Both the position numbers and the translations under genes were made by a program. A stretch of DNA of 64,000 nt from Nitrospira sp. (GTDB taxonomy: Bacteria; Nitrospirota; Nitrospiria; Nitrospirales; Nitrospiraceae). The notes under the pieces are model-generated. The model made no database searches and had not been told where the DNA came from. It saw only the letters and a program-made list of their open reading frames with translations. Every line of letters begins with the position of its first letter. The stretch's first letter is position 1. Location of the stretch: positions 481,144 through 545,143 of the forward strand of contig JALHPO010000001.1 in the NCBI GenBank assembly GCA_022842445.1, in the 5' to 3' direction. Of this stretch, positions 1 through 64,000 are shown piece after piece.

Positions 1-1983
1 CCCCTGCCAATAATTGATCGCATCAGGCCCTTGGCCCCCGATGAGCGTTTGATGAAGAAAACCGCCAGCCCCTATTGGAAGCAAGCCTTCTATCAAGGCA
101 TAGTCTGCCAATGTCAGATACGAATAATCTTCAACTGATTGCTCATAGCCATCATTTCCAGTCCCCACAAACGCCGTCACGCTGACCACGCTTTCCACCT
201 GCGTCTCATGCGTAGCCTCGCCCATTTCATCCACCAATGTTGCCGACAAGGTCACCGTGGCATCGGCGGACACCTCGTCACTCGCAATCAGGGTAAATCG
301 CACCTGATCCGCGCCCTCCGGCACAATCAACTCAACCGTCCCATCGGGACCGACCGTCTGGGCGCCCTCATCCGTCGCGACACTGAGTTGATTGGCCTGA
401 GGACCCTGCAGATGCAGCGACACCCGCTGCCCGCCCACTCCCGCCGCAAAGGGGAGCGACAGCCGAAAGATTTCTCCTAACCGCTCTTCCAGCGTAGCGC
501 TCGACGGCCCACCCGGCACATAACCCGGTGTGTGAAAGGGATTGGCCCCCATCCCAGACTGGATCACCACCGTCTGGCCAGCGCGCTGAACAATTTCGCG
601 GGCATCTTCGATGGCAGTCCGAATTGATGGTGAGAGACGTGGGTCATTGAGTTCAGCCGCATAGGTTTGAGCAATTAAATTAAGATCGTTGAAATCTAGG
701 GAACGCCCAAGATCGAACACCCCAGCCGCATCGTGCAGAAAGTCCGTGACCGCATTGCCGATACCATGAGCGGTGTCGGTGATCCATGGAACGAGCGTGT
801 CGGTGACAAAACTCTCGACAGCCCCAACGGTGCCGGTTACAACCTCGCCAACCGCGATCAAGGCCGAACTCACCAGCTGTTGCAGGTGCACCATATCTCG
901 CTCTGCAGCGATTGCAGCACGAGTAATCATGTCCAAGGCTCGATTGATCCCGACACCCGGCAAGGCCAATGTGTTCGCAAACACGTCACGGTCGAACTGC
1001 AATCCTGCCAATTCTGTTGATACTTCCGCCTGCTTCGCAAGCAGCCCCACACCCAACCCCACGCCTAACGATGAGGCATACAAGGTCAAGCGGAACGCCG
1101 CTTCCGCATTACCTTCGACCGTGCCGTCGGTATTGCCGAGTTGCGCATAATGATTTGCAAATGATTGGGCCAAAGCCAAATCCAACTGCAGCGGGGTGTA
1201 GGCAACCACAGGGGCCATCCAGTATTCCGGTTTGTCGATGGTATGAGCAAACAACCCATCACGAAAGTCGGCAAAGTCCACTCGGTGGCCAATCAGCTGC
1301 GTCCCGATCCCACCGACATGCGGCCCTCCAAGCAAGTGGACGACATCGCCCTGTAGAAGTGGCGGCTGCCCAATGACGACATGGTGTTCACCCGCCACAA
1401 TAGATGTACGGTCCGTAGTCGGGGTCATGCCTCCCAGCACATGTGTGACCCCTGGCGCATTGAAGGTGGTGAAGTGGAGTTGGTTGGGATTAATTTGAAA
1501 ATCGGGATTCGGTATTTCCGTTATTGGATCGGGTAGCGTACGGGCTATCTCCAAGACCGAAGCTAGATTATTGGCGCTCTCATCTCTCATGTTCGTGTCA
1601 TTGATCGCCCACTGGACCAGCGCCCCACCCGAACTATGTCCTACTAACTCAACATTTCTTCCTGCAACTAATTGTTGGGCGAGCCATGGATTAACAAATT
1701 CGTCCAATTGACTGAATTGCGTCTTTCCAATGTCCGTGACGTCAGCAAAAACGTCCTTGACATTGGTGAGTATGATTTCCGTCCCTCTGAACACCAACAT
1801 CCGACGGCCATCGTCGGTCCCAGCTGGTTTAAGGGCATACACATAGCCACCAGCAGGCCCTTCACGCTCTCCTCCATCGCCAAACGTGGAATCGATCTCC
1901 CAGCCAGATGGAACTAAACCTACCCCCTCATACACGGTCGCTGCAGCGTCACGAGCTTCTGTCAACGTGACAAATGAGCTCAT
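1..1983 (-). CDS. RTX-type lipase-like alpha/beta hydrolase, partial (C-terminus beyond window)
   Basis: The frame is open without a stop for 661 codons from the ATG at 1983 to the window edge, so the gene is incomplete at its 3' end. Residues 62-72 hold an RGT-type oxyanion region followed by an Asp-rich stretch, and residues 115-119 are G-H-S-S-G, the nucleophile elbow of class 3 lipases (Ser117). The last visible residues contain GGQGPDAIN, which fits the RTX calcium-binding nonapeptide GGxGxDxUx. There is no Sec signal peptide, as expected for a type I secreted RTX protein (inference). Its ATG overlaps the TGA of the upstream secreted protein (ATGA), so the two are probably translationally coupled. 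Substrate unknown; a phospholipase or esterase is possible. Confidence 0.8.
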   Translation of the reverse strand, partial: MSSFVTLTEARDAAATVYEGVGLVPSGWEIDSTFGDGGEREGPAGGYVYALKPAGTDDGRRMLVFRGTEIILTNVKDVFADVTDIGKTQFSQLDEFVNPWLAQQLVAGRNVELVGHSSGGALVQWAINDTNMRDESANNLASVLEIARTLPDPITEIPNPDFQINPNQLHFTTFNAPGVTHVLGGMTPTTDRTSIVAGEHHVVIGQPPLLQGDVVHLLGGPHVGGIGTQLIGHRVDFADFRDGLFAHTIDKPEYWMAPVVAYTPLQLDLALAQSFANHYAQLGNTDGTVEGNAEAAFRLTLYASSLGVGLGVGLLAKQAEVSTELAGLQFDRDVFANTLALPGVGINRALDMITRAAIAAERDMVHLQQLVSSALIAVGEVVTGTVGAVESFVTDTLVPWITDTAHGIGNAVTDFLHDAAGVFDLGRSLDFNDLNLIAQTYAAELNDPRLSPSIRTAIEDAREIVQRAGQTVVIQSGMGANPFHTPGYVPGGPSSATLEERLGEIFRLSLPFAAGVGGQRVSLHLQGPQANQLSVATDEGAQTVGPDGTVELIVPEGADQVRFTLIASDEVSADATVTLSATLVDEMGEATHETQVESVVSVTAFVGTGNDGYEQSVEDYSYLTLADYALIEGLLPIGAGGFLHQTLIGGQGPDAINYWQG

Positions 1984-3233
1984 TGTCTGCCTCCTCTCAT
2001 CTGCACAAATGTGAGGTATCCTTTTTCCACGTAACTGATCGTTCGACCATTAGGTGCAAGCCGCACTGCTCCCACTCCTTGATCAAGTCGGCGAATTCTT
2101 AGTTCCACAACGGATCTGTCTCCTTCCGAGTACTTCCACAATACAGGGCTTGATCGATAGGCATGGTGCAAAACAACAACATCCCCTGCATCATTCACGT
2201 CTAGGTCATAGAGAGACGCTCGTTCATTCGGTTCTTTCTGTACACTGAACACTTCTTCCCACTGCTTGGTCTCTCCTGCAGTCGGAAATCGGCAGATGCG
2301 CCCAAAGAATGTCCTTCTTGGATTGTAATCACCCTCCCTGGAGCACCTTGCATAGAGATAGTCGCCGCCAGGATTTAGCTTGAAACTGATTGCGTCGATT
2401 CGATAAACCCCTTGGCGTATTGAAATTTCTTGCAATACCTGGTTTCCGAAATCCCGTAACAGATAGCCTTGCTTGAGCTCGGTTCCATCAGATAGCTTGA
2501 GTGGCGGGTCTGGATTTGGCACCCACTTGTAACGCCCATCTTCATTCACACGTATCGTTTCATCCCAGATGTACTGAGCCACATACCCGTTGTTTACCAG
2601 CCATGTGCGTTTGGTTCCTCGATCGTGGCGCAAACAGAACACACGATAACCGTTCAATAGGTTAGTAAAATGGCAGTCCTTCACAGCCGCTTCTTCGCTA
2701 CTGGAGTGCTCCGCTTCACCCCCTGGTATAGTCTTAGCAAAGCCGAGCACAAACTGGTTTCTGACGCTGACAGCCTGAGGCAGAACAAACCCTTCAGTCT
2801 TCTCCACCAACACAGTTGGCGCCTGACCAATCTTCATGGAGTAGACTGAATTGCGCTTCTTATCTGCCGTGAGAATATGGAACAGGATCGACTGATCCTG
2901 ACATGTCACATCACGGATTTTCCGCTGAAGGCTTGGCTCAAGTGGTGAGAGATCAATTCTCTTCAGATCTTTGGGCTGGTTAGGATCGAGATAATAGAGC
3001 CCTTCTACCTCGAACTCCTGCCCGGGAGCTGGCTGTTGCCCTTTGACGACGATGAAATGGGAGTCGTCATACCAGCAGCCGCCGCCGTTGATACCGGTGT
3101 TGATGATTTCGTAGTCGACCTTAGCTTCGGCTGGAAGAACGGAGCAGAGGACGCCTCCCGCAAGGACACTGAAGCTGTACACCACACTCCACCACAAAAT
3201 AATCGGATGGCCTTGCACCTGCCCGTTCCTCAT
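1980..3233 (-). CDS. Secreted protein of unknown function, propeller-like
   Basis: 417 residues. The N-terminus has a hydrophobic segment of about 20 residues ending near AEA, which reads as a Sec signal peptide, so the product should be periplasmic or exported. The body has recurring short strands with S/G-D turns (for example LDVNDAGDVVVLHHAY and LAPNGRTISYVEKG near the C-terminus) that resemble TolB/WD40-like propeller blades; this is a visual impression only. Several Cys are spread through the protein and may form disulfides. It lies 13 bp downstream of a small gene and its stop overlaps the start of the RTX hydrolase. No family assigned; it may be an accessory or partner of the hydrolase. 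Confidence 0.75.
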   Translation of the reverse strand: MRNGQVQGHPIILWWSVVYSFSVLAGGVLCSVLPAEAKVDYEIINTGINGGGCWYDDSHFIVVKGQQPAPGQEFEVEGLYYLDPNQPKDLKRIDLSPLEPSLQRKIRDVTCQDQSILFHILTADKKRNSVYSMKIGQAPTVLVEKTEGFVLPQAVSVRNQFVLGFAKTIPGGEAEHSSSEEAAVKDCHFTNLLNGYRVFCLRHDRGTKRTWLVNNGYVAQYIWDETIRVNEDGRYKWVPNPDPPLKLSDGTELKQGYLLRDFGNQVLQEISIRQGVYRIDAISFKLNPGGDYLYARCSREGDYNPRRTFFGRICRFPTAGETKQWEEVFSVQKEPNERASLYDLDVNDAGDVVVLHHAYRSSPVLWKYSEGDRSVVELRIRRLDQGVGAVRLAPNGRTISYVEKGYLTFVQMRGGRQ

Positions 3234-3246
3234 TCTTGCCCCCTTG

Positions 3247-3588
3247 TCAGGATGTTGTCTTCATATTCAACTGCCGTGCGTCACCCAGATTCCCCAGCAA
3301 CTGCTGAATCTGTTGCTGTAAGCGCGCGAGTACATCGACACCCATTGCCACACGGGTGACGAGATGGCCGTCCAATCCTTTGGGCGCTGCCTGCCCATCC
3401 TTTGCGGCCTTTGCAATGGCTGCAAGGGCAGCTGGTTCGATGAAGCCGAAATCCAGGTAGGCAATGCCTTGCGCGACACCGACGTTGGAATAGTTCACGG
3501 CTAATGGATGGGCTGTGGGCTCGGAGGGTTTCAATCGCACATTCAAGGAAATGCTCTTGTCCACTGGGGTATCTTTCATGTCACTCAT
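3247..3588 (-). CDS. Small protein, possibly DUF3467-like
   Basis: 113 residues, no signal peptide. The pattern NYSNVGVAQGIAYLDFGFI followed by an Arg-Val-Ala-Met strand and an amphipathic LARLQQQIQQLL helix resembles the DUF3467 layout (N-S-x-x-D-F-x-x-D-F-G then R-V-V-M-S and a helix), but the match is weak and made by eye. First gene of the minus-strand unit that continues with the secreted protein and the RTX hydrolase. A putative ribosome site lies just upstream (GGAGTGACTCC). Function unknown. Confidence 0.65.
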   Translation of the reverse strand: MSDMKDTPVDKSISLNVRLKPSEPTAHPLAVNYSNVGVAQGIAYLDFGFIEPAALAAIAKAAKDGQAAPKGLDGHLVTRVAMGVDVLARLQQQIQQLLGNLGDARQLNMKTTS

Positions 3589-4748
3589 GCGGAGTCACTC
3601 CTTCTGCGAGAGGCTGCGGGATACAGGCTGACAGGCTGATCAAATCGTTCGTGGGGGATGTAGATTTAAGTCCGTCCGGCAGGCGCATGTGTGAGTTCCC
3701 TAGGGTTCCAACACAGCAAATCGGCCCGTACAGTAACACGGCCAATCGTAACATCAATAGATCCAACCGGATCTATTTCCTCATGTACTCTCCTGTTTTT
3801 ATCAAGTATTTGAATGGGGATATTCTGATCTACCCCCGATTTCCTCAGAGCCCCGGTGGTGAACGAGGCTCTCGGCATAGGACTTCCAACCAGACGCCTT
3901 GCATCGCCGTCATCACGAAAAGGCAACCTCTATGCCAATCATGTTTGCGCAGATACCATCAGAGGCTTCTGCTCATTGCGTGCGGAGGCAATACAGTATG
4001 TGTATCAAGCTTGATACGAAGTTGACGGAAACGATACAGAGGCTTGGAGGTAGATGCCCGCCCCTTACAGACGTGGCTCTAAACTGAGGTAAATAAAGGT
4101 GTCAGCAACTGTCTTGGGATTTAAGAATGTAGAACGTCCCCATTTCTTCCCCCCGGAAATCCCGAGCTCCCGCGCCACCCGGGCCACCGGCCGACCCGAT
4201 TCCCGTGAGAACCGGACGGCCTCAAACTCGAAGGCATCAGTCAATGACGGCGCGTTGTGGTTGCCATACTAACCCCCAATTCCATCATTCCCCCACGTAT
4301 GGAGGTGTCTGTGAAATCAGGGGAGGGTCACCCCTACGTTCCAACACTTCGACGGCTCAACTGAGAGCTGTTCACTATTGGCCAGTCTTTGTTTAACGAA
4401 AATGCGATCATGTGTTCTGAAAATGACTCATTACCGCACAGAGAGATTCATAGGGCTAGTCTTGATGTGTACCGAGCGAGGGGCATCCGAGAAACTTAGC
4501 CGGAGGAATTCAATGGCTGAGTCCTTCTTTCCATTGAAGGGCGAAGGTATACGGTACGATCTACGGAAGTGCCCATGAATCCTCACCTGGAAACCCAAGA
4601 TCCTGGGGGACGCCGCACCGACGACCTGTACACCTGGGCGGATCATCGATGATGTCCTGACGACACGGGGAGAGCGAACCGGTCAGGTTCGCTGTCTAAT
4701 GTGGCAAGACAGGGGTGTAGCGCTCTCTTTTAGATGAAGGAGGATACC
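3589..4748. other. Intergenic stretch of 1.16 kb without a convincing gene
   Basis: Short open frames occur on both strands, but none has a good ribosome site together with recognisable protein features. The only interpretable coding trace is the IS3 orfA fragment at 4155-4235. The stretch probably represents decayed accessory DNA and also carries the upstream region of the Spy-like gene. Confidence 0.5.
4155..4235 (-). mobile_element. Remnant of IS3-family transposase OrfA (HTH)
   Basis: The minus strand encodes AFEFEAVRFSRESGRPVARV and then ARELGIS, which matches the helix-turn-helix start of IS3-family OrfA (typically FKxEAVRL..SGxxVAxVARELGIS). Reading stops making sense immediately after GIS: there is no YRW continuation, no leucine zipper and no OrfB. 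It is therefore a short decayed fragment. The sequence just beyond (AAGAAATGGGGACGTTCTAC, minus strand) recurs in similar form near 62825. Confidence 0.6.
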
Positions 4749-5279
4749 ATGAATGTGAAAACACTGGTTGGTGCCGTCGCGATCCTGAGCTTCATAGGTT
4801 TCAATGTTCAGCCGGGACACGCGGATGCAGGCCGTAAATACTCGTATGGCCATGGAGGCGAACACGGCTATTGGGAGGAGATGAAAGGCCATCAGTCCCA
4901 TGCCGCCGACCATCTCCGGCATGTGTTAAAACATGGAAAAGAAATCGGACTGACGGAGGAGCAGATCAAGAAACTGAAGGCGATCGAATTGGATTACGAC
5001 CGCGTGTACATCAAAGCTGAGGCAGACATTCATGTGGCCGAACGGGAGTTACGCGCCTTAGCGGAGAACGAGAAGACCGAACTGTCCGCTCTCGAGGCTA
5101 AAGTGAAGGAGAGTGAGATGCTGGAGGTGGGCCTCCGCATGGCGGCCTTCAAGGCTCGGCGCGATGCGCTAGCCGTGCTGACGCCGGAACAGCGGGAGAA
5201 GGCCACGGCGGCCCATGAAAAGCGGATGGACGAGATGATGAGTGGCTCGCATGGAGCGACACCCGGAAAGGTACATTAA
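4749..5279 (+). CDS. Spy/CpxP-like periplasmic LTxxQ protein
   Basis: 176 residues from the ATG at 4749, chosen because GAAGGAGG ends 5 nt upstream; an in-frame ATG at 4734 lies in front of that site. A Sec signal peptide covers the first 25 or so residues (ending GHADA). The mature part is almost all helical and charged, with two LTxxQ-type motifs, LTEEQ and LTPEQ, the hallmark of the Spy/CpxP/heavy-metal sensor (CnrX/ZraP) group. His-rich stretches follow the signal peptide (HGGEHG, HQSHAADHLRH) and close the protein, which suggests metal binding. Likely a periplasmic chaperone or metal/stress sensor. It is followed after 12 bp by ftsH, so the pair may be a stress operon. Confidence 0.8.
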   Translation: MNVKTLVGAVAILSFIGFNVQPGHADAGRKYSYGHGGEHGYWEEMKGHQSHAADHLRHVLKHGKEIGLTEEQIKKLKAIELDYDRVYIKAEADIHVAERELRALAENEKTELSALEAKVKESEMLEVGLRMAAFKARRDALAVLTPEQREKATAAHEKRMDEMMSGSHGATPGKVH

Positions 5280-5291
5280 CGGCTTTCGGGA

Positions 5292-7484
5292 ATGCCGCCT
5301 TCTATAATGCCGGGGGGCACCATGAGCGTGACGGAACAGCAAGCACGACACAGCTATAACAGCTTCACACCAACCAGCCGACTCCAGCCAGCCGACCGTG
5401 GGCCTGGTGCCCGAAAGAATCCGGAGCAAGCGAAAGTGCCGCCAGGCAAGACGTGGCTCTGGTTTGTGCTCATCCTGCTCGCAAACTTCATGCTTGGTAG
5501 GTTCCTGATTCCTACTCCGGAAGCGCCGATCACAGTGCCCTATACCCTCTTCAAGCAGGAAGTGGGAAAGAACAACGTTGCGGCGATCTACAGCCAGGGG
5601 GACACCATTACTGGCCGCTTCACGACATCAATCATCTATCCGCCGTTAGGCGAAAAGGGCGTGGAGCCCAGTGGCGTAACTACAACGAAGAGTGAAAAGA
5701 ATTCGACACCCGGCGGTGAGGCCAAATCGACTGACGAGCGCGGCGGAGGCATGGACAGCGTGTCCCAGACAATCAGTGTCTTCACCACTACCCTCCCCTC
5801 CTTTGTAGATCCTGGTTTGGAACAATTCCTAATTACGAACGGAGTCGAGATCAGTGCGAAACCTATTCAAGAAGGTGGCAACCCATGGACGACGATCTTT
5901 TTTAGCTTCGGCCCGGGTCTGCTCTTCATCGGCTTTTATATCTGGCTCTTCCGTCGGGCTGCGCAGCAAGGCGGTGGCATGATGGGCGGAGGACTGATGG
6001 GCATGGGCAAGAGCAGAGCCCGCCGCTATGACCAGGAGCAGACGACGAAGGTGACCTTCGAGGATGTTGCCGGCATCGACGAAGCTGAAAACGAACTAGT
6101 CGAGATCGTAGACTTTCTCAAGGACACCAAGAAGTACACCCGCCTCGGCGGGACCGCTCCGAAAGGCGTGCTGCTCATTGGCGCACCAGGGACAGGGAAG
6201 ACGCTTCTGGCAAAAGCTGTTGCAGGGGAGGCCGGGGTGCCCTTCTTCTCGATGAGCGCCGCGGAATTTGTGGAGATGATCGTCGGAGTGGGCGCCGCGA
6301 GGGTACGAGATCTCTTCAAGGAGGCACGCGAGAATGCCCCTGCAATTGTGTTCATCGACGAACTCGATGCCATCGGGCGCGCACGCGGGCAGATGGCGAT
6401 TGGCGGATCCAGCGAGCAGGAGCAAACCTTGAATCAAATCTTGACCGAAATGGACGGGTTCTCGAGTCGTCAAGGCATCATCGTATTGGCGGCAACCAAC
6501 CAGCCTGACGTATTAGACAAAGCGCTCCTGCGACCCGGACGCTTCGATAGGCGGGTCGTTGTGAATCTCCCAGACAGGACAGGACGAGCGGCGATTCTAA
6601 AAGTTCATACTCGCAATGTGCCGCTCGCGAATGACGCCATACTGGGAAACCTTGCGGCAATGACGCCAGGGCTTTCGGGGGCCGACCTGAAGAATCTCGT
6701 CAATGAGGCTGCATTGTTGGGCGCTCGCCGCGAGCAACAAGAGGTCCGTTACAAGGACTTCCTTGACGCGCTAGAGAAGATCGTACTCGGCCCAGAACGC
6801 CCGATCCTCATGAGCCGGGCAGACCGAGAACGGATTGCCTACCATGAGGGTGGACATGCCATTCTCGGTCTCGTGGTGTCTGGCGCCGACCCAGTGAACC
6901 GAGTCACGATCGTGCCACGCGGGCAGGCTCTCGGCGTCACCTATCAGCGCCCGGACAGCGACCGCTATAACTATCCGGAAGCCTATTTACGCGCGAGGAT
7001 CGTTGGAATGCTGGGCGGGCGTGCCGCGGAAGAGATTGTTTACGGGACGAAGACCACTGGGGCCGAGAACGACATCGAGCAAGCCACCGGTCTCGCCCGC
7101 CGGATGGTCACCCGTTGGGGTATGAGTGAGCGGCTCGGCCTTGTGCAGCTCGCGCCAAGGGAGAACCCCTACCTGAGCGGCCTAAACGGGTACGGAGACG
7201 CGAGGCCTTTTAGCGAAGAGACTGCTAAAGTCATCGATGCCGAGGTGCTTAAGATTATCGGCGAGAGTTACGACGAGGCCCGGCGGCTCCTCAACGCGCA
7301 TCGCAACCAGCTTGATATGCTTGCGGCAGCCTTGCTCACTCGGGAAACTCTCAACGAACAAGAGATTCTTGAGGTGACGGGGCTTCCCCATGCCCCGACC
7401 CTGGAGACTGGGATGTTGCCCCATCCCGCTGGCGACGAGACCACGCCTGAACCAATCGGGGCAGCTCATTCGATGGAACGATAA
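5292..7484 (+). CDS. ftsH: ATP-dependent zinc metalloprotease FtsH, divergent paralogue type
   Basis: 730 residues from 5292; an in-frame ATG at 5322 (MSVTEQQ) is an equally possible start, neither having a strong ribosome site. Order of parts: soluble N-terminus, membrane helix near 55-73, an enlarged periplasmic domain with a low-complexity Ser/Thr/Glu insert near 125-155, second membrane helix near 201-220, a Gly/Met-rich linker, then the AAA module (Walker A GAPGTGKT near 298, Walker B IVFIDELDAIG, second region of homology) and the M41 protease (HEGGH zinc motif, distal Asp in GAENDIEQA). All catalytic residues are present. The position behind a Spy-like gene, apart from the usual hpt/tilS/folate neighbours, suggests an accessory stress copy rather than the housekeeping one (inference). 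Confidence 0.95.
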   Translation: MPPSIMPGGTMSVTEQQARHSYNSFTPTSRLQPADRGPGARKNPEQAKVPPGKTWLWFVLILLANFMLGRFLIPTPEAPITVPYTLFKQEVGKNNVAAIYSQGDTITGRFTTSIIYPPLGEKGVEPSGVTTTKSEKNSTPGGEAKSTDERGGGMDSVSQTISVFTTTLPSFVDPGLEQFLITNGVEISAKPIQEGGNPWTTIFFSFGPGLLFIGFYIWLFRRAAQQGGGMMGGGLMGMGKSRARRYDQEQTTKVTFEDVAGIDEAENELVEIVDFLKDTKKYTRLGGTAPKGVLLIGAPGTGKTLLAKAVAGEAGVPFFSMSAAEFVEMIVGVGAARVRDLFKEARENAPAIVFIDELDAIGRARGQMAIGGSSEQEQTLNQILTEMDGFSSRQGIIVLAATNQPDVLDKALLRPGRFDRRVVVNLPDRTGRAAILKVHTRNVPLANDAILGNLAAMTPGLSGADLKNLVNEAALLGARREQQEVRYKDFLDALEKIVLGPERPILMSRADRERIAYHEGGHAILGLVVSGADPVNRVTIVPRGQALGVTYQRPDSDRYNYPEAYLRARIVGMLGGRAAEEIVYGTKTTGAENDIEQATGLARRMVTRWGMSERLGLVQLAPRENPYLSGLNGYGDARPFSEETAKVIDAEVLKIIGESYDEARRLLNAHRNQLDMLAAALLTRETLNEQEILEVTGLPHAPTLETGMLPHPAGDETTPEPIGAAHSMER

Positions 7485-7549
7485 GTGGCCCACAGAATTG
7501 GCCCAACGGGTCTGACGCTGCGATGAGGGGCCACATGCTCAGGCCACCT

Positions 7550-7759
7550 CTAGCAGGCTGCGGACAAATGTTTTGAGGGCCTCTTCAGCAGCGTCAACTT
7601 CGGTGCCTGGAGCGACCTCTGAGTTCCTCGAACACTGCATTTACTTCGACCAGGACAGGTGATCTGTCCTCACGGAGACATTTCGCCTACCCAGAAGAAA
7701 ACTTGTGCTTTCTACGGGTTTCACCCGATGAACAAACGCATTTTTCCGCAACCTGCTAG
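7550..7759. repeat. MITE-like element, 210 bp with 21-nt terminal inverted repeats
   Basis: The left end CTAGCAGGCTGCGGACAAAT(G) at 7550-7570 and the reverse complement of the right end at 7739-7759, CTAGCAGGTTGCGGAAAAAT(G), agree at 19 of 21 positions. The CTAGCAGG-TGC-GAAAAA type end is a known recurrent end of small non-autonomous elements and repeats in several phyla. No transposase is encoded inside. The element overlaps the 3' half of the small open frame at 7641-7871. Confidence 0.65.
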
Positions 7760-7871
7760 AAATGAGCGGCCGTTCAGATCCAAGCTGAACGTGCCGTTTG
7801 GATTGATGTGATTGTAGAACCTCAATTAGCAAACGAACTCCCAACCGGACAGACGGCTTCTTAGCTTTCAT
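7641..7871 (-). CDS. Hypothetical small protein, 3' end inside a repeat element
   Basis: 76 residues from the ATG at 7871, which is preceded by GGAGG with an 8-nt spacer. The N-terminal third (MKAKKPSVRLGVRLLIEVLQ) reads like a genuine protein start, but from about residue 38 the frame runs through the right end of the 210-bp inverted-repeat element. This is probably a gene truncated by insertion. No family recognised. Confidence 0.3.
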   Translation of the reverse strand: MKAKKPSVRLGVRLLIEVLQSHQSKRHVQLGSERPLISSRLRKNAFVHRVKPVESTSFLLGRRNVSVRTDHLSWSK

Positions 7872-8142
7872 GGTACCGACCTCCTCAACATAGTTCTGCG
7901 TCCTGCAACAGAGGCGGTCTCTCGGCATCACTTTCTTGCCGATTTGATCCATTCGCTGCCGGGCGTGGTGTCATCGTTCCAGTAGAGTTTCGGATGATCC
8001 GCAAGGATCTGTACGCCGCTGCGCATCAACAAAGATGCAAGACAGATTGATGCAATGAATGATTCGAAGCCAGAGAGGAAATCCTAACAGTTCCTGCTCC
8101 ATCCCTCTCTCCGTGTGGCGTCCAATCAAGTCGTGCAGAGGT

Positions 8143-8397
8143 TCAGTGCTTCGCTTGAGATCGATAGTGGCTGCGGAGATACGCAACGATCTTTTTTTCA
8201 TTGCCTGCGATAACTACGTCGCGCAAGGAATCGACCAGCGTTGGCACACCATTTTGTCCAGAAACTTTCTTCAATCGATGTCTTTGCAATTTGTCCTTGG
8301 GCACATTCCTCAGAATGTAATCCATTTCCCACTCAGACATCTTCGCTCGAACATGAGCACTGAACGGACATTCTTCAAATTGATAGAGCTCTAACAT
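8143..8397 (-). CDS. Glutaredoxin/GST N-terminal domain-like protein
   Basis: 84 residues with a strong purine-rich ribosome site (GGAGAGGGGAG) directly before the ATG. The sequence starts LELYQFEECPFSAHVRAKMS, giving the beta-alpha-beta start of a thioredoxin fold with a CPFS active site, a monothiol-like variant of the CPxC motif. NGVPTLVD is the cis-Pro loop (VPTL) and VIAGNEKKIVAYL matches the Grx C-terminal helix region. A role in glutathione-type disulfide or deglutathionylation chemistry is inferred. No close partner gene. Confidence 0.75.
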   Translation of the reverse strand: MLELYQFEECPFSAHVRAKMSEWEMDYILRNVPKDKLQRHRLKKVSGQNGVPTLVDSLRDVVIAGNEKKIVAYLRSHYRSQAKH

Positions 8398-8513
8398 CTC
8401 TCCCCTCTCCTTTTAAGACGCATGTCAACACAAGGCGACATGACGGCACTCGGTAGGCCATGGTTCGTCAGTTGTGCTTACAGAACCTCCGAACAAGCAA
8501 CGCCTAAAGGAGT

Positions 8514-8888
8514 GTGCGCCAAACCTGCAAAGCCTGGTTCTACGCTCGGTCGGCGTGTCTTTCTCACCAGCAACCGGTCTACCTTAGTCTCCCCGCAGAT
8601 GTGGTGATGAAGAAATGTCCTCGGCCGAGTGCGTTCCACTTCCCCACGCCCGCATCTAGTGATCAGGAGGCGCTCGGGGCGGCGATCAAGGAAGCGATGG
8701 GAATGCTGGATTCGGCACAGAAGCCCGTTGTGATCGCCGACGTGGAGTTAATCCGCTTCAAGCTGCAAAAGACATTCGCCGGTTTTCTCGACAACACAGG
8801 TTATCCGTATGCCACAATGATGTTGGGTAAGAGCGTTCCTTCAGAGCACCACCCACAATTCATTGGCCAGGCCACATTCACCTACTGA
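8514..8888 (+). pseudogene. Remnant of a pyruvate/indolepyruvate decarboxylase-type ThDP enzyme
   Basis: The frame reads QQPVYLSLPADVV, then a run ending EAMGMLDSAQKPVVIADVE and TGYPYATMMLGKSV, then HPQFIGQ. This is the junction and start of the central domain of alpha-keto acid decarboxylases (normally around residues 150-270 of about 550). The pyrimidine- and diphosphate-binding domains are missing, there is no sensible start, and the frame stops at TGA 8886-8888 where the parent protein would continue. A decayed fragment, consistent with other debris in this patch. Confidence 0.7.
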
Positions 8889-9442
8889 GGTGACTTGATG
8901 TAACCACTTGCTCCCTCAGCGGTTGTCGTAGTACTGGTGGTGGTCGACGTCGAGCTTCCTGGGCTATTTGTTTCATCACTGGTTTGCTCACTGGTACGGC
9001 CCCTGTTTTGCTCACTGGTTTGACCAGCGGCCTGGCCGCCCTGTCCTCCAACCTTGATCACTCCCTGAACATTGATATCGCCCGTCGTCTTGGCTGATTC
9101 CATCCTGACGATATACCGGAAATAGCCGGGATCTCGGAAACAGACGCTGGCAGTTTCGTTCGTGGACAGTTGGGCTGTATTGCTAGGTGTCATCCACCCA
9201 CCCACATTATTCTTGCATGACAACTGCTTGTCCAACAGAGCGTCGAGAAAGATGACTCGCACAGGCTGGGTCCTTTTGTTGATCCACCGAACTTCATCGC
9301 CTGGATTGACAGCTGTTTCGCTTGCCGTCAGGTTATCCCCAATAATGATGTCTTTGACGTCCCCACTCCTCGTCACCGTGGGCTGGCCCTGACAGCCCAA
9401 CACCAAAAGGAGCGCAACACCTACATATCGGATCTGGTTCAT
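8882..9442 (-). CDS. Lipoprotein with a cupredoxin-like domain lacking copper ligands
   Basis: 186 residues; GGGAG lies 8 nt before the ATG. The signal peptide ends in LLLVLGC, a clear lipobox. Residues about 28-130 have cupredoxin-like strand order (NPGDEVRWINKRTQPVRVIF, then SVCFRDPGYFRYIV), but the usual His of the V-x-W-x-N-x-D-x-x-P-H strand is absent and only one Cys sits near the place of the Cu ligands. The C-terminal 55 residues are a low-complexity Gln/Ser/Thr tail. It probably folds like plastocyanin without binding type 1 copper (inference). It is convergent with the decarboxylase remnant and their stops overlap. Confidence 0.75.
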   Translation of the reverse strand: MNQIRYVGVALLLVLGCQGQPTVTRSGDVKDIIIGDNLTASETAVNPGDEVRWINKRTQPVRVIFLDALLDKQLSCKNNVGGWMTPSNTAQLSTNETASVCFRDPGYFRYIVRMESAKTTGDINVQGVIKVGGQGGQAAGQTSEQNRGRTSEQTSDETNSPGSSTSTTTSTTTTAEGASGYIKSPQ

Positions 9443-10181
9443 GGCAGTATCTCCCTGTTAAGGTTTCGAACTCATTAACGACAATTGCATCGGTTCGTCA
9501 GTTAATCGGTCGCCTCCAGTAGGCCACACCATCATGCTGGACCTTTAGCTGAATGGAGGCTGACCCAAACTGCTCACTTTGAAACAATTGATGAGCCGGC
9601 ACTATGACGCATCCTCTGCGCGAGGATCAGGAGAAATACGGGGAAACGCGTCGTGCAGGACGATCGTGAGGAGGGAAATGGGATCTCGTGATCAACACGA
9701 AGGCTTGGCCTGCCTCCACCGCTATACAGGAAACAATACCTCTACTTCGACCAGACGAGAACCGCTACCCAATAGTGATCGTAGGGGTGCCGGTATCGGC
9801 TTGCCCCCGTCCCCGGCGGAGACGGTACGATTCCCCCTCACGATTTTAGGAGTTCTATTTCTCTACTGGAAGGACGTCAGTTGTATTACCACTGTCCGCC
9901 GCTCTTTCGAACCCTTCTGCTGTAATCGGCCGTCTCGGTGAGCCGAAACACAGCCGATCCACTGCTCCGGTCTTCGCCGCTCATATCTTGTGAAACCCGC
10001 TTCGACTCAGCGAGGCGAGCGTGACACGCAGGACGAAAAGTGTGGTTCTGTATGAGTTATCGTTGTTTGCGAGATACGATTCGACCGGCTCACCGTCCTG
10101 AGCGTAGTCGAAGGACGAAAGCCGCTTCACGAGATTCGTTCATTGATGCGATCCCGCGATGAACGGCCCTGCTACTGCGGA
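9443..10181. other. Intergenic stretch of 740 bp without a supported gene
   Basis: No frame here has both a ribosome site and protein-like composition. The one recognisable item is the hairpin word GTCCTGAGCGTAGTCGAAGG at 10095-10114 (palindromic ends continue to 10116), a motif commonly scattered in bacterial intergenic DNA. The rest is unexplained. Confidence 0.5.
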
Positions 10182-10586
10182 CTAAAAAATCCCGGCTTGT
10201 TTTTGGAGCCAGCGGACGTATTTCACGATCTGCTCGACGTCGTCCGGTTTCACGGCGTCGATCTTCGGCATGTCGCCGAACTGCCAATGGTGCGACTTGA
10301 CGCCGTTGGCGGCGGCCCGCTGGAAAGCGGCATCGCCATGGTGATTGGGCTCATAGACTTTGTGGACGAGCGGCGGACCTTGCTTGGTTCCGACGCCTCC
10401 CGCGCCGTGACAGGCTGAGCAATTGGCGGTGAACTTCTGTTCTCCATCCCGCAGTTCCGCCGGCGCGGCACTGGGCGATCCTTGCGGCGGAGGCGGCTCG
10501 GTTTGGCTGCATGCCGGTGCGGCACTAAGCACCAGTGCGATGAAACTGACCCCAAGCATCCGTGGCATCTTCATAGTTGTGCTCAT
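10182..10586 (-). CDS. Single-haem cytochrome c
   Basis: 134 residues from the ATG at 10586; an ATG at 10574 (MKMPRMLGVSF) is equally likely. A GTG at 10703 overlapping the queC stop would add 39 residues that merely translate an intergenic repeat and was not chosen. A signal peptide ends near SAAPACSQ. The domain has FTANCSACHGAGG (CxxCH haem attachment) and GDMPKI providing the distal Met, followed by the terminal helix VEQIVKYVRWLQKQ of class I cytochromes c. An exported electron carrier; redox partner unknown. It sits downstream of queC on the same strand. Confidence 0.85.
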   Translation of the reverse strand: MSTTMKMPRMLGVSFIALVLSAAPACSQTEPPPPQGSPSAAPAELRDGEQKFTANCSACHGAGGVGTKQGPPLVHKVYEPNHHGDAAFQRAAANGVKSHHWQFGDMPKIDAVKPDDVEQIVKYVRWLQKQAGIF

Positions 10587-10687
10587 CTGGTTTGTCCGGT
10601 TTGTTTCGCTGGTTTCGTTCATCTGGTTTCTGTTGTTTTTCTGGTTACCCTGGTTCAACAAGAGAAACCAAACAAACGAAAGAAACC
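10586..10687. repeat. Degenerate word-repeat palindrome between queC and cytochrome c
   Basis: On the plus strand the motif CTGGTTT(G/C) recurs about six times from 10587 to 10655, followed at 10661-10687 by its complement-type words (GAGAAACCAAACAAACGAAA). The two arms can pair imperfectly. Same architecture as other spacers in this window, but with its own word. Confidence 0.6.
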
Positions 10688-10699
10688 CTTTTGCATTTT

Positions 10700-11398
10700 T
10701 CACGATACCGCATACGGGATCGGATCCTCAACTCCCGCGTCGGCAAATCCCTGTTTGCGAATGAGGCAACTGTCGCACAGCCCGCAGGCCACGGCTCCGA
10801 TCGGGTCGTAGCAACTGTGTGTCAGGTGAATCGGCGCATTCAGCGTCAGACCCAGGCGAACGATGTCCGCTTTGGTCAGCGACAACAGCGGCGTTCGCAC
10901 CTCGATCCGTCTTCCCTCGGCGCCGGCTTTCGTCCCGGCCTGCACCACAGCCTCGAACGCCCGGAGAAACTCAGGGCGGCAGTCGGGATAGCCCGAATAG
11001 TCCACCACGTTCGCGCCGAAATAGATGACCGACGCCCCCAGCACTTCCGCATGGGCTGCGGCGAGCGACAGAAAGATTAAATTTCGCCCCGGCACATAGG
11101 TAATGGGGATGCCCTGACCACGGTCTTGTTCGCTGCGATTTTTCGGAACGGGGAGATCATCCGTCAGCGCCGATCCACCGATTGCCCGCAAGTCGACCTC
11201 GATCACGCGATGCTGCCGCGCGCCCAAAGCCGACGCAACCTGAGCAGCTCGTTCGATCTCTATCGCGTGCCGCTGCCGATAGGCAAGCGTCAGCAGATAG
11301 ATCTCATAGCCGTCTCGCTGTGCCACCGCCGCAACCACGGTGGAATCCAGCCCGCCGCTGGCAAGGATAACCGCCCGTTGACGCGTGTGCTCGTTCAC
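10700..11398 (-). CDS. queC: 7-cyano-7-deazaguanine synthase QueC
   Basis: 232 residues. The ATP-pyrophosphatase loop ILASGGLDSTV is at residues 11-21, and the C-terminal zinc-binding cysteines are in the CGLCDSC pattern with an upstream Cys (HSCYDPIGAVACG). It converts 7-carboxy-7-deazaguanine to preQ0 in queuosine synthesis, using ATP and ammonia. Normal family length. The C-terminal GVEDPIPYA matches the usual ending. No other que gene is in the window. Upstream 130 bp shows nothing notable. Confidence 0.95.
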   Translation of the reverse strand: MNEHTRQRAVILASGGLDSTVVAAVAQRDGYEIYLLTLAYRQRHAIEIERAAQVASALGARQHRVIEVDLRAIGGSALTDDLPVPKNRSEQDRGQGIPITYVPGRNLIFLSLAAAHAEVLGASVIYFGANVVDYSGYPDCRPEFLRAFEAVVQAGTKAGAEGRRIEVRTPLLSLTKADIVRLGLTLNAPIHLTHSCYDPIGAVACGLCDSCLIRKQGFADAGVEDPIPYAVS

Positions 11399-11531
11399 AG
11401 CAGTGCCTCTGCCTCACGTTCCATGCCAACGCCGCATGAGGGCGTCTCTCACGTCCGGCACAACGGCATGGAACAATGTGTTGATGAAGTGGTGTGCGGC
11501 TGAGCCGCCGCGCTGCCGGAACGGCTGACGA

Positions 11532-12125
11532 TTAATCGCGATCTTCTTCTCGCTCGATTTTTTCCAACAGCTCTTCGCGTGACTGGCACTCGACACACAG
11601 TTTGGCGAACGGCACGACGTGCAGCCGTTTTTCACTGATTTCGACTCCACAGTCGGCACAGATTCCGTAGGTGCCTTCGTGCAGACGGGTCAGCGCTTCA
11701 TCGATGGACTGCCGACGGCGGTTGCGCATCTCCATCAACGAGATACCGAGCTCCCGCTCAAGGTCCATCAAAGCCTGATCGCCGACATCGCGCGCCGACT
11801 CTAAGCGCCGCTGCTGATCCTCTGTCAGCGACTGTCCTAAGCTCTCTTCGATTTCCTTGATGATCGCCTGCCGCTTCTCCAACAGCATCTTATGAAGTAT
11901 TTCCTGACGCCGCTCCCTCGCTTCCCGCTCCTTGGCCGTCTCCTTGGGACGAAGGTTCGGTTCGGGAACGGCGACCGCCGGAGCTGGTTTCACGGCAGCA
12001 GCCGCAACCGCCGTCTTCACCGCCACCACAGCAGTCGCTGGCTTCGACTTTCCCTGAGCAGGCCGAGCCGACTTGGGCTTCGGCTTGGCTGCCGGCTTTT
12101 TCTTGGCTTGTATTTTCGTGCCCAT
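11532..12125 (-). CDS. DksA/TraR-family zinc-finger protein with a histone-like N-terminal tail
   Basis: 197 residues from the ATG at 12125 (GGGAG 4 nt upstream); an ATG at 12140 is weaker. Residues 1-60 are Lys/Ala/Pro-rich, resembling histone H1-like tails. Residues 70-130 form the charged coiled coil (KEREARERRQEILHKMLLEK onward). The C-terminal C4 finger is CADC...CVEC after HEGTYGIC, as in DksA/TraR. Such proteins bind the RNA polymerase secondary channel and work with ppGpp. The long basic tail is unusual for DksA and may add nucleic-acid binding (inference). Lies downstream of apt. Confidence 0.85.
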   Translation of the reverse strand: MGTKIQAKKKPAAKPKPKSARPAQGKSKPATAVVAVKTAVAAAAVKPAPAVAVPEPNLRPKETAKEREARERRQEILHKMLLEKRQAIIKEIEESLGQSLTEDQQRRLESARDVGDQALMDLERELGISLMEMRNRRRQSIDEALTRLHEGTYGICADCGVEISEKRLHVVPFAKLCVECQSREELLEKIEREEDRD

Positions 12126-12156
12126 GACGCTCCCACTCATTCCTGAGAAGTTTAGA

Positions 12157-12178
12157 GATGCCGAAAAAGCTCGGCATC
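12157..12178 (-). terminator. Hairpin between apt and the DksA-like gene
   Basis: GATGCCGA and TCGGCATC form a perfect 8-bp stem around a 6-nt loop that reads GCTTTT on the minus strand. It lies 57 nt after the apt stop and 32 nt before the dksA-type start. No U-run follows the stem, so it could be a weak terminator or a leader hairpin. Confidence 0.35.
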
Positions 12179-12234
12179 TATATCACGGCACCTCGGGTTT
12201 GACAAGAGGATGTGGTGCGACCCCTGGAGGACCG

Positions 12235-12759
12235 CTACGGATAGATGATGGTTGAATGGACGTCGTACCCGGCGAGTTTGCTACGTCCGTTCAGGCCCTT
12301 GAGCTCGATGAGAAAATCAAGCCCGACGATTTCCCCACCAAGCTGACGGACCAGATTGACCGTTGCTTCAGCCGTTCCTCCCGTGGCCAGGAGGTCATCC
12401 ACGATAAGCACACGCTCCCCCATGCCGATCGCATCCCTGTGGATCGCCAGAGAGTTCGTGCCATACTCAAGGCTGTATTTCACTTCGAAACAATCAGCCG
12501 GAAGCTTCCCCGGCTTGCGGACCGGGACAAATCCGGCGCCGAGACGCGCCGCCAGAATACCCGCAAAAATGAACCCGCGAGACTCGATACCCACCACTTT
12601 AGCCACTCCACGATCCTGGTACCGGCTCGCCAAGTCATCGGCCAGACTTTGCATCGCAGCAGCATTCTTGAGCAGCGTCGTGATGTCGTAAAAGAGGATG
12701 CCGGGCTTGGGGAATTCCGGCACTTCGCGGATCAACGATTTGTAGTTGAGTGCTGTCAC
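12235..12759 (-). CDS. apt: Adenine phosphoribosyltransferase
   Basis: 174 residues. The PRPP-binding motif [13 protein letters not shown] lies near residue 120, and the N-terminal [21 protein letters not shown] is typical of type I PRTases acting on adenine. It salvages adenine to AMP. It starts 4 bp after the sigma-factor stop, so it is almost certainly cotranscribed with that gene. Confidence 0.95.
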
Positions 12760-12763
12760 GGAA

Positions 12764-13717
12764 TTAAAGCAGGTCGGCTTGTGTCATGGTTTTCCGTTCG
12801 ATGGTATTCCGCAGCCGACCCAACGCCATCATTTCGATCTGCCGGACCCGCTCTCGGGTCAATCCCATCTGGCGGCCGATTTCTTCCAGCGTCCTCGCTT
12901 CGTCTCCATCGAGTCCAAACCGCGACACAATAACAGTTTGCTCTTTGTCAGGCAACTCCTTTATCCAGGCCATCAGTTCGGTCCGGCGTCGCACGCCGTC
13001 GGCGGTCTCGTCGGGAGACAGGCCGGTCGGGTCTTCGATCACGTCGCGGAGGAACGTATCGGACTGATCGTTGATCGGACTATCGAGCGAACACGTGGTA
13101 CGCACCAACTGCTTGAGATCCAGAACTTCCGCTTCGGAGGTTTTCATTTTGACGGCGACTTCTTGGGCTCTCGGTTCACGGCCAAGCTCCTGCACCAACT
13201 GCTCAACCCTGCCGAGGTATCGGTTCAACCTCTCGACGACATGCACCGGCAGGCGCACGAGTTTCCCTTGATTGATGATGGCCCGTTCGATGTACTGCCG
13301 GATCCACCAGGAGGCGTAGGTACTGAACCGGAAGCCGCGTTTGTAATTGAATTTTTCGACGGCCTTGATAAGCCCCAAATTGCCTTCTTCAACGATATCG
13401 GAAAAGGGAAACCCCCGATGCATATAGCGTTTCCCGATACTGATGACGAGGCGCAAGTTGGATTCAATCATTTGCTGGCGCGCCTGTTCGTCGCCGGCCA
13501 TGACCAGCTTACCGAGATGCTGCTCCTGCTTGAACGTCAAGAGAGTCGACCGGCGGACCTCCCGCAGATAACTCTTGAGCGTATCGAGGCCCTCGGACCG
13601 GCTGGACTCTTTTTCCGGTTGATCGGCAACACTCGTCTGTTCAGCGTCATCCGCATCATCGACGGTCCGGCTTCGAGATTCACTCACCGCAGGACGCCCG
13701 CCGCGTAGTCGGCTCAT
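12764..13717 (-). CDS. RNA polymerase sigma factor, RpoD/RpoS (group 1/2) family
   Basis: 317 residues. Region 1.2 ([20 protein letters not shown]) is followed by region 2 with the core-binding and -10 recognition helices ([37 protein letters not shown]), region 3, and region 4 with the -35 recognition helix ([18 protein letters not shown]). The long region 1.1 and the non-conserved insert of primary sigma factors are missing, so this is most likely a group 2, RpoS-like alternative factor. The short acidic N-terminus is not conserved. GGGAG lies about 9 nt before the ATG. Confidence 0.9.
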
Positions 13718-13769
13718 ACAAGATCGCTCCCTGCTTCCCCTAGTCCCGCTCCAGACGAGTCGGGCAGGG

Positions 13770-14066
13770 TTAGTACCAGATACTGAACTCTGAAAACCGG
13801 CCGGTCGCTTGCTTCCATTCTGTCTCGATCTTCGTCACGCGCGCGGCCGGCGGACCGGTCTTCAACTCATGCACGAGCGCGTCAACCGCAGCCCGCGTAC
13901 CTTCCACATCCAGCTCGACCCGGCCATCGTCGAGGTTTCGAACCCCGCCAAGAAGCGCATGCCGCGATGCCACACGCACCGCAAACGCCCGATACCCCAC
14001 ACCTTGCACCCGGCCACTCACCAGAATCTGCGCGCGAACCGCTGTCGTTCCAGCCTCCTCAGCCAT
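13770..14066 (-). CDS. acyP: Acylphosphatase
   Basis: 98 residues. [20 protein letters not shown] carries the phosphate loop G-R-V-Q-G-V-G-Y-R with the catalytic Arg; the Asn of the family appears in [16 protein letters not shown]. Hydrolyses acyl phosphates. Usual length of about 95 residues. Located between the sigma factor and tRNA-Pro on the same strand. Confidence 0.9.
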
Positions 14067-14500
<434 letters not shown>

Positions 14501-14539
14501 ACAAGAGCGAGAGAAACAGGAAACGGGAAACGGATTGTC

Positions 14540-15643
14540 TTACAAGATGGGGGTAAAACGCAACCCATGGGCCTCCGCGACCCCCTGGCACGTGACCAGG
14601 CCGTCTTTGACGTTCACCCCTTTGGCCAATCCGCGATCGGCGCCGATCGCCCGATCGACCCCGTCCGATGCAAGCCGGACCATATACGGCAAGGTGGCAT
14701 TCGTCAACGCCAGCGTCGACGTGCGCGGCACAATGCCTGGCATATTGGCGACGCAATAATGGACCACCCCCTCGACGACGTAGACCGGATCAGAATGGGT
14801 CGTCGGCTTCGTCGTTTCGAAACAGCCACCTTGATCGACAGAGACATCCACCACGACGGCCCCGGGTTTCATCCGTGAGACCGTGGAGCGCGAAACTATC
14901 TTGGGCGCTTTTGCGCCGGGGACAAGCACGGCGCCGATCACAAGATCCGCCTCACACACAGCCCGTTCAATAGCAGCCGGACTTGCCACGCATGTCACGA
15001 TACGGCCTCGATACAAATCGTCCAGATAGCGCAGCCGCTCGACGTCCAGATTGATGACAGTCACTTGGGCCCCCATCCCCACGGCAATCCGAATCGCCGA
15101 CATTCCCACGACACCGGCGCCAAGCACCACCACCTTACCAGACTCCACACCCGGCACCCCGTGCAACAACACACCCCGGCCGCCATGCGTCTTCTCAAGG
15201 TAATGCGCACCGACCTGCACCGACATCCGCCCTGCAATTTCACTCATCGGTTTAAGCATCGGCAGGCTGCTGTCTTTGGCCTCGGTGGTTTCGTAGGCAA
15301 TCGCCGTCACCTTCTTATCCATCAATGTCCTGGTCAGATCGGGGAGCGAGGCCAAATGCAGGTAGGTGAACAGGACCTGGCCGGGGCGAAACAGATGACA
15401 TTCGGCGAGCAACGGCTCTTTGACCTTCACAATCAAACCGGCCTTCTCAAACACCTGCTCCTTCGATCCGGCGATCGAAGCCCCGGCCTTGCGATACTCG
15501 TCGTCGGCAAACCCGCTCCCTTGCCCGGCCGTCGGCTCGACCCACACTTCGTGTCCGGCACGGCACAACGCCGATACTCCTTCCGGCGTCAGGCTGACGC
15601 GATATTCATGATCCTTGATTTCTTTGGGAACACCGATAATCAT
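14540..15643 (-). CDS. ald: Alanine dehydrogenase
   Basis: 367 residues, matching the family length. It starts [20 protein letters not shown], the signature of NAD-dependent alanine dehydrogenases, and has the dinucleotide fold [21 protein letters not shown] in mid-protein. [11 protein letters not shown] and the terminal [18 protein letters not shown] are also typical. It interconverts alanine with pyruvate and ammonium. The start follows the secreted Lon-type protease stop by 7 bp, so the two are cotranscribed. Confidence 0.95.
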
Positions 15644-15650
15644 TCTTCAC

Positions 15651-16556
15651 CTATTCAGCAGGTCTGAGCGGTTGGCCCGTTGCCACTTCGTACGCTTCCG
15701 CCAGCGTTGAGACTTCCGTCACTCTTATCGATCGTGCCATTCCTTTGTCGGTAATAGCAAACGTTTGCTGGCCAGCCGGCAACAATAATTCATGAAATTG
15801 CGGAAACAGATGGCAGCCCTCGATCTTGTGCTCCAATCCGCCGACCGGGCCGATAACGAGATTCTCGTCGATCGTTCCCGAAAAGCACACATCCGATCGC
15901 AAGGGATCTCCCAGTAACGCCGATGTCACCGCGACCGCCCATGCCGCCCCTGCGCTCGGTCCATCCACACGCGTTCCACTGTGAAAAGACCCGGCAACCA
16001 TGGGCATCGTCAATTGCACAGTGAGAAAGCGCGGGTCGTACTGAGTCGCCTTGGCCGCCGCCATCACAGCCACGGCGAGCGCCTGCCGAGCCCCGTCCAT
16101 GAAATGGTGGTCCGTCGAGAGAAAGGGGCCATTTCCTGCCGAACGATAACTCACATCCACCTGTAGAATTTGGATATCACCCTTGTTGGGAATATTCCAC
16201 CCCTTGGCACGCATCCCGGAAGAAAGATCGTGATAGCTCAACGCTGGAATTGATCGCGATACCGGCGCAAAAGGCCGTGAAGAAAGCGCCGACCCTGCCG
16301 TCATGCCGGGGGAAGGCGTTCGCACCGCCGGCCCTGCGCTTGACTTGAGTTCGGCCGGGCCACGTTGAGTTGGAAATCGGGTGGACTGGAGTTCAGATGG
16401 GGCCTCAATCTCACGGCATCCAGGCCCTCCCCCATCCTGGAAGAGCACGGCTCCATCCGGTTGCGCGCACTTCCAGAGGCCGGCGTGACTGCTCCCGGCC
16501 ATGAACGATGCCGCCCAGAGCGTGCAGGTAACTACCCCGAAGACTTGGCCCCTCAT
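15651..16556 (-). CDS. Secreted Lon-type (S16) serine protease with N-terminal DUF4124-like segment
   Basis: 301 residues. A signal peptide (residues 1 to about 25) is followed by LWKCAQPDGAVLFQD...C, resembling the DUF4124 module. A Pro/Ser-rich linker leads to a Lon proteolytic domain from about residue 125: DGPSAGAAWAVAV with catalytic Ser201, and GPVGGLEHKIEG with Lys244. The 43-residue spacing equals that of the Ser-Lys dyad in E. coli Lon (679/722). There is no AAA module, and the signal peptide places it outside the cytoplasm, which is unusual for Lon domains. Directly upstream of ald. Substrate unknown. Confidence 0.85.
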   Translation of the reverse strand: MRGQVFGVVTCTLWAASFMAGSSHAGLWKCAQPDGAVLFQDGGGPGCREIEAPSELQSTRFPTQRGPAELKSSAGPAVRTPSPGMTAGSALSSRPFAPVSRSIPALSYHDLSSGMRAKGWNIPNKGDIQILQVDVSYRSAGNGPFLSTDHHFMDGARQALAVAVMAAAKATQYDPRFLTVQLTMPMVAGSFHSGTRVDGPSAGAAWAVAVTSALLGDPLRSDVCFSGTIDENLVIGPVGGLEHKIEGCHLFPQFHELLLPAGQQTFAITDKGMARSIRVTEVSTLAEAYEVATGQPLRPAE

Positions 16557-16680
16557 GTGCCATCCCTCCGTAATCTTTAAGAACTATAGCAGAGCGCTTC
16601 GCCCAACTGGACACCTGAAAAACCCCTGGTGTAAGATGCGCGCGCTCGTGTCGATCGAATGGAATGGCAAGGAGAGAACA

Positions 16681-17058
16681 ATGGACACTGGAATCTGTCA
16701 GGCCTGCGGCACCGCCGGCGGCGCGCTGATGAAGTTTTCACTCGGTAAGGATTTCTTCGGCCGTCCCTATGACCGGCTGTCCCCTTCCTCCGATCAAAGC
16801 CCCAAATGGTATTGCGCAGCATGTTCGATGCACAAAAATTTGCAACGAGACTTTCGCGACATCCGCGCCGAATATGACAAGCTGAGCGCCGGCCAGGGAT
16901 CGGAACTCGCGAAGGGAGACGAGTTTCTCCGCGCATCCGTCCGGCTGCGGGAAATCATGACTATTCTGGGCGCCGCACAGGAACCATCGACGCTGCTCGC
17001 CGAAAAGGACGTAAAGCTGTTGATCGAGCGTCTCAATACAGCTACGATGCCGGTCTAA
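16681..17058 (+). CDS. Small zinc-ribbon-like protein of unknown function
   Basis: 125 residues from the ATG at 16681, set by AAGGAG seven nt upstream; longer starts would overlap the divergent protease promoter. ICQACGTAGG and WYCAACSMHKN supply two CxxC pairs about 38 residues apart, likely a zinc or Fe-S site. The remainder is helical and ends in a heptad-like segment. First gene of a plus-strand group that continues with two ferredoxins, so a redox-related role is possible. Family not recognised. Confidence 0.7.
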   Translation: MDTGICQACGTAGGALMKFSLGKDFFGRPYDRLSPSSDQSPKWYCAACSMHKNLQRDFRDIRAEYDKLSAGQGSELAKGDEFLRASVRLREIMTILGAAQEPSTLLAEKDVKLLIERLNTATMPV

Positions 17059-17068
17059 CACGACGCCT

Positions 17069-17422
17069 ATGCCACCATTCCAACGTCATATCTTTGTCTG
17101 CACCAACCAGCGCCCCAAGGATGATCCGCGCGGCTGCTGCGCGAACCTGGGCTCCGAAAAGCTCCACGCCCATTTCAAGAGTGAAACGAAACGGCTGAAT
17201 CTCAAAGGGGCCGTCCGCGCCAACAAGGCCGGATGCCTCGACCATTGCGAAATGGGGCCCAGCGTCGTCATCTACCCGGATGGGGTCTGGTACTGGGTGG
17301 GCACGGAAGCCGATGTGACCGAGATCATGGAACGGCATGTCATCAAGGGCGAGATTGTCACCCGATTGCTCATGCCTGACCATCCGGCTCCGGACTCACT
17401 CACTCCGCTGAAGAAACCCTGA
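17069..17422 (+). CDS. Thioredoxin-like [2Fe-2S] ferredoxin
   Basis: 117 residues. RHIFVCTNQRPKDDPRGCC gives the first Cys group and KAGCLDHCEMGPSVVIYPDG the second, the C-x(about 12)-C ... C-x3-C pattern and GP-V-VYP strand of the thioredoxin-fold [2Fe-2S] ferredoxins (as in Aquifex Fd4 and NuoE/HoxF N-terminal domains). A small cytoplasmic electron carrier. Begins 10 bp after the zinc-ribbon gene. Confidence 0.9.
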   Translation: MPPFQRHIFVCTNQRPKDDPRGCCANLGSEKLHAHFKSETKRLNLKGAVRANKAGCLDHCEMGPSVVIYPDGVWYWVGTEADVTEIMERHVIKGEIVTRLLMPDHPAPDSLTPLKKP

Positions 17423-17444
17423 CATCATAGAATCATCAAATCCA

Positions 17445-17858
17445 ATGGCAACCGAAGACAAATGGAAGGCCAACTTCGAAAAGGTGGCCTTCACGAAACA
17501 ATTTCCAGGGCTGCTGCTCGAGTGGCACAGTTGCCAGGGGAAAACCATTGAAGCAGTCACCCCGCTGACAGGTAAACAGGGCGCCGTTGTCGTGACATTC
17601 ACCGACGGCACGTTTTTCGTCGGGCCACCCTTGGCCCCTGAAGCCTGGGAACTGGGCCAAGCCCTCGTAGACGCCAGAAAGTACCTGGAACCCAGACATC
17701 AAGACGCCTATAAGGAGTATGATCGGCTGGCACAGAAAGACAAGGATGCGCTCCGCTTGGCCAGGCTGGAAAAAATTATCGGCGCGATCCAGAATAATGT
17801 CGATGCGATTCCCGAATTGAAAGCGCGCCTGAAAGCCCTCGTACAGGAGTGGAAGTGA
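17445..17858 (+). CDS. Conserved-looking hypothetical protein in a ferredoxin cassette
   Basis: 137 residues, no signal peptide, no Cys pair. The N-terminal half is a small beta-rich unit (KTIEAVTPLTGKQGAVVVTF onward, then FFVGPPL); the C-terminal half is a charged helix pair (RHQDAYKEYDRLAQKDKDAL, then KIIGAIQNNVDAI). It lies between two ferredoxin genes and its TGA overlaps the probable GTG of the next gene (GTGA). Function unknown. Confidence 0.75.
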   Translation: MATEDKWKANFEKVAFTKQFPGLLLEWHSCQGKTIEAVTPLTGKQGAVVVTFTDGTFFVGPPLAPEAWELGQALVDARKYLEPRHQDAYKEYDRLAQKDKDALRLARLEKIIGAIQNNVDAIPELKARLKALVQEWK

Positions 17859-18157
17859 GCAGCCTCCCCAACAAGAATATGTTTGAGATCTTTTCGCAAG
17901 GTCTCTTTGAAGGAGTCAAACCCATGATGATCATCCGCGATCACCTCATCCGCCACCCGGACCGCTGCACGCACCAGGCCATTTGCGTTCCTATCTGCCC
18001 GACCGGCGCCTGGCTCTCGACGCCTCCGTACAAATTCGATCCCTCACGCTGCCTGGAGAGCTGCCGGCTCTGCCTGGATGCCTGTCCGTCGCAAGCCATC
18101 TTCGGCGTTTTCAAAAAGGGCGACAAGCTGCTGGAACCGCAGAAGAAGACGGGGTAG
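17855..18157 (+). CDS. Two-cluster ferredoxin with one cysteine replaced
   Basis: 100 residues from GTG 17855, chosen because AGGAG lies 6 nt before it and GTGA overlaps the previous stop. Motif I is C-THQAI-C-VPI-CP and motif II is C-LES-C-RL-C-LDA-CP. Relative to the usual CxxCxxCxxxCP, the second Cys of motif I is Gln, so one site has only three Cys ligands, as in 7Fe ferredoxins that hold [3Fe-4S] plus [4Fe-4S]. This is read from sequence; the cluster type is inferred. Last gene of the cassette. Confidence 0.85.
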   Translation: MSSLPNKNMFEIFSQGLFEGVKPMMIIRDHLIRHPDRCTHQAICVPICPTGAWLSTPPYKFDPSRCLESCRLCLDACPSQAIFGVFKKGDKLLEPQKKTG

Positions 18158-18389
18158 CCCGGTAAGTTCCCGTTGCTCGCCGAGCCCCCACGATAATGCG
18201 GTGGTCGCTCGATGCGCGCAGTCGGGAACCAACCAGGCCACCCCTTGAAAATAATAGAGAGAAAAGAAAAATCCTCTCAGCTTCCGCTTTCCTTCCCTCA
18301 CTGACTCAACTCCTACGTTCCTTCGACGCACATCCGTTCCATCCGCGGCATGATGAGGAAAGAGGAAAATCGGAACAGGCCCACGCGGT

Positions 18390-19436
18390 TCAGGCGATCT
18401 GCTTTCGCAGATGCCCCCAGTAGGCTGTGCCGGAGTAGCCGCAGGCGGCAGTGCCGGTCGTCATGACCATGATACGGTAGACTGTGCTGCGCGGGATTTT
18501 TACTTTCACGGCGGGGTTCAGAAGATCCGGGGAATTCATGACCAGCTTCAACGACTCGCCCCCGGAAAGAATCGGCCACATGCAGGACAGCCGGAGCCTC
18601 GTTTCATAACGCGGGATCGCCATCGTATAAAGCCAGCCTTGATCAAGATGCTCGGTGGCCATCCGGACAAGCTTGCTCAGCACCGGCCTGAATTTTGTGA
18701 GATTCTGCTGATCCAATAAATCCCTCGGTGTAAGCCCAGCCTCGGCAAGCATCGGTTCGGGAATATAGCACCGCCCCTTCTGCAAATCGTGCGCAACATC
18801 CTTCACGATGTTTGTCAATTGCAGGCCTTTCCCGAACCGGACGCCGACTGCTGACATCTCTCGTACGTTCCACGAGGCCAGCGCCTTCCGGTGGCCACAC
18901 ATCAAATCCGTCCAAAACTCTCCCACACATCCGGCGACATAGTATGTATAGCGGTCCAGATCATCGACCGTCTTCAGCGCCGTGAGATCATCGGCGGTCT
19001 GCCCCAGGAAGGTGCTCAAATCCATTTCCATTCCCTGTGTGAGCGTGGTCATCAGCCGCTGAACCCGGCGTCGATCCTCCGGCGAAAAGTCCAGAAAGAG
19101 CCTGAAACACTGATCCAAACGTTCCAGCAGTACCCGCTCAGCCGAATGCTGCTGGAGCGGCCCGATTGCGCGCTGAATATCCTGCACCTGCCCCCAAACA
19201 ATCTGATCACCGGCGAACTGGCTTTTCAGCTGACTCAGGAAATCCAGGCGGCGATGCCGATCGATCAGGTCCGTATCGGCAATCGTATCGGCGGCGCGCG
19301 CGAAGAGATAGGCGAGGCTGACTTGATCCCGGACATCCGCCGGCACCACGGCCAGCGTCGTATAAAACAACCGGGAGACTTGCTTGAGGAGATCGCGAAG
19401 CAACTCCTGTTTGGAAAGATCGGTACTCGTGATCAC
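18390..19436 (-). CDS. Squalene/phytoene synthase family protein
   Basis: 348 residues if started at GTG 19436 just after the upstream stop; an ATG at 19496 would force a 58-bp overlap and add 20 residues that look like a shadow. FARAADTIADTD supplies the first Asp-rich motif (DxxxD) and LTNIVKDVAHDLQKGRCYIP the second, with YCxCVGEFW-type context. Head-to-head condensation of two prenyl diphosphates is expected; which product (squalene, presqualene or phytoene) cannot be told here. The C-terminus is hydrophobic and may associate with membrane. Adjacent to a cupredoxin gene on the same strand. Confidence 0.85.
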   Translation of the reverse strand: MITSTDLSKQELLRDLLKQVSRLFYTTLAVVPADVRDQVSLAYLFARAADTIADTDLIDRHRRLDFLSQLKSQFAGDQIVWGQVQDIQRAIGPLQQHSAERVLLERLDQCFRLFLDFSPEDRRRVQRLMTTLTQGMEMDLSTFLGQTADDLTALKTVDDLDRYTYYVAGCVGEFWTDLMCGHRKALASWNVREMSAVGVRFGKGLQLTNIVKDVAHDLQKGRCYIPEPMLAEAGLTPRDLLDQQNLTKFRPVLSKLVRMATEHLDQGWLYTMAIPRYETRLRLSCMWPILSGGESLKLVMNSPDLLNPAVKVKIPRSTVYRIMVMTTGTAACGYSGTAYWGHLRKQIA

Positions 19437-19438
19437 AC

Positions 19439-19861
19439 CTACTCGACGTCGAGAATGCCTTCCATCCCCTTCTCCCGATGACTCGGCAAGGGCCACAGCC
19501 GTTTATCACAATAGATCGGAAACCTCCCCGGCTGGGTGGGTGTAAAAGTGAGCACCACCGTCTTGCCCGCGCCGACCTCTTCCCGGACGGCAAGTGCATC
19601 GATGATGAAATTGTGCGGCGTCAGCATCGTGACACTCGTCAATGTCACTTCCACCGGCTTTCCGGCTCCGACGATCACATGGTACGGCCGAAAGGAGTAA
19701 CTGTCGAGAATGACGCTCACCCGTTGGACTCCATCCGCACCTACCGGCACTCTCCACGGGCTGCCAGGCGGACCTGCGTCGACAGCCACCACGTCCGCCG
19801 CGGGCCACAGGACAGACCACCCCAACAAGAAGAGAAGCAACGGCCTGCAATACGTCATCAA
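19439..19861 (-). CDS. Exported cupredoxin
   Basis: 140 residues with a Sec signal peptide of about 25. The domain has LDSYSFRPYHVIVGAGKPVE and a possible type 1 copper site: His in TPHNFII, then Cys in YCDKR, His in PSHREKGM and Met in the same segment. The strand order matches plastocyanin/azurin-like electron carriers. Its stop is 2 bp before the GTG proposed for the squalene synthase-like gene. Possibly part of the copper-rich respiratory chain of nitrite oxidisers (inference). Confidence 0.8.
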   Translation of the reverse strand: MMTYCRPLLLFLLGWSVLWPAADVVAVDAGPPGSPWRVPVGADGVQRVSVILDSYSFRPYHVIVGAGKPVEVTLTSVTMLTPHNFIIDALAVREEVGAGKTVVLTFTPTQPGRFPIYCDKRLWPLPSHREKGMEGILDVE

Positions 19862-19984
19862 TGAGAAACTTCTAACAGGAAGATCGGGAAAGGGTCAATG
19901 CGGCTTCGGTGTCACGGCGTCTGCCGCCTTGACTTTCGGCGGCGCGGCCTTACTTCTATCGTCACCGGAGCAGATGTGTAAGAC

Positions 19985-20015
19985 TTGTATCTCGATCAGG
20001 CAGTTTGTGTATAAT
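19985..20015 (+). promoter_or_regulatory. Candidate promoter of htpX
   Basis: TTGTAT at 19985-19990 and TATAAT at 20010-20015 with a 19-nt spacer, about 60 nt before the htpX start. The -10 is perfect; the long spacer and moderate -35 make this tentative. Confidence 0.4.
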
Positions 20016-20075
20016 AAAGGCAACTCAGTGATTTATTTTAACTGAGACGAAGACTGGTCTTCAAGGAGGCGTTCG

Positions 20076-20963
20076 ATGAAATGGATGAAGGGTATGGGTC
20101 TGTTGCTGATCTCCAACATTCTCATCATGATCACACTGTCGCTGACCGTACCGATTGTGATCAACGTGATCCTGCCGATGTTTGGAATCGACGTGCGAGG
20201 CTCGGTTGATCTGTCGACATTGGTGTGGGCCGCGATGTTCGGATTCGGCGGCGCTTTCATCAGCTTGGCATTCTCGAAACAGATGGCGCGCGCCATGCTC
20301 AATTGCCAGCAAATCACTCAACCCCGTTCGCGGGCCGAGCAGATTATCTATGGCTCCGTGCAGGAAATCGCGCAGCGGCTGCAGATCACCATGCCCGAAG
20401 TCTGGGTCTACGATGCTCCCGACCCCAACGCCTTCGCGACCGGCCCCAGCAAGAACAACTCCATGGTGGCAGTCTCCACCGGCCTCTTGCAGAATCTACG
20501 GGAAGATGAAGTTAAAGCGGTGCTCGCCCATGAAATGGGCCATGTCTATAACGGTGACATGTTTGCCACGACCGTGTTGGCCGGCTTGATGAACACCTTC
20601 GTCTACTATATCGCCATGTGGGTGCGCCGTTTCTTCGCGGAACGGGATCAGGCCGCGCTGGGATTCGGCCTGTCGCTCGTCCTTCAGATCATCGTCAGCA
20701 TCCTGGCATCGATCGTGATCAGCTGGTTCTCGCGTCAGCGCGAATACGGCGCCGATGCGTTTGCCGCCAAGGTATACGGGAAGGAATCCATGATTTCGGC
20801 GCTCCGCGCGATCGATCGATGGGTCAACCGCACCCAATTCGAGTACTCGACACAGGATGCGCTGGCAACAATGAAGATTTCCGGACAAGCAGGCGGAGTC
20901 ATGAGCCTGTTTTCGACACACCCGCCGATCGAAGCGCGCATTGCAGCGTTAGAACACCTCTAA
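20076..20963 (+). CDS. htpX: Membrane zinc metalloprotease HtpX
   Basis: 295 residues. Two N-terminal membrane helices (about 8-28 and 45-62) precede the M48 catalytic motif AHEMGH near residue 150; two more hydrophobic segments follow (about 180 and 205-225), and the distal Glu lies in SRQREYGADAFA. Degrades misfolded membrane proteins alongside FtsH. Full family length, AAGGAGG 6 nt before the ATG. Monocistronic, flanked downstream by a strong hairpin. Confidence 0.95.
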   Translation: MKWMKGMGLLLISNILIMITLSLTVPIVINVILPMFGIDVRGSVDLSTLVWAAMFGFGGAFISLAFSKQMARAMLNCQQITQPRSRAEQIIYGSVQEIAQRLQITMPEVWVYDAPDPNAFATGPSKNNSMVAVSTGLLQNLREDEVKAVLAHEMGHVYNGDMFATTVLAGLMNTFVYYIAMWVRRFFAERDQAALGFGLSLVLQIIVSILASIVISWFSRQREYGADAFAAKVYGKESMISALRAIDRWVNRTQFEYSTQDALATMKISGQAGGVMSLFSTHPPIEARIAALEHL

Positions 20964-20984
20964 GGACAGTTCTGTGTCCGAACT

Positions 20985-21010
20985 GACGGCGGGAGGAGCC
21001 TCCCGCCGTC
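20985..21010. terminator. Hairpin between convergent htpX and hypothetical gene
   Basis: GACGGCGGGAGG at 20985-20996 pairs perfectly with CCTCCCGCCGTC at 20999-21010. No U-run on either side. Located in a convergent spacer 22 bp after the htpX stop, so a bidirectional termination role is plausible. Confidence 0.5.
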
Positions 21011-21029
21011 GCGGATCCTTCGACTCCCC

Positions 21030-21314
21030 TCATCCTTTCCGAACAAACGAAATATGGGCGCGATATTCTTGGATCGCCGCGCCGAGCGCGGCTGAACCCA
21101 TCGGGATATTGGCATCCAGCGTGTCCTCGATGGCCGGATCATCGATCTCGACATCATACCGATCCTGAACATTCGTCCTCACCGGACCAGCCGTGATCTC
21201 TCTGGGCATGAAGATTTCCTTCCACACTTCCTTTTCCACCAGACACACGTCCCGGAATCGTTCATAGAGCAAGGTCAGTTTCTCCGGATCAGTCACCTTG
21301 ACGCGAGGGTCCAT
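21030..21314 (-). CDS. Hypothetical protein, 94 residues
   Basis: The start at 21314 is set by GGAGG nine nt upstream (GGAGGAATGTGGAT-ATG); longer starts have no such site. Soluble, acidic, starts MDPRVKVTDPEKLTLLYERF and ends in a helix. No Cys, no signal peptide, no family recognised. Convergent with htpX; the next upstream gene on the strand encodes a secreted protein. Confidence 0.7.
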   Translation of the reverse strand: MDPRVKVTDPEKLTLLYERFRDVCLVEKEVWKEIFMPREITAGPVRTNVQDRYDVEIDDPAIEDTLDANIPMGSAALGAAIQEYRAHISFVRKG

Positions 21315-21354
21315 ATCCACATTCCTCCGATCTATTCTATTTACCGAATCGCGA

Positions 21355-22002
21355 TCACTTGGGTTGCGCCGGTGTGCGCGATGAAGCCGACTCACTGACG
21401 GTGAAGCGCATCGTTCCGACTTGATTCGCAGCATGAAACGGCTGTTGCCCCAACGGGGCAATAAACAGCTTCGCCACATACTGGCCCGGCTCCCACCGCG
21501 CCCCGGACTTTTTCATTTCGAGATATCCATACCGTTCATGGCCAGCCACTTCCAGCACATCCTTTCCCGCGCTCTCATGGCTCAACGAGCCTCCGGGCTG
21601 TTCGCGAAACCATTGCACCGCGAATTGCGCAGGATCTTCGAGCGGAGCCACTTCGAACACAATGTACACAACCGGCGTCTCTGCCGGAAAGACTGCGCCG
21701 GGCTCGACCGGTCTCAGCCTGGGGTCCTGGGCATACCATCCTGTTCGCCCGAAGGTGTCCCATTCGACCTCATACCCTTTTGCCAGGGTAATCCAGGTGA
21801 ACAGCGACTGCGGCACCCCCTTCTGTTGCTCATCGAAGGACGGGCTCTGGGTTACTCCCACTTCCGTGGTGTCCTGCTCTTTCGGCATGAGAAGGTCCTT
21901 CGCCTGGCTGGCTTGGAGAACCACCATGCCGCTGCACAACAGGCTGATTGCAACCCAACTTCCCAAGCAACACACCCCAGGATGATGGTTCCACCTAGCC
22001 AT
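21355..22002 (-). CDS. Secreted hypothetical protein
   Basis: 215 residues from the ATG at 22002 (MARWNHHPG); an ATG at 22041 is also in frame. A hydrophobic segment near residues 14-32 is probably a signal peptide or anchor. The mature part carries beta-strand patterns such as TPVVYIVFEVAP and WEPGQYVAKLFIAPLG, compatible with an immunoglobulin-like domain. Ends in a Ser/Pro tail. Function unknown. Divergent from the MFS transporter. Confidence 0.7.
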   Translation of the reverse strand: MARWNHHPGVCCLGSWVAISLLCSGMVVLQASQAKDLLMPKEQDTTEVGVTQSPSFDEQQKGVPQSLFTWITLAKGYEVEWDTFGRTGWYAQDPRLRPVEPGAVFPAETPVVYIVFEVAPLEDPAQFAVQWFREQPGGSLSHESAGKDVLEVAGHERYGYLEMKKSGARWEPGQYVAKLFIAPLGQQPFHAANQVGTMRFTVSESASSRTPAQPK

Positions 22003-22071
22003 GACAGCATCGTATCGGCACGTCGGTGGCCGGTCAATCATCGAATGTCATCCTTGCCGTCCTGACCAGCT

Positions 22072-23520
22072 GTGATAGAGTGCCCTCTGATCCATTTTCA
22101 CGTTGGGCCGATTGTTATGCCGGACACACTTTCATCCGAACCGCAGTCTGGAGCAGCCACGTCCGCCGATCGCTCGCAGTCGGGCCGCTCGCACGAACAG
22201 GAACCGGGGCGCCGGTTCGGCATGCGCGATGGGCTCTTCCAGGCCGTCACGCAAGGCGGAGGGGAACAGTACCTGTCCGCTTTTGCCCTGCTCGTCCATG
22301 CAACACCATGGCATTTAAGCATCCTGTCCGCCATGCCGCAGCTGTTAGGCGTCTGGGCACAACTCGTCTCCGTGAAAGTGTCGCATTGGTTCTCGAGCCG
22401 CAGATCACAAATCTTCTGGGGCATCATCGGGCAATCCGCTGCCTGGATTCCGATTCTCGCCCTGCCCTTATTGTGGCCCGATCTGGGCCCTTGGCTGCTG
22501 ATCGCCGGCGTCGCGCTGTACTTTACCTTCAGCCATTTTACGTCCCCGGCATGGAACAGTCTCGTCACCGATCAGCTTCACGCCAACGAACGGGGCATGT
22601 ACTTCGCACAACGGTCGCGGGTGATGGCTCTCACGAGCTTCTTGGCGCTCGGTCTGGGCGGTGTGTTACTGAGCGTCTTCGAACATTGGCACCTGCTCTG
22701 GATCGGCTTTACCCTCATGTTTCTCACCGCCGGCCTGAGCCGTAGCGCCTCGCTTCTCTCTCTCATGAAAGTGCCTGACCGCCCGCGTCATGCATCAACC
22801 GACAAACCGACGGGCTTCCGGGTGTTTGTTCGGACCGGGGTCTCCAGGGATTTTCGTCAGTTCCTTCTCTTCTCGAGTCTCATGCACCTGGCGGTACTGA
22901 TGACGGCTCCCTTCTTCGTCATTTATATGCTTCAAGACCTCCAGTTCGCCTATTGGGAATATGGCGTGTGGCTCGCAGCGGGAATCCTTGGCCAATTCGT
23001 CACGCTCCCTGCCTGGGGCCAATTCGGCGATCGCTTCGGGAACAAAGCCCTCCTCACCTTTACCGGGCTGCTGGTCCCCGTCCTGCCGATGCTTTACCTA
23101 TTGAGTACAGCCTGGAGCTTTCTTGTGGTCGTGAACTTTTTCGGAGGAGTGGTCTGGGCAGGACTCGGTCTGGGCCTCAACAACTACGTGTTCGATGCGG
23201 TGCAGCCGGCAGATCGGGCCAAAGCAGTCGCGGTCTCCGCCACAGTGAATGCCATCGGATGGGCACTGGGCACACTGATCGGCAGCTGGCTCATCAGTTC
23301 CGTCCCGGCATCCTTGCAGCTGGGAAGCCTGGACCTGCATCCTGCATCGAATCTGCCGTTTCTGTTCTTTCTCTCCGGCGTGCTTCGACTGCTCGTCTCA
23401 GCATCATTGCTCCACACGTTCCACGAACCCCGCGCGGTGGAGCATCGCGCCCACTATCGATTACTGTGGGAACTTCCGCTCCTTAAACCGCTGCGCCAAC
23501 TCTCATTCCGCCGCCGTTAG
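22072..23520 (+). CDS. Major facilitator superfamily transporter
   Basis: 482 residues from 22072; the ATG at 22117 (MPDTLSSEPQ) is the more usual-looking start but has no better ribosome site. After a polar N-terminus of about 50 residues there are about 11-12 hydrophobic segments in two halves separated by a basic loop near residue 230 (KVPDRPRHAS). GQFGDRFGNKALL in the second half resembles the MFS loop motif (G-x-x-x-D-R-x-G-x-K). Substrate cannot be predicted. It stands alone. Confidence 0.85.
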   Translation: MIECPLIHFHVGPIVMPDTLSSEPQSGAATSADRSQSGRSHEQEPGRRFGMRDGLFQAVTQGGGEQYLSAFALLVHATPWHLSILSAMPQLLGVWAQLVSVKVSHWFSSRRSQIFWGIIGQSAAWIPILALPLLWPDLGPWLLIAGVALYFTFSHFTSPAWNSLVTDQLHANERGMYFAQRSRVMALTSFLALGLGGVLLSVFEHWHLLWIGFTLMFLTAGLSRSASLLSLMKVPDRPRHASTDKPTGFRVFVRTGVSRDFRQFLLFSSLMHLAVLMTAPFFVIYMLQDLQFAYWEYGVWLAAGILGQFVTLPAWGQFGDRFGNKALLTFTGLLVPVLPMLYLLSTAWSFLVVVNFFGGVVWAGLGLGLNNYVFDAVQPADRAKAVAVSATVNAIGWALGTLIGSWLISSVPASLQLGSLDLHPASNLPFLFFLSGVLRLLVSASLLHTFHEPRAVEHRAHYRLLWELPLLKPLRQLSFRRR

Positions 23521-23539
23521 CCCGCCGGATACGCAACGA

Positions 23540-23758
23540 TTACGGCATCGTCGGGTTAACCGCCCGTTGCTGTTCCTCTTGTTTTAATTTATCGAAGGCC
23601 TTGTCCGCATGAGTGCGAACCTGATCCGGTGTCACCGTCGGCGCAGGCGGCGCCGGCTGATGACCCGCGCAAGCGCTAAGCCCCAACAACGACAGGCCCG
23701 CCAAACCGGCCGCCAAACGGCGTGCCATTCCATCGTACCGTGGCGTTTTTCTTCCCAT
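23540..23758 (-). CDS. Small lipoprotein
   Basis: 72 residues from the ATG at 23758, preceded by GGAGGAGG with a 6-nt spacer. The signal sequence ends LLGLSAC, a good lipobox, so the mature protein is only about 43 residues: Pro-rich, then a charged helix (VRTHADKAFDKLKQEEQQ). Function unknown. Convergent with the MFS gene. Confidence 0.75.
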   Translation of the reverse strand: MGRKTPRYDGMARRLAAGLAGLSLLGLSACAGHQPAPPAPTVTPDQVRTHADKAFDKLKQEEQQRAVNPTMP

Positions 23759-23936
23759 GCGCAACCTCCTCCATGAAAACATGCGCTGCAGGTATACAGA
23801 CGTGAGCCCGCTTGTCGATGGATCATACTCCGGGCTTCTGTTGAATGCCATTGCGCTCAAGTCGTTGACTCGTCCGGACCGGCAGAGTATGCTCCGCGAT
23901 GAGAATCCGCTCTCCACTCCATACACCGAGGCCCCC

Positions 23937-24383
23937 ATGTCATTGCGCGACCGCCTGACCGAAGATCTCAAACTCGCCATGAAGTCGAGGGATCAGCTTC
24001 GGATGGATGTCATCCGGATGATCAAAGCCGCGATCTTGAACAAAGAGGTCGAACTGAGAAAGGATCTGGACGATGCGGAAATGAGCCGGATCATGACCAC
24101 GCTCATCAAGCAACGCCGTGAGTCCGTCGAGCAGTTTGAAAAGGCGCACCGGATTGAATTGGCGGAGAAGGAGCGAAAAGAAATTACCATTATTGAAACC
24201 TACCTCCCCAAGGCCCTCTCTGCGGAAGAGCTTGACCGCATCATCGTATCGGTCCTGGCCGATACAGGAAGCCGCTCCCTCAAGGACATGGGAGCCGTGA
24301 TGAAAGCCGTCATGGCCCGCCTTGCAGGCCAAGCCGTCGACGGCAAACAAATCAGCGACCTGGTCAGAGCCAAACTTACATAA
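23937..24383 (+). CDS. GatB/YqeY domain protein
   Basis: 148 residues. It matches the YqeY family over its whole length: MSLRDRLTEDLKLAMKSRDQ, RMIKAAILNKEVE, RRESVEQFEKAHRIELAEKE, ETYLPKALS and the C-terminal MGAVMKAVMARLAGQAVDGK. The family is related to the tail domain of GatB and is thought to bind tRNA; its cellular role is not settled. Followed by the signalling cluster, probably not cotranscribed. Confidence 0.9.
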   Translation: MSLRDRLTEDLKLAMKSRDQLRMDVIRMIKAAILNKEVELRKDLDDAEMSRIMTTLIKQRRESVEQFEKAHRIELAEKERKEITIIETYLPKALSAEELDRIIVSVLADTGSRSLKDMGAVMKAVMARLAGQAVDGKQISDLVRAKLT

Positions 24384-24474
24384 CGATCCGCCGATTCCTT
24401 GCTATACTTGGGAGTAGGCTGAGGCAACTCCTGCAACGCCGATACGCTCACGCGAGATCGTCAGGGCACGCTCG

Positions 24475-25113
24475 ATGGCCATTCTCATTGTCGATGACTC
24501 TCCTGATCAGCACCTGTTGCTCCGGTCTCTGCTGGCCAAGGCCGGCCACACCGATATCGTGACAGCCGATTCCGCACAGGCTGCATTCGCAACCCTCCAG
24601 CCCGATGACAAACGCGTCCCGATAAATATCGACTTGATTCTCATGGATGTCCTCATGCCGGACATCGACGGTATCGCAGCCTGCAGACAAATCAAGCAAA
24701 GCGACCAGCTTCGTGACATTCCGGTCATCATGGTGACCGCCAAGAACGACATCGAGAATCTGAAGGAAGCCTTTTCGGCCGGGGCCATGGATTACATCAC
24801 CAAACCGGTCCACCGCATTGAATTGCTCGCTCGCGTGGCCTCGGCGCTGACCTTGAAGCGCGAAATGGACTGCCGCAAAGAGCGAGAAGCCGATCTGCGC
24901 CGGAGCAACGAGGACCTCCAGCAGGCACTGAAAGAGGTGAAGGCGCTTCGCGGCCTGATTCCCATCTGTGCCTCATGTAAAAAAGTCCGCAATGACGGCG
25001 GGCTCTGGCAACAACTGGAAGAGTACTTGGGCGAACATTCGGACGCCCAATTCAGCCACGGCATCTGCCAAGTCTGCGTCAAAAAGCTTTATCCTGGTGT
25101 TTACCCGGACTAG
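24475..25113 (+). CDS. Response regulator with C-terminal Cys-rich module
   Basis: 212 residues. The receiver domain spans about 1-125, with acidic pocket VDD, phospho-acceptor Asp58 (LILMDVLMP) and Lys in TKPV. A coiled coil follows (about 130-160), then [20 protein letters not shown] and [13 protein letters not shown], two CxxC pairs as found at the end of many bacterial receiver and PAS proteins. No DNA-binding domain. It opens a plus-strand cluster with a GGDEF regulator, a hybrid kinase and an HPt protein, suggesting one phosphorelay. Confidence 0.9.
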
Positions 25114-25163
25114 TTGATACGATTCCGCCAGTTAGCCATTCCACCAGGAGACTGTCTACTTTT

Positions 25164-26168
25164 ATGAGTATCCTCATCGTCGATGACTCCGCGGATGACC
25201 GCCTGCTCTTACAAGCGCTCCTATCCGCGGCAGGCTATGAAAATATTCTGGCTGCCGACTCCGCCAACGCGGCGTTCAAACTTCTCGGACTCGACGGAGG
25301 CAAACAATCCGGCGCACGAGTCGACCTGATTCTGATGGATATCGTAATGCCACAAATGAGCGGCATCGAAGCCTGCCGTCAGATCAAAGCTATCGATCGT
25401 TTCCGCGATACCCCGGTCATCATGGTCACAGTCAAAACGGACCCGGTCGACCTGCAACTGGCCTTTGCCGCAGGCGCCATGGACTATGTTGCGAAGCCGG
25501 TCAACAAAATCGAATTGTTGACCAGAGTGCGCTCGGTCCTGCGCCTCGTTCATGAAATCGACCGGCGTCGGGCGCGCGAGCAAGAGTTGCTCGAAGTCAT
25601 GCGCCAATTGCAGGAAGCCAATCAAATGCTGCTGCGGCTCTCCTGCCTGGACGGATTGACCGGCATCACCAATCGGCGCCAGTTCGACGACTTCCTCGAC
25701 CAGGAGTGGCGACGCGCCGTGCGCGACTCGACACCGCTCTCGCTCATCATGTTCGACATCGACCGTTTCAAGACCTACAACGATTCCAAGGGTCATACGG
25801 CCGGGGATGAGTGTCTCCGGCAGGTCTCTGCGGCCATCTCCAGCGCCGTCAATCGCCCCGGCGACCTGGTCGCCCGCTATGGCGGAGATGAATTCGTGAC
25901 AGTGCTTCCCGGCACCGCCATCGACGGAGCGGCACAAGTCGCTGAAAGCCTCCGCCGCCGAGTCGAATCTTTGGGCATCACACACTCAGACGGAGAAATC
26001 ATCACAATCAGCGTCGGCTATGCCTGTATCGTTCCCAACAGACATATCTCCCCGACTGATTTGATCAAGGCGGCCGATCAGGCCCTGTACCAGGCAAAAC
26101 AAGAAGGACGGAATCGAATCAAGCCGGCCGGGCTCTTGTCGTTGGTCCAGGATTCTCACGACAACTAG
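25164..26168 (+). CDS. Receiver-GGDEF diguanylate cyclase
   Basis: 334 residues. Receiver domain 1-125 with Asp59 (LILMDIVMP) closely resembling the preceding regulator; a helical linker about 130-160; GGDEF domain about 160-325 with the intact active site GGDEF at 240-244 and an RxxD inhibitory site (RPGD, 231-234) five residues before it. Should make c-di-GMP when phosphorylated and be product-inhibited. The similarity of its receiver to the neighbour points to duplication. Confidence 0.95.
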
Positions 26169-26218
26169 AGTAAAGACCGCCCGGGGAAACTGTCCGGCAC
26201 CATAGTTCGCTCACGATT

Positions 26219-28501
26219 ATGCCGCGTCATCGCCGTATAGCCGCTCGAAAACGGATCAGGACAGCTGACGCGCCTTCTCGGAATCCCGCGTCATCCCCCA
26301 AACGAGCATCCACTACAGGCGTACGAGCACGCACTACACGCTCGACCGTCTCAGACAAGCCGAGCGCCACCGCGCTTCTGGAAGAGTCCCAGGAGACTCT
26401 CCGGAAACTGGCTCAGGATGAGGCTCTGACCGGCGGCAATCTCTCCCGCTCCTTCCAAGCCATTACGGAAGCCTGTTGCAGGCTTTTGCGAGTGGATCGA
26501 GCCGGCGTCTGGCTGTTCACCGATCATCGCAACGCCATCTCACTGATCGACCTCTTTGAATCCAGCCTCCATCGTCACAGTGCCGGCACGACTCTCCTGT
26601 CGGCGCACTATCCGGCCTACTTCCGGTCCCTCATCGATGAAGAACGAGCCATCGTGGTTCACGACGCGGCTCAAGACCATCGAACCAAGGAGTTCTCACA
26701 GGCCTACCTGACTCCTTTCAATATCAGAGCGATGCTGGATGCTCCGATCAGGCAAAAAGGACTCGTCGTAGGCGTCCTGTGCGCAGAACATATCGGCGCA
26801 CCTCGCCGGTGGAATATCCAGGAAGAACAGGTCGCGAGTTCACTGGCGACCATGGCAACGTTGGCCATAGACGCAGCGGAACGGCGTGAGGGAGAACAGG
26901 CGCTGCGGGATGCGAAAGAGGCGGCCGAAGTAGCCAGTCGGGCGAAGAGCGAATTTCTGGCCAACATGAGCCATGAAATCCGGACACCGATGAATGCCAT
27001 CATCGGCATGGCCGATCTGCTGTGGGACACCGCACTGACTTCCGAACAGCGCAAGTACTTGCGGATCTTTCGGCGGGCAGGCAGTACGCTGTTGACCCTC
27101 ATCAACGACATTCTCGACCTCTCAAAAATCGAATCAGGGCACCTCGAACTGGACTCTGTCGATTTCGACCTGAACGAAGTCATCGACCGAGCCTTGGAAA
27201 TGTCGGCCATGCGGGCCAATGAAAAGAGCTTGGAACTCGTGTGCCGCATCGCCCCAGACGTGCCCTCCTCCCTGATCGGCGACCCGACGCGGCTGATACA
27301 AATATTCGTCAACCTGATCGGCAATGCCCTCAAATTTACCGACGAGGGTTCCGTCGTGGTCCAGGTGACCAATGACGAGGAGGCGCGCGCTCCCGGCGCG
27401 ATTCAATTCTCTGTACGCGACACTGGAATCGGCATTCCCGCCGATAAACTCGCCGCCATCTTCGCCCGTTTCACTCAAGTCCATCGTTCATCGGCGAAGC
27501 AATATGGAGGAACAGGACTTGGCCTCGCAATCACCAAACAGCTGGTAGAGCTGATGAACGGACGGATCTGGGCGGAAAGCGTGGTCGGCAAAGGCAGTAT
27601 CTTTCATGGCTCGGTGAGGCTCGGCTTACAACCAGTCCACGACGTCCCGAAAACATCTCTTCCGATCAACCTATCGGGAACCAGAACGCTCGTTGTGGAC
27701 GACCACCCCACCAATCGTTTGATCCTTCGCGAGACACTCGCCGCCCAAGGAGCTTTAATCACCGAAGCCGACAACGGCGCTGCCGCAATCCACGAGATCC
27801 GTCGCGCAAGGGAGCAAGACGCTCCGTATGAACTCCTGCTCCTCGATGCCAGTCTGCCGGACATGACCGGCTTTCACATGGTCGAGCAGCTCAAAATGTT
27901 GTCCATAGAAAACGGGCTGGTGACGGTCATGCTCACGTCGGACCATTGGGCCGACGATATCGCCCGCACTTACGATCTCCGGTTAGGAGGGTATCTGGTC
28001 AAGCCCATTCGCCGCGCTGATCTGCTTCAAGCGATCGGCATCGCGATGAGCCGCGCCAAAGGGCCCCAGCCTGGCGCCTCACCCGAATCCACAGAGCCCG
28101 CGAAGTCCGCGGCAGTCCACCCACTGCGGTTGCTTCTAATTGAAGATTCGCCTGACAATCAAGTGCTGGTGAGTTCCTACCTCAAACAAACCAGCCACGC
28201 TCTCGACATCGCGGATAACGGCGCGATCGGCGTGGAGAAGTTCAAGAACCAGCAGTACGACGTCGTGCTGATGGATATTCAGATGCCTGTACTGGACGGG
28301 TACGGCGCGACGAAGGCGATCCGCGAGTGGGAGCAGAACCATGGCTTGCCGCCCGTTCCGATCATTGCGCTGACGGCGTACGCGCTCAAGGAAGAAACCG
28401 CCAAAATTTTTCAAGCCGGCTGCACCACCCACATCACCAAGCCCGTGAAGAAAACCACCCTGCTGGAAACTCTTCGGGTGCACGAGAAGCGCGCCGCCTG
28501 A
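26219..28501 (+). CDS. Hybrid histidine kinase (GAF-HisKA-HATPase-REC-REC)
   Basis: 760 residues with no membrane segment. The N-terminal 50 residues are very basic. GAF domain about 72-220; HisKA with MSHEIRTPMNAI (His252); HATPase with N (FVNLIGNALKF), G1 (DTGIGIP), F and G2 (GGTGLGL) boxes; two receivers, the first with LLLLDASLPD, the second with VLMDIQMPV. Soluble sensing of a small ligand through GAF is inferred. The HPt gene starts 3 bp after its stop, completing a multistep relay with the upstream regulators. Confidence 0.95.
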   Translation: MPRHRRIAARKRIRTADAPSRNPASSPKRASTTGVRARTTRSTVSDKPSATALLEESQETLRKLAQDEALTGGNLSRSFQAITEACCRLLRVDRAGVWLFTDHRNAISLIDLFESSLHRHSAGTTLLSAHYPAYFRSLIDEERAIVVHDAAQDHRTKEFSQAYLTPFNIRAMLDAPIRQKGLVVGVLCAEHIGAPRRWNIQEEQVASSLATMATLAIDAAERREGEQALRDAKEAAEVASRAKSEFLANMSHEIRTPMNAIIGMADLLWDTALTSEQRKYLRIFRRAGSTLLTLINDILDLSKIESGHLELDSVDFDLNEVIDRALEMSAMRANEKSLELVCRIAPDVPSSLIGDPTRLIQIFVNLIGNALKFTDEGSVVVQVTNDEEARAPGAIQFSVRDTGIGIPADKLAAIFARFTQVHRSSAKQYGGTGLGLAITKQLVELMNGRIWAESVVGKGSIFHGSVRLGLQPVHDVPKTSLPINLSGTRTLVVDDHPTNRLILRETLAAQGALITEADNGAAAIHEIRRAREQDAPYELLLLDASLPDMTGFHMVEQLKMLSIENGLVTVMLTSDHWADDIARTYDLRLGGYLVKPIRRADLLQAIGIAMSRAKGPQPGASPESTEPAKSAAVHPLRLLLIEDSPDNQVLVSSYLKQTSHALDIADNGAIGVEKFKNQQYDVVLMDIQMPVLDGYGATKAIREWEQNHGLPPVPIIALTAYALKEETAKIFQAGCTTHITKPVKKTTLLETLRVHEKRAA

Positions 28502-28504
28502 CTC

Positions 28505-28828
28505 ATGCAGACTCCACACTCAGAATCATCTGATCGAGTCATCGTGCGGATCGACCGCGATTTTGAAGCGATCGTGCCAGGATTTCTGGCCAATCGGAAG
28601 AAGGACATCCACACACTTCACCGCGCGCTGGCCGACAAGGACTTTCGAACCATCCAAATGTTGGGTCACCGTATGAAAGGCGATGGCGGCGGATACGGGT
28701 TCGATCGGATTTCTGAAATCGGCGGCGTCATGGAACTGGCAGCCCAGCGGCAGGACTATGCCGCATCCGAGCAACACGTCAAACAGCTGGAAGACTTCCT
28801 CGCCTGCGTGCACATCGAATACCTGTAA
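28505..28828 (+). CDS. Histidine phosphotransfer (HPt) protein
   Basis: 107 residues, all helical. LGHRMKGDGGGYGFDRISEIG carries the phospho-acceptor His in the H-R-x-K-G context typical of HPt domains. It begins 3 bp after the hybrid kinase and should shuttle phosphate from its receivers to a response regulator, plausibly the GGDEF protein of the same cluster. Confidence 0.9.
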   Translation: MQTPHSESSDRVIVRIDRDFEAIVPGFLANRKKDIHTLHRALADKDFRTIQMLGHRMKGDGGGYGFDRISEIGGVMELAAQRQDYAASEQHVKQLEDFLACVHIEYL

Positions 28829-28843
28829 AAAGCCGATAGTTGA

Positions 28844-28879
28844 CCCCGCATTATTCATGACAGTTCGTCACGAAATCGC
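28844..28879 (+). repeat. 36-nt dispersed head sequence, copy 1
   Basis: Begins CCCCGCATTATTCATGACAG and ends CACGAAATCGC. Related copies lie at 54557-54592, 57996-58032 and 59444-59479. Here it sits 16 bp after the HPt gene and is followed by a palindrome at 28896-28980. Confidence 0.65.
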
Positions 28880-28895
28880 ATGGAACATGAGGAAT

Positions 28896-28980
28896 GTTTC
28901 GGGTTTCGAGCTCCGGGGTTCGGGTTTTCGGAGTATCTTTTCTGAGAACAGGCAACATGAAACCCGAAACTCGCAACTCC
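28896..28980. repeat. Degenerate palindrome downstream of the head repeat
   Basis: GTTTCGGGTTTCGAG at 28896-28910, with a second copy of the word downstream (GGTTCGGGTTTTCGG), pairs with GAAACCCGAAACTCG at 28959-28973. The spacer and arms are imperfect. Could fold into a long hairpin after the phosphorelay operon. Confidence 0.6.
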
Positions 28981-29163
28981 GTTCTCCAGCGTAACGGATC
29001 GTCGATTGCTGCTAGAGTCTTGGGAGCGGCTTGTGTATAATGCCGTCCAACGGGAATGCGAGCGCACCTCCTCCCCGTTCTCTTGCCGTGGATTCGATGC
29101 TGCGCAATCGAGCGCAACCAACCCCACGGGGCTTCATGCGCTCGCTCCCACATCCCATCGCGT

Positions 29164-29239
29164 GGGGGGCTAGCTCAGTTGGGAGAGCACTACGTTCGCA
29201 ACGTAGGGGTCGGGGGTTCAACTCCCCTGCCCTCCACCA
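29164..29239 (+). tRNA. tRNA-Ala(CGC)
   Basis: A 76-nt cloverleaf with acceptor GGGGGGC/GCCCTCC (one G-U), D-arm AGCTCAGTTGGGAGAGC, anticodon stem CTACG/CGTAG around TTCGCAA (anticodon CGC), T-arm GGGGTTCAACTCCCC, and encoded CCA. Reads GCG alanine codons. A TATAAT hexamer lies at 29036-29041, about 120 bp upstream. Confidence 0.95.
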
Positions 29240-29534
29240 AACCAAGCTTCGCTTCACCCGCCGCGTTCGATCACATCGCGGCGGATCGGTAACTTCCCTC
29301 CAGTAGGCTTAGATTCCGCATACCGTCGGCTCATCAGGCGAAGCTTCTCTTCATTGTCGCCGCCGGATGAACACCTACATCGTCCCCCACCTCCCCTTCG
29401 CTAGAGCTTCGGTTGGCCAGCCAACCCCAGTGCGCTGCTTTTGAGCCTTAGCAGAAGTACCCGACCGACCGCTACCAGAAGGAGGAGTCTTATGCCGAGC
29501 CGCATAAGAACCCGCGATACATGGTCGGGGAATA
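29240..29534. other. Spacer between tRNA-Ala and the Nudix remnant, nothing recognised
   Basis: About 295 bp. An AGAAGGAGGAG ribosome-site-like string at 29479-29489 is followed by an ATG, but the frame soon stops; it may be the original start region of the decayed Nudix gene that follows. Confidence 0.4.
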
Positions 29535-29902
29535 GACAATGGCACGGTCGTGTTGATCCGGCAATTCCGCCATGCGGCGAGAGGATTCATCTACGAAATT
29601 CCGGCGGGAACACTACATTCAGGTGAAGATCCCCTGCATTGTGCAGCGCGGAAGCTGGATGAAGAGGTCGGCTATCGAGCCTCAGTATCTTCACGAGTCC
29701 CGGGTTTGCCGATGAAGTGATTCATGTGTACAAGGCCAAGGGACTGACTAAGGACAGGCAACAGTTGGACCGCGACGAAGTGCTGGACGTTATTGAAATG
29801 CCGCTCTCAGACGCGATGGACAAAATCGAAGATGGGACAATCCGTGACGCGAAGTCGATCGTTGGGTTACAGGCGGTCTATCTCAGAACCAATCGGGGAT
29901 AA
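29535..29902 (+). pseudogene. Decayed Nudix hydrolase (ADP-ribose pyrophosphatase-like)
   Basis: Frame 1 reads DNGTVVLIRQFRHAARGFIY and then EIPAGTLHSGEDPLHCAARK-LDEEVGY, a Nudix box in which the conserved Glu of REU is Lys. Near 29690 the frame shifts, and SPGFADEVIHVYKAKGLT continues in another frame to a normal-looking C-terminus at 29902. There is no intact start. Frameshift plus Nudix-box damage argue for a pseudogene of the NudF type. Confidence 0.75.
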
Positions 29903-29907
29903 AAGCA

Positions 29908-29946
29908 CTTGAGGGGATTCCCACAAGAAGTGGAGATCCCCTCAAG
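29908..29946. terminator. Convergent hairpin
   Basis: CTTGAGGGGAT at 29908-29918 and ATCCCCTCAAG at 29936-29946 form an 11-bp perfect stem with a 17-nt loop between the Nudix remnant and the convergent small secreted protein. No strong U-run. Confidence 0.5.
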
Positions 29947-29975
29947 CCAACTAGCCTCGCCGAGCAGGAAGGAAA

Positions 29976-30194
29976 TTACTTGCCCTTCTCGTCCTTCTTC
30001 TTCTCCTCGCCGAAGGTGTCGGCATGGCCGCCCTTCTTTTCTTCCTTCTTCTGCTCGTCTCCGTAGATCGCCTCAACTACCTGTCCAGGCTTCTTGTCCT
30101 TGCCGCCTTCCTTCGGGCTATCCCCCGCGAATGCCGGGGCGCTGAACGTCACTGCCACTGCCACTGCCATGATTGCCATCAACATGTGCTTCAT
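29976..30194 (-). CDS. Small secreted Lys/Glu/Gly-rich protein
   Basis: 72 residues; AAGGGG precedes the ATG. A clear Sec signal peptide (MKHMLMAIMAVAVAVTFSAP, cleaved after AFA) leaves a 48-residue highly charged, probably disordered peptide with repeated EEKK/KKDEK words. Function unknown. It resembles a small modifier in composition only: the signal peptide and Lys terminus argue against a Pup-like role. Confidence 0.7.
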   Translation of the reverse strand: MKHMLMAIMAVAVAVTFSAPAFAGDSPKEGGKDKKPGQVVEAIYGDEQKKEEKKGGHADTFGEEKKKDEKGK

Positions 30195-30511
30195 AGTCTT
30201 CTACCCCTTAGTTTGGAGATGATTGAAATATGTGCCGCTCATTCGACACTGATGCAATAAGTAGCAAGCTTGGTGCCGATGTGCTTTGTTTATACCAGGG
30301 AGGCCTTCGTTTGCAGAATCCATAGGTTACGAAATTCGATTCATGAAGAGTTGAAGGGTTTTTCCTGCAAGATCCTGTGGCGGAATAGCTTGGCTCCGGC
30401 TAAATTGCCTCGCGGAACCAATGGCTCCAATGGTCTAAAGCGAACTCTAACGACAGCATACAGCGGACGGCGCCGGAGATCCGCGGCGTCATCCGATGGC
30501 CTGGATGTGGG

Positions 30512-31990
30512 CTAGCCCCAGGCCTTCTTGCCTCGTTTTAACAAGGTTTTCAGCAACGCCTTCAAGTTCTTTTGTATGGTGTCTCGGCGCTGCCGCTGGC
30601 GTTCGATCATTCTCCCCGCCACAAATCCGGCGCGGACGCTGGTCGACTGTTTGAGAAACGTGCGGATGTAGGTTTCGGCGGTGAAGGAGTCTTGGTAATC
30701 GCCCAGGATATCCTGGACCGCTCGCGCTTGTTTCATAAATCGAGCGGCGGGTTTGCCGACCGACCACAGCGCCAGTTCCGCGGCGTAGCGGGCGCGTTTG
30801 GTCTTGATCCGGATGGCATGGAGTACGGCGTGATTCGGTGCCGGGCCCATACGGTGGAGCGCTTTGTGGAGCTTCTTGAATTCACGCCTGGCGAGTTCGT
30901 GCAACGTTACAGCGGTGTCTACGACAGAGGGATCGTGAGCAGCCTGCTGAAGCCGGCGGATGAGTTCAAAATACCGCGCTCTCTTCAATTCGCTCAAGAC
31001 CACCTGCTGCATATGCTGACGCTGGGTTTGCAAATGCGCCACGAATTGCGCCAACGGCTTGCGGTCTCGCGCATCCAAGCGGGCGGACTCTCCGTTGAAG
31101 TAGGCGATTTGGACGTCGAGATCGCGGGCCTGGCCTAGGAAGTCGCTGAGCCAGGTTAATTCGTGTTCCAGCGAAGCGGCCCATTCGGGCACGAACATCG
31201 GCTGAGCCGCGCGAAACACCGCGCGCAAGCGTCTTGTGGCCACGCGCATTTGATGCAGGCTCTCGATCTGCGTGCCCAGCCTCGTGCCGGGGTCATGGGC
31301 CAGGAGCCAGCGGACGTGCTGCGCCAGCGCCCACTTCACATGGCCAGCCGGTGGTGCTCTCGGGGGCGGCGGCGCCTCGGGCGTAGGAACCGGCAGCGAC
31401 AGCGCGCGAAACAATTTGGGCCGCCCGTCGTGGTCGTGAGCGCCTGCCCGCCGCAGCTGCCGTTCCACGTCCCGCAGCAGCTCCTTATCAGGGCCGACTT
31501 GCTCGATTTCGAGCTCGCGAAAACGCTGGATGACGCAGTCGCCTTTCACCACCGACACGCTGTCGAGTGCGACCTGGGCGACCGGAGTCCGATTGCGCCG
31601 TACCAGAACGCCGGCCCGCCAGACCCGCAAGGTCGCGACAGGGGCTAGTTTCCGTTCTCCGAGATGCAGAACGAGCAGGTCGCGAAACGTCCCCGGTGGA
31701 AGCAGATGCCGATCGATGAGTTCGACTTCCTGCCGGTCGTCACACAACGGAAGCTTGAGTTGCCACGCCTTCTTTCCCTGTTGCACTCGGTACCGCAGCG
31801 TGATACGCGCGTGGGCCAGATCGTGTGAGGCGGTGTCGTAATAGGTCGAGGTCAAGAGCTTCCGGGGCAGCGGAGTACCGAGCAGGCGGGGCAGGCGAAA
31901 GTCGGGTTCGACGGACAGTTTGATCTCGCGCTCGAGTTTCGATGAGACAGGGCGAAGGCGAACAGCGGGACGGCGGTCTGATTGAGTCAT
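30512..31990 (-). CDS. CYTH-CHAD domain protein
   Basis: 492 residues. The CYTH domain opens with EREIKL (the ExExK motif) near residue 20 and runs to about 200. After a Pro-rich linker (TPEAPPPPRAPP) comes a CHAD domain with IESLHQMRVATRRLRAVFR near 245 and HAIRIKTKRARYAAELAL near 400, the conserved His and basic helices. CHAD binds polyphosphate and CYTH acts on triphosphate substrates, so a polyphosphate-related role is expected. Basic C-terminus. It stands alone on the minus strand. Confidence 0.9.
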   Translation of the reverse strand: MTQSDRRPAVRLRPVSSKLEREIKLSVEPDFRLPRLLGTPLPRKLLTSTYYDTASHDLAHARITLRYRVQQGKKAWQLKLPLCDDRQEVELIDRHLLPPGTFRDLLVLHLGERKLAPVATLRVWRAGVLVRRNRTPVAQVALDSVSVVKGDCVIQRFRELEIEQVGPDKELLRDVERQLRRAGAHDHDGRPKLFRALSLPVPTPEAPPPPRAPPAGHVKWALAQHVRWLLAHDPGTRLGTQIESLHQMRVATRRLRAVFRAAQPMFVPEWAASLEHELTWLSDFLGQARDLDVQIAYFNGESARLDARDRKPLAQFVAHLQTQRQHMQQVVLSELKRARYFELIRRLQQAAHDPSVVDTAVTLHELARREFKKLHKALHRMGPAPNHAVLHAIRIKTKRARYAAELALWSVGKPAARFMKQARAVQDILGDYQDSFTAETYIRTFLKQSTSVRAGFVAGRMIERQRQRRDTIQKNLKALLKTLLKRGKKAWG

Positions 31991-32131
31991 TGCAGGATCC
32001 TCTTACTGTGAGGGCGGATATGCCAGAGGATCATACCCCATCTTGCGGTTGGTGTCGCGCTCAGGGAATCGCAATCCGAAGAGAGAACGCACGGCCTGTT
32101 GAGAAACACGGATCGAAGAGGGCTCAGGAGA

Positions 32132-32353
32132 TCAGAAGTGATAGGCGACACCGCCGACAGCGTGAAAGATGCTGTAGGTCCCGGTCAGCCCGTTGGCGCC
32201 ATCCAAGCTGTTGAGGCCGGCCGGGTTATATTTCCCTTCGACAAACAGGCCCCAGTCCCGGGTAATCAACCGTCCTGAGTCCGATAGGCCCGGGACTGCA
32301 GCAGTAGCATCTTCTTCGCCAGACTGCCGCGTCGGCGAGTACACTAGACGCAC
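32132..32353 (-). pseudogene. C-terminal remnant of an outer-membrane beta-barrel protein
   Basis: 73 codons ending in WGLFVEGKYNPAGLN, then YSIFHAVGGVAYHF with terminal Phe, the signature last strand of outer-membrane barrels. There is no signal peptide or barrel body, and the first 30 residues are unlike a protein start. Probably the tail of a lost gene. Confidence 0.6.
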
Positions 32354-32365
32354 GAATAAGGTGGG

Positions 32366-32860
32366 TTACGCCGCTTCCTCGTTGTCGTCCGTGCCGCCCA
32401 TGCTCGCTTTCAGCCTTTCAAGCCGGCCGGCCAGAGTAGATTGGATGATAAGTAACTCATCCTGCCCCACCGGATTCGACCGGATGCAGCGCTCAAGAGG
32501 AAGACCGGCTTTCTCAATCGCCGGCGCCAGCATCTCAATTTCGTCGTCGATCCAGAACCATTCACGGCCCTTCAGCTTCTGCATAGCCTGTTGGATCCAG
32601 ACCACCTTGTTCTCGCAGTTCGTCCAGTTGGCGTGATGAAACGGCCTCGCCTCCGGATTGCTGCAGAACTTTCCACAGTATAGGACCCTCAACAGCGTCT
32701 TGATCTTTTCCGACTCCCAGGAGGTGAGCCAGATCACCTCGAAATGCTCATGTGCCCATGCGAGCCAGGAATTCACCCCCGGCCTGAGTTGGAACTCCCC
32801 CGCATAGTCTCCAAACAGCACGCCGTCGATGTCATGGAACAAGATCGGTGCGGTTTTCAT
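32366..32860 (-). CDS. HAD-like hydrolase domain protein
   Basis: 164 residues from the ATG at 32860, set by GAGGAGG a few nt upstream. LFHDIDGVLFGDY gives the DxDG(V/T) nucleophile motif, VIWLTSWESEK the motif II Thr/Ser, and FWIDDEIEML the DD of motif IV. Short cap-less HAD phosphatase. Substrate unknown. Next to the barrel-protein remnant. Confidence 0.8.
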   Translation of the reverse strand: MKTAPILFHDIDGVLFGDYAGEFQLRPGVNSWLAWAHEHFEVIWLTSWESEKIKTLLRVLYCGKFCSNPEARPFHHANWTNCENKVVWIQQAMQKLKGREWFWIDDEIEMLAPAIEKAGLPLERCIRSNPVGQDELLIIQSTLAGRLERLKASMGGTDDNEEAA

Positions 32861-33109
32861 AGGCCTCCTCATAGCCCGCATAATTCATCATACGCTTCTG
32901 CCGAACTCTCGGATTCGCAGCTCTGGAGAACGGATACGGGCTGGCTAAAAGAATATGGCAGAAGCGCTTCGAGGGCAAACTGAATTCCATTTGCCGCACT
33001 CCGCGCTGTAGCACTGAGATGTGCATATTGATGAAGTCTGCTGACACGTTGCCACCTGCCAGCAGGCTACTGCTTTGCCTGGGACAGGCACCGCAAGACG
33101 GGGGGAAAC

Positions 33110-33346
33110 CTACGGCTTCCCTGGAGGGCTGCTTTCCTCTCCCCCATCCGCACCCGTTGAGGCCGGTGGCTTGGGGGTACGGTTCAGGTGCTGTTCATGA
33201 AACAAGGCTGCCGTGATAAACAGCTGGATACCGATCAAAAGCAGGAAGAGAGCGCCGATGTCATAGCCGACCTCCTCGGAGCGGGCAAATCGTCGGCTGG
33301 CAAACCAGAAAGCAAGCGCCGAGAGGACACCGAAGAATATCCTCAT
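33110..33346 (-). CDS. Small two-helix membrane protein
   Basis: 78 residues with a first hydrophobic helix about 1-17 and a second about 29-50 (IGALFLLLIGIQLFITAALF), then a His/Pro-rich hydrophilic tail. GAGG lies 9 nt before the ATG. No family recognised. The palindrome at 33388-33488 lies just upstream. Confidence 0.6.
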   Translation of the reverse strand: MRIFFGVLSALAFWFASRRFARSEEVGYDIGALFLLLIGIQLFITAALFHEQHLNRTPKPPASTGADGGEESSPPGKP

Positions 33347-33387
33347 ATTCGGAACCTCGCTCTACCGCTGAGAGCAAAGAGAACCAA

Positions 33388-33488
33388 GAGCCAATGGCGT
33401 ATGGCTTATAGCACAAGACCGGAGATCACATAGAAACGAGCCAATAGGCTGATCCGATCTCGTGCTATCGGCCATACGCTATACGCTC
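33388..33488. repeat. 27-nt inverted-arm repeat, locus A
   Basis: The left arm at 33388-33414 begins GAGCCAATGGCGTATGGCTT and ends ATAGCAC; the right arm at 33462-33488 begins GTGCTATCGGCCATACGCTA and ends TACGCTC. The arms are imperfect reverse complements. Same family at 57211-57349 and 58942-59127. Confidence 0.7.
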
Positions 33489-33511
33489 ATGTCCCCAATT
33501 AAAGACGCCGC

Positions 33512-34501
33512 TCAGGGCGCCGGTGCGCCAGCTGCGGAGCCGGGCTCTGCGGGCGGCGTCACGGTTGGCGATTGTGGCTCGGCTTTGAACGGCAGATCAA
33601 GCAGCGCATAGGGATTGACGCGCGCCCCGTTGAGCTTCACACCCCAGTGCAGATGAGGCCCGGTCGCACGGCCGGTCGCGCCCACCTTTCCGACAATCTG
33701 TCCCGCCCGTACGAGATCCCCTTCTTTCACCAACACGTCGGACAGATGGAAATACATCGAATAGAATCCAAGCCCGTGGTCGAGAAAGATGCCTTTCCCG
33801 GAAAAGATATGATCGACCGTGAGCCGCACGATTCCATCGTTCGTCGCGGCCACGTCCGTGCCGAGGGGCGCGCCGATGTCTTCTCCATTATGCGGGTTGC
33901 GGGCTTGACCGTTCATGATTCTGACGCTGCCGAAAATACCGGTTCGTTTCCCGCTCACCGGCTCCACGAAACTCGGCTGCCACAGTTTCATGGGGGAGTC
34001 GGCCGCAAGCGCCGCCTTGACCTGCTCCTGCTCGCCCTTCCATCGCGCCAGCCCCTGCGCGTCGAGATCGACCTTGTCTCTGGGCAACTTAAGATGCTCG
34101 ACACGAAATTGTTCCTTCAGCACCAGCACACGATAACTGAACGATCGGCCATGTTCCCCATCCGTGATCTGAATGGCTAATTCGTGAGTTCCCGGCTCCT
34201 CCTGCATATCGATTCCCAGCAGCCCCACAAACCCTTTGGGTTCCCCCTGTCGCGTCTCCGGGAAAAAGCTGACGGCCCTTCCAAGAAATTTCCCCTGCAC
34301 GTGAGCGGAAACGTCATCCGTGGGGACTTTGATCACGATGATCTGGCCCTGCTTGCCGCTGTAGTGCGCTTCAGAAGTCGGGCTACCCGATTGGATACCG
34401 GCACACGCGCTGAACGGGACCAGGCCGGCCCACAGGAACATGGCCATGAATATCATCGCGCCGGCCCGTTGCGAAACAGACAAGACACGTGGCTGTTTCA
34501 T
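33512..34501 (-). CDS. M23 peptidase coupled to the proteasome operon
   Basis: 329 residues from the ATG at 34501, which overlaps the pafA stop (ATGA). The N-terminus is a signal or anchor sequence ending near PFSACAG, possibly a lipoprotein. A beta-rich N-terminal domain is followed by a LytM domain with the zinc ligands intact: H-N-G-E-D in RNPHNGEDIGAPLG and HLHWG near the end. Expected to cut peptidoglycan cross-links in the periplasm. The C-terminus is a Pro/Ala tail. Coupling to a Pup-ligase gene is unexpected. Confidence 0.85.
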   Translation of the reverse strand: MKQPRVLSVSQRAGAMIFMAMFLWAGLVPFSACAGIQSGSPTSEAHYSGKQGQIIVIKVPTDDVSAHVQGKFLGRAVSFFPETRQGEPKGFVGLLGIDMQEEPGTHELAIQITDGEHGRSFSYRVLVLKEQFRVEHLKLPRDKVDLDAQGLARWKGEQEQVKAALAADSPMKLWQPSFVEPVSGKRTGIFGSVRIMNGQARNPHNGEDIGAPLGTDVAATNDGIVRLTVDHIFSGKGIFLDHGLGFYSMYFHLSDVLVKEGDLVRAGQIVGKVGATGRATGPHLHWGVKLNGARVNPYALLDLPFKAEPQSPTVTPPAEPGSAAGAPAP

Positions 34502-35892
34502 CGGTAAAAACGCCCTCCTGACATTTGAGAGAGCAACTCTTCCACCCGCCGATTGACGGGGCTGAACGGATCCATGCATAGAATCGTTTCCTCCCAATAG
34601 CCGTTCAGCTTCAGATAGGTCCAGTCCACCGTATAGGAGCGATTCTTCGCCCTGGCGAACCGGATAAAGTCGCCGCGGACCTTGGCCCTCGTCGTCTGGG
34701 GAGGCGTGGACATTGCCCGCTGAACGGATTCTTCCTCCACAACCCGTTCGATGAGCCCGCGAGACTCCATGAGGTAGTACAGTCCCCGCGTCCGTTTCAC
34801 GTCATGGTACTGCAAGTCCAACAACAGCACCCGCGGATCGTCCCAACCGCATGATTTTCTATCCACATAGGATTGAATCAGATGTTTCTTGGTCACCCAA
34901 TCGACCTGATGGATCAACTGCATGGGATCATCTTCCAACTGATCGAGCACCTGTTGCCATTTGACATAGACATCATCGAGGGTCGGGTCATGCGCATGCT
35001 GGTCCAGATACTCCCTGGCACGTTCCAAATAGACCCGCTGAATTTCAATCGCAGTCATCTGCCGTCCGTCATCGAGTTTCACCTTCTTCTTGAGCGTGTA
35101 ATCGCGCGCGATCTCGCGGATCGCCTTGACGGGATCCTCCAGCTCCATCCCATGCACCGCATAGCCTTCTTCGATCATCGACAAGACCAGCGCCGCCGTG
35201 CCGACCTTGAGGTACGTGGCAAACTCCGACATGTTGGAATCGCCCACGATGATATGAAGGCGGCGATAGCGCTCCGCATCCGCATGCGGCTCATCGCGGG
35301 TGTTGATGATGCTCCGCGAGGACGTTGTAGAGGACGACGTCTTTTCGTGAATATGCTGCGCCCGCTGGGAGATGAAATACTGCGGCTTGCCGGATACCTT
35401 GAGCACTTTCCCCGCCCCGCTGAATACCTGGCGCGTGACAAAGAACGGGATCAACTGCTCCGTCACTTTCCAGAAATCGACGTCGCGCCGCATCAGGAAG
35501 TTTTCGTGGCAGCCATACGTATTGCCCAAGGAGTCGGTATTGTTCTTGAAAATATAAATCTCTCCGGAGAGCCCCTCCTCGCGTAGTCGTTCTTCAGCCG
35601 CTGGCAAACAGGCTTCCAACAACCGCTCACCGGCCTTGTCATGGATCACAAGATCGAGAATATTGTCGCATTCCGGCGTGGAGTATTCGGGGTGGCAGCC
35701 GGTATCCTGGTAGAACCGCGCGCCGTTGACCAAAAACGCATTGGACGGCCAGCTGTTGGGAATGAGGCCCTCGAAGATATACCCCAGAACCTTCTCCATC
35801 GGCAGGTAGATCCGGCCGTTCGGCGAGAAGATCAGGCCGTACTCATTCTCAAGACCGAAGATCCGCGGTTTGATAGGGCCTGGATGCACCAT
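34498..35892 (-). CDS. pafA: Pup/UBact-protein ligase PafA
   Basis: 464 residues. IFGLENEYGL near residue 11 is the PafA version of the glutamine-synthetase-like nucleotide site (Dop has GTETEFG), and HPEYSTPEC, KNNTDSLGNTYGCHENFL, NTRDEPHA and GWDDPRVLLLDLQYHD follow in family order. It joins the C-terminal Glu of the small modifier to substrate lysines using ATP. It lies downstream of prcA with a 70-bp gap. Confidence 0.95.
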   Translation of the reverse strand: MVHPGPIKPRIFGLENEYGLIFSPNGRIYLPMEKVLGYIFEGLIPNSWPSNAFLVNGARFYQDTGCHPEYSTPECDNILDLVIHDKAGERLLEACLPAAEERLREEGLSGEIYIFKNNTDSLGNTYGCHENFLMRRDVDFWKVTEQLIPFFVTRQVFSGAGKVLKVSGKPQYFISQRAQHIHEKTSSSTTSSRSIINTRDEPHADAERYRRLHIIVGDSNMSEFATYLKVGTAALVLSMIEEGYAVHGMELEDPVKAIREIARDYTLKKKVKLDDGRQMTAIEIQRVYLERAREYLDQHAHDPTLDDVYVKWQQVLDQLEDDPMQLIHQVDWVTKKHLIQSYVDRKSCGWDDPRVLLLDLQYHDVKRTRGLYYLMESRGLIERVVEEESVQRAMSTPPQTTRAKVRGDFIRFARAKNRSYTVDWTYLKLNGYWEETILCMDPFSPVNRRVEELLSQMSGGRFYR

Positions 35893-35962
35893 GGTCGTAA
35901 AATCAGATTACACGCCCGCGCGTCGGTCTTCAACAGAAGGTATGGAATAATACCGCGAGGAT

Positions 35963-36649
35963 TCAGACGGAAAGGAGCAGGCGAATATCCGCCACCGGTA
36001 AGCGGCGGAATTTCCGGCCGACGCGGTGGCGTTCCAGGACTGCCACTTCCAGTCCTTCGGGAGGCAGCTTAAAATTCGCGGTCTGTTCGAGCGCCGAGAC
36101 ACAGCGGGACAATGCCGTCTCCAGCGAGGGGGCCTGGCCGGAGCTTTTCTCTTTCAACACCGTCTGTACGGCATCCGATTTCCCGCCGATGACCGCGAAG
36201 TTCCTTTCATCGATGATGCTCCCATCGAATGAAATCCGGTACATTTCGTTCGGCTGGCCGTTGACGCCGACCTGCACCACCAGAATTTCCACTTCGAGCG
36301 GCTTCAGCTCCTGACTGAAAATCGTGCCGAGGCTCTGGGAATACCCGTTGGCCAGAGACCGTCCGGTCACGTCTTCCCGGCTATACATAAAACCTTTGAG
36401 GTCGGCGTGGCGGATGCCGGCCTTGCGAAGATTCTCAAACTCGCTGTACTTGCCGGCTCCGGCAAATGCGATGCAGTCGTAGATCTCAGAGACTTTGTGC
36501 AACGATGCGCTGGGATTATCGGCCGTCAACAAAATCCCGTCGGCATACTCCATGGCAATGCTAGACCGGCCTTTGGCAATGCCCTTTTTGGCATACTCCG
36601 CCTTGTCCTGCATCACCTGTTCGGGAGACACGTAATACGGCATTGGCAT
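35963..36649 (-). CDS. prcA: Proteasome alpha subunit
   Basis: 228 residues. YYVSPEQVMQDKAEYAKKGI is the N-terminal gate helix region of bacterial alpha subunits, followed by KGRSSIAMEYADGILLTADN and the alpha-type core; there is no catalytic Thr. Forms the outer rings of the 20S particle and docks the ATPase tail. The start follows prcB by 5 bp. Confidence 0.95.
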   Translation of the reverse strand: MPMPYYVSPEQVMQDKAEYAKKGIAKGRSSIAMEYADGILLTADNPSASLHKVSEIYDCIAFAGAGKYSEFENLRKAGIRHADLKGFMYSREDVTGRSLANGYSQSLGTIFSQELKPLEVEILVVQVGVNGQPNEMYRISFDGSIIDERNFAVIGGKSDAVQTVLKEKSSGQAPSLETALSRCVSALEQTANFKLPPEGLEVAVLERHRVGRKFRRLPVADIRLLLSV

Positions 36650-36654
36650 GATGG

Positions 36655-37485
36655 CTACGTCTCCCTCGATCGTCGTACGGCAATCATGCTGTCGTAGACG
36701 GAACGGATCCGGTCGTCGGCCACATCGGCGATGCCCTGCGCGGTGACGAACTTGGCCGTCGGATAGATCCCCCGGACGAGATCCGGCCCTCCTGTACCCA
36801 CATCGTCGTCTGCGGCGTTGTACAGCGCGGTCAGCGCCAGCTTGAGCGCATCGGGTTCCGACAAGTTCTTCTGGAAATACTCGCGCATGGTGTTGCGCGC
36901 GTCTTTTCCGCCTGATCCGATGGCGTGATAATCCGATTCCTCATAGCGCCCGCCGGCCAGGTCGTACTTGAAGATGCGCCCTTCGGCGCGCTTGAGATCA
37001 TAACCCACGTACAACGGCATCACGACCAACCCATGAAACACCATCGGGAGATTGGCTTTGACCATCTGGCCGAGCTTATTTGCTTTCCCCTCGCAGGACA
37101 ACTGCATGCCTTCCAACTTCTCGTAATGCTCCAGCTCGGTTTGGAACAGCCTGGCCATCTCAATGCAGGGGCCGGCGGCGCCGGCGATCGCCATGGCGGA
37201 GAATTCATCGATCTTGAATACCTTTTCAATGCGGCGATCGGCGATCTGAAATCCCTCCGTCGCCCGGCGGTCTCCGGCAATCACGACCCCCTGTTGATAC
37301 TTAATGGCCAACACCGTCGTCGCATGGGGCACCGCCATCGGTCCACCCGATCGGGCCGACTCCGGCTGTGCCCACCGATCCGCGGGCACAACTCCGTGAC
37401 CGCCGGGCGTCAGGCCCGGGTGATGCGTCGAGACAAAATCGAAAAAACTGGATTCGTCGTGATTCGGCAAATAGGGCAGCTTCAT
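36655..37485 (-). CDS. prcB: Proteasome beta subunit
   Basis: 276 residues. A propeptide of 55 residues (with SSFFDFVSTHHPGLTP, like the actinobacterial SSFxDFLRRxxPELLP) precedes PHA|TTVLAIKY, giving Thr56 as the mature catalytic Thr1. Lys33-equivalent lies in GDRRAT...KVFKID, and LEHYEKLEG and ADDDVGTGGPDLVRGIYPT are typical. Inner-ring protease subunit. It begins 21 bp after dop, leaving no room for a pup gene in the customary place. Confidence 0.97.
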   Translation of the reverse strand: MKLPYLPNHDESSFFDFVSTHHPGLTPGGHGVVPADRWAQPESARSGGPMAVPHATTVLAIKYQQGVVIAGDRRATEGFQIADRRIEKVFKIDEFSAMAIAGAAGPCIEMARLFQTELEHYEKLEGMQLSCEGKANKLGQMVKANLPMVFHGLVVMPLYVGYDLKRAEGRIFKYDLAGGRYEESDYHAIGSGGKDARNTMREYFQKNLSEPDALKLALTALYNAADDDVGTGGPDLVRGIYPTAKFVTAQGIADVADDRIRSVYDSMIAVRRSRET

Positions 37486-37506
37486 GGAATTGCACCGATC
37501 GGCATA

Positions 37507-39006
37507 TCAAGCCTTCAACTTCTCGATCAACGCATCGACCGAATCGACCGTGTCAAGCAGTCCGCCGGTCAGAGCCTGCGTACCGCGATGGGGGTCCATC
37601 AACGGCACTTTCTTGATTGTGGCATTTCCTACATCGAACAGCACCGAGGTCCAGCTTGCCCCATAGAGCGCCTTGGCAAACTTGCTTGCGCAGCGGCCAC
37701 GGAAATAGGCTCTGGTTCCGGGGGGCGGGGTAAACTCCGCGCGTTGAATTTCCGTCTCCCCTACGATCCGCTCGATATGATCGCCGCGCTCCAGCGTGTA
37801 GAACAGCCCTCGATCAGGGCGGACATCATGGTATTGCAGGTCCATCAGCTTGATGCGGGGATCGTCCCACCCGCAGCCCTTGCGGTCCATATAGGACTCG
37901 ATCATGTGGCGCTTGGCCACCCAATCCAGTTGCTGCACCAGCAGACGCGGGTCACGATCGAGGGCATCGAGGACCGTCTCCCAACGGCGCAAAATATCCT
38001 GTGTCGAAGGGTCGAGACCGTTCGCCGCATAAAAGCTCACGGCCGCATTGAGATAGGCGCGCTGAACGGCCACCGCTGTCGTCGGGCGTCCACCCGCCAG
38101 CTTGAGCGTTTCCTTCATGTCCAGATCGCGGGACACTTGTTTGAACACGCGAACCGGTTCGTCCAGCTCCACCGAAGGTAACTTGGCTCCCGCCTCAAGA
38201 AGTTCCAGCACGATATCCAAGGTGCCCACCTTCAGATAGGTGGAAACCTCTGCCATATTGGCGTCGCCCACAATGACATGGAGACGCCGAAACTTCGCAT
38301 GCTCGGCATGCGGCTCATCGCGCGTATTGATGATCGGCCGCTTGACCATCGTATTGAGATCGAGCAGGCATTCGAAAAAATCAGCGCGTTGAGAAATCTG
38401 ATATTCCGCCGGAGCGGTTTGATTTTCCGCACCGACCTTGCCGGCCCCGGCGAAAATCGGCCTGGTGACCAGGAATGGAATCAGCACGCGGGCGATGGTT
38501 TCGAACGGCACGGCACGCGACACTAAATAGTTTTCATGATAGCCGTAACTGTTGCCCTTGCCGTCGGAGTTATTCTTATAGAGGACATATTGCTCGCCGC
38601 CCCGGACCCTGGCCATTTCACGGAGGCTCTGCGCGAGAATCCGCTCCCCGGCCCGCTCAAAGGCAACCACTTCCCGCGGCGTCGAACATTCCGGAGTGGA
38701 ATACTCGGGATGGGCCCCATCGACATACAGGCGTCCGCCGTTGGCCAACACCTTGTTGAGCTGCCGATTGTAGTCGGGATTGGGACAATCACGCTCACCG
38801 TCGACTACGAATCCACGGGCATCCAACAGCGGGTTTTCATGTTCGTAATCCCAGATCGCGCCCGGCGCGGGAAGCCCTGTGTAGTGCCCGATCACGGCGA
38901 TCGAGCCGGTCACAGGATCGGCGGAAGAATTGTCCTTTGCCGCGATGCCGAACTCGGTTTCCGTGCCAAGCACTCGCGAGCGATTCGTCGGTGTGTGTTC
39001 GGACAT
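37507..39006 (-). CDS. dop: Deamidase/depupylase Dop
   Basis: 499 residues. RVLGTETEFGIAA near residue 11 and the Dop-specific segment IWDYEHENPLLDARGF separate it from PafA, to which it is homologous (HPEYSTPEC, KNNSDGKGNSYGYHENYL, NTRDEPHA, GWDDPRIKLMDLQYHD). Removes the modifier from substrates and, in lineages with a C-terminal Gln, deamidates it. Starts 9 bp after the mpa stop. Confidence 0.95.
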   Translation of the reverse strand: MSEHTPTNRSRVLGTETEFGIAAKDNSSADPVTGSIAVIGHYTGLPAPGAIWDYEHENPLLDARGFVVDGERDCPNPDYNRQLNKVLANGGRLYVDGAHPEYSTPECSTPREVVAFERAGERILAQSLREMARVRGGEQYVLYKNNSDGKGNSYGYHENYLVSRAVPFETIARVLIPFLVTRPIFAGAGKVGAENQTAPAEYQISQRADFFECLLDLNTMVKRPIINTRDEPHAEHAKFRRLHVIVGDANMAEVSTYLKVGTLDIVLELLEAGAKLPSVELDEPVRVFKQVSRDLDMKETLKLAGGRPTTAVAVQRAYLNAAVSFYAANGLDPSTQDILRRWETVLDALDRDPRLLVQQLDWVAKRHMIESYMDRKGCGWDDPRIKLMDLQYHDVRPDRGLFYTLERGDHIERIVGETEIQRAEFTPPPGTRAYFRGRCASKFAKALYGASWTSVLFDVGNATIKKVPLMDPHRGTQALTGGLLDTVDSVDALIEKLKA

Positions 39007-39015
39007 AAGAGATGA

Positions 39016-40785
39016 TTACAGGTAGTGACCAGTGGTGACCGTTTCTATCTGCCGAGATTCGGCCGGCCCTCCGCTGATCGTCCGAATATGAATAATCTTC
39101 TCGCCTTTCTTTCCGGCGACTTTGGCCCAATCGTCGGGATTGGTCGTATTCGGAAGATCTTCGTGTTCTTTGAACTCCTCACGGATGGCACGCACCAGAT
39201 CATCCGACCGGAGACCGGTCCCTTCACCGGAGATCACCCGCTTGACCGCAAACTTTTTCGCGCGCGAGACGATGCCTTCAATCAGCGCGCCGCTGGCAAA
39301 ATCTTTGAAGTACAGCACTTCCTTTTCGCCGTTGGCGTAAGTGACTTCGATGAACTTATTTTCCTCACTGGCCGCGTACATCGTATCTACCGTCAGGGAC
39401 GTCAACCACTCCACAAGCGCCCGCCGGTCGCCCGCATGCCGCTCTAACTCATCCTGGGCGAAGGGAAGATCGGTCGACACATACTTTGAGAAGATGTCCC
39501 GTGCGGCGGCGGCATCGGGACGTCCCACTTTGACTTTGACATCCAACCGTCCGGCACGAAGCACGGCGGGATCGATCAGGTCCTGACGGTTGCTGGCCCC
39601 GATGACGATCACATTGCGCAGACGTTCGACTCCGTCGATTTCCGAAAGAAACTGCGGCACGATGGTCGACTCGATGTCGGACGAGATCCCGGTTCCTCTG
39701 GTTCGGAACAGCGCATCCATTTCATCGAAAAAGACGATCACCGGATGGCCGTCTTCCGCCCGCTCCTTCGCTTTCTTGAAGACTTCGCGCACCTGCCGCT
39801 CCGATTCACCCACATATTTATTGAGCAGCTCCGGCCCCTTCACATGGAGGAAGTAGCTCCGAATCTCTTTGCCCGCGCGATCGCCCAACTTTTTCGCGAT
39901 CGAGTTGGCAACGGCTTTGGCAATGAGCGTCTTTCCGCAGCCGGGCGGGCCGTAGAGCAACACGCCCTTCGGCGCACTCAGTTTGTACTCGGCAAAGATC
40001 TGTGGATGGAGGAAGGGCAATTCAACCGCATCGCGCACATGCTCCAATTCCTTTTGGAGTCCGCCGATATGCTCATAATCCACATCGGGCACTTCCTCCA
40101 GGACAAGCTCTTCTGCTTCCGACTTGGGCAATTTCTCAATCACATACCCGGATCGGGGATCGTACAACAGATGATCGCCGACGCTCAGCCGCTCGGCGAG
40201 CAACGGATCGCCCAGATCCGCAACTTTCTCCTCGTCGAAATGGAGCGTGACCAGCGCGCGCCCCCCTTCGAGCACATCCTTCAAACGCACCACCTCGCCC
40301 TGGCTGTCGAATCCTTTAATCTCAATAACGTTGAGCGCTTCGTTCAGAACGACTTCCTGCCCCTTCCTCAGTTTCGGACCCTTAATAGAAGGGTGGACGT
40401 TGACTTTCATCTTTCGCCCAGACACATAGACGTTGCCTGTGCCGTCTTCGTTCATGCCGGAAAAAATCGCGTAGGTCGAGGGCGGCGCCGTCAATTTGTC
40501 CACCTCGGCGCGCAACGCCTCGATCTGCGCCTTCGCATCCTGCAGCGTGGCGACGAGCTTTTCGTTCTGCTTGTTGGCTTGGTCGAATTGATGACGTGAC
40601 TGATACAGCCGCCGAAGTTCTTCCTCCAGCGACTCTATTTTAGCGCGAAGCTTGTCGATCTCGCGGGCGTGTTCGTCGTTCTTGTGTATCATGTCCGTCT
40701 TACCTTCAGACAACCGCTGCGTGATCTTCTTCACGGTATCTCGGGCGGCTTGGAGTCGGCTTGACCGGTCTTTACTGTCTCCCAT
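39016..40785 (-). CDS. mpa: Proteasome-associated AAA ATPase (Mpa/ARC)
   Basis: 589 residues from the ATG at 40785 (a TTG at 40797 adds four). Coiled coil about 15-90 (IDKLRAKIESLEEELRRLYQ), two OB folds about 95-240, and the AAA module with Walker A GPPGCGKT and Walker B VIVFFDEMDALF. The C-terminus is GHYL, close to the GQYL tail with which Mpa docks into the 20S core. Unfolds modified substrates and feeds them to PrcAB. First gene of the proteasome operon, behind a good promoter. Confidence 0.97.
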   Translation of the reverse strand: MGDSKDRSSRLQAARDTVKKITQRLSEGKTDMIHKNDEHAREIDKLRAKIESLEEELRRLYQSRHQFDQANKQNEKLVATLQDAKAQIEALRAEVDKLTAPPSTYAIFSGMNEDGTGNVYVSGRKMKVNVHPSIKGPKLRKGQEVVLNEALNVIEIKGFDSQGEVVRLKDVLEGGRALVTLHFDEEKVADLGDPLLAERLSVGDHLLYDPRSGYVIEKLPKSEAEELVLEEVPDVDYEHIGGLQKELEHVRDAVELPFLHPQIFAEYKLSAPKGVLLYGPPGCGKTLIAKAVANSIAKKLGDRAGKEIRSYFLHVKGPELLNKYVGESERQVREVFKKAKERAEDGHPVIVFFDEMDALFRTRGTGISSDIESTIVPQFLSEIDGVERLRNVIVIGASNRQDLIDPAVLRAGRLDVKVKVGRPDAAAARDIFSKYVSTDLPFAQDELERHAGDRRALVEWLTSLTVDTMYAASEENKFIEVTYANGEKEVLYFKDFASGALIEGIVSRAKKFAVKRVISGEGTGLRSDDLVRAIREEFKEHEDLPNTTNPDDWAKVAGKKGEKIIHIRTISGGPAESRQIETVTTGHYL

Positions 40786-40845
40786 TTCAGGGCTCAACAG
40801 ACAGGACTACCGCCGGTTGAACGCAAACACAGATACATGCGCGGG

Positions 40846-40874
40846 ATTCTAACACTCGACCTGGGGGTGGTCAA
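40846..40874 (-). promoter_or_regulatory. Sigma-70 type promoter of the proteasome operon
   Basis: On the minus strand TTGACC (40874-40869), 17-nt spacer, TAGAAT (40851-40846). The transcription start is expected near 40839, about 55 nt before the mpa ATG. Good match to consensus and correctly placed, but not tested. Confidence 0.7.
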
Positions 40875-40924
40875 CTGAACGAAACTATTCAGGCTCGCGA
40901 CACGATCGAAACTCGCACCGGATG

Positions 40925-41551
40925 TTACGGCATCAGCGCCGCCATCATTGCTCTCGTTGCAGCCGCGGCATCCTCTTGATCAAGTATCGATCCGATCACC
41001 GCGAAGCCATGGCTCCCTGCCCGAAGCACGTCGGGTGCAGACGCGCCTGTGACACCGCCGATGCCAAACACCGGGATCACCGAGAGTCGGCAGGCTTCGG
41101 CCAGCTGTTCCAAACCAACCGGAGAGCCGAACTGCCGCTTCGACGGGGTGTCGAAGATCGGACCGAATACCACATAGTCTGCCCCATCCCGGTTGGCCTG
41201 TCGGACCTCCGCAAGAGAATGCGTCGAGAGCCCGATCAGACGATCGGCACCGGTCATCCTTCGCACGGCTGCAACCGGCAGACTATTCGCACGCAGATGC
41301 ACGCCGTCCAAATTCAGCGCCAGCATCAGATCGACACGGTCATTGATGATCAAGGGAACAGCGCGCGGCGACGTGATCGCTCGAATCTCTTGCGCCAACC
41401 GCAGCAACTCGACCGTCGGCAGATCGCGCTCCCGCAGTTGGACGGCAGGCAACCCCGCCTCGACAGCCTGTCGGAGAACCGACGGGAGAGAGCGACCATG
41501 CGTCCGGTGGCGATCGGTGACAAGCAGCAGGCGAAAATTAACGGAAGGCAT
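40925..41551 (-). CDS. thiE: Thiamine-phosphate synthase
   Basis: 208 residues from the ATG at 41551 (a TTG at 41560 is possible). FRLLLVTDRHRTHG, AVQLRERDLPTVELL, INDRVDLMLALNLDGVHL and VFGPIFDTPSK follow the ThiE TIM-barrel order, with the diphosphate-binding Gly/Ser loop IGGVTG near the end. Joins the pyrimidine and thiazole phosphates to thiamine phosphate. Downstream of thiG, separated by a 110-bp palindromic spacer. Confidence 0.93.
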   Translation of the reverse strand: MPSVNFRLLLVTDRHRTHGRSLPSVLRQAVEAGLPAVQLRERDLPTVELLRLAQEIRAITSPRAVPLIINDRVDLMLALNLDGVHLRANSLPVAAVRRMTGADRLIGLSTHSLAEVRQANRDGADYVVFGPIFDTPSKRQFGSPVGLEQLAEACRLSVIPVFGIGGVTGASAPDVLRAGSHGFAVIGSILDQEDAAAATRAMMAALMP

Positions 41552-41562
41552 GCCGGACAAAC

Positions 41563-41663
41563 GTAAGACGTGAGGGGTGCGGCGTGAGAAGGGGCATCAT
41601 GAAAATTTCGGTCCCTTCCCCTTTACCATTTTTACCCCTTACACCTTACCCCTTACGCCTTAC
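41563..41663. repeat. Degenerate palindrome between thiG and thiE
   Basis: The left arm (GTAAGACGTGAGGGGTGCGG onward, 41563-41594) is complementary to the right arm at 41634-41663 (words CCCCTTACACCTTACCCCTT). Each arm consists of repeats of one word, GTAAGGGG/GTGAGGGG-like. It may fold within the thi transcript. Confidence 0.6.
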
Positions 41664-41668
41664 CAGCT

Positions 41669-42442
41669 CTATAACATGCCTTCGATCGGGCTGCTGGCCG
41701 TCGCATACAGCTTCCTGGGAATCCGTCCGGCCTTATAGGCCAACCGTCCGGCCCAGACCGCGTACTTCATCGCTTCAGCCATGGAAAGAGGATCCCGCGC
41801 GCCGGCGATGGCCGTATTCATGAGCACTGCATCGGCGCCATATTCCATCGCCAATGCCGCATCGGACGCAGTCCCCACCCCGGCGTCGACGATCACCGGC
41901 ACCTTGACGGACTCCATGAGAATTTTGAGATTGTAGGGATTGCGGATGCCCAGCCCCGATCCGATCGGTGCGGCCAACGGCATGACAGCGGGACAACCGA
42001 TATCCTCGAGTTTCTTGGCGACAATCGGATCATCGTTCGTATACGGCAACACGATGAACCCTTCTTTGATCAGAATCTTGGCCGCTTCGATCAACCCTGC
42101 CGTGTCAGGAAACAGGGTTTTCTCGTCGCCGAGCACTTCCAGCTTAACCAAATCAGAAACACCCGCCGCGCGGGCCAAGCGGGAATACCGCACAGCATCT
42201 TCCACCGTGTAGCAGCCAGCCGTGTTGGGCAAAATCGTGTACTTCTTGGGATCGAGGTAGTCGAGCAGGTTATCCTTTGAACGATCAGTGATGTTCACAC
42301 GGCGCACCGCCACGGTCACGACATCGGCGCCTGATGCCTCAATGGCTTTTTGTGTTTCGACAAAGTCCTTATACTTGCCCGTGCCCACCCACAACCGCGA
42401 CTTGAACTCACGTCCCGCGATAATCAGCCGATCGTCCGCCAT
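41669..42442 (-). CDS. thiG: Thiazole synthase
   Basis: 257 residues. [20 protein letters not shown] at the N-terminus, [12 protein letters not shown] with the Schiff-base Lys, and [26 protein letters not shown] are family signatures. Builds the thiazole phosphate from deoxyxylulose phosphate, dehydroglycine and ThiS thiocarboxylate. Begins 9 bp after thiS, matching its use of that carrier. Confidence 0.96.
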
Positions 42443-42451
42443 GGTGTCCTC

Positions 42452-42670
42452 TCAAAATGATCCGCCGCCGATAAAACCCAGGATCTCGACCCGGTCTCCG
42501 TCCTGGAGCGGACGTTGCGCGAACGCCGCGCGATCGAGAATTTCCAGATTCAGCTCCACCGCCACACGTTCGGCCTTGACCTGCAGCTCGCGCAACAAAT
42601 CCGCCACCGTTGCGCCGCTGCGCCAATCCCTGGCCTCGCCGTTCACATGGATTCGAATCGTCTCCTGCAT
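42452..42670 (-). CDS. thiS: Sulfur carrier protein ThiS with residues beyond the diglycine
   Basis: 72 residues of ubiquitin-like fold: IRIHVNGEARDWRSGATVAD, VAVELNLEILDR, LQDGDRVEILGFIGGG. Canonical ThiS ends exactly at Gly-Gly; here the codons continue GGG-TCA-TTT-stop, so the chain ends GGGSF. An exposed terminal Gly would need removal of Ser-Phe. Clustered with thiG and thiE, so ThiS is the natural call. Confidence 0.88.
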   Translation of the reverse strand: MQETIRIHVNGEARDWRSGATVADLLRELQVKAERVAVELNLEILDRAAFAQRPLQDGDRVEILGFIGGGSF

Positions 42671-42678
42671 AGCCCGTC

Positions 42679-42708
42679 ATCCTATGAGACGCGAATTCAC
42701 CTTGTCAA
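42679..42708 (-). promoter_or_regulatory. Candidate promoter of thiSGE
   Basis: Minus-strand TTGACA (42708-42703), 18-nt spacer, TAGGAT (42684-42679). The start codon of thiS is only 9 nt downstream of the -10, so this transcript would be almost leaderless and would leave no room for a TPP riboswitch. Confidence 0.45.
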
Positions 42709-42769
42709 TAAAGGCCCCTTGCTCAATGGACCCGGCACGTCGCACAATGGGCCCACGTAAACGGTGATC

Positions 42770-43249
42770 ATGCACGAAAATAACCGACAACTGGCGGCTC
42801 ATTTCCGGTCTATGGCCGAACTCCTTGCGGCCCAACGGGCCAATCCCTATCGGGTGCGGGCCTACCGGCGCGCCGCGGACGCGCTGCTGGCGCTTGAAGA
42901 AGATGTTGCCGCCGTCGCTCAGCGCCGGGGCCTGGAAGAGATTGACGGCGTGGGAAAGGACCTGGCTGGGAAAATTCGAGAATTTCTTGAAACCGGAACG
43001 ATTCGCGCTTACGAGGAACTGAAGACCCCCTTGCCGCCGGAGGTCAAAGACTGGTCCAAGTTTCCGGGGCTCTCCGATTCGCTGGTGACCTACCTCTACT
43101 TCCGGCTCGGCATCCGCACGCTTCCGGACTTGGAGCAACTGATTCGCTCGCATCTGCTTCGCACCATGCCGGGATTTTCAGGGTCCGAAGAGAGACTGCT
43201 CGACGCCATCCGCCAGCAGCACGAACGGATGAATCCACCCCCTTCATGA
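42770..43249 (+). CDS. Stand-alone PolX/DNA polymerase beta N-terminal HhH domain protein
   Basis: 159 residues from the ATG at 42770. NRQLAAHFRSMAELLAAQRA, NPYRVRAYRRAADALLALEE, LEEIDGVGKDLAGKIREFLE, FPGLSDSLVTYLYFRLGI and MPGFSGSEERLLDAIR reproduce the order of the 8-kDa and fingers HhH units at the N-terminus of bacterial PolX. The nucleotidyltransferase and PHP nuclease domains are absent. Probably a DNA-binding protein of unknown role. Divergent from thiS. Confidence 0.8.
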   Translation: MHENNRQLAAHFRSMAELLAAQRANPYRVRAYRRAADALLALEEDVAAVAQRRGLEEIDGVGKDLAGKIREFLETGTIRAYEELKTPLPPEVKDWSKFPGLSDSLVTYLYFRLGIRTLPDLEQLIRSHLLRTMPGFSGSEERLLDAIRQQHERMNPPPS

Positions 43250-43262
43250 CGGCAGTCGTCAC

Positions 43263-43437
43263 TCATTTGCCTTTCGGCTTCCACTCTCCCGCCAGTTCTT
43301 CGGCCTCAGCGATTTGAGCAGGAGTCACCTGCTGGCAAGCACATCACGAAGCATCGGCGTGGGCTTATCACCGTTCGTTCCCGCGAGGCTGTACCAGCCC
43401 AGTTCCGATATCAGGCACTGGGCATTGAAGTGGATCC
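43263..43437 (-). pseudogene. Frameshifted C-terminus of a Sel1-repeat protein
   Basis: One frame reads LGWYSLAGTNGDKPTPMLRD and VLASR then TGA; the next frame continues VTPAQIAEAEELAGEWKPKG-K-stop. Intact Sel1 proteins commonly end ...RDxLAxxMTPAQIAEAQxLAREWKP, so loss of a single base (AGGATGACT to AGGTGACT) explains the break. No upstream repeats remain. Confidence 0.7.
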
Positions 43438-43439
43438 GT

Positions 43440-43541
43440 CTAGGACCCAGCCGTCAGAAACGCGAAAGCAATGATCGCGGCAATGAAAATCGCGATGGGG
43501 ATTAACATTTCCAGTGGATTTTCACCGAACATTCCAGCCAT
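43440..43541 (-). CDS. 33-residue single-span membrane protein
   Basis: Too short for usual gene finding but well formed: AAGGAGAACGGAT directly precedes the ATG at 43541. The product starts MAGMFGENPLEM and continues as one hydrophobic helix (LIPIAIFIAAIIAFAFLTA) ending Gly-Ser. The stop is TAG at 43442-43440. Such proteins often bind a larger membrane complex; no partner is evident here. Function unknown. Confidence 0.65.
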   Translation of the reverse strand: MAGMFGENPLEMLIPIAIFIAAIIAFAFLTAGS

Positions 43542-44144
43542 ATCCGTTCTCCTTCAGGCTAGCTGTGTGATCTTCTTGCTCCACCATCTGCGCCCGTCGT
43601 TTGATCACCCACTCCGAGCATAGTCACAAGTGGCCGCCGATTTCTCTCCTGGACGGGTAGTGGGTCATTCAGACTTACAAGGATCGCATTTTCATCGGAC
43701 AAAGACTGGTCATTAGTGAACGGTCGTCAACCAAGTCCAGTCGCCATTAACTCAGCTACAAACCCTACATGCGATAGCGTGACTGAACTCATACCGACCC
43801 ACTACCCCGGGGCGGACTCCATAAAGAAGTTCCAGCCCTTCTTCGCTCTGATGGCTGGCGTCATGGCCCCGGGGGCGAAGAGTCTGCAGCGCCGTACTCG
43901 GCGAAAAATCCCAACCCGCCATGCATCCCACAAATGACATCTCCCCGGCGGACGGATTTTGTGAATGGTGAGAGCGGCGATGTCTGACAGCGCTTGGCGA
44001 ACTATATAAGGATTATTGGGGCCACCGGATTCACCGATCGATCGTTCACGTGGAACCGGCGCTTCTCACGCTGACGTCCGAGATGTCACTGGGTTTCCTG
44101 CGGGGAGCTTGCGGGAGAGGCAATCGTCTCACATCTCGCCCCCA
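43542..44144. other. Intergenic stretch of 600 bp without a supported gene
   Basis: Between the small membrane protein and the MinD-like ATPase tail. Frames on both strands are short, lack ribosome sites and do not resemble proteins I know. Contains the promoter side of the 33-residue gene only. Confidence 0.45.
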
Positions 44145-45278
44145 TCACAGCACGATGGAGACATTCGGCCTGTTATCCTCGTAACCAATACCTTCGAGCG
44201 GAGCGCTCTTTTCCCCCTCTTCTAAATTTGGCACAGCATCGGTGCGGCCGAGCGACCGCAAATCACATACAGCAGGCAGGGCTTCGGGTTTCAACCGGTT
44301 AAGGGGAAGCACCTGCAGCGCACTTCCCGTCTCGGTCGACGCCGGATTGTCTTCCATGTCGCCTGCGCTGTGCTGTTGCTCTTTCATTCTGTCTGCATAG
44401 GCCGAATGCAGTTGCTCGACAGCGGCGGAAACGGCCAACAGGCCTTTCGCCGCCGGGGACTGGGGAGCATATTCAATGACGGGCAGGAACTTCCGGACGG
44501 CCTGGCTGACGGCCGGATCTTCCGGGATTTCACCGAGCATCATCAAATCGCCGCCGACGTAGTCCTGAAGAATCTTGCGGAGGTAGAGCACGTTGACTTG
44601 GGAACGGCCTGACGTGCGATTGATGATGAGACCAGGGCGAAACGATCGCAATGCAGCAGCCGCCACATCACGCCCCTCTGCGTCGGTGGCACCCGCAACC
44701 TCCATGACCTCCTCCACGCTCGTGAAATCACGATTGGACAGCACCTCGGACATGGGACTGCGCGCAAGAAAGCACGCCAACACGCGGCGGATCGCCGCCA
44801 GCTTGATAAATCGATACAGATCCAGTACCGATGTCGGCTCAGGAGTCGCCACGGTCAGATGGATGTCGGCCATCAGAAAAAAGTCGAGGGCGTGGTAATG
44901 AGTGCCGGCCCCGATATCGAGGATCACCACATCGGCATCCAGATCCCGGAAATGTTTCATCAGCCGCTTCTTGCGGGCATAGGCCATATTGGCCGTGGCC
45001 AAGGTCTCACCGGTACCGGCAATCAGGCGGAGATTCGGATGAAACGCGACGGGGATGGCGACGTCGTCCAATCGATCGACCCGCTTGTTGAGAAAGTCCG
45101 TCAGGGTCACCGGCGGATTCAACTCTCCGAACATGATGTGGGCATCGGCCCCGCCCACATCAAGATCGGCCAGCAGAACCTTGCGGCCCGCCTTCGCCAA
45201 TGCCAATGCGAGGTTTACCGAGACAATGCTTTTGCCCACACCGCCTTTGCCGGATGCGACTGAAATGAGCGTTGCCAT
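44145..45278 (-). CDS. MinD/FlhG-like P-loop ATPase with C-terminal extension
   Basis: 377 residues. ISVASGKGGVGKSIVSVNLA is the deviant Walker A; VLLADLDVGGADAHIMFGEL and VVILDIGAGTHYHALDFFLM are the A' and B regions; LIINRTSGRSQVN and MLGEIPEDPAVSQAVRKFLP follow as in MRP/MinD/FlhG. The last 60 residues or so are an acidic, unconserved tail with no amphipathic membrane-targeting helix like that of MinD. No MinC, MinE or flagellar gene is nearby. Role unclear: spatial regulation or another MRP-type task. Confidence 0.85.
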   Translation of the reverse strand: MATLISVASGKGGVGKSIVSVNLALALAKAGRKVLLADLDVGGADAHIMFGELNPPVTLTDFLNKRVDRLDDVAIPVAFHPNLRLIAGTGETLATANMAYARKKRLMKHFRDLDADVVILDIGAGTHYHALDFFLMADIHLTVATPEPTSVLDLYRFIKLAAIRRVLACFLARSPMSEVLSNRDFTSVEEVMEVAGATDAEGRDVAAAALRSFRPGLIINRTSGRSQVNVLYLRKILQDYVGGDLMMLGEIPEDPAVSQAVRKFLPVIEYAPQSPAAKGLLAVSAAVEQLHSAYADRMKEQQHSAGDMEDNPASTETGSALQVLPLNRLKPEALPAVCDLRSLGRTDAVPNLEEGEKSAPLEGIGYEDNRPNVSIVL

Positions 45279-45631
45279 CGTGTCTGCCGTTTCGTTAGTG
45301 AGGAGAGGTGCGCGTCATTGAGCGAAGCCACCGGGGTGGCGACTCCTCTGACGACGTTATTGTACTGGCTGACAGGCAAATGAAAAGAAAATAGGAGATT
45401 CCACACGCTCAGATTCGGGAAAACTAACCTGACCCGGAGATATCATGCACGGCTCCTCAGGGACACAGTCCCGGGGAAGAACCGTCGGCATGATGGGGAA
45501 CCGATGCAGCGTGGGCCGAAGACTTCATGAATGCAGATGGGACCGAAGTGCCTGGACGCGGCTGACGCCGCGTCCAGGCTGATCGCAACAGAGGATTTTC
45601 GATGAGGCCAGGCAGCCCCTGCGTGCTACGG
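45279..45631. other. Intergenic, 350 bp, holding one strong hairpin
   Basis: Spacer between ctpA and the MinD-like gene, both on the minus strand. The only structure seen is the hairpin at 45550-45579. The upstream half should carry the promoter of the MinD-like gene. Confidence 0.4.
45550..45579 (-). terminator. Perfect 13-bp hairpin downstream of ctpA
   Basis: GCCTGGACGCGGC at 45550-45562 and GCCGCGTCCAGGC at 45567-45579 pair without mismatch around the loop TGAC, about 55 nt after the ctpA stop. No U-run follows on the minus strand, so it may be a Rho-assisted or RNA-stabilising hairpin at the end of the long operon. Confidence 0.55.
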
Positions 45632-46996
45632 TTAGACCGGCTTCAGCTCTTTGAAAATTTTCCAGCTCTTGAGCAACTCCACCGCCTTTTGCAGCTGGAT
45701 ATCCTGCTCTAACGAGATGTCGCCTCCTGCTTCCGGCGAGGGGGCCGGCGGAATCGTTCCGCTCTTGGGAGTCGCCTCATCCGAAGGCTTTCCGGCAGGC
45801 GGAGTCGCCTCTTTTCCTGTCGAGGGCTTTCCGCCTTTCGAGTCCGCATCCTTCTCGCCGTGGCTGCCTTCTGCCGACTTCGGAGCGGCCGATGTCGGAA
45901 GCTTAACGACGATGTCGGGGGTAATCCCCGTTGACTGAATCGACCGCCCCTTCGGCGTGTAATACTTGGCCGTGGTCAGCCGAAGCCCTGAACCGTCTCC
46001 GAGCGAAAGAATCGTCTGAACCGATCCCTTGCCGAACGAGGTCGTCCCGACGATCACTGCCCGCCCCCAATCCTGGAGGGCGCCCGCCACGATTTCCGAC
46101 GCGCTCGCCGACCCCTCGTTGACCAAAATGATCACCGGAAGGTCTTCGAGCTGATCCTTGGATTTTGAGAGCCATTCGTCCTTCTTACCTTCCCGGCTCT
46201 TGGTATAGACGACCATTTTGCCGTTCGGCAGAAACTGTTCGGAGACATCGACGGCAGCGGTCAACAGCCCGCCCGGATTATTCCGCAAGTCGAGAATGGC
46301 GCCCTGGACCTTTTGCTCCTTGAACTGTTTGATCGCTTTGGCCAAATCGCGCCCGGTCGCCTCCTGAAACTGCGTCAGCCGCACATAGCCAAGATTGTCG
46401 ATGACTTTCGATTTCACGCTTTCGATCTTGATCGTATCCCGGACCAGCGTGAACAACAACGGATCCGTTGTGCCCTCCCGCTGAATCGTTAAATTGACCT
46501 TGCTGCCTTTCGGCCCCCGCATTTTCTGGACGGCATCCATCAATGTGAGATCCTTGGTCGTCTCGTCATTCACCTTGACGATAAAATCGCCCGCTTTGAT
46601 TCCGGCTCGATACGCCGGCGTGCCTTCGATGGGCGCAATGACAGCCAAACGGTTTTCTTTCACACCTATCTGAATGCCGACGCCGCCGAATTCGCCCCTG
46701 GTCTCAACCTGCATCTCTTTGTACATTTCGGGCGTCATATAAGCGGAGTGCGGATCGAGGGTCGCCAGCATGCCGCGGATGGCCCCTTGAATGAGATCCT
46801 TCGGCTTCGTCTCGTCGACGTAATGCTTCTGGACTTGATTCAGCACTTCGGAAAAGGTCTTGAGCTCCTCGTACGTTTCTCCGGCATGGCCGGTCCGCTC
46901 CCACCCCTTACCGAGAACCACTCCACAGAGTAGCGCGAGCGCGATCATCGGCCCGACCACCCAAGACTTCCTCCGAGGCTGCTGTTCCATCATCAT
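45632..46996 (-). CDS. ctpA: Carboxyl-terminal processing protease (S41)
   Basis: 454 residues from the ATG at 46996 (GGAAGGG five nt upstream). One membrane/signal helix, then the PDZ domain (GVGIQIGVKENRLAVIAPIE), and the S41 core with GSASASEIVAGAL holding the catalytic Ser and TTSFGKGSVQ the Lys. A Lys/Ser/Pro-rich linker precedes a short conserved tail (DIQLQKAVELLKSW). Periplasmic; often controls peptidoglycan hydrolases, which fits its place after ftsEX-envC. Confidence 0.93.
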   Translation of the reverse strand: MMMEQQPRRKSWVVGPMIALALLCGVVLGKGWERTGHAGETYEELKTFSEVLNQVQKHYVDETKPKDLIQGAIRGMLATLDPHSAYMTPEMYKEMQVETRGEFGGVGIQIGVKENRLAVIAPIEGTPAYRAGIKAGDFIVKVNDETTKDLTLMDAVQKMRGPKGSKVNLTIQREGTTDPLLFTLVRDTIKIESVKSKVIDNLGYVRLTQFQEATGRDLAKAIKQFKEQKVQGAILDLRNNPGGLLTAAVDVSEQFLPNGKMVVYTKSREGKKDEWLSKSKDQLEDLPVIILVNEGSASASEIVAGALQDWGRAVIVGTTSFGKGSVQTILSLGDGSGLRLTTAKYYTPKGRSIQSTGITPDIVVKLPTSAAPKSAEGSHGEKDADSKGGKPSTGKEATPPAGKPSDEATPKSGTIPPAPSPEAGGDISLEQDIQLQKAVELLKSWKIFKELKPV

Positions 46997-47037
46997 GTCC
47001 CTTCCATGAAAATCAGACCGTGTCGAACGCGTGTGAG

Positions 47038-48222
47038 TTATCGCCTTGCCAGCCACTGAAGAGGGTCCACCGGCTCGGCTCCTTCTCGCAACTCAAAGTA
47101 TAGAGTATTTTCTCCAATTACGCCCGTATCTCCCGTCTCGCCGATCGCACGGCCTTCGGCAACCTGTTCGCCCACTTTGGCCAAAATCCTCGACGCATGG
47201 GCATAGAGTGAGAAGAATCCATTGGCATGGTCTAAGATTATAACGAGTCCGTAGCCTTTCAACCAGTCCGCATACACCACCGTGCCGGGCATGACGGCAT
47301 GGATGAAGCTGCCCTCTTTTGTCTTGATCTCAATCCCCTTGCGCTGGACATAGGTATTGAACGTCGGATGTTTTTGCCGCCCGAAAAAGGAAGTCACCTG
47401 CCCATCGGCCGGCCAGGGCAACGCGCCCTTCGCCCCGCGTGAGGGGGAAGGAATCGTCGCCGGACGCATCGCAAGAGTCCGCCGTCTGGTTTCCAACTCG
47501 TGCAACAGACTGTCCACCCGTGAAGCGGAGCGCTCAAGTTCCTCAACCGTCCGATTATAGGCGTCCTTTTCCAGAGTGATCTTGGTGAGATAGGATTTCT
47601 TCTCCCGCTGAATCACCCGAATATCCGCCAGCTTCTTTTCAATACTGTCTTTGAACGCGACCATCCCGGCCCGCGCCTCCGCCCGCTGGCGTTCCGCCTG
47701 TTCCATGCGCGCCATGTCGGCCCGGAACGCGCCCAACAACTCATAATCTTTTTGGGATAAGGTGGAGAGGTATTGCCGGCGCCGTTGGAAGTCTGCGTAG
47801 GTATCGGACGTCAGGAGCGCTTTCATATACCCGAACCGCCCTTCCATATACTGAACGCGCAGACGCGCAAGAATCGCCTCACGCCGATCCTGAATGCCGT
47901 CCCGTATCACGCCGAGCCGTTCCGTAATGTCCTCGATTTCCCGGTCCTTCTTCCGCAGTTTCTTCGTGATGTCCTGATGGTCCTGACGGTGGCGGATGAG
48001 CCGCTCGTCCAGGGATTGGATGCCCTGCAGAATCGATTCCCGTTTCTTTTCGGCTTCATCCGCCCGTTTTCGTTTTTCTTCGATCTTATCTTTCAGCTGT
48101 TCCAGCGTTTTCCGTTCCCGCTCGATTTTTTCGGTAATGGGATCGCTCGCGGCAATCACGGCGGATTCCCACCCGCCCCACACCGCCACACACCAGACGA
48201 TGACTGCGAGCGGCTTCTTCAC
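47038..48222 (-). CDS. envC: EnvC-like murein hydrolase activator
   Basis: 394 residues from GTG 48222, which overlaps the ftsX stop (GTGA). A signal peptide, then a coiled coil of about 220 residues, and a C-terminal LytM domain from about residue 265. The LytM domain lacks zinc ligands: the first His/Asp site reads QRKGIEIKT and the HxH site reads LYFELRE, as in EnvC, which activates amidases instead of cutting. Expected to be gated by FtsEX. Linked to ctpA downstream. Confidence 0.9.
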   Translation of the reverse strand: MKKPLAVIVWCVAVWGGWESAVIAASDPITEKIERERKTLEQLKDKIEEKRKRADEAEKKRESILQGIQSLDERLIRHRQDHQDITKKLRKKDREIEDITERLGVIRDGIQDRREAILARLRVQYMEGRFGYMKALLTSDTYADFQRRRQYLSTLSQKDYELLGAFRADMARMEQAERQRAEARAGMVAFKDSIEKKLADIRVIQREKKSYLTKITLEKDAYNRTVEELERSASRVDSLLHELETRRRTLAMRPATIPSPSRGAKGALPWPADGQVTSFFGRQKHPTFNTYVQRKGIEIKTKEGSFIHAVMPGTVVYADWLKGYGLVIILDHANGFFSLYAHASRILAKVGEQVAEGRAIGETGDTGVIGENTLYFELREGAEPVDPLQWLARR

Positions 48223-49118
48223 CCCCGCCCCTCTCCGAACCGGCGCAGCGACACAACACTGCCGGCAACACCAAGCCCCATCCCCACCGCGACGAACGCC
48301 ACACACATCGACAGCGGGAAAAACGACACCATGTTCTCAATGCCCTGGAAACGGCCGGCCGAACTGATCTGCTGTCGGAACAGCTCAAACCCCAGCTTGA
48401 GAATCCCTAACGCCAGCGCGCTGCCGCAGGCCCCTAAGACGGCGCCCTCAAGAAAGTACGGGATCCGGATAAAGGCGCGGGTTGCCCCGATCAGGCGAAG
48501 AATTTCAATCTCTTCCCGCCTGGCAAACAGCGCAAGCCTGATCGTATTGCCGATGATGGTGACGGCGGCGGCGGAGAGGATCATGCCCACGCCGATCGCC
48601 GTCAACTCGATATACCGAATGAGCCCGGCCAGCGCATCGATCCATTCTTGGTTGTAGTCGACCTTCGCGACACCGGCCATCGTCCGTGCCCGTTCCGCCC
48701 AACGGCTCACCGCATCCGGCGACTGGTAGCCTGTCGCCGGGGTCACGATAAAGGATGCGGGAAGGGGATTCTCGCCGAGCCCTTCGAGCAGATGGGAGTC
48801 GGATGGAAATTGCGCGCGAAATTCGCCCAGCGCCTGCTCCTTGGAAATGTACCGCACGCCGGCCACCATCCGATCGGCCTTGAGCTTGCCTTCGAGTTCC
48901 CTCGTCTCCTCGCCTGAAATCCGATCGTCCAAATAGACAATGATCTTGATGTCCTCCTGCAACCACGCCGCCGCGTTGCGGAGATTCACATACGACAAGA
49001 GAAAGATCCCGACGCAGGCCAGCGTAAAAGCCGTAGTCACGATCGCCACCACCGTAGTCGTGCGGTTCGTCCGCAAGTTCGCCCAGGCCGCTCGGAAGAG
49101 ATACCAGAGCCATCTCAT
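48219..49118 (-). CDS. ftsX: Cell-division protein FtsX
   Basis: 299 residues. A first membrane helix near 22-42, an extracytoplasmic domain about 45-165 (IKIIVYLDDRISGEETRELE), then three more helices separated by cytoplasmic loops, with RREEIEILRLIGATRAFIRIP as the FtsE-contact helix. Its ATG overlaps the ftsE stop (ATGA). Transmits ATP hydrolysis by FtsE to EnvC. Confidence 0.95.
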   Translation of the reverse strand: MRWLWYLFRAAWANLRTNRTTTVVAIVTTAFTLACVGIFLLSYVNLRNAAAWLQEDIKIIVYLDDRISGEETRELEGKLKADRMVAGVRYISKEQALGEFRAQFPSDSHLLEGLGENPLPASFIVTPATGYQSPDAVSRWAERARTMAGVAKVDYNQEWIDALAGLIRYIELTAIGVGMILSAAAVTIIGNTIRLALFARREEIEILRLIGATRAFIRIPYFLEGAVLGACGSALALGILKLGFELFRQQISSAGRFQGIENMVSFFPLSMCVAFVAVGMGLGVAGSVVSLRRFGEGRG

Positions 49119-49795
49119 GCGTCCACCCTGTCTCCTCCCCGCTGCTCCGGGATCAGCACGCCCTGCATCAAGGTCATCACGCGCCGGTTGACCAGCTTCA
49201 TCACGTGCGGATCATGCGTCGCAACCACCACGGTCGTACCGCGGGCATTGATCAGCTTGAAGAGTTCGATGAGCTCGGCAGTCCGTTCGGGATCCAGATT
49301 GCCCGTCGGTTCGTCCGCCAGGAGCACGACCGGCCCGTTGACGATGGCCCGGGCGATGCAAACCCGCTGCTGCTCGCCGGTGGAAAGACTGTTGGGCGAT
49401 TGGTCCTTCTTATGATCCACGCCGACCGCCCGCAAGGCCTCCATGACCTTGCGGCGAATATCGGCCTCGGAGGACCGTTGCACGATCAACGGCAGCGCGA
49501 CGTTTTCAAACACAGATTTTTTCCCGAGCAAGCGAAAGTCCTGGAACACCGTCCCGATCTTCCTGCGAAGATACGGCACCTCCGACTGTTTCAGCCGGCT
49601 GACATTCTTGCCCTGGACAAAGATCTGCCCTTCGTCCGGACGCTCCTCGCCGATCAGCATACGGAGCAGTGTAGACTTTCCCGCCCCGCTCGGCCCCATG
49701 AGCAACACGAACTCTCCCTTTTCGATTTCCATCGTCACGTCGAACAGGGCAACGCGGCGGTCGTAGCTCTTGGAAACATGGATCAGCTGAATCAT
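49115..49795 (-). CDS. ftsE: Cell-division ATP-binding protein FtsE
   Basis: 226 residues from the ATG at 49795 (AGGA upstream; nine extra residues if started at 49822). Walker A GPSGAGKST, signature LSTGEQQRV, Walker B VLLADEPTGNLD, switch His in VVVATHD. Partner of FtsX. Follows yraN by about 30 bp. Confidence 0.95.
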   Translation of the reverse strand: MIQLIHVSKSYDRRVALFDVTMEIEKGEFVLLMGPSGAGKSTLLRMLIGEERPDEGQIFVQGKNVSRLKQSEVPYLRRKIGTVFQDFRLLGKKSVFENVALPLIVQRSSEADIRRKVMEALRAVGVDHKKDQSPNSLSTGEQQRVCIARAIVNGPVVLLADEPTGNLDPERTAELIELFKLINARGTTVVVATHDPHVMKLVNRRVMTLMQGVLIPEQRGGDRVDA

Positions 49796-49825
49796 GAGAT
49801 CCTTGCCGAGATCATCGAGCACTGC

Positions 49826-50224
49826 CTACCGCGGCCCCCGGTCGGAGACCTCGAACGCATTTTGGAGATGTTCAATTCGCCCGCCTTCGGACGGCCGCCC
49901 TTGCACCAACACGACATCGAACCGGCAGAGTGTATCCGATAAGTGGCGCTGGGCCAAATACTGCGACGCCAACCTGACCAGTTTTTCCTGCTTGCGACGG
50001 TTGACCGCCAGTATTGCGCCGCCGAACGCGTCCGTCGACCGGCCCTTGACCTCGACGAAGACCAGCACGCCATGATCCTCGGCCACAAGATCCAACTCGC
50101 CGAGCGAAGTCCGCAGATTGCGCTCCAGGATTTGATAGCCTTTGGCCCTCAAGAATTGTTCCGCCCACGATTCACTGGATTGACCGAACTGATGCCGCGG
50201 GTCCTGCCGATCGGATGTCGTCAT
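49826..50224 (-). CDS. yraN: UPF0102 (YraN) nuclease-fold protein
   Basis: 132 residues. AEQFLRAKGYQILERNLRTS, GELDLVAEDHGVLVFVEVKGR and KQEKLVRLASQYLAQR match the family with its restriction-endonuclease-like D-ExK motif (ELDLVA...FVEVKGR). Biological role unknown. ATGA overlap with the rnhB stop. Confidence 0.92.
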   Translation of the reverse strand: MTTSDRQDPRHQFGQSSESWAEQFLRAKGYQILERNLRTSLGELDLVAEDHGVLVFVEVKGRSTDAFGGAILAVNRRKQEKLVRLASQYLAQRHLSDTLCRFDVVLVQGRPSEGGRIEHLQNAFEVSDRGPR

Positions 50225-50889
50225 GACACTCGGCTCGGCGAAATGCCCGATCCTGCCAGAGTGAGTTCGGTTGCCGGCGCAGACAGAATCGCCTCCCGCA
50301 CCGGAGCAAACGTCCGGCGGTGAATGGAGCAGGGCCCGAACTGCGCCAGCATCTGTAGATGCTCTGCCGTGCCATAGCCTTTATGCGAGAGAAAATTATA
50401 CTGCGGGAACCGCTCATGATACGCCGCCATGAGACGATCGCGGGTCACCTTGGCGATGATCGATGCAGCTGCGATCGAGAGGGACAGGGCATCGCCCTTG
50501 ATAATAGGACGCAGCGGAATCCGGACTTCTGGAAGGATAACGGCATCAGTGAGCAGATAATCGGGAGAAGGAGCCACGTTTTCGATGGCTCGCCGCATCG
50601 CGAGGCGGGTGGCTTCTAAAATATTGAGGACATCGATCTCGCCGGCATCGGCGACGCCGATCCCTACGCCCACTGCTTTTTCAAGAATCGCCGGATACAG
50701 CCGCTCGCGTTCAGCCTCGGGCAACTGCTTCGAGTCATCGACTCCCACCAGCCGGACATGCACCGGTAAAATGACGGCTGCAGCGACGACCGGACCTGCG
50801 AGAGGACCTCGCCCTGCTTCATCGATGCCCGCGATACGGCGATACCCACATCGCCTGGCCTCTTGCTCGAACTCGTCGGCAGGCCCCAT
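50221..50889 (-). CDS. rnhB: Ribonuclease HII
   Basis: 222 residues from the ATG at 50889, which has GGGAG eight nt upstream. RIAGIDEAGRGPLAGPVVAA carries the D-E-A-G-R-G catalytic loop; VDDSKQLPEAERERL, LLTDAVILPE, AASIIAKVTRDRLM and FLSHKGYGTAEH follow. Cleaves RNA in RNA-DNA hybrids. Lies downstream of rplS, a common arrangement. Confidence 0.95.
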   Translation of the reverse strand: MGPADEFEQEARRCGYRRIAGIDEAGRGPLAGPVVAAAVILPVHVRLVGVDDSKQLPEAERERLYPAILEKAVGVGIGVADAGEIDVLNILEATRLAMRRAIENVAPSPDYLLTDAVILPEVRIPLRPIIKGDALSLSIAAASIIAKVTRDRLMAAYHERFPQYNFLSHKGYGTAEHLQMLAQFGPCSIHRRTFAPVREAILSAPATELTLAGSGISPSRVS

Positions 50890-50967
50890 CAGGCGCGCTC
50901 CCAAACCAGATCCTCTGCCGAAGACACCTGCCCGCCCTGTCCCGGCTGGACCGATTCAACGGAACGA

Positions 50968-51372
50968 TTACGCCTTTGCCGCCTCTGCTGGCGCGGCAGC
51001 CGGCTGCTCGGCCGATTTGCTTTCTGCCACAAACTCGCGCTCTTCCACTTTGGCGAACCGCCCCTTCTTCCCGCGAAGATAATAGAGCTTGGCCCGCCGA
51101 ACGCGTCCCTGACGGACGACATCGACCTTGGCGACGATCGGCGAATGCACCGGGAAAATACGCTCGACACCGACTCCGTAGGACAGCTTGCGAACCGTAA
51201 AGGTCTCCGTATTCAAGGAACCCTTACGGGCGATCACCGTGCCTTCATAGACCTGAATGCGTTCCTTGTCGCCTTCGACCACCTTGACGTGGACCTTGAC
51301 GGTGTCCCCGATCTCGAATATCGGAGCTGACTTCTTCGTATAGGACCGTTGAATACGCTCTAACTGATTCAT
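50968..51372 (-). CDS. rplS: Ribosomal protein L19
   Basis: 134 residues. IFEIGDTVKVHVKVVEGDKE, RIQVYEGTVIARKGSLNTET and RRAKLYYLRGKKGRFAKVEE are canonical. An Ala-rich tail of about 15 residues is extra. Its ATG overlaps the trmD stop (ATGA). Confidence 0.97.
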   Translation of the reverse strand: MNQLERIQRSYTKKSAPIFEIGDTVKVHVKVVEGDKERIQVYEGTVIARKGSLNTETFTVRKLSYGVGVERIFPVHSPIVAKVDVVRQGRVRRAKLYYLRGKKGRFAKVEEREFVAESKSAEQPAAAPAEAAKA

Positions 51373-52163
51373 GACCTCACCCCTCCTCCAGCATCATACA
51401 TCGGCACCGTTGAGACATCTTCACTCATCAATTCATTCAACAACCGCTGATCTTCATGTGTGAGCACGCGATCTCTCAAGAGATCAGGACGCCTGAGAAA
51501 CGTGCTGCGCAAGGCCTGCTTTCTGCGCCACACACGAATCGCTTCGTGATGCCCGGACAACAACACGTCCGGAACACCCAACCCTCGAACCTCCGCCGGC
51601 CTGGTGTAATGCGGATACTCCAGCAACGAGTCTGAGAAGGACTCTTCGCACAAGGACTCCGGATCGCCCAAGACGCCGGGCACCAACCGCGCCGCTGCAT
51701 CGATCAACACCAGCGCCGGCAGCTCGCCTCCGGTCAGCACATAGTCGCCGACCGACACCTCTTCCGGCGACAGCGCCGTTCTGACACGCTCATCGATCCC
51801 TTCATAATGACCGCAGAGGATCACGATACGGCGCGGCTCGCGCGCAAGATCTTGCGCGTACGCGTGCGTAAAGGGGCGGCCATGGGGCGATGGAAACAGC
51901 AGACGGATCTGCCCTCCGCTCGCCTCCGTCTCTTTCACCAACGCATCGACCGCGCGCAAAATCGGCTCGGCCTTCAGCACCATGCCTGCGCCGCCGCCAT
52001 AGGGCACATCATCGGCGACTTTGTGGCGATCCTCGGTGAAATCGCGGAGATTCCGCACCTTCACATCGAGAAGGCCCTTGTCCTGCGCGCGCTTGAGCAT
52101 GCTCTGCCCCAAGACAGGAGCCACCATGTCCGGGAACAATGTCAGTACATCAACACGCAGCAT
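51369..52163 (-). CDS. trmD: tRNA (guanine37-N1)-methyltransferase
   Basis: 264 residues. MLRVDVLTLFPDMVAPVLGQ opens the family; VILCGHYEGIDERV and SVGDYVLTGGELPALVLIDA form the trefoil-knot S-adenosylmethionine site. Methylates G37 next to the anticodon. Starts 1 bp after rimM. Confidence 0.97.
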   Translation of the reverse strand: MLRVDVLTLFPDMVAPVLGQSMLKRAQDKGLLDVKVRNLRDFTEDRHKVADDVPYGGGAGMVLKAEPILRAVDALVKETEASGGQIRLLFPSPHGRPFTHAYAQDLAREPRRIVILCGHYEGIDERVRTALSPEEVSVGDYVLTGGELPALVLIDAAARLVPGVLGDPESLCEESFSDSLLEYPHYTRPAEVRGLGVPDVLLSGHHEAIRVWRRKQALRSTFLRRPDLLRDRVLTHEDQRLLNELMSEDVSTVPMYDAGGGVRS

Positions 52164-52164
52164 C

Positions 52165-52689
52165 TTACCCGTCTATTCCATCGATCATGCGAACAGTCAT
52201 AAGTCGATGTTCGAGATCAACCGCAATCACCCACTCTTTGGCCGCTGGAATCAAGGTCTCCTTGGCGCCTTGGCGAACGACGAACACATGGCCGCCCGGC
52301 AATTCCACGATCTCTTCCAGCACGCCGATCGGTAGTCCCTGATCGGTCTGCACGCCGATACCGACCAAGTCACACTCGTAGTACTGACCGGCCGGGAGCA
52401 TGGGCACAATACCGCGAGGAGCCTGAATCAGACTCCCGCGCCATAGCCCCGCCTCTTCCGGCGTGGTCAACCCTGCAAACCTCACGATGAACCGCTCTCC
52501 GGCTCGCCTCACATGGGTCACGCTGGTGTCCATCGTCTTGCCGTCTTTTGCAACCAGACTCACGCTGGTCAACGTCTCAAACCGCCCGGGCACGTCGCTC
52601 AGCGAACGAACCTTGACCTCGCCCCTGACGCCAAACGGCCGTTCGACCAGTCCTACCGTCACTGTGTCGAGATCGCTCACCATACACAA
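52165..52689 (-). CDS. rimM: Ribosome maturation factor RimM
   Basis: 174 residues. VGLVERPFGVRGEVKVRSLS at the N-terminus and YYECDLVGIGVQTDQGLPIG with VFVVRQGAKETLIPA in the PRC-barrel part are typical. Assists 30S head assembly. Begins 6 bp after rpsP; the KH-domain gene (khpA) often found between them is missing here. Confidence 0.95.
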   Translation of the reverse strand: MCMVSDLDTVTVGLVERPFGVRGEVKVRSLSDVPGRFETLTSVSLVAKDGKTMDTSVTHVRRAGERFIVRFAGLTTPEEAGLWRGSLIQAPRGIVPMLPAGQYYECDLVGIGVQTDQGLPIGVLEEIVELPGGHVFVVRQGAKETLIPAAKEWVIAVDLEHRLMTVRMIDGIDG

Positions 52690-52695
52690 CGCGAG

Positions 52696-52986
52696 CTACT
52701 TCGCAGTAGTCGCCTTCCGCGCGGACTTTTCCGCCTCGAACTGCTTCCAGACGCCGGCCCGGCGAAGCAAGGTGCGCACGGTGACAGAGGGCTGCGCCCC
52801 CTGATGCAACCACGTCAGGACGCGGTCCTGCTTGAGCTCCGGGACACCGGCGACCTTGAGTGGATCAAAGATCCCCAGAATTTCAAGGAACCGCCCGTCC
52901 CGGGCCTTTCTTGAATCGGCGGCGACCAGCCGATACATCGGTCGTTTGTGTCTTCCTGTCCGAGCCAGTCTTAAATGAACAGCCAC
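52696..52986 (-). CDS. rpsP: Ribosomal protein S16
   Basis: 96 residues. VHLRLARTGRHKRPMYRLVA, DSRKARDGRFLEILGIFDP and LTWLHQGAQPSVTVRTLLR are canonical. Follows ffh by 103 bp in the same unit. Confidence 0.97.
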   Translation of the reverse strand: MAVHLRLARTGRHKRPMYRLVAADSRKARDGRFLEILGIFDPLKVAGVPELKQDRVLTWLHQGAQPSVTVRTLLRRAGVWKQFEAEKSARKATTAK

Positions 52987-53089
52987 TCTGTCCTCCTTCT
53001 GAACGATACGTTCAAGTTCAGGTTACGGCTGAGTCCAAGAAAAAAGCCGATTGCGATCTCGACCTCAGCCTTGACCTTTGCCTACGTCA

Positions 53090-54436
53090 TTACATCGAGC
53101 GCATGAGCTGGGCGAGATGCCGTCGCCCTCCTGCGCCGGTCATGGCCTTTGCCAGTTTTTTCGCCGAGAGAAACTGCTTGATCAGCCGATTCACGTCCTG
53201 GACCGTAACGCCGCTTCCACGTGCGATCCGTTTTTTCCGGCTTCCGTTGATGATGGTATGGTCCCGGCGCTCCCGTATCGTCATCGAATCGATCATCGCC
53301 GCCACACGGCCCATTTCCCGCTCCGGCTTATCTCCCTCGATCGCGCTCTTGAGCTTCTGCCCGCCCGGAAGCATCCCGAGAATCTGATCCAACGAGCCGA
53401 GGCGGCCCATCTGCCCCAGCTGGGCGCGAAAATCTTCCAGCGTAAAGGTATTGCTCGTCAACCGCCGCTGTGCGGCTTCCGCCTGCTCGCGGGAAATGCC
53501 TTCCTGGGCTTTCTCAATAAGCGACAGCACGTCGCCCATGCCCAAAATGCGCGACGCCATGCGATCGGGGTGAAACGGCTCGAGCGCATCCAGCTTTTCC
53601 CCCACACCGAGAAACTTGATGGGCTTGCCGGTGACGGCCCGAATCGACAAGACCGCGCCCCCGCGCGCGTCACCTTCCACCTTCGTCAGAATGATGCCGG
53701 TCACGCCGATCTTTTGATCGAACTGGCCTGCCATCGTCACCGCATCCTGACCGGTCATCGCATCGGCAACCAGCAAGACTTCTTGAGGAGCCACCGCCGC
53801 CTTCACTGCGACGAGCTCTCCCATCAACTCATCGTCGATATGGAGCCGACCTCCCGTATCCAGCACGACCAGATCGAACCCTTGCTCCCGTCCCTGCTCG
53901 ACGCCGGCCCGGCAGATACGCACGACATCCGATTGAGAAGCCTGGGTCTGATCGGCGCGATACACATCGATCCCAAGATCACGCCCCAGCGCGCTGAGCT
54001 GTTCACCGGCCGCAGGCCTGCGCGGATCGGCCGCGACCAGGAGCACCCGCTTGCCCTGCTGTTTGAACAGGCGGGCCAGCTTGCCGCTAGTCGTCGTCTT
54101 ACCGGCCCCTTGCAACCCGACCATCATCACCACAGTAGGCGGCTGCGAGTTGAGCGCCAGCCCCGAGCGCTCGCGCCCCATCATGTCGCTCAGTTCATCC
54201 CACACGATCTTGACGACCTGATGGCCCGGCGTCAGGCTTTGCAGCACCTCCTGCCCGATCGCCTTTTGGCGGACACGCTCAATGAACTCCTTCACGATCT
54301 TGAAGTTGACGTCGGCTTCGAGCAGGGCAAAGCGCACGTCCTTCAACGCTTCAGTGATATTCTGCTCCGTGAGCACACCCTGCCCGCGAAGTTTCTTCAG
54401 AACCTTTTCAAATTTGTCGCTCAGTGCGTCAAACAT
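53090..54436 (-). CDS. ffh: Signal recognition particle protein Ffh
   Basis: 448 residues. N-domain helices, G-domain with GLQGAGKTTT, DTGGRLHIDDELM and TKVEGDARGGA, and the Met-rich M domain ending in the RGSGVTVQDVNRLIKQFL RNA-binding helix-turn-helix. Targets nascent membrane proteins. First gene of the long ribosomal/cell-division unit. Confidence 0.97.
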   Translation of the reverse strand: MFDALSDKFEKVLKKLRGQGVLTEQNITEALKDVRFALLEADVNFKIVKEFIERVRQKAIGQEVLQSLTPGHQVVKIVWDELSDMMGRERSGLALNSQPPTVVMMVGLQGAGKTTTSGKLARLFKQQGKRVLLVAADPRRPAAGEQLSALGRDLGIDVYRADQTQASQSDVVRICRAGVEQGREQGFDLVVLDTGGRLHIDDELMGELVAVKAAVAPQEVLLVADAMTGQDAVTMAGQFDQKIGVTGIILTKVEGDARGGAVLSIRAVTGKPIKFLGVGEKLDALEPFHPDRMASRILGMGDVLSLIEKAQEGISREQAEAAQRRLTSNTFTLEDFRAQLGQMGRLGSLDQILGMLPGGQKLKSAIEGDKPEREMGRVAAMIDSMTIRERRDHTIINGSRKKRIARGSGVTVQDVNRLIKQFLSAKKLAKAMTGAGGRRHLAQLMRSM

Positions 54437-54517
54437 AGGACGATATAGAAAGAGGCCATCGAAGCCTTACGCCAGATCTCCGATCGCCTCGAAAAATCTA
54501 GAAAAAGAGCATCGGTG

Positions 54518-54546
54518 AGTGTATAGAACCGGGGAATGCAAGTCAA
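54518..54546 (-). promoter_or_regulatory. Candidate promoter of the ffh operon
   Basis: Minus-strand TTGACT (54546-54541), 17-nt spacer, TACACT (54523-54518), about 80 nt before the ffh start. A TATACA overlapping the -10 gives an alternative with a 15-nt spacer. Confidence 0.55.
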
Positions 54547-54556
54547 GGCAGTACTA

Positions 54557-54766
54557 GCCCACATTATTCATGACGGTTCGTGACGAAACCGCCAAGACGC
54601 CAGGCGAGACGGACACGCGGAGCCCTGAGAAACCGAGGCATACTTGAAACAGTATGCTGAGGTCACGAAGGGCGAGCCTGCCCGCTGGCCGCGCAACGCT
54701 CGCGGCCACGCTGGTCGCAGCGGCGTATCGGCGGTTGCAGTAGAAGTGTTCATGAATAATATGGGC
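54557..54766. repeat. 210-bp element with 17-nt terminal inverted repeats, head copy 2
   Basis: GCCCACATTATTCATGA (54557-54573) and TCATGAATAATATGGGC (54750-54766) are inverted repeats with one mismatch. The first 36 nt are the dispersed head sequence. Inside, GCATACT-TGAAAC-AGTATGC and flanking words form a long hairpin. No protein is encoded. MITE-like, in the divergent spacer between ffh and a DUF4321 gene. Confidence 0.7.
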
Positions 54767-54879
54767 CAGGCTGTACCAAGTCGGCAGTTTTGTTGACTTG
54801 CCGGAAACCTTTCGATATGGTGCCTTGACCATACCGCTGCCACAATGTCTCGTTTCGCAAATGGAGGATCCGCTCGCCC

Positions 54880-55140
54880 GTGCGAAAGTCACCGTGGGTT
54901 CTGTTTGTCTTTATCATTATCGGCGGGCTGCTTGGCGGAATTCTTGGAGAAATCCTCCACGTCATCGCGCCTCAGGGCACGATTCAAAACATCTTCTCCA
55001 CGCACTTTATGCCGGGGCTCAGTCCTCCGCTCACGATCGACTTGGTCTTGATGAAACTCACCTTAGGATTCAGCATTAAAGTCAATATCATCAGTGTGTT
55101 GGGCATGTTTGTCGGGGTCTACTTCTACAAGCATGTGTAG
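54880..55140 (+). CDS. DUF4321 small membrane protein
   Basis: 86 residues from GTG 54880 (GGAGG upstream). Two membrane helices (WVLFVFIIIGGLLGGILGEI and IISVLGMFVGVYFY) with LTLGFSIKVNI between, the DUF4321 pattern. Function unknown. It converges with uvrB; the stops are 4 bp apart. Confidence 0.85.
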   Translation: MRKSPWVLFVFIIIGGLLGGILGEILHVIAPQGTIQNIFSTHFMPGLSPPLTIDLVLMKLTLGFSIKVNIISVLGMFVGVYFYKHV

Positions 55141-55144
55141 TGGG

Positions 55145-57145
55145 CTACGACTTCACTTCGAGATCTTTCAGCTTCAGCGCTCGAATCTGATTGCGTAACT
55201 CAGCCGCCCGTTCGAAGGCCAATTCCTTGGCTGCTGCCTTCATCTCCGTCTCCAGCCGTTTAATGAGCTGATCCGCCCCCTCGGCTGTTCCATACTGCCC
55301 GACTGTTTCAGCCGCCAGATCCAGCTGAACGTAATCCATCTCGGCCACCGCATACTCCAATTCCGGAATCCCCTTCTTCACGCCGGTGGGAGTGATCCCG
55401 TGAGCCAGATTATATTCCGCCTGAATCGCTCTACGCCGGTTCGTTTCGTCGATCGCCGCTTTCATGGAGGCCGTCACGAAATCCCCGTAAAAGATCACCC
55501 GGCCGTCGAGATTGCGCGCCGCGCGCCCCGCAGTCTGAATGAGCGAGCGGTACGAACGCAGATAGCCTTCCTTGTCCGCATCGAGAATGGCGACCAGACT
55601 GACCTCCGGCAAATCGAGGCCTTCACGCAACAAGTTGATGCCGACCAGCACATCAAACACGCCGCGGCGGAGATCCCGCACAATTTCTGCCCGTTCGAGC
55701 GTCTTGATGTCGGAGTGGAGGTAGCGCACCTTTACCCCGAGATCGTGGTAATACTCCGTCAGGTCTTCGGCCATGCGCTTCGTCAGCGTCGTAACCAGCA
55801 CTCGGCCTCCCTTGGCCGTTTCGGCCCGCACCTGCCCGAGCAAGTGATCCACCTGCCCTTTGGCCGGCACCACCTCGATCTGCGGGTCCATCAGGCCGGT
55901 CGGCCGGATAATCTGTTCGACGACCTCGCCGGCCGCATGCTCCAGTTCGTACGAGCCCGGCGTCGCCGACACATAGACCACTTGATTCAGGCACTGCTCG
56001 AATTCTGAAAATTTCAGCGGCCGATTGTCGACGGCGGACGGCAGCCGAAATCCATAGTCCACCAGCGTTCGCTTCCGCGAGTAGTCCCCCTCGTACATCC
56101 CCCCGACTTGCGGAACACTCGCATGCGACTCATCCACGATCAGCAAAAACTCTTTCGGGAAATAATCCAGCAGCGTCGGCGGCGGTTCACCCGGCGCCCG
56201 GCCGCTGAGATGGCGCGAGTAGTTCTCGATGCCGTGGCAATAGCCCATCGCGCGGATCATTTCCAGGTCGAACTTTGTGCGCTGTTCCAGGCGTTGCGCT
56301 TCCACCAATCGGCCCGTTTTTCGGAGATGGGCCACCCGTTCATCCAGTTCCTCCTCGATGCCGGTGATCGCCCGTTCATACCGGTCCGGCGCGATCAGGT
56401 AATGGGTGTTCGGATAGATGGCGACCTTGGGCAATTTGCCCAACGACTTCCCGGTGAGCGGGTCGATTTGATGAATGGCATCGACCACGTCGCCGAACAG
56501 TTCGATGCGCACCGACTTCGCCTCCGACGAGGCCGGGAAAATTTCGATCACATCCCCGCGCGCGCGGAACGTGCCGCGATGAAAATCCACGTCGTTGCGC
56601 TCGTACTGAATCTCCACGAGTTTCGCCAGAATTTTCTCCCGCCTGACTTCCATGCCTTCTTCCACATAGACCAGCATGTCATGGTAGACCTCCGGAGACC
56701 CCAGCCCGTAGATGCACGACACCGACGACACAATCAGCACGTCGTTGCGCTGGAGCAGCGAGGTCGTCGCGGAATGCCGCATCTGGTCGATGGCATCGTT
56801 GATCGACGCGTCTTTGGCGATATAGGTGTCGCTTTGCGGAATGTAGGCTTCAGGCTGATAGTAGTCGTAATAACTCACGAAGTATTCAACGGCATTGTGC
56901 GGGAAGAATTGCTTGAACTCTTGATAGAGCTGCCCGGCCAGCGTTTTGTTGTGGACCAGCACCAACGTCGGCTTTTGAACCCGCTCGACGAGATTGGCCA
57001 TGGTGAACGTCTTGCCGGACCCGGTTACGCCGAGCAGGACCTGGTGTTTCTTCCCGGACTCCACCCCGGCCGTGAGTTTGGCGATTGCCTCCGGCTGATG
57101 ACCACAGGGTATGAAGGGCGCTTCAAGCTTAAACGGCGGCATCAC
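55145..57145 (-). CDS. uvrB: Excinuclease ABC subunit B
   Basis: 666 residues, full family length. Walker [16 protein letters not shown], beta-hairpin [12 protein letters not shown], Walker [11 protein letters not shown], helicase motifs V and VI ([23 protein letters not shown]), and the C-terminal UVR motif ([20 protein letters not shown]). Damage verification in nucleotide excision repair together with UvrA and UvrC, which are not in the window. Confidence 0.98.
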
Positions 57146-57210
57146 AATCTCCGGCGGTCATCTTACCAAATGCTCAATCTCGTTTCTCGTGAAGCGTCGA
57201 TTGGTTTCAA

Positions 57211-57349
57211 GCGCCTATGGCCTAGAGCTTATGGCACAAGCAGTGCTGAGATCTGAGTGCTGAGTTTTTAGTTCTGAGTTACTAACTCAAAACTCACAAC
57301 TCAAAACTCTCCGGTCTGTCATGTGCTATACGCCATCAGCTATAGGCTC
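57211..57349. repeat. 27-nt inverted-arm repeat, locus B, with an inner word palindrome
   Basis: Outer arms: 57211-57237 (GCGCCTATGGCCTAGAGCTT + ATGGCAC) and 57323-57349 (GTGCTATACGCCATCAGCTA + TAGGCTC). Between them, GCTGAGTTTTTAGTTCTGAG words pair with AACTCAAAACTCACAACTCA words (about 57255-57312). Lies upstream of uvrB. Confidence 0.7.
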
Positions 57350-57396
57350 TTCCTCTCAACGACATACGAGCGGTGAGGAACTCCAAGACAAAAGAA

Positions 57397-57427
57397 AAGG
57401 GGCTGCCGGAACTTCCGGCAGCCCCTT
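57397..57427 (-). terminator. Intrinsic terminator of the RRM gene
   Basis: AAGGGGCTGCCGGAA (57397-57411) pairs with TTCCGGCAGCCCCTT (57413-57427). On the minus strand the stem is followed by TTTTCTTTT, a good U-tract, about 25 nt after the stop of the RNA-binding protein gene. Confidence 0.85.
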
Positions 57428-57449
57428 CATCGAACCAAGCGCGCTCGGC

Positions 57450-57755
57450 TTAGTGCCGACCGCCGCCGCCAAACCCTCCACGCCCTCCACCCCCGCCGGA
57501 GCGGGGCTCCTGGGGACGCGCTTCATTGACGGTCAACGTCCGCCCGCCGAGTTCCGTTCCGTTCAGAGCGGTAATCGCGGCCTGGGCTTCAGAATCAGAC
57601 GACATTTCCACAAATCCAAATCCACGGGATTGCCCGGTGAACTTGTCTGTAATAATCCGCGCCGACGCAACCGCCCCATGCGCGGCAAACAGATCGCTCA
57701 GTTGTTGCTCTGTGGTTGAGTATGGCAATCCACCGACATAAATCTTCGCTCCCAT
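57450..57755 (-). CDS. RRM-domain RNA-binding protein
   Basis: 101 residues from the ATG at 57755 (GGAGGAG upstream). KIYVGGLPYS is RNP2 and GQSRGFGFVEM is RNP1 of a single RRM; the C-terminus is a Gly/Arg-rich tail (GGGGGRGGFGGGGRH). Matches the small bacterial/cyanobacterial Rbp type often induced by cold. A long untranslated leader (at least 200 bp) precedes it and an intrinsic terminator follows. Confidence 0.93.
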   Translation of the reverse strand: MGAKIYVGGLPYSTTEQQLSDLFAAHGAVASARIITDKFTGQSRGFGFVEMSSDSEAQAAITALNGTELGGRTLTVNEARPQEPRSGGGGGRGGFGGGGRH

Positions 57756-57995
57756 TACGCTCCTCCTTGTGCAAATGCAGAATGGTGTTGTCCTGGACGC
57801 GAGAAAGAAACGAGGAAGGAATGGGCCGAAGATGTGATCAACACAGCGGCGTTTCGCACTGGCTTCCGATCGGATTCCCGGGCCGGACCAAAACAACATC
57901 CGTTCAGGCCTTGTCACTCTCATGCTAGTTTGCCAGGCCTTTCGCAATCAAGCGGACCTATGCTACCCCAGGAAAAAGAACAAATGCAAGCCATA

Positions 57996-58032
57996 CCCAC
58001 GCATTATTCGTCACGCTCGCCGTACAATCGCC
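57996..58032 (+). repeat. Dispersed head sequence, copy 3
   Basis: Starts CCCACGCATTATTCGTCACG and ends GTACAATCGCC, a diverged copy of the heads at 28844, 54557 and 59444. A word palindrome follows at 58046-58137. Confidence 0.55.
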
Positions 58033-58045
58033 GATGTTCGGCTCC

Positions 58046-58137
58046 GCGAGGCAGGCGAGAGTGCCAGGACTGGCAAGAGTGGCGGAAACCGGCTTGGCGC
58101 GTCACGCGAGTCTCGCGCTTGTCTCGCGTACCTGTTA
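58046..58137. repeat. Degenerate GCGAGA/TCTCGC palindrome
   Basis: Words of the type GGCGAGAGTGCCAG and GGCAAGAGTGGCGG on the left are answered by GCGAGTCTCGCGCTTGTCTC on the right. Similar words occur in the palindrome at 59487-59580. Sits against the 3' end of the secreted-protein gene. Confidence 0.55.
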
Positions 58138-58138
58138 A

Positions 58139-58900
58139 TTAATAGGCCGGCGGAGATGAAAGGGGCCGGTGGGAAAAGAGAGGAACGGCATGGAAGGTAT
58201 CGAATAACAAGGCAGATTTCCCGCGGGCCATCAATCCGACTTGCCCCAGTCCAAGCGCTTGATCTTCAACGGACAGGACGAGCACCCCATCCACGAAGGT
58301 CTCGATGAAGTCCTTGCTGATAATCGTATTCCGTTGCACTCGAATCGAATGCCACTCGGTCTGTTTGAGCAGGACCGGACTGTGAGCGAGGACGACCTCT
58401 CTCCCGCCGACTACGCGGATCACACGCGCCGTAGCACCGGCCAGATCGACCACCGCCGCATAATAGTTGGAGGCGTCTTGTGCGCCCAACACAACGCCGC
58501 CGATCCCGGGGGCTCCTGCTTGTATCCGAAAACTCACCGCCAAATCCGGGTACTCGTACTTGAACCCGGTGGCTAAGAGCAGCTGGTCGCATGGCTCCGC
58601 CTCACAGAGCGATGACACCGCCACAATCTGAGAAGGCGACGGCGCATCCGCATAGGTCTGCACGGTCCATTCGGCAGGCCGCCCCTCACCCGAGGCCAGC
58701 GCCGTAAAGCCGGCCGGCGGCTTCTGCAGTTGATCCTGATCGAAGGTCCACTTCTGAAAGAGTCCTCCCGTCGCCTGCCGTTTCAAATTAACTTCTTTTT
58801 CTTCCTGGGACTCGCGCGGAACGGCCAACGCCCCGGTGGCGATTGCCATCACCCCGCAGCCAGCCAGGAACAGACAGCACAATCTCTGAATCAATCGCAT
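58139..58900 (-). CDS. Secreted protein with a LamG/DUF1080-like domain
   Basis: 253 residues from the ATG at 58900; an ATG at 58927 is also in frame. Signal peptide about 1-26. The mature part has a concanavalin-like pattern: WTFDQDQLQKPPAGF, then YEYPDLAVSFRIQAG, NYYAAVVDLAGATARVIRVV and VDGVLVLSVEDQALGLGQVG, as in 3-keto-disaccharide hydrolase/LamG-type domains, but a catalytic role is not evident. Probably a periplasmic or surface carbohydrate-binding protein. Confidence 0.75.
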   Translation of the reverse strand: MRLIQRLCCLFLAGCGVMAIATGALAVPRESQEEKEVNLKRQATGGLFQKWTFDQDQLQKPPAGFTALASGEGRPAEWTVQTYADAPSPSQIVAVSSLCEAEPCDQLLLATGFKYEYPDLAVSFRIQAGAPGIGGVVLGAQDASNYYAAVVDLAGATARVIRVVGGREVVLAHSPVLLKQTEWHSIRVQRNTIISKDFIETFVDGVLVLSVEDQALGLGQVGLMARGKSALLFDTFHAVPLFSHRPLSSPPAY

Positions 58901-58941
58901 GGTAGCGCGTGCCTCGTGAAGCGTCATTCCGTTGAAAGCAA

Positions 58942-59127
58942 GAGCCTATGGCGCATGGCTTATGGCACGAACGGGCTAGGAGCGTTTGGCTGATAGCCTG
59001 TGGCACGGGGGACAGAACAATGAGCTGTCGATGATTATGATATCCCGGTTCACGCTCGTGCGATAGACCATACGCTACAAGCTCTTTTCCCTTCAATCAC
59101 GTGCTATACGCCATCAGCTATACGCTC
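58942..59127. repeat. 27-nt inverted-arm repeat, locus C (four arms)
   Basis: Two left arms, 58942-58968 (GAGCCTATGGCGCATGGCTT...) and 58980-59006 (GAGCGTTTGGCTGATAGCCT...), are followed by two right arms, 59058-59084 (GTGCGATAGACCATACGCTA...) and 59101-59127 (GTGCTATACGCCATCAGCTA...), so they can nest. Lies between two minus-strand genes. Confidence 0.7.
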
Positions 59128-59172
59128 CGTTCCCTAGCAAGATGCGCTTCACGAGCGGCGAAGAGTCCTGTA

Positions 59173-59427
59173 TTATTTCGACGTCCCTGGTTTCTTTATT
59201 TGAAGGATATCCTGCTGCAACCGGTCTCGCTCAGCAAGCAGTGTCCGTCGCCGCCGCCACCGATTCCAGGTCCACCATCGCAGTTTCTCGCGAAACGTCA
59301 CAATCGGGGCCGGAGCGCTGCCGCCGGGAGCCTGCTGAAACGAGTAGCCCACGTGGCTGTCACGCTCCGCAAAATATTTCTTGTAGAGATGATCGTACAG
59401 CCCGTTCCCTGATCCGCCTGCTGCCAC
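59173..59427 (-). CDS. Hypothetical small basic protein
   Basis: 84 residues from GTG 59427 with AAGGAG five nt upstream. No signal peptide or membrane helix. Gly/Ser start, a Trp/Arg-rich middle (REKLRWWTWNRWRRRRTLLA) and a short coiled end. Strongly basic; nucleic-acid or membrane contact is possible. Not recognised. Confidence 0.65.
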   Translation of the reverse strand: MAAGGSGNGLYDHLYKKYFAERDSHVGYSFQQAPGGSAPAPIVTFREKLRWWTWNRWRRRRTLLAERDRLQQDILQIKKPGTSK

Positions 59428-59443
59428 TGGTTCTCCTTACTTA

Positions 59444-59479
59444 GCCCGCATGATTCATGGCGGTTCGGCGTAAAATGTC
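59444..59479 (+). repeat. Dispersed head sequence, copy 4
   Basis: GCCCGCATGATTCATGGCGG followed by TTCGGCGTAAAATGTC. Related to the heads at 28844, 54557 and 57996. It lies in a divergent spacer and is followed at once by a word palindrome. Confidence 0.6.
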
Positions 59480-59486
59480 AACCTCC

Positions 59487-59580
59487 GCGCGACAGGCGAG
59501 AAAAGCGTGACTCGCGCGATGCACAGGTCCGGCCCCTGCCAGTCTCGCTTGTCCCGCCACTCTCGCCCGTCTCGCGTGAG
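59487..59580. repeat. Degenerate GCGAGA/TCTCGC palindrome after head copy 4
   Basis: Left words GCGCGACAGGCGAGAAAAGC and GTGACTCGCGCG are answered by CAGTCTCGCTTGTCCCGCCA and CTCTCGCCCGTCTCGCG. Upstream of the M28 peptidase gene. Confidence 0.55.
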
Positions 59581-59682
59581 ATTAGCATAGTACCTGGTCC
59601 CGTTCCGATGGTGCAATGGGCTGCGCGGCCTTGTGGTATAGTTTTGCCGCCATTCAGCACTGCTTGGAGACTGCATGACCAT

Positions 59683-61212
59683 ATGAACCGGATCACGATT
59701 ACCCTGGCCTTCCTCTATACCATCACGTCTGCCGTCGGAAGCTCTGCAACCGCCGTCACACTCGATTCAACAATTTCAGACTCAACCTGGATTGAACGTG
59801 GATTGGATCAGATTTCCGCCGAGCGGATGATGGCGGATATCGAGGAACTCAGCAGCCCGCGATTCGGAGGACGGCAGACCGGCACCGATCAGGATCGGGA
59901 GTCGGCGGCATTCGTGGCTGACCGCTTCAGCTCGCTTCGGCTGCATCGGTCAACCGCCTCTACTCCGGAAAACCGGACCAATCCTCTGCCGCAAAGAGAA
60001 TGGAAACAGACCATGCCGGTCACGGCAAACACCATTCAAGACGAGCCGTTTCTCCAAATCGCCTCCGCGAACAACCAGTCGACGCTACGAATCGGGCCTG
60101 AGTTCTTGCCCATTCTAGATTCGCCGTCAGCCGACATCCACACCTCCATCGTCTTTGTGGGCTACGGCCTCTCCGACCCGGCCCAAGGCATCGACGACTA
60201 CGCAAACCTCGACGTCCGGAATAAGATCGTGCTCTTTCTCCGCGGCAAGCCGGAGCCGTACAAAGGCGCCTTCACGCATGCGGACAAAGTGCGGATCGCC
60301 AGGGAGAAAGGGGCCGCCGCCTATCTGACCGCCACCGGACCGGTGTTGAGTCCGTATGAACTGCGCCGAGGCACGACCGGAACGCCGACCGCCTTGTACG
60401 CAGGGACCGACCCATCGCAGCAGCTGCCTGGCGCATGGATCAGCACGGACATCGCGGAGACGATCGTACGGAACGGATCGCCGGACAACAAGCCGCTTCG
60501 GGATCTCCAGGAAGCGATCACCCGGACCGGCTCATCACGATCGTTTGTGACTTCTGCGACGGCCCGATTGGCATGGACCACCCTGTCGTCACCCGGCACG
60601 CTCTATAACGTGGTCTCCCTGATCCGTGGGTACTCGCCGCGCAGCGACGAGACGATCATCATCGGAACCCATCGCGACCACTTCGGCAAGCAAGCCGGCC
60701 GCCTGTTCGCAGGGGCCGACGACAATGCCTCCGGCACCGCCGTCATGCTGGAGGTGGCGCGGGTCCTGGCGTCGGCTCCTGCCGCGCCAAAACGCTCTAT
60801 TCTGTTTCTCTCGTTCAGCGGAGAAGAACAGGGTTTGCTGGGATCACGGCTCTATGTGTCTCAACCCATTGTGCCCCTGGCCAAAACCGTCGGCATGATC
60901 AACATCGACCATGCCGGGGTCGGCAACGGGCGGCTCACGATCGGCGTGACGGGATTGGAAAAAAGCGTGGCATCGGAAGCAGGCCAGACAGCCGGACTCA
61001 GCGACAAGCTCGACCTCTATGGGTTTTTCCCCGGCGGCGATCACGTGCCCTTCAAAGAAGCGGGAGTCCCGACGATCACCGTCGTCAGCGGCGGCGTCCA
61101 CCCGCACTTTCACCAACCAACCGACACAGCCGATACGATCGATCCGGAAATAGTCAAATCCGTGGCCCGGTATGTCCTAGCCTTGGCCTGGCAGCTGGCC
61201 AATGCGCCATGA
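59683..61212 (+). CDS. Secreted M28 aminopeptidase with PA domain
   Basis: 509 residues from the ATG at 59683; an upstream start at 59608 would add 25 residues before the signal peptide. Signal peptide about 1-24. A PA-domain insert lies about 120-270 (SIVFVGYGLSDPAQGIDDYA, GKPEPYKGAFTHADK). The zinc ligands follow in order: IIIGTHRDHFG, GADDNASGTAV, SFSGEEQGLLGS (catalytic and ligand Glu), NIDHAG and HPHFHQPTDT. Periplasmic or exported peptidase. Confidence 0.93.
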   Translation: MNRITITLAFLYTITSAVGSSATAVTLDSTISDSTWIERGLDQISAERMMADIEELSSPRFGGRQTGTDQDRESAAFVADRFSSLRLHRSTASTPENRTNPLPQREWKQTMPVTANTIQDEPFLQIASANNQSTLRIGPEFLPILDSPSADIHTSIVFVGYGLSDPAQGIDDYANLDVRNKIVLFLRGKPEPYKGAFTHADKVRIAREKGAAAYLTATGPVLSPYELRRGTTGTPTALYAGTDPSQQLPGAWISTDIAETIVRNGSPDNKPLRDLQEAITRTGSSRSFVTSATARLAWTTLSSPGTLYNVVSLIRGYSPRSDETIIIGTHRDHFGKQAGRLFAGADDNASGTAVMLEVARVLASAPAAPKRSILFLSFSGEEQGLLGSRLYVSQPIVPLAKTVGMINIDHAGVGNGRLTIGVTGLEKSVASEAGQTAGLSDKLDLYGFFPGGDHVPFKEAGVPTITVVSGGVHPHFHQPTDTADTIDPEIVKSVARYVLALAWQLANAP

Positions 61213-61544
61213 CGCCAGGGGACTGACACCCTTCCCCGCGTCCGCGCGGGTGTCTGTCCCCGTCCGAACTGTAAAAACCTCCCCTGAAAACCTTCAAGTC
61301 CCCGGTCGATTTCTCAGGCGAATTGTCTTATCCTTCAAGTATTCCAAAAAACAAATGATTGTATTCTCATACTCTCGTATATGGAATCGTCCCTCATTGT
61401 TCCGACGTTTCCGTTTTAGCTTTCCTTAGCTTTTCATTAAATTCCCTGCAATACTCTTTTCTGAGAAATTGCCTTATTCGTCACAAATCCATCTCTATTA
61501 TTTGCTACTTTTCACCAAAGGGTAGTTCATAAGAGTCCGCATCT
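61213..61544. other. Intergenic, 330 bp, AT-rich core
   Basis: From about 61290 to 61540 the sequence is clearly richer in A+T than its surroundings, with runs such as AAAAAACAAATG and TTAGCTTTTCATTAAATT. No gene or clear repeat was seen. May hold promoters for the following gene or be foreign DNA. Confidence 0.45.
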
Positions 61545-62039
61545 ATGCTTCCCCTGTTGATTTGTGTGCTCATCTTGAATTGGCCGCTCGCCCAGGCTCT
61601 TGCGTTTGAGCCACGTGAGGCTGACTTGGTTCCCATAGGAACCGTGCTCGCCGACCCTCAGCATTACAACCTGAAGTCAGTCCGGTTCCATGGGACCATC
61701 ACAGGGATTACCGTCTTACATTCTCAGGGAGGCTGCAGAGACATTGATGCCTATCTCTTTCAGCTCGAAGACGGGACAGGAAACATTACGGTGTGGGATG
61801 AAGGGTTTTGCCCTGCGCATTCGATCTCCCCCTTGCTGGTCCAAACTTCGACGAAGATGGGTGACCGAATCTCTGTTACCGCCATAGTCCTGGCGCCCTC
61901 TCACGCGCCTGAAATCCCGATCCGAGCTCAACTTCAACGGATCGGCCCCAATACTAATTTCGATCCTCCGAAAGGAAACCCAACTACGTGTCGCACTTTC
62001 GAGGAGTGCGCAGAAAAACAAGGCCACTCCCCAAAGTGA
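61545..62039 (+). CDS. Secreted OB-fold-like hypothetical protein
   Basis: 164 residues. A short signal peptide (about 1-20) is followed by PIGTVLADPQHYNLKSVRFH and GTITGITVL, then YLFQLEDGTGNITVWDEGFC and KMGDRISVTAIVLAP, a strand pattern of OB-fold 'nucleic acid binding-like' periplasmic proteins. Several Cys may form disulfides. Function unknown. Confidence 0.75.
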   Translation: MLPLLICVLILNWPLAQALAFEPREADLVPIGTVLADPQHYNLKSVRFHGTITGITVLHSQGGCRDIDAYLFQLEDGTGNITVWDEGFCPAHSISPLLVQTSTKMGDRISVTAIVLAPSHAPEIPIRAQLQRIGPNTNFDPPKGNPTTCRTFEECAEKQGHSPK

Positions 62040-62104
62040 GCTTAGTCAATACCTCCTCACATCCGTCAGCCTCCCAGGCAGACCCATCTTTCCCCTGAAC
62101 AAGC

Positions 62105-62133
62105 TTGACATAATCTTGTACAGTATTTAGGCT
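62105..62133 (+). promoter_or_regulatory. Candidate promoter of the toxin-antitoxin pair
   Basis: TTGACA at 62105-62110 with TAGGCT 17 nt later (62128-62133). The spacer contains TTGTACAGTATTT, including the palindrome TGTACA, a plausible operator core for antitoxin autoregulation. Confidence 0.4.
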
Positions 62134-62162
62134 GTCCTGGACGCCCTCAGGAGGAGGACCCC

Positions 62163-62444
62163 ATGAGCATTACATCCAAAGACATCATTTCGCTGAGCCA
62201 CGCACGCGCCAGGCTCACTGAACTATGCGACGAGGTGCAGACCAAGGGGAGCGAGAAACTCATTACGAAAAACGGCAGCAGCTGTGCGGCACTCATCGAT
62301 GCGGACCGCTTGGACTATTACCATCGGCTGGAACGAGAACACATCCATCTCGGATTGCTGGAAGAAGCGATCAAGGGGCTCACCGACGTCAAGGCAGGCA
62401 AGACGCTCAGTCTCGCCCAACTTAAATCGCGTCATGGCCGGTAA
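62163..62444 (+). CDS. Phd/YefM-family antitoxin
   Basis: 93 residues, GGAGGAGG upstream. ISLSHARARLTELCDEVQTK and LITKNGSSCAALIDADRLDY match the Phd/YefM DNA-binding fold (SxxxARxxLxxLxxxV, ItknGkpxAvLIs). The C-terminal helix would cover the toxin. Overlaps the toxin gene by 11 nt. Confidence 0.9.
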   Translation: MSITSKDIISLSHARARLTELCDEVQTKGSEKLITKNGSSCAALIDADRLDYYHRLEREHIHLGLLEEAIKGLTDVKAGKTLSLAQLKSRHGR

Positions 62445-62808
62445 GCAGCCGCGTTTCACTGAAAACTTCTCGACCAATCTGACGGCCATTGAAGAATTCC
62501 TCGGCTCGCACGGCAAGCGCGCGCTTCATCGGTTTCTCGACCATCTCTTCGACGACGTTATTCCCACCCTCTGCCGATTCCCGCAATCCGGTCGATCGTT
62601 CCTGGCTCACCCCATCAAATCTGCAAAAGCGAAGGCGTTGACCAAGGAGCTACGCAGACTCCTCGGCACAGGAGACGACCTGCGCGAATTCGTGATGGAC
62701 GACTATCTCGTGCTCTACCTGGTGCGCCGAGGCCAAGTGATCTTTCTCGCAGTAAAGCATCATCGGCAATTGTCTTTCGATCTCAAAGGATTCTGGAGCA
62801 ACCAATAG
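62434..62808 (+). CDS. RelE/ParE-like toxin
   Basis: 124 residues from the ATG at 62434. RFTENFSTNLTAIEEFLG at the start, PQSGRSFL in the middle, and LREFVMDDYLVLYLVRRGQV-IFLAVKHHRQLSF at the end reproduce the RelE/ParE fold (R-E-F-V-x-x-Y-x-x-x-Y...L-x-V-x-H-x-R). Somewhat longer than usual. Whether it cuts mRNA or hits gyrase is unknown. Confidence 0.88.
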   Translation: MAGKQPRFTENFSTNLTAIEEFLGSHGKRALHRFLDHLFDDVIPTLCRFPQSGRSFLAHPIKSAKAKALTKELRRLLGTGDDLREFVMDDYLVLYLVRRGQVIFLAVKHHRQLSFDLKGFWSNQ

Positions 62809-62987
62809 CAACTGCAAGGAATCTAGAACGTCCCTATTCTTTCCCCTCGGGCTTCTCAAATTGCTGAGCTCCGTGCTATTAGGATCGTTGTTCGATGAAT
62901 CCGGCGAGCCCTTGCATGCCTCACTACAGCATGCAGGGACGGCGCTTGGCACCACCTCTTACACTGAGCGTTAGGGAAATTCCGTTT
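62809..62987. other. Spacer with a repeated 3' motif and hairpin
   Basis: The minus strand at about 62826-62846 reads GGAAAGAATAGGGACGTTCT, close to the string beside the IS3 remnant near 4135. CCTTGCATGC...GCATGCAGGG at about 62910-62940 can form a hairpin. No gene seen. Confidence 0.4.
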
Positions 62988-64000
62988 ATGGCTATCATTT
63001 TTCCTGTGAGAGCATTCACTGCCGGGCTTTGCTCAATCGTTGTCATTGGTTTTCTGGTTGTTTCCGGCTGCTCAGCGAGTTCAAAGAAGGATCCGGAGGC
63101 GATATACCGCGACGCGGCGTTGCTCGCCAGTACTGGTCGATATGAAGAGGCTGCTCAAATGTGGAAGAAAGCCGCCGAACTTGGGCATAGCAAAGCGATG
63201 AGCGACTTGGGTGCTTTATACAGCAACGGTCTCGGAGTGTCTGAAGATTGGGAGGAGGCCGTCAAATGGTGGACCAAGGCGGTTCAGGCTGGCGATTCGG
63301 ATTCTATTTACAATGTTGGAGTCTACCACTACAAGCAAGGCAGATTTAGCCAGGCGTTTTTGTGGCTAAATGAAGCTGCCACTCGGGGGATTGCTGCAGG
63401 AATGATGAGCGTAGGGTCTATGCATATGAAAGGTGAGGGGGTGCCTGAGGACAGTGAAGAAGGAATGCGTTGGGTTCGCGCCGCTGCCAAGGCTGGTCTT
63501 CCTGCCGCAAAAACTGTACTGGATCTCCATGAACGCGACGGTCAGGCTCTCAAAGACTCGGACATGCCTTACGTCATTTCGGTTGATACATGGCGACGGC
63601 TCTTACCCCATGTGTTTGACGGCAACACGCACGCAGCATTGAGCCTCATTCCCAACGTTTCAATTGATCATGCTTGCGGAGGCGCGGCCATCGCCACAAA
63701 TAGTCCTTCGCTTGCAGCACAACAAATCGGCTCCTTACTCCAGTGCTCTGTCGGGGCCGTCGCTAGCAAAGAACGGCAGCCCACCACCGAACGTTTACGC
63801 GGAGCGACTGTTGGGATTCTTCTTCAGAGATACGGTCTTGAGTTATGGAAGCCACAACTCTGGACCGATGAGGCCGGGAACAAGGTGTCGGCCCTTAGCT
63901 CCAACTACGACAAGATAGCAACGATCCGACACAACCTGGCAAAAAACCACTGGGCAGCTATCTTCGCCACTTCATATCAGAACCTCCTGCAAGCTGCACA
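62988..64000 (+). CDS. Sel1-repeat lipoprotein, partial (C-terminus beyond window)
   Basis: The frame is open for 337 codons from the ATG at 62988 to the window end. The signal peptide ends FLVVSGC, a good lipobox. About three Sel1/TPR-like repeats follow (GHSKAMSDLGALYSNGLGVS, DSDSIYNVGVYHYKQG, GIAAGMMSVGSMHMKGEGVP). From about residue 180 comes a non-repeat region of unknown fold. Sel1 repeats mediate protein contacts. A frameshifted Sel1 tail also occurs at 43263-43437. Confidence 0.85.
   Translation, partial: MAIIFPVRAFTAGLCSIVVIGFLVVSGCSASSKKDPEAIYRDAALLASTGRYEEAAQMWKKAAELGHSKAMSDLGALYSNGLGVSEDWEEAVKWWTKAVQAGDSDSIYNVGVYHYKQGRFSQAFLWLNEAATRGIAAGMMSVGSMHMKGEGVPEDSEEGMRWVRAAAKAGLPAAKTVLDLHERDGQALKDSDMPYVISVDTWRRLLPHVFDGNTHAALSLIPNVSIDHACGGAAIATNSPSLAAQQIGSLLQCSVGAVASKERQPTTERLRGATVGILLQRYGLELWKPQLWTDEAGNKVSALSSNYDKIATIRHNLAKNHWAAIFATSYQNLLQAA

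Follow-up and report, generated by a model that had tools for sequence, protein, structure and literature searches.

We identified in Nitrospira sp. a real and conserved, operon-like cluster of four genes, here termed P1 to P4 (Table 1), the last of which encodes a seven-cysteine ferredoxin seen in one order of our phylum sample. The cluster lies in the window, by which we mean the whole stretch of 64,000 nucleotides that was analysed (GenBank assembly GCA_022842445.1, contig JALHPO010000001.1, positions 481,144 to 545,143 of the forward strand).

Locus and distribution of the four genes

The spacing is 10 bp between P1 and P2, 22 bp between P2 and P3, and -4 bp between P3 and P4, which overlap by 4 bp. 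An earlier note on this DNA had described four packed frames at these distances, and both its coordinates and its gaps are exact. The cassette is presumably transcribed as an operon.

Table 1. Features of the cassette, in positions of the window
Feature	Position	Strand	Description
Possible sigma-70-type promoter, 5' of P1	16608..16637	+	consensus only, 9/12 matches; no evidence of function
P1	16681..17058	+	125 aa; two CxxC pairs, Cys 6, 9, 45, 48
P2	17069..17422	+	117 aa; predicted thioredoxin-fold [2Fe-2S] ferredoxin
P3	17445..17858	+	137 aa; without recognised cofactor motif
P4	17855..18157	+	100 aa, GTG start; predicted seven-Cys two-motif ferredoxin

A divergent gene for a Lon_C-domain protein flanks the cassette on one side and a convergent squalene/phytoene synthase gene on the other. 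The neighbours comprise these two, alanine dehydrogenase, a cupredoxin and an M48 peptidase, and none of them is a partner enzyme for P2 or P4 adjoining the cassette. Among 37 stretches compared, which include some without the full cassette, alanine dehydrogenase recurs beside it in 25, squalene/phytoene synthase in 28 and the M48 peptidase in 23. The order of alanine dehydrogenase, cassette, squalene/phytoene synthase and M48 peptidase (window positions 14540-20963) is kept in many loci of several families, and it is the cupredoxin or another small gene that differs between loci within this block. Since the neighbours recur around the cassette across families, we attribute them to shared descent rather than shared function, and rejected them as a clue to what the cassette does. 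The literature covered on Nitrospira and [3Fe-4S] or [2Fe-2S] ferredoxins does not describe the operon, many subscription papers being outside this coverage.

We searched for each protein in 98 related genomes of the order, grouped by label into four families (f1 to f4), of which f1 is the genus group of the window. In the resulting table of gene order, a truncated copy was scored as presence of the gene (P1 in G003 and G053; P4 in G034 and G055). Left out were P2 paralogues of approximately 40-49% identity (giving P2 in 90 genomes, and otherwise in 94), three weak P4 matches (G034:C24, G014:C28 and G066:C12; E 7e-4 to 9e-4), and one weak P1 match in G095 of f3 (E 8.7e-4).

Homologues of P4 were found in 85/98 genomes. 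The order P1-P2-P3-P4 is present in 53/59 genomes of f1, that is, in all 53 of those with P4; the six f1 genomes without it (G008, G019, G028, G040, G047 and G048) are drafts of 67-84% completeness. Five of the eight f2 genomes contain P1-P2-P4, the aligned parts of P2 and P4 being separated by 8-11 bp; P3 was recovered from 0/8 genomes of this family, and is thus absent from all five cassettes, and the three genomes without a cassette are G062 (92% complete), G065 (90%) and G077 (71%). The f3 genomes contain P2-P3-P4 in 24/27 cases, P2-P4 in two, and P3-P4 in one, where P2 is located approximately 2.4 kb away. For f4, we identified P2 in 4/4 genomes and P3 in 2/4, on different contigs, and neither P4 nor P1 in any of the four. 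P1 is accordingly distributed as 55/59, 5/8, 0/27 and 0/4 across f1 to f4.

A second set of 35 loci, consisting of the 30 with the best P4 matches in the phylum sample and five chosen by hand, overlaps the 98-genome set in several loci and includes one locus twice; all four genes were present in 34 cases. The exception, G246, belongs to the family of the window and is 98% complete, and has a cassette without P3. In the phylum sample we additionally found G195 (98% complete) to have a partial P4 match only, and no P3 match. The presence of P4 in 85/98 relatives, together with the order in 53/59 f1 genomes, indicates that the seven-cysteine cassette is not a chance arrangement. The conservation of all four genes in order, on which the earlier note depended, holds for every f1 genome with P4 in the set of 98, but not for f2 and G246, which are without P3, or for f3, which is without P1. 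P2 and P4 are the only members common to all three P4-bearing families.

Over the aligned stretches, identity to the window protein in f2 and f3 was 70-82% for P4, 68-76% for P2, 44-55% for P3 and 52-54% for P1, and P4 has changed more slowly than the other three. Separately, we noted that the aligned stretches of P2 and P3 lie 82-256 bp apart in f3 (e.g. L078:5084-5212) versus 11-37 bp in f1, a gap with room for a separate promoter.

Across a wider sample of 245 genomes from the phylum, P4 was found in 77 at E <= 1e-10, all labelled as the same genome, genus, family or order as the window; the P4-negative genomes listed (20 of 168) were all labelled as same class or same phylum. None of the P4 matches in this sample falls outside the order Nitrospirales. 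P3 is present in 89/245 genomes, including 9/11 that share only the class of the window, and seven of a further family, f21. P2 adjoins P3 in three of the nine class loci (L156, L159 and L160), from whose genomes P4 was not recovered, and no P2 or P4 relative was found within 8-12 kb of P3 in five f21 loci. By its distribution among these sequences, P3 is older than P4, and the P2-P3 neighbours in P4-less genomes from other orders of the class indicate that this pair predates the seven-cysteine ferredoxin. The likely course of events begins with P2 and P3 paired in the class, to which P4 was added in the Nitrospirales, followed by gain or loss of P1 by family; P3 has likely been lost more than once.

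Cysteine motifs and predicted clusters of P4 and P2

The first motif of P4 is C38-x2-Q41-x2-C44-x3-C48-P, with Gln41 in the place of the second cysteine, as the earlier note had read it. The second, C66-x3-C70-x2-C73-x3-C77-P, exceeds the usual form by one residue, and the motifs are preceded by a strongly conserved N-terminal segment of approximately 35 residues. P4 matches the Pfam family Fer4_7 by hmmscan (E 6.8e-9; 36.5 bits, against a gathering cut-off of 27), and this match and the two motifs together bear out its description as a two-cluster-type ferredoxin. We counted invariant residues over distinct sequences that cover approximately 85% or more of the query and contain no internal stops. 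Exactly seven cysteines are present in 74/74 such P4 sequences, position 41 is never Cys, being Gln in 47, Asn in 24, Lys in two and Ser in one, and thus no homologue with eight cysteines, which would have spoken against the predicted site, was found (0/74). His40, Glu68, Arg71 and Asp75 are likewise unchanged in 74/74, and the pattern CX3CX2CX3CP of the second motif was recovered in 73/73 homologues.

A spacing rule published for 7Fe-8S ferredoxins, CX3-10CX3CPX17-40CX2CX2CX3CP, is given in a section of PMC11430716. P4 conforms to its first part, with C38-x5-C44-x3-C48-P in 74/74 sequences, and departs from the remainder, with 16 residues (50-65) rather than 17-40 between the CP and the second motif of the window protein, and with CX3CX2CX3CP rather than CX2CX2CX3CP. 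The longer form C-x3-C-x2-C-x3-CP is also found, by alignment, in the FwdF chain 7bkb_K, so the second motif of P4 probably still binds a cluster. The variation at position 41 between Gln, Asn, Lys and Ser argues against a role as a ligand, and favours a first site with three cysteines, which we consider the best reading of the P4 sequence despite the departure from the spacing rule. Such a site would most simply, and probably, hold a [3Fe-4S] cluster. The prediction of this cluster in the earlier note is in this respect reasonable, the loss of the cysteine being fixed, but is weakened by the departure from the rule and by the invariant His40.

That histidine leads to an alternative, in which the first site holds a [4Fe-4S] cluster, with His40 as a non-cysteine fourth ligand or with an open site. 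Consistent with such a cluster, part of PMC6237146 describes a Pyrococcus ferredoxin whose motif contains Asp here as a [4Fe-4S] protein if oxygen is excluded. Against it, His40 is at +2 from Cys38, the place of a ligand being +3, and Mycobacterium marinum has ferredoxins in which the same place is taken by His, Asn, Ser, Thr, Tyr or Phe, of which those examined in the same paper were all isolated as [3Fe-4S] under both aerobic and anaerobic conditions. We regard a four-iron first site as a lesser possibility, perhaps the case one time in a few. An AlphaFold model of P4 from 33 sequences (mean pLDDT 60.5) was too poor for use.

Placed beside known families, P4 resembles the 7Fe ([3Fe-4S][4Fe-4S]) ferredoxins in its two motifs, its non-cysteine residue at the second place of the first motif and its C-x5-C-x3-CP spacing, and differs from them in the form of the second motif, in the 16 residues after the CP and in the conserved N-terminal segment. 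The Sulfolobus-type 7Fe ferredoxins are variants with C-x2-D-x2-C in the first motif, having Asp where P4 has Gln, Asn, Lys or Ser. Among the NCBIfam matches listed for P4 (25 of 62), none reaches its cut-off. The [3Fe-4S] ferredoxins of mycobacterial P450 systems (CXX?XXC(X)nCP), as described in parts of PMC6237146, share with P4 a variable non-cysteine residue, in some cases Asn or Ser, but are single-cluster proteins encoded mostly beside P450 genes, whereas P4 contains another, complete motif and lies next to no P450 gene. The best match among solved structures by sequence is 6cfw_N (E 8e-6), of the NuoI/MbhN-type subunits of complex I-like enzymes. This match is confined to the ferredoxin core (profile positions 22-76); P4 has one cysteine fewer, is not located in a nuo cluster, and scores 19.2 bits against the NuoI family TIGR01971, for which the cut-off is 113.

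P2 was called a thioredoxin-fold [2Fe-2S] ferredoxin in the earlier note, and the sequence evidence supports this prediction. Its closest solved chain in a profile search of PDB sequences is the Aquifex protein 1f37 (E 1.8e-31), and its cysteines, C11-x12-C24-x31-C56-x3-C60, fit the rule CX2-12CX30-44CX3C given for thioredoxin-like [2Fe-2S] ferredoxins in a section of PMC11430716. All four are invariant in 103/103 distinct sequences, paralogues included. P2 thus shares the fold family, by sequence, and the four cysteines of the thioredoxin-like ferredoxins (Aquifex Fd1 and the Azotobacter/Clostridium type), and differs in lying beside P4 in cassettes and in its sub-threshold matches (E approximately 1e-22) to NF041612 (79.9 bits; curated cut-off 150) and NF041613 (80 bits; curated cut-off 195). 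Position 23, beside the ligand Cys24, is Cys in 71/103 and Ser in 32/103 of the same sequences. A second thioredoxin-fold ferredoxin of the genome (G000:C1:88986-89297; L097:4987-5289) is approximately 44% identical to P2, and many genomes of the order contain relatives of it; it is adjoined by no ferredoxins, and its neighbours we take to be a MoaB-like and an AIG2-like protein.

Accessory proteins and the P2-P4 pair

For P1, which the earlier note had recognised as a CxxC/CxxC protein, Cys 6, 9, 45 and 48 are invariant in 77/77 distinct sequences. No Pfam or NCBIfam family matched it above cut-off, and a search of PDB sequences returned nothing better than E 0.2; a zinc ribbon would be the likeliest reading of its cysteine pairs.

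P3 was modelled by AlphaFold2 with pLDDT 95 and pTM 0.67, and the model predicts an N-terminal helix, a small sheet and long C-terminal helices. Its invariant or near-invariant columns contain no Cys and no His, and in the absence of these and of a cofactor motif P3 is not an obvious redox protein. A search of PDB sequences gave nothing better than E 0.4, Foldseek found no PDB chain at E <= 0.001, and the best VIA match has a Z of 3.7 over 53 residues. We discarded as noise the scattered fold matches to toxin B subunits, proteasome subunits and flavoenzymes (E 0.19 or worse). The closest named relative, at 96% identity, is from a Nitrospiraceae bacterium, and exact P3 peptide patterns, searched in all genome contigs including those of other phyla, were found in four loci of Nitrospira or Nitrospiraceae.

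The earlier note had proposed that these proteins may form a new complex with the ferredoxins. One stable complex of all four proteins is compatible with the tight spacing and with an order kept in 53/53 f1 genomes with P4 and in 34/35 loci of the overlapping set, but P3 is lacking from 5/5 f2 cassettes and from G246 despite its 98% completeness, P1 is lacking from 27/27 f3 genomes, and the five f21 loci contain P3 with neither P2 nor P4 relatives within 8-12 kb. As P3 is older and also occurs away from the ferredoxins, a fixed four-protein complex is unlikely, and we did not retain this proposal.

Instead, a two-ferredoxin module of P2 and P4 is well supported, with P1 and P3 as accessory proteins that some families have and others do not. 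Counting against the pair is the absence of P4 from 3/8 f2 genomes, two of them of 90-92% completeness. Taken whole, the explanation that we prefer, and hold to be rather more probable than its negation, is an operon for a P2-P4 carrier pair, in which P4 has a [4Fe-4S] cluster and a three-cysteine site. The [4Fe-4S] cluster of P4 would be bound by three cysteines of the second motif and the last of the first motif, and the second cluster by Cys38, Cys44 and Cys77 only, most simply as [3Fe-4S]. P2 and P4 may then pass electrons, one at a time, into or out of a single larger oxidoreductase that is specific to nitrite-oxidising Nitrospirales, and the near-invariant N-terminal segment of P4 would be a putative docking part. 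We infer this carrier role, and likewise the partner and the direction of electron flow.

We also considered a role for P2 and P4 outside energy pathways, in the assembly of iron-sulfur clusters or cofactors, in which P1 might help by binding metal. The zinc-ribbon-like character of P1, and two ferredoxin genes with no neighbouring reductase or oxidoreductase that obviously uses them, are in keeping with this role; the cassette contains no scaffold, cysteine desulfurase or chaperone, and P4 is confined to one order of the phylum sample, and we think assembly improbable.

CO2 fixation, complex I and nitrite oxidation

Excerpts of PMC6606698 and PMC8407350 call the reduction of ferredoxin in Nitrospira unknown, propose by hypothesis a 2M-type complex I for it, and describe this complex in N. 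moscoviensis as without NuoE, NuoF and NuoH. P4 could accordingly be a low-potential ferredoxin that receives electrons from the 2M-type complex I and supplies them to the 2-oxoacid:ferredoxin oxidoreductases of the reductive TCA cycle. A POR domain is present in 96/98 relatives, so a demand for ferredoxin probably exists. The genome, however, encodes two further two-motif ferredoxins, L188 (G000:C5:10988-11188) and L189 (G000:C7:46083-46283), identical in 101/115 residues, ordinary-looking and with full motifs (CxxCxxCxxxCP, then C-x2-C-x8-C-x3-CP). These appear better candidates than P4 for low-potential work, and a role in CO2 fixation is therefore not automatically that of P4. The four f4 genomes, moreover, have POR and no P4. 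The partners in Aquifex and Hydrogenobacter are described in part of PMC10052474 as single-cubane [4Fe-4S] ferredoxins of -440 to -485 mV, below the -340 to +230 mV given for [3Fe-4S] ferredoxins in part of PMC6237146. Altogether, we view P4 as a doubtful candidate for the CO2-fixation ferredoxin.

Other carriers may exist, since the Fer4_7 search of the genome, with 14 matches, did not include P4, although P4 passes Fer4_7 by hmmscan, and such a list can miss ferredoxins. Searches for Aquifex-like single-cubane ferredoxins with PF13370 matched 57/98 genomes, mostly in open frames of approximately 290-380 aa, whereas the matching frame of G091 is 92 aa long. Scanning L181 for motifs gave no match.

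The distribution of P4 by family bears on the link to nitrite oxidation. According to portions of PMC12342949, UBA2166 is the only family of the order without nitrite oxidoreductase (NXR), yet has the reductive TCA cycle, and 140 genes, among which P4 may be, are proposed as marks of the nitrite-oxidising families. On the basis of these portions, f4 presumably corresponds to the NXR-negative UBA2166, and f1, f2 and f3 to Nitrospiraceae, NS-4 and UBA8639. If f4 is UBA2166, the distribution of P4 matches that of nitrite oxidation and not that of CO2 fixation; the putative link of P2 and P4 to nitrite oxidation draws on the literature and on our own reasoning. The NXR marker TIGR03479 matched in 98/98 relatives without reaching its cut-off in any. 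Its best matches in f4 (3.6e-11 to 4.9e-19) are equalled in weakness by several in f1 and f3, such as that of the single-contig G021 (3.2e-13), so this search cannot separate NXR-positive from NXR-negative genomes, and we rejected it as a test of co-occurrence. The copy number of NuoM was likewise rejected as a sign of the 2M complex I, as f4 also has 6-10 NuoM-like matches and offers no contrast.

More specifically, P2 and P4 could form the module for electron exchange that the 2M-type complex I of nitrite-oxidising Nitrospirales lacks, replacing the lost NuoE and NuoF. The N-terminal segment of P4 would dock to the complex, and the three-iron and four-iron clusters would link it to the ferredoxin pool. 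We give this version very little credence; if it were true, P2 and P4 would be among the genes acquired along with nitrite oxidation as a way of life.

The natural series of Gln, Asn, Lys and Ser at the missing ligand of P4 provides a way to study cluster type and potential. For the Nitrospira-type nitrite oxidisers, in which the source of reduced low-potential carriers for CO2 fixation is the question raised in the excerpts of PMC6606698 and PMC8407350, P2 and P4 are two concrete and very conserved carrier proteins to consider.
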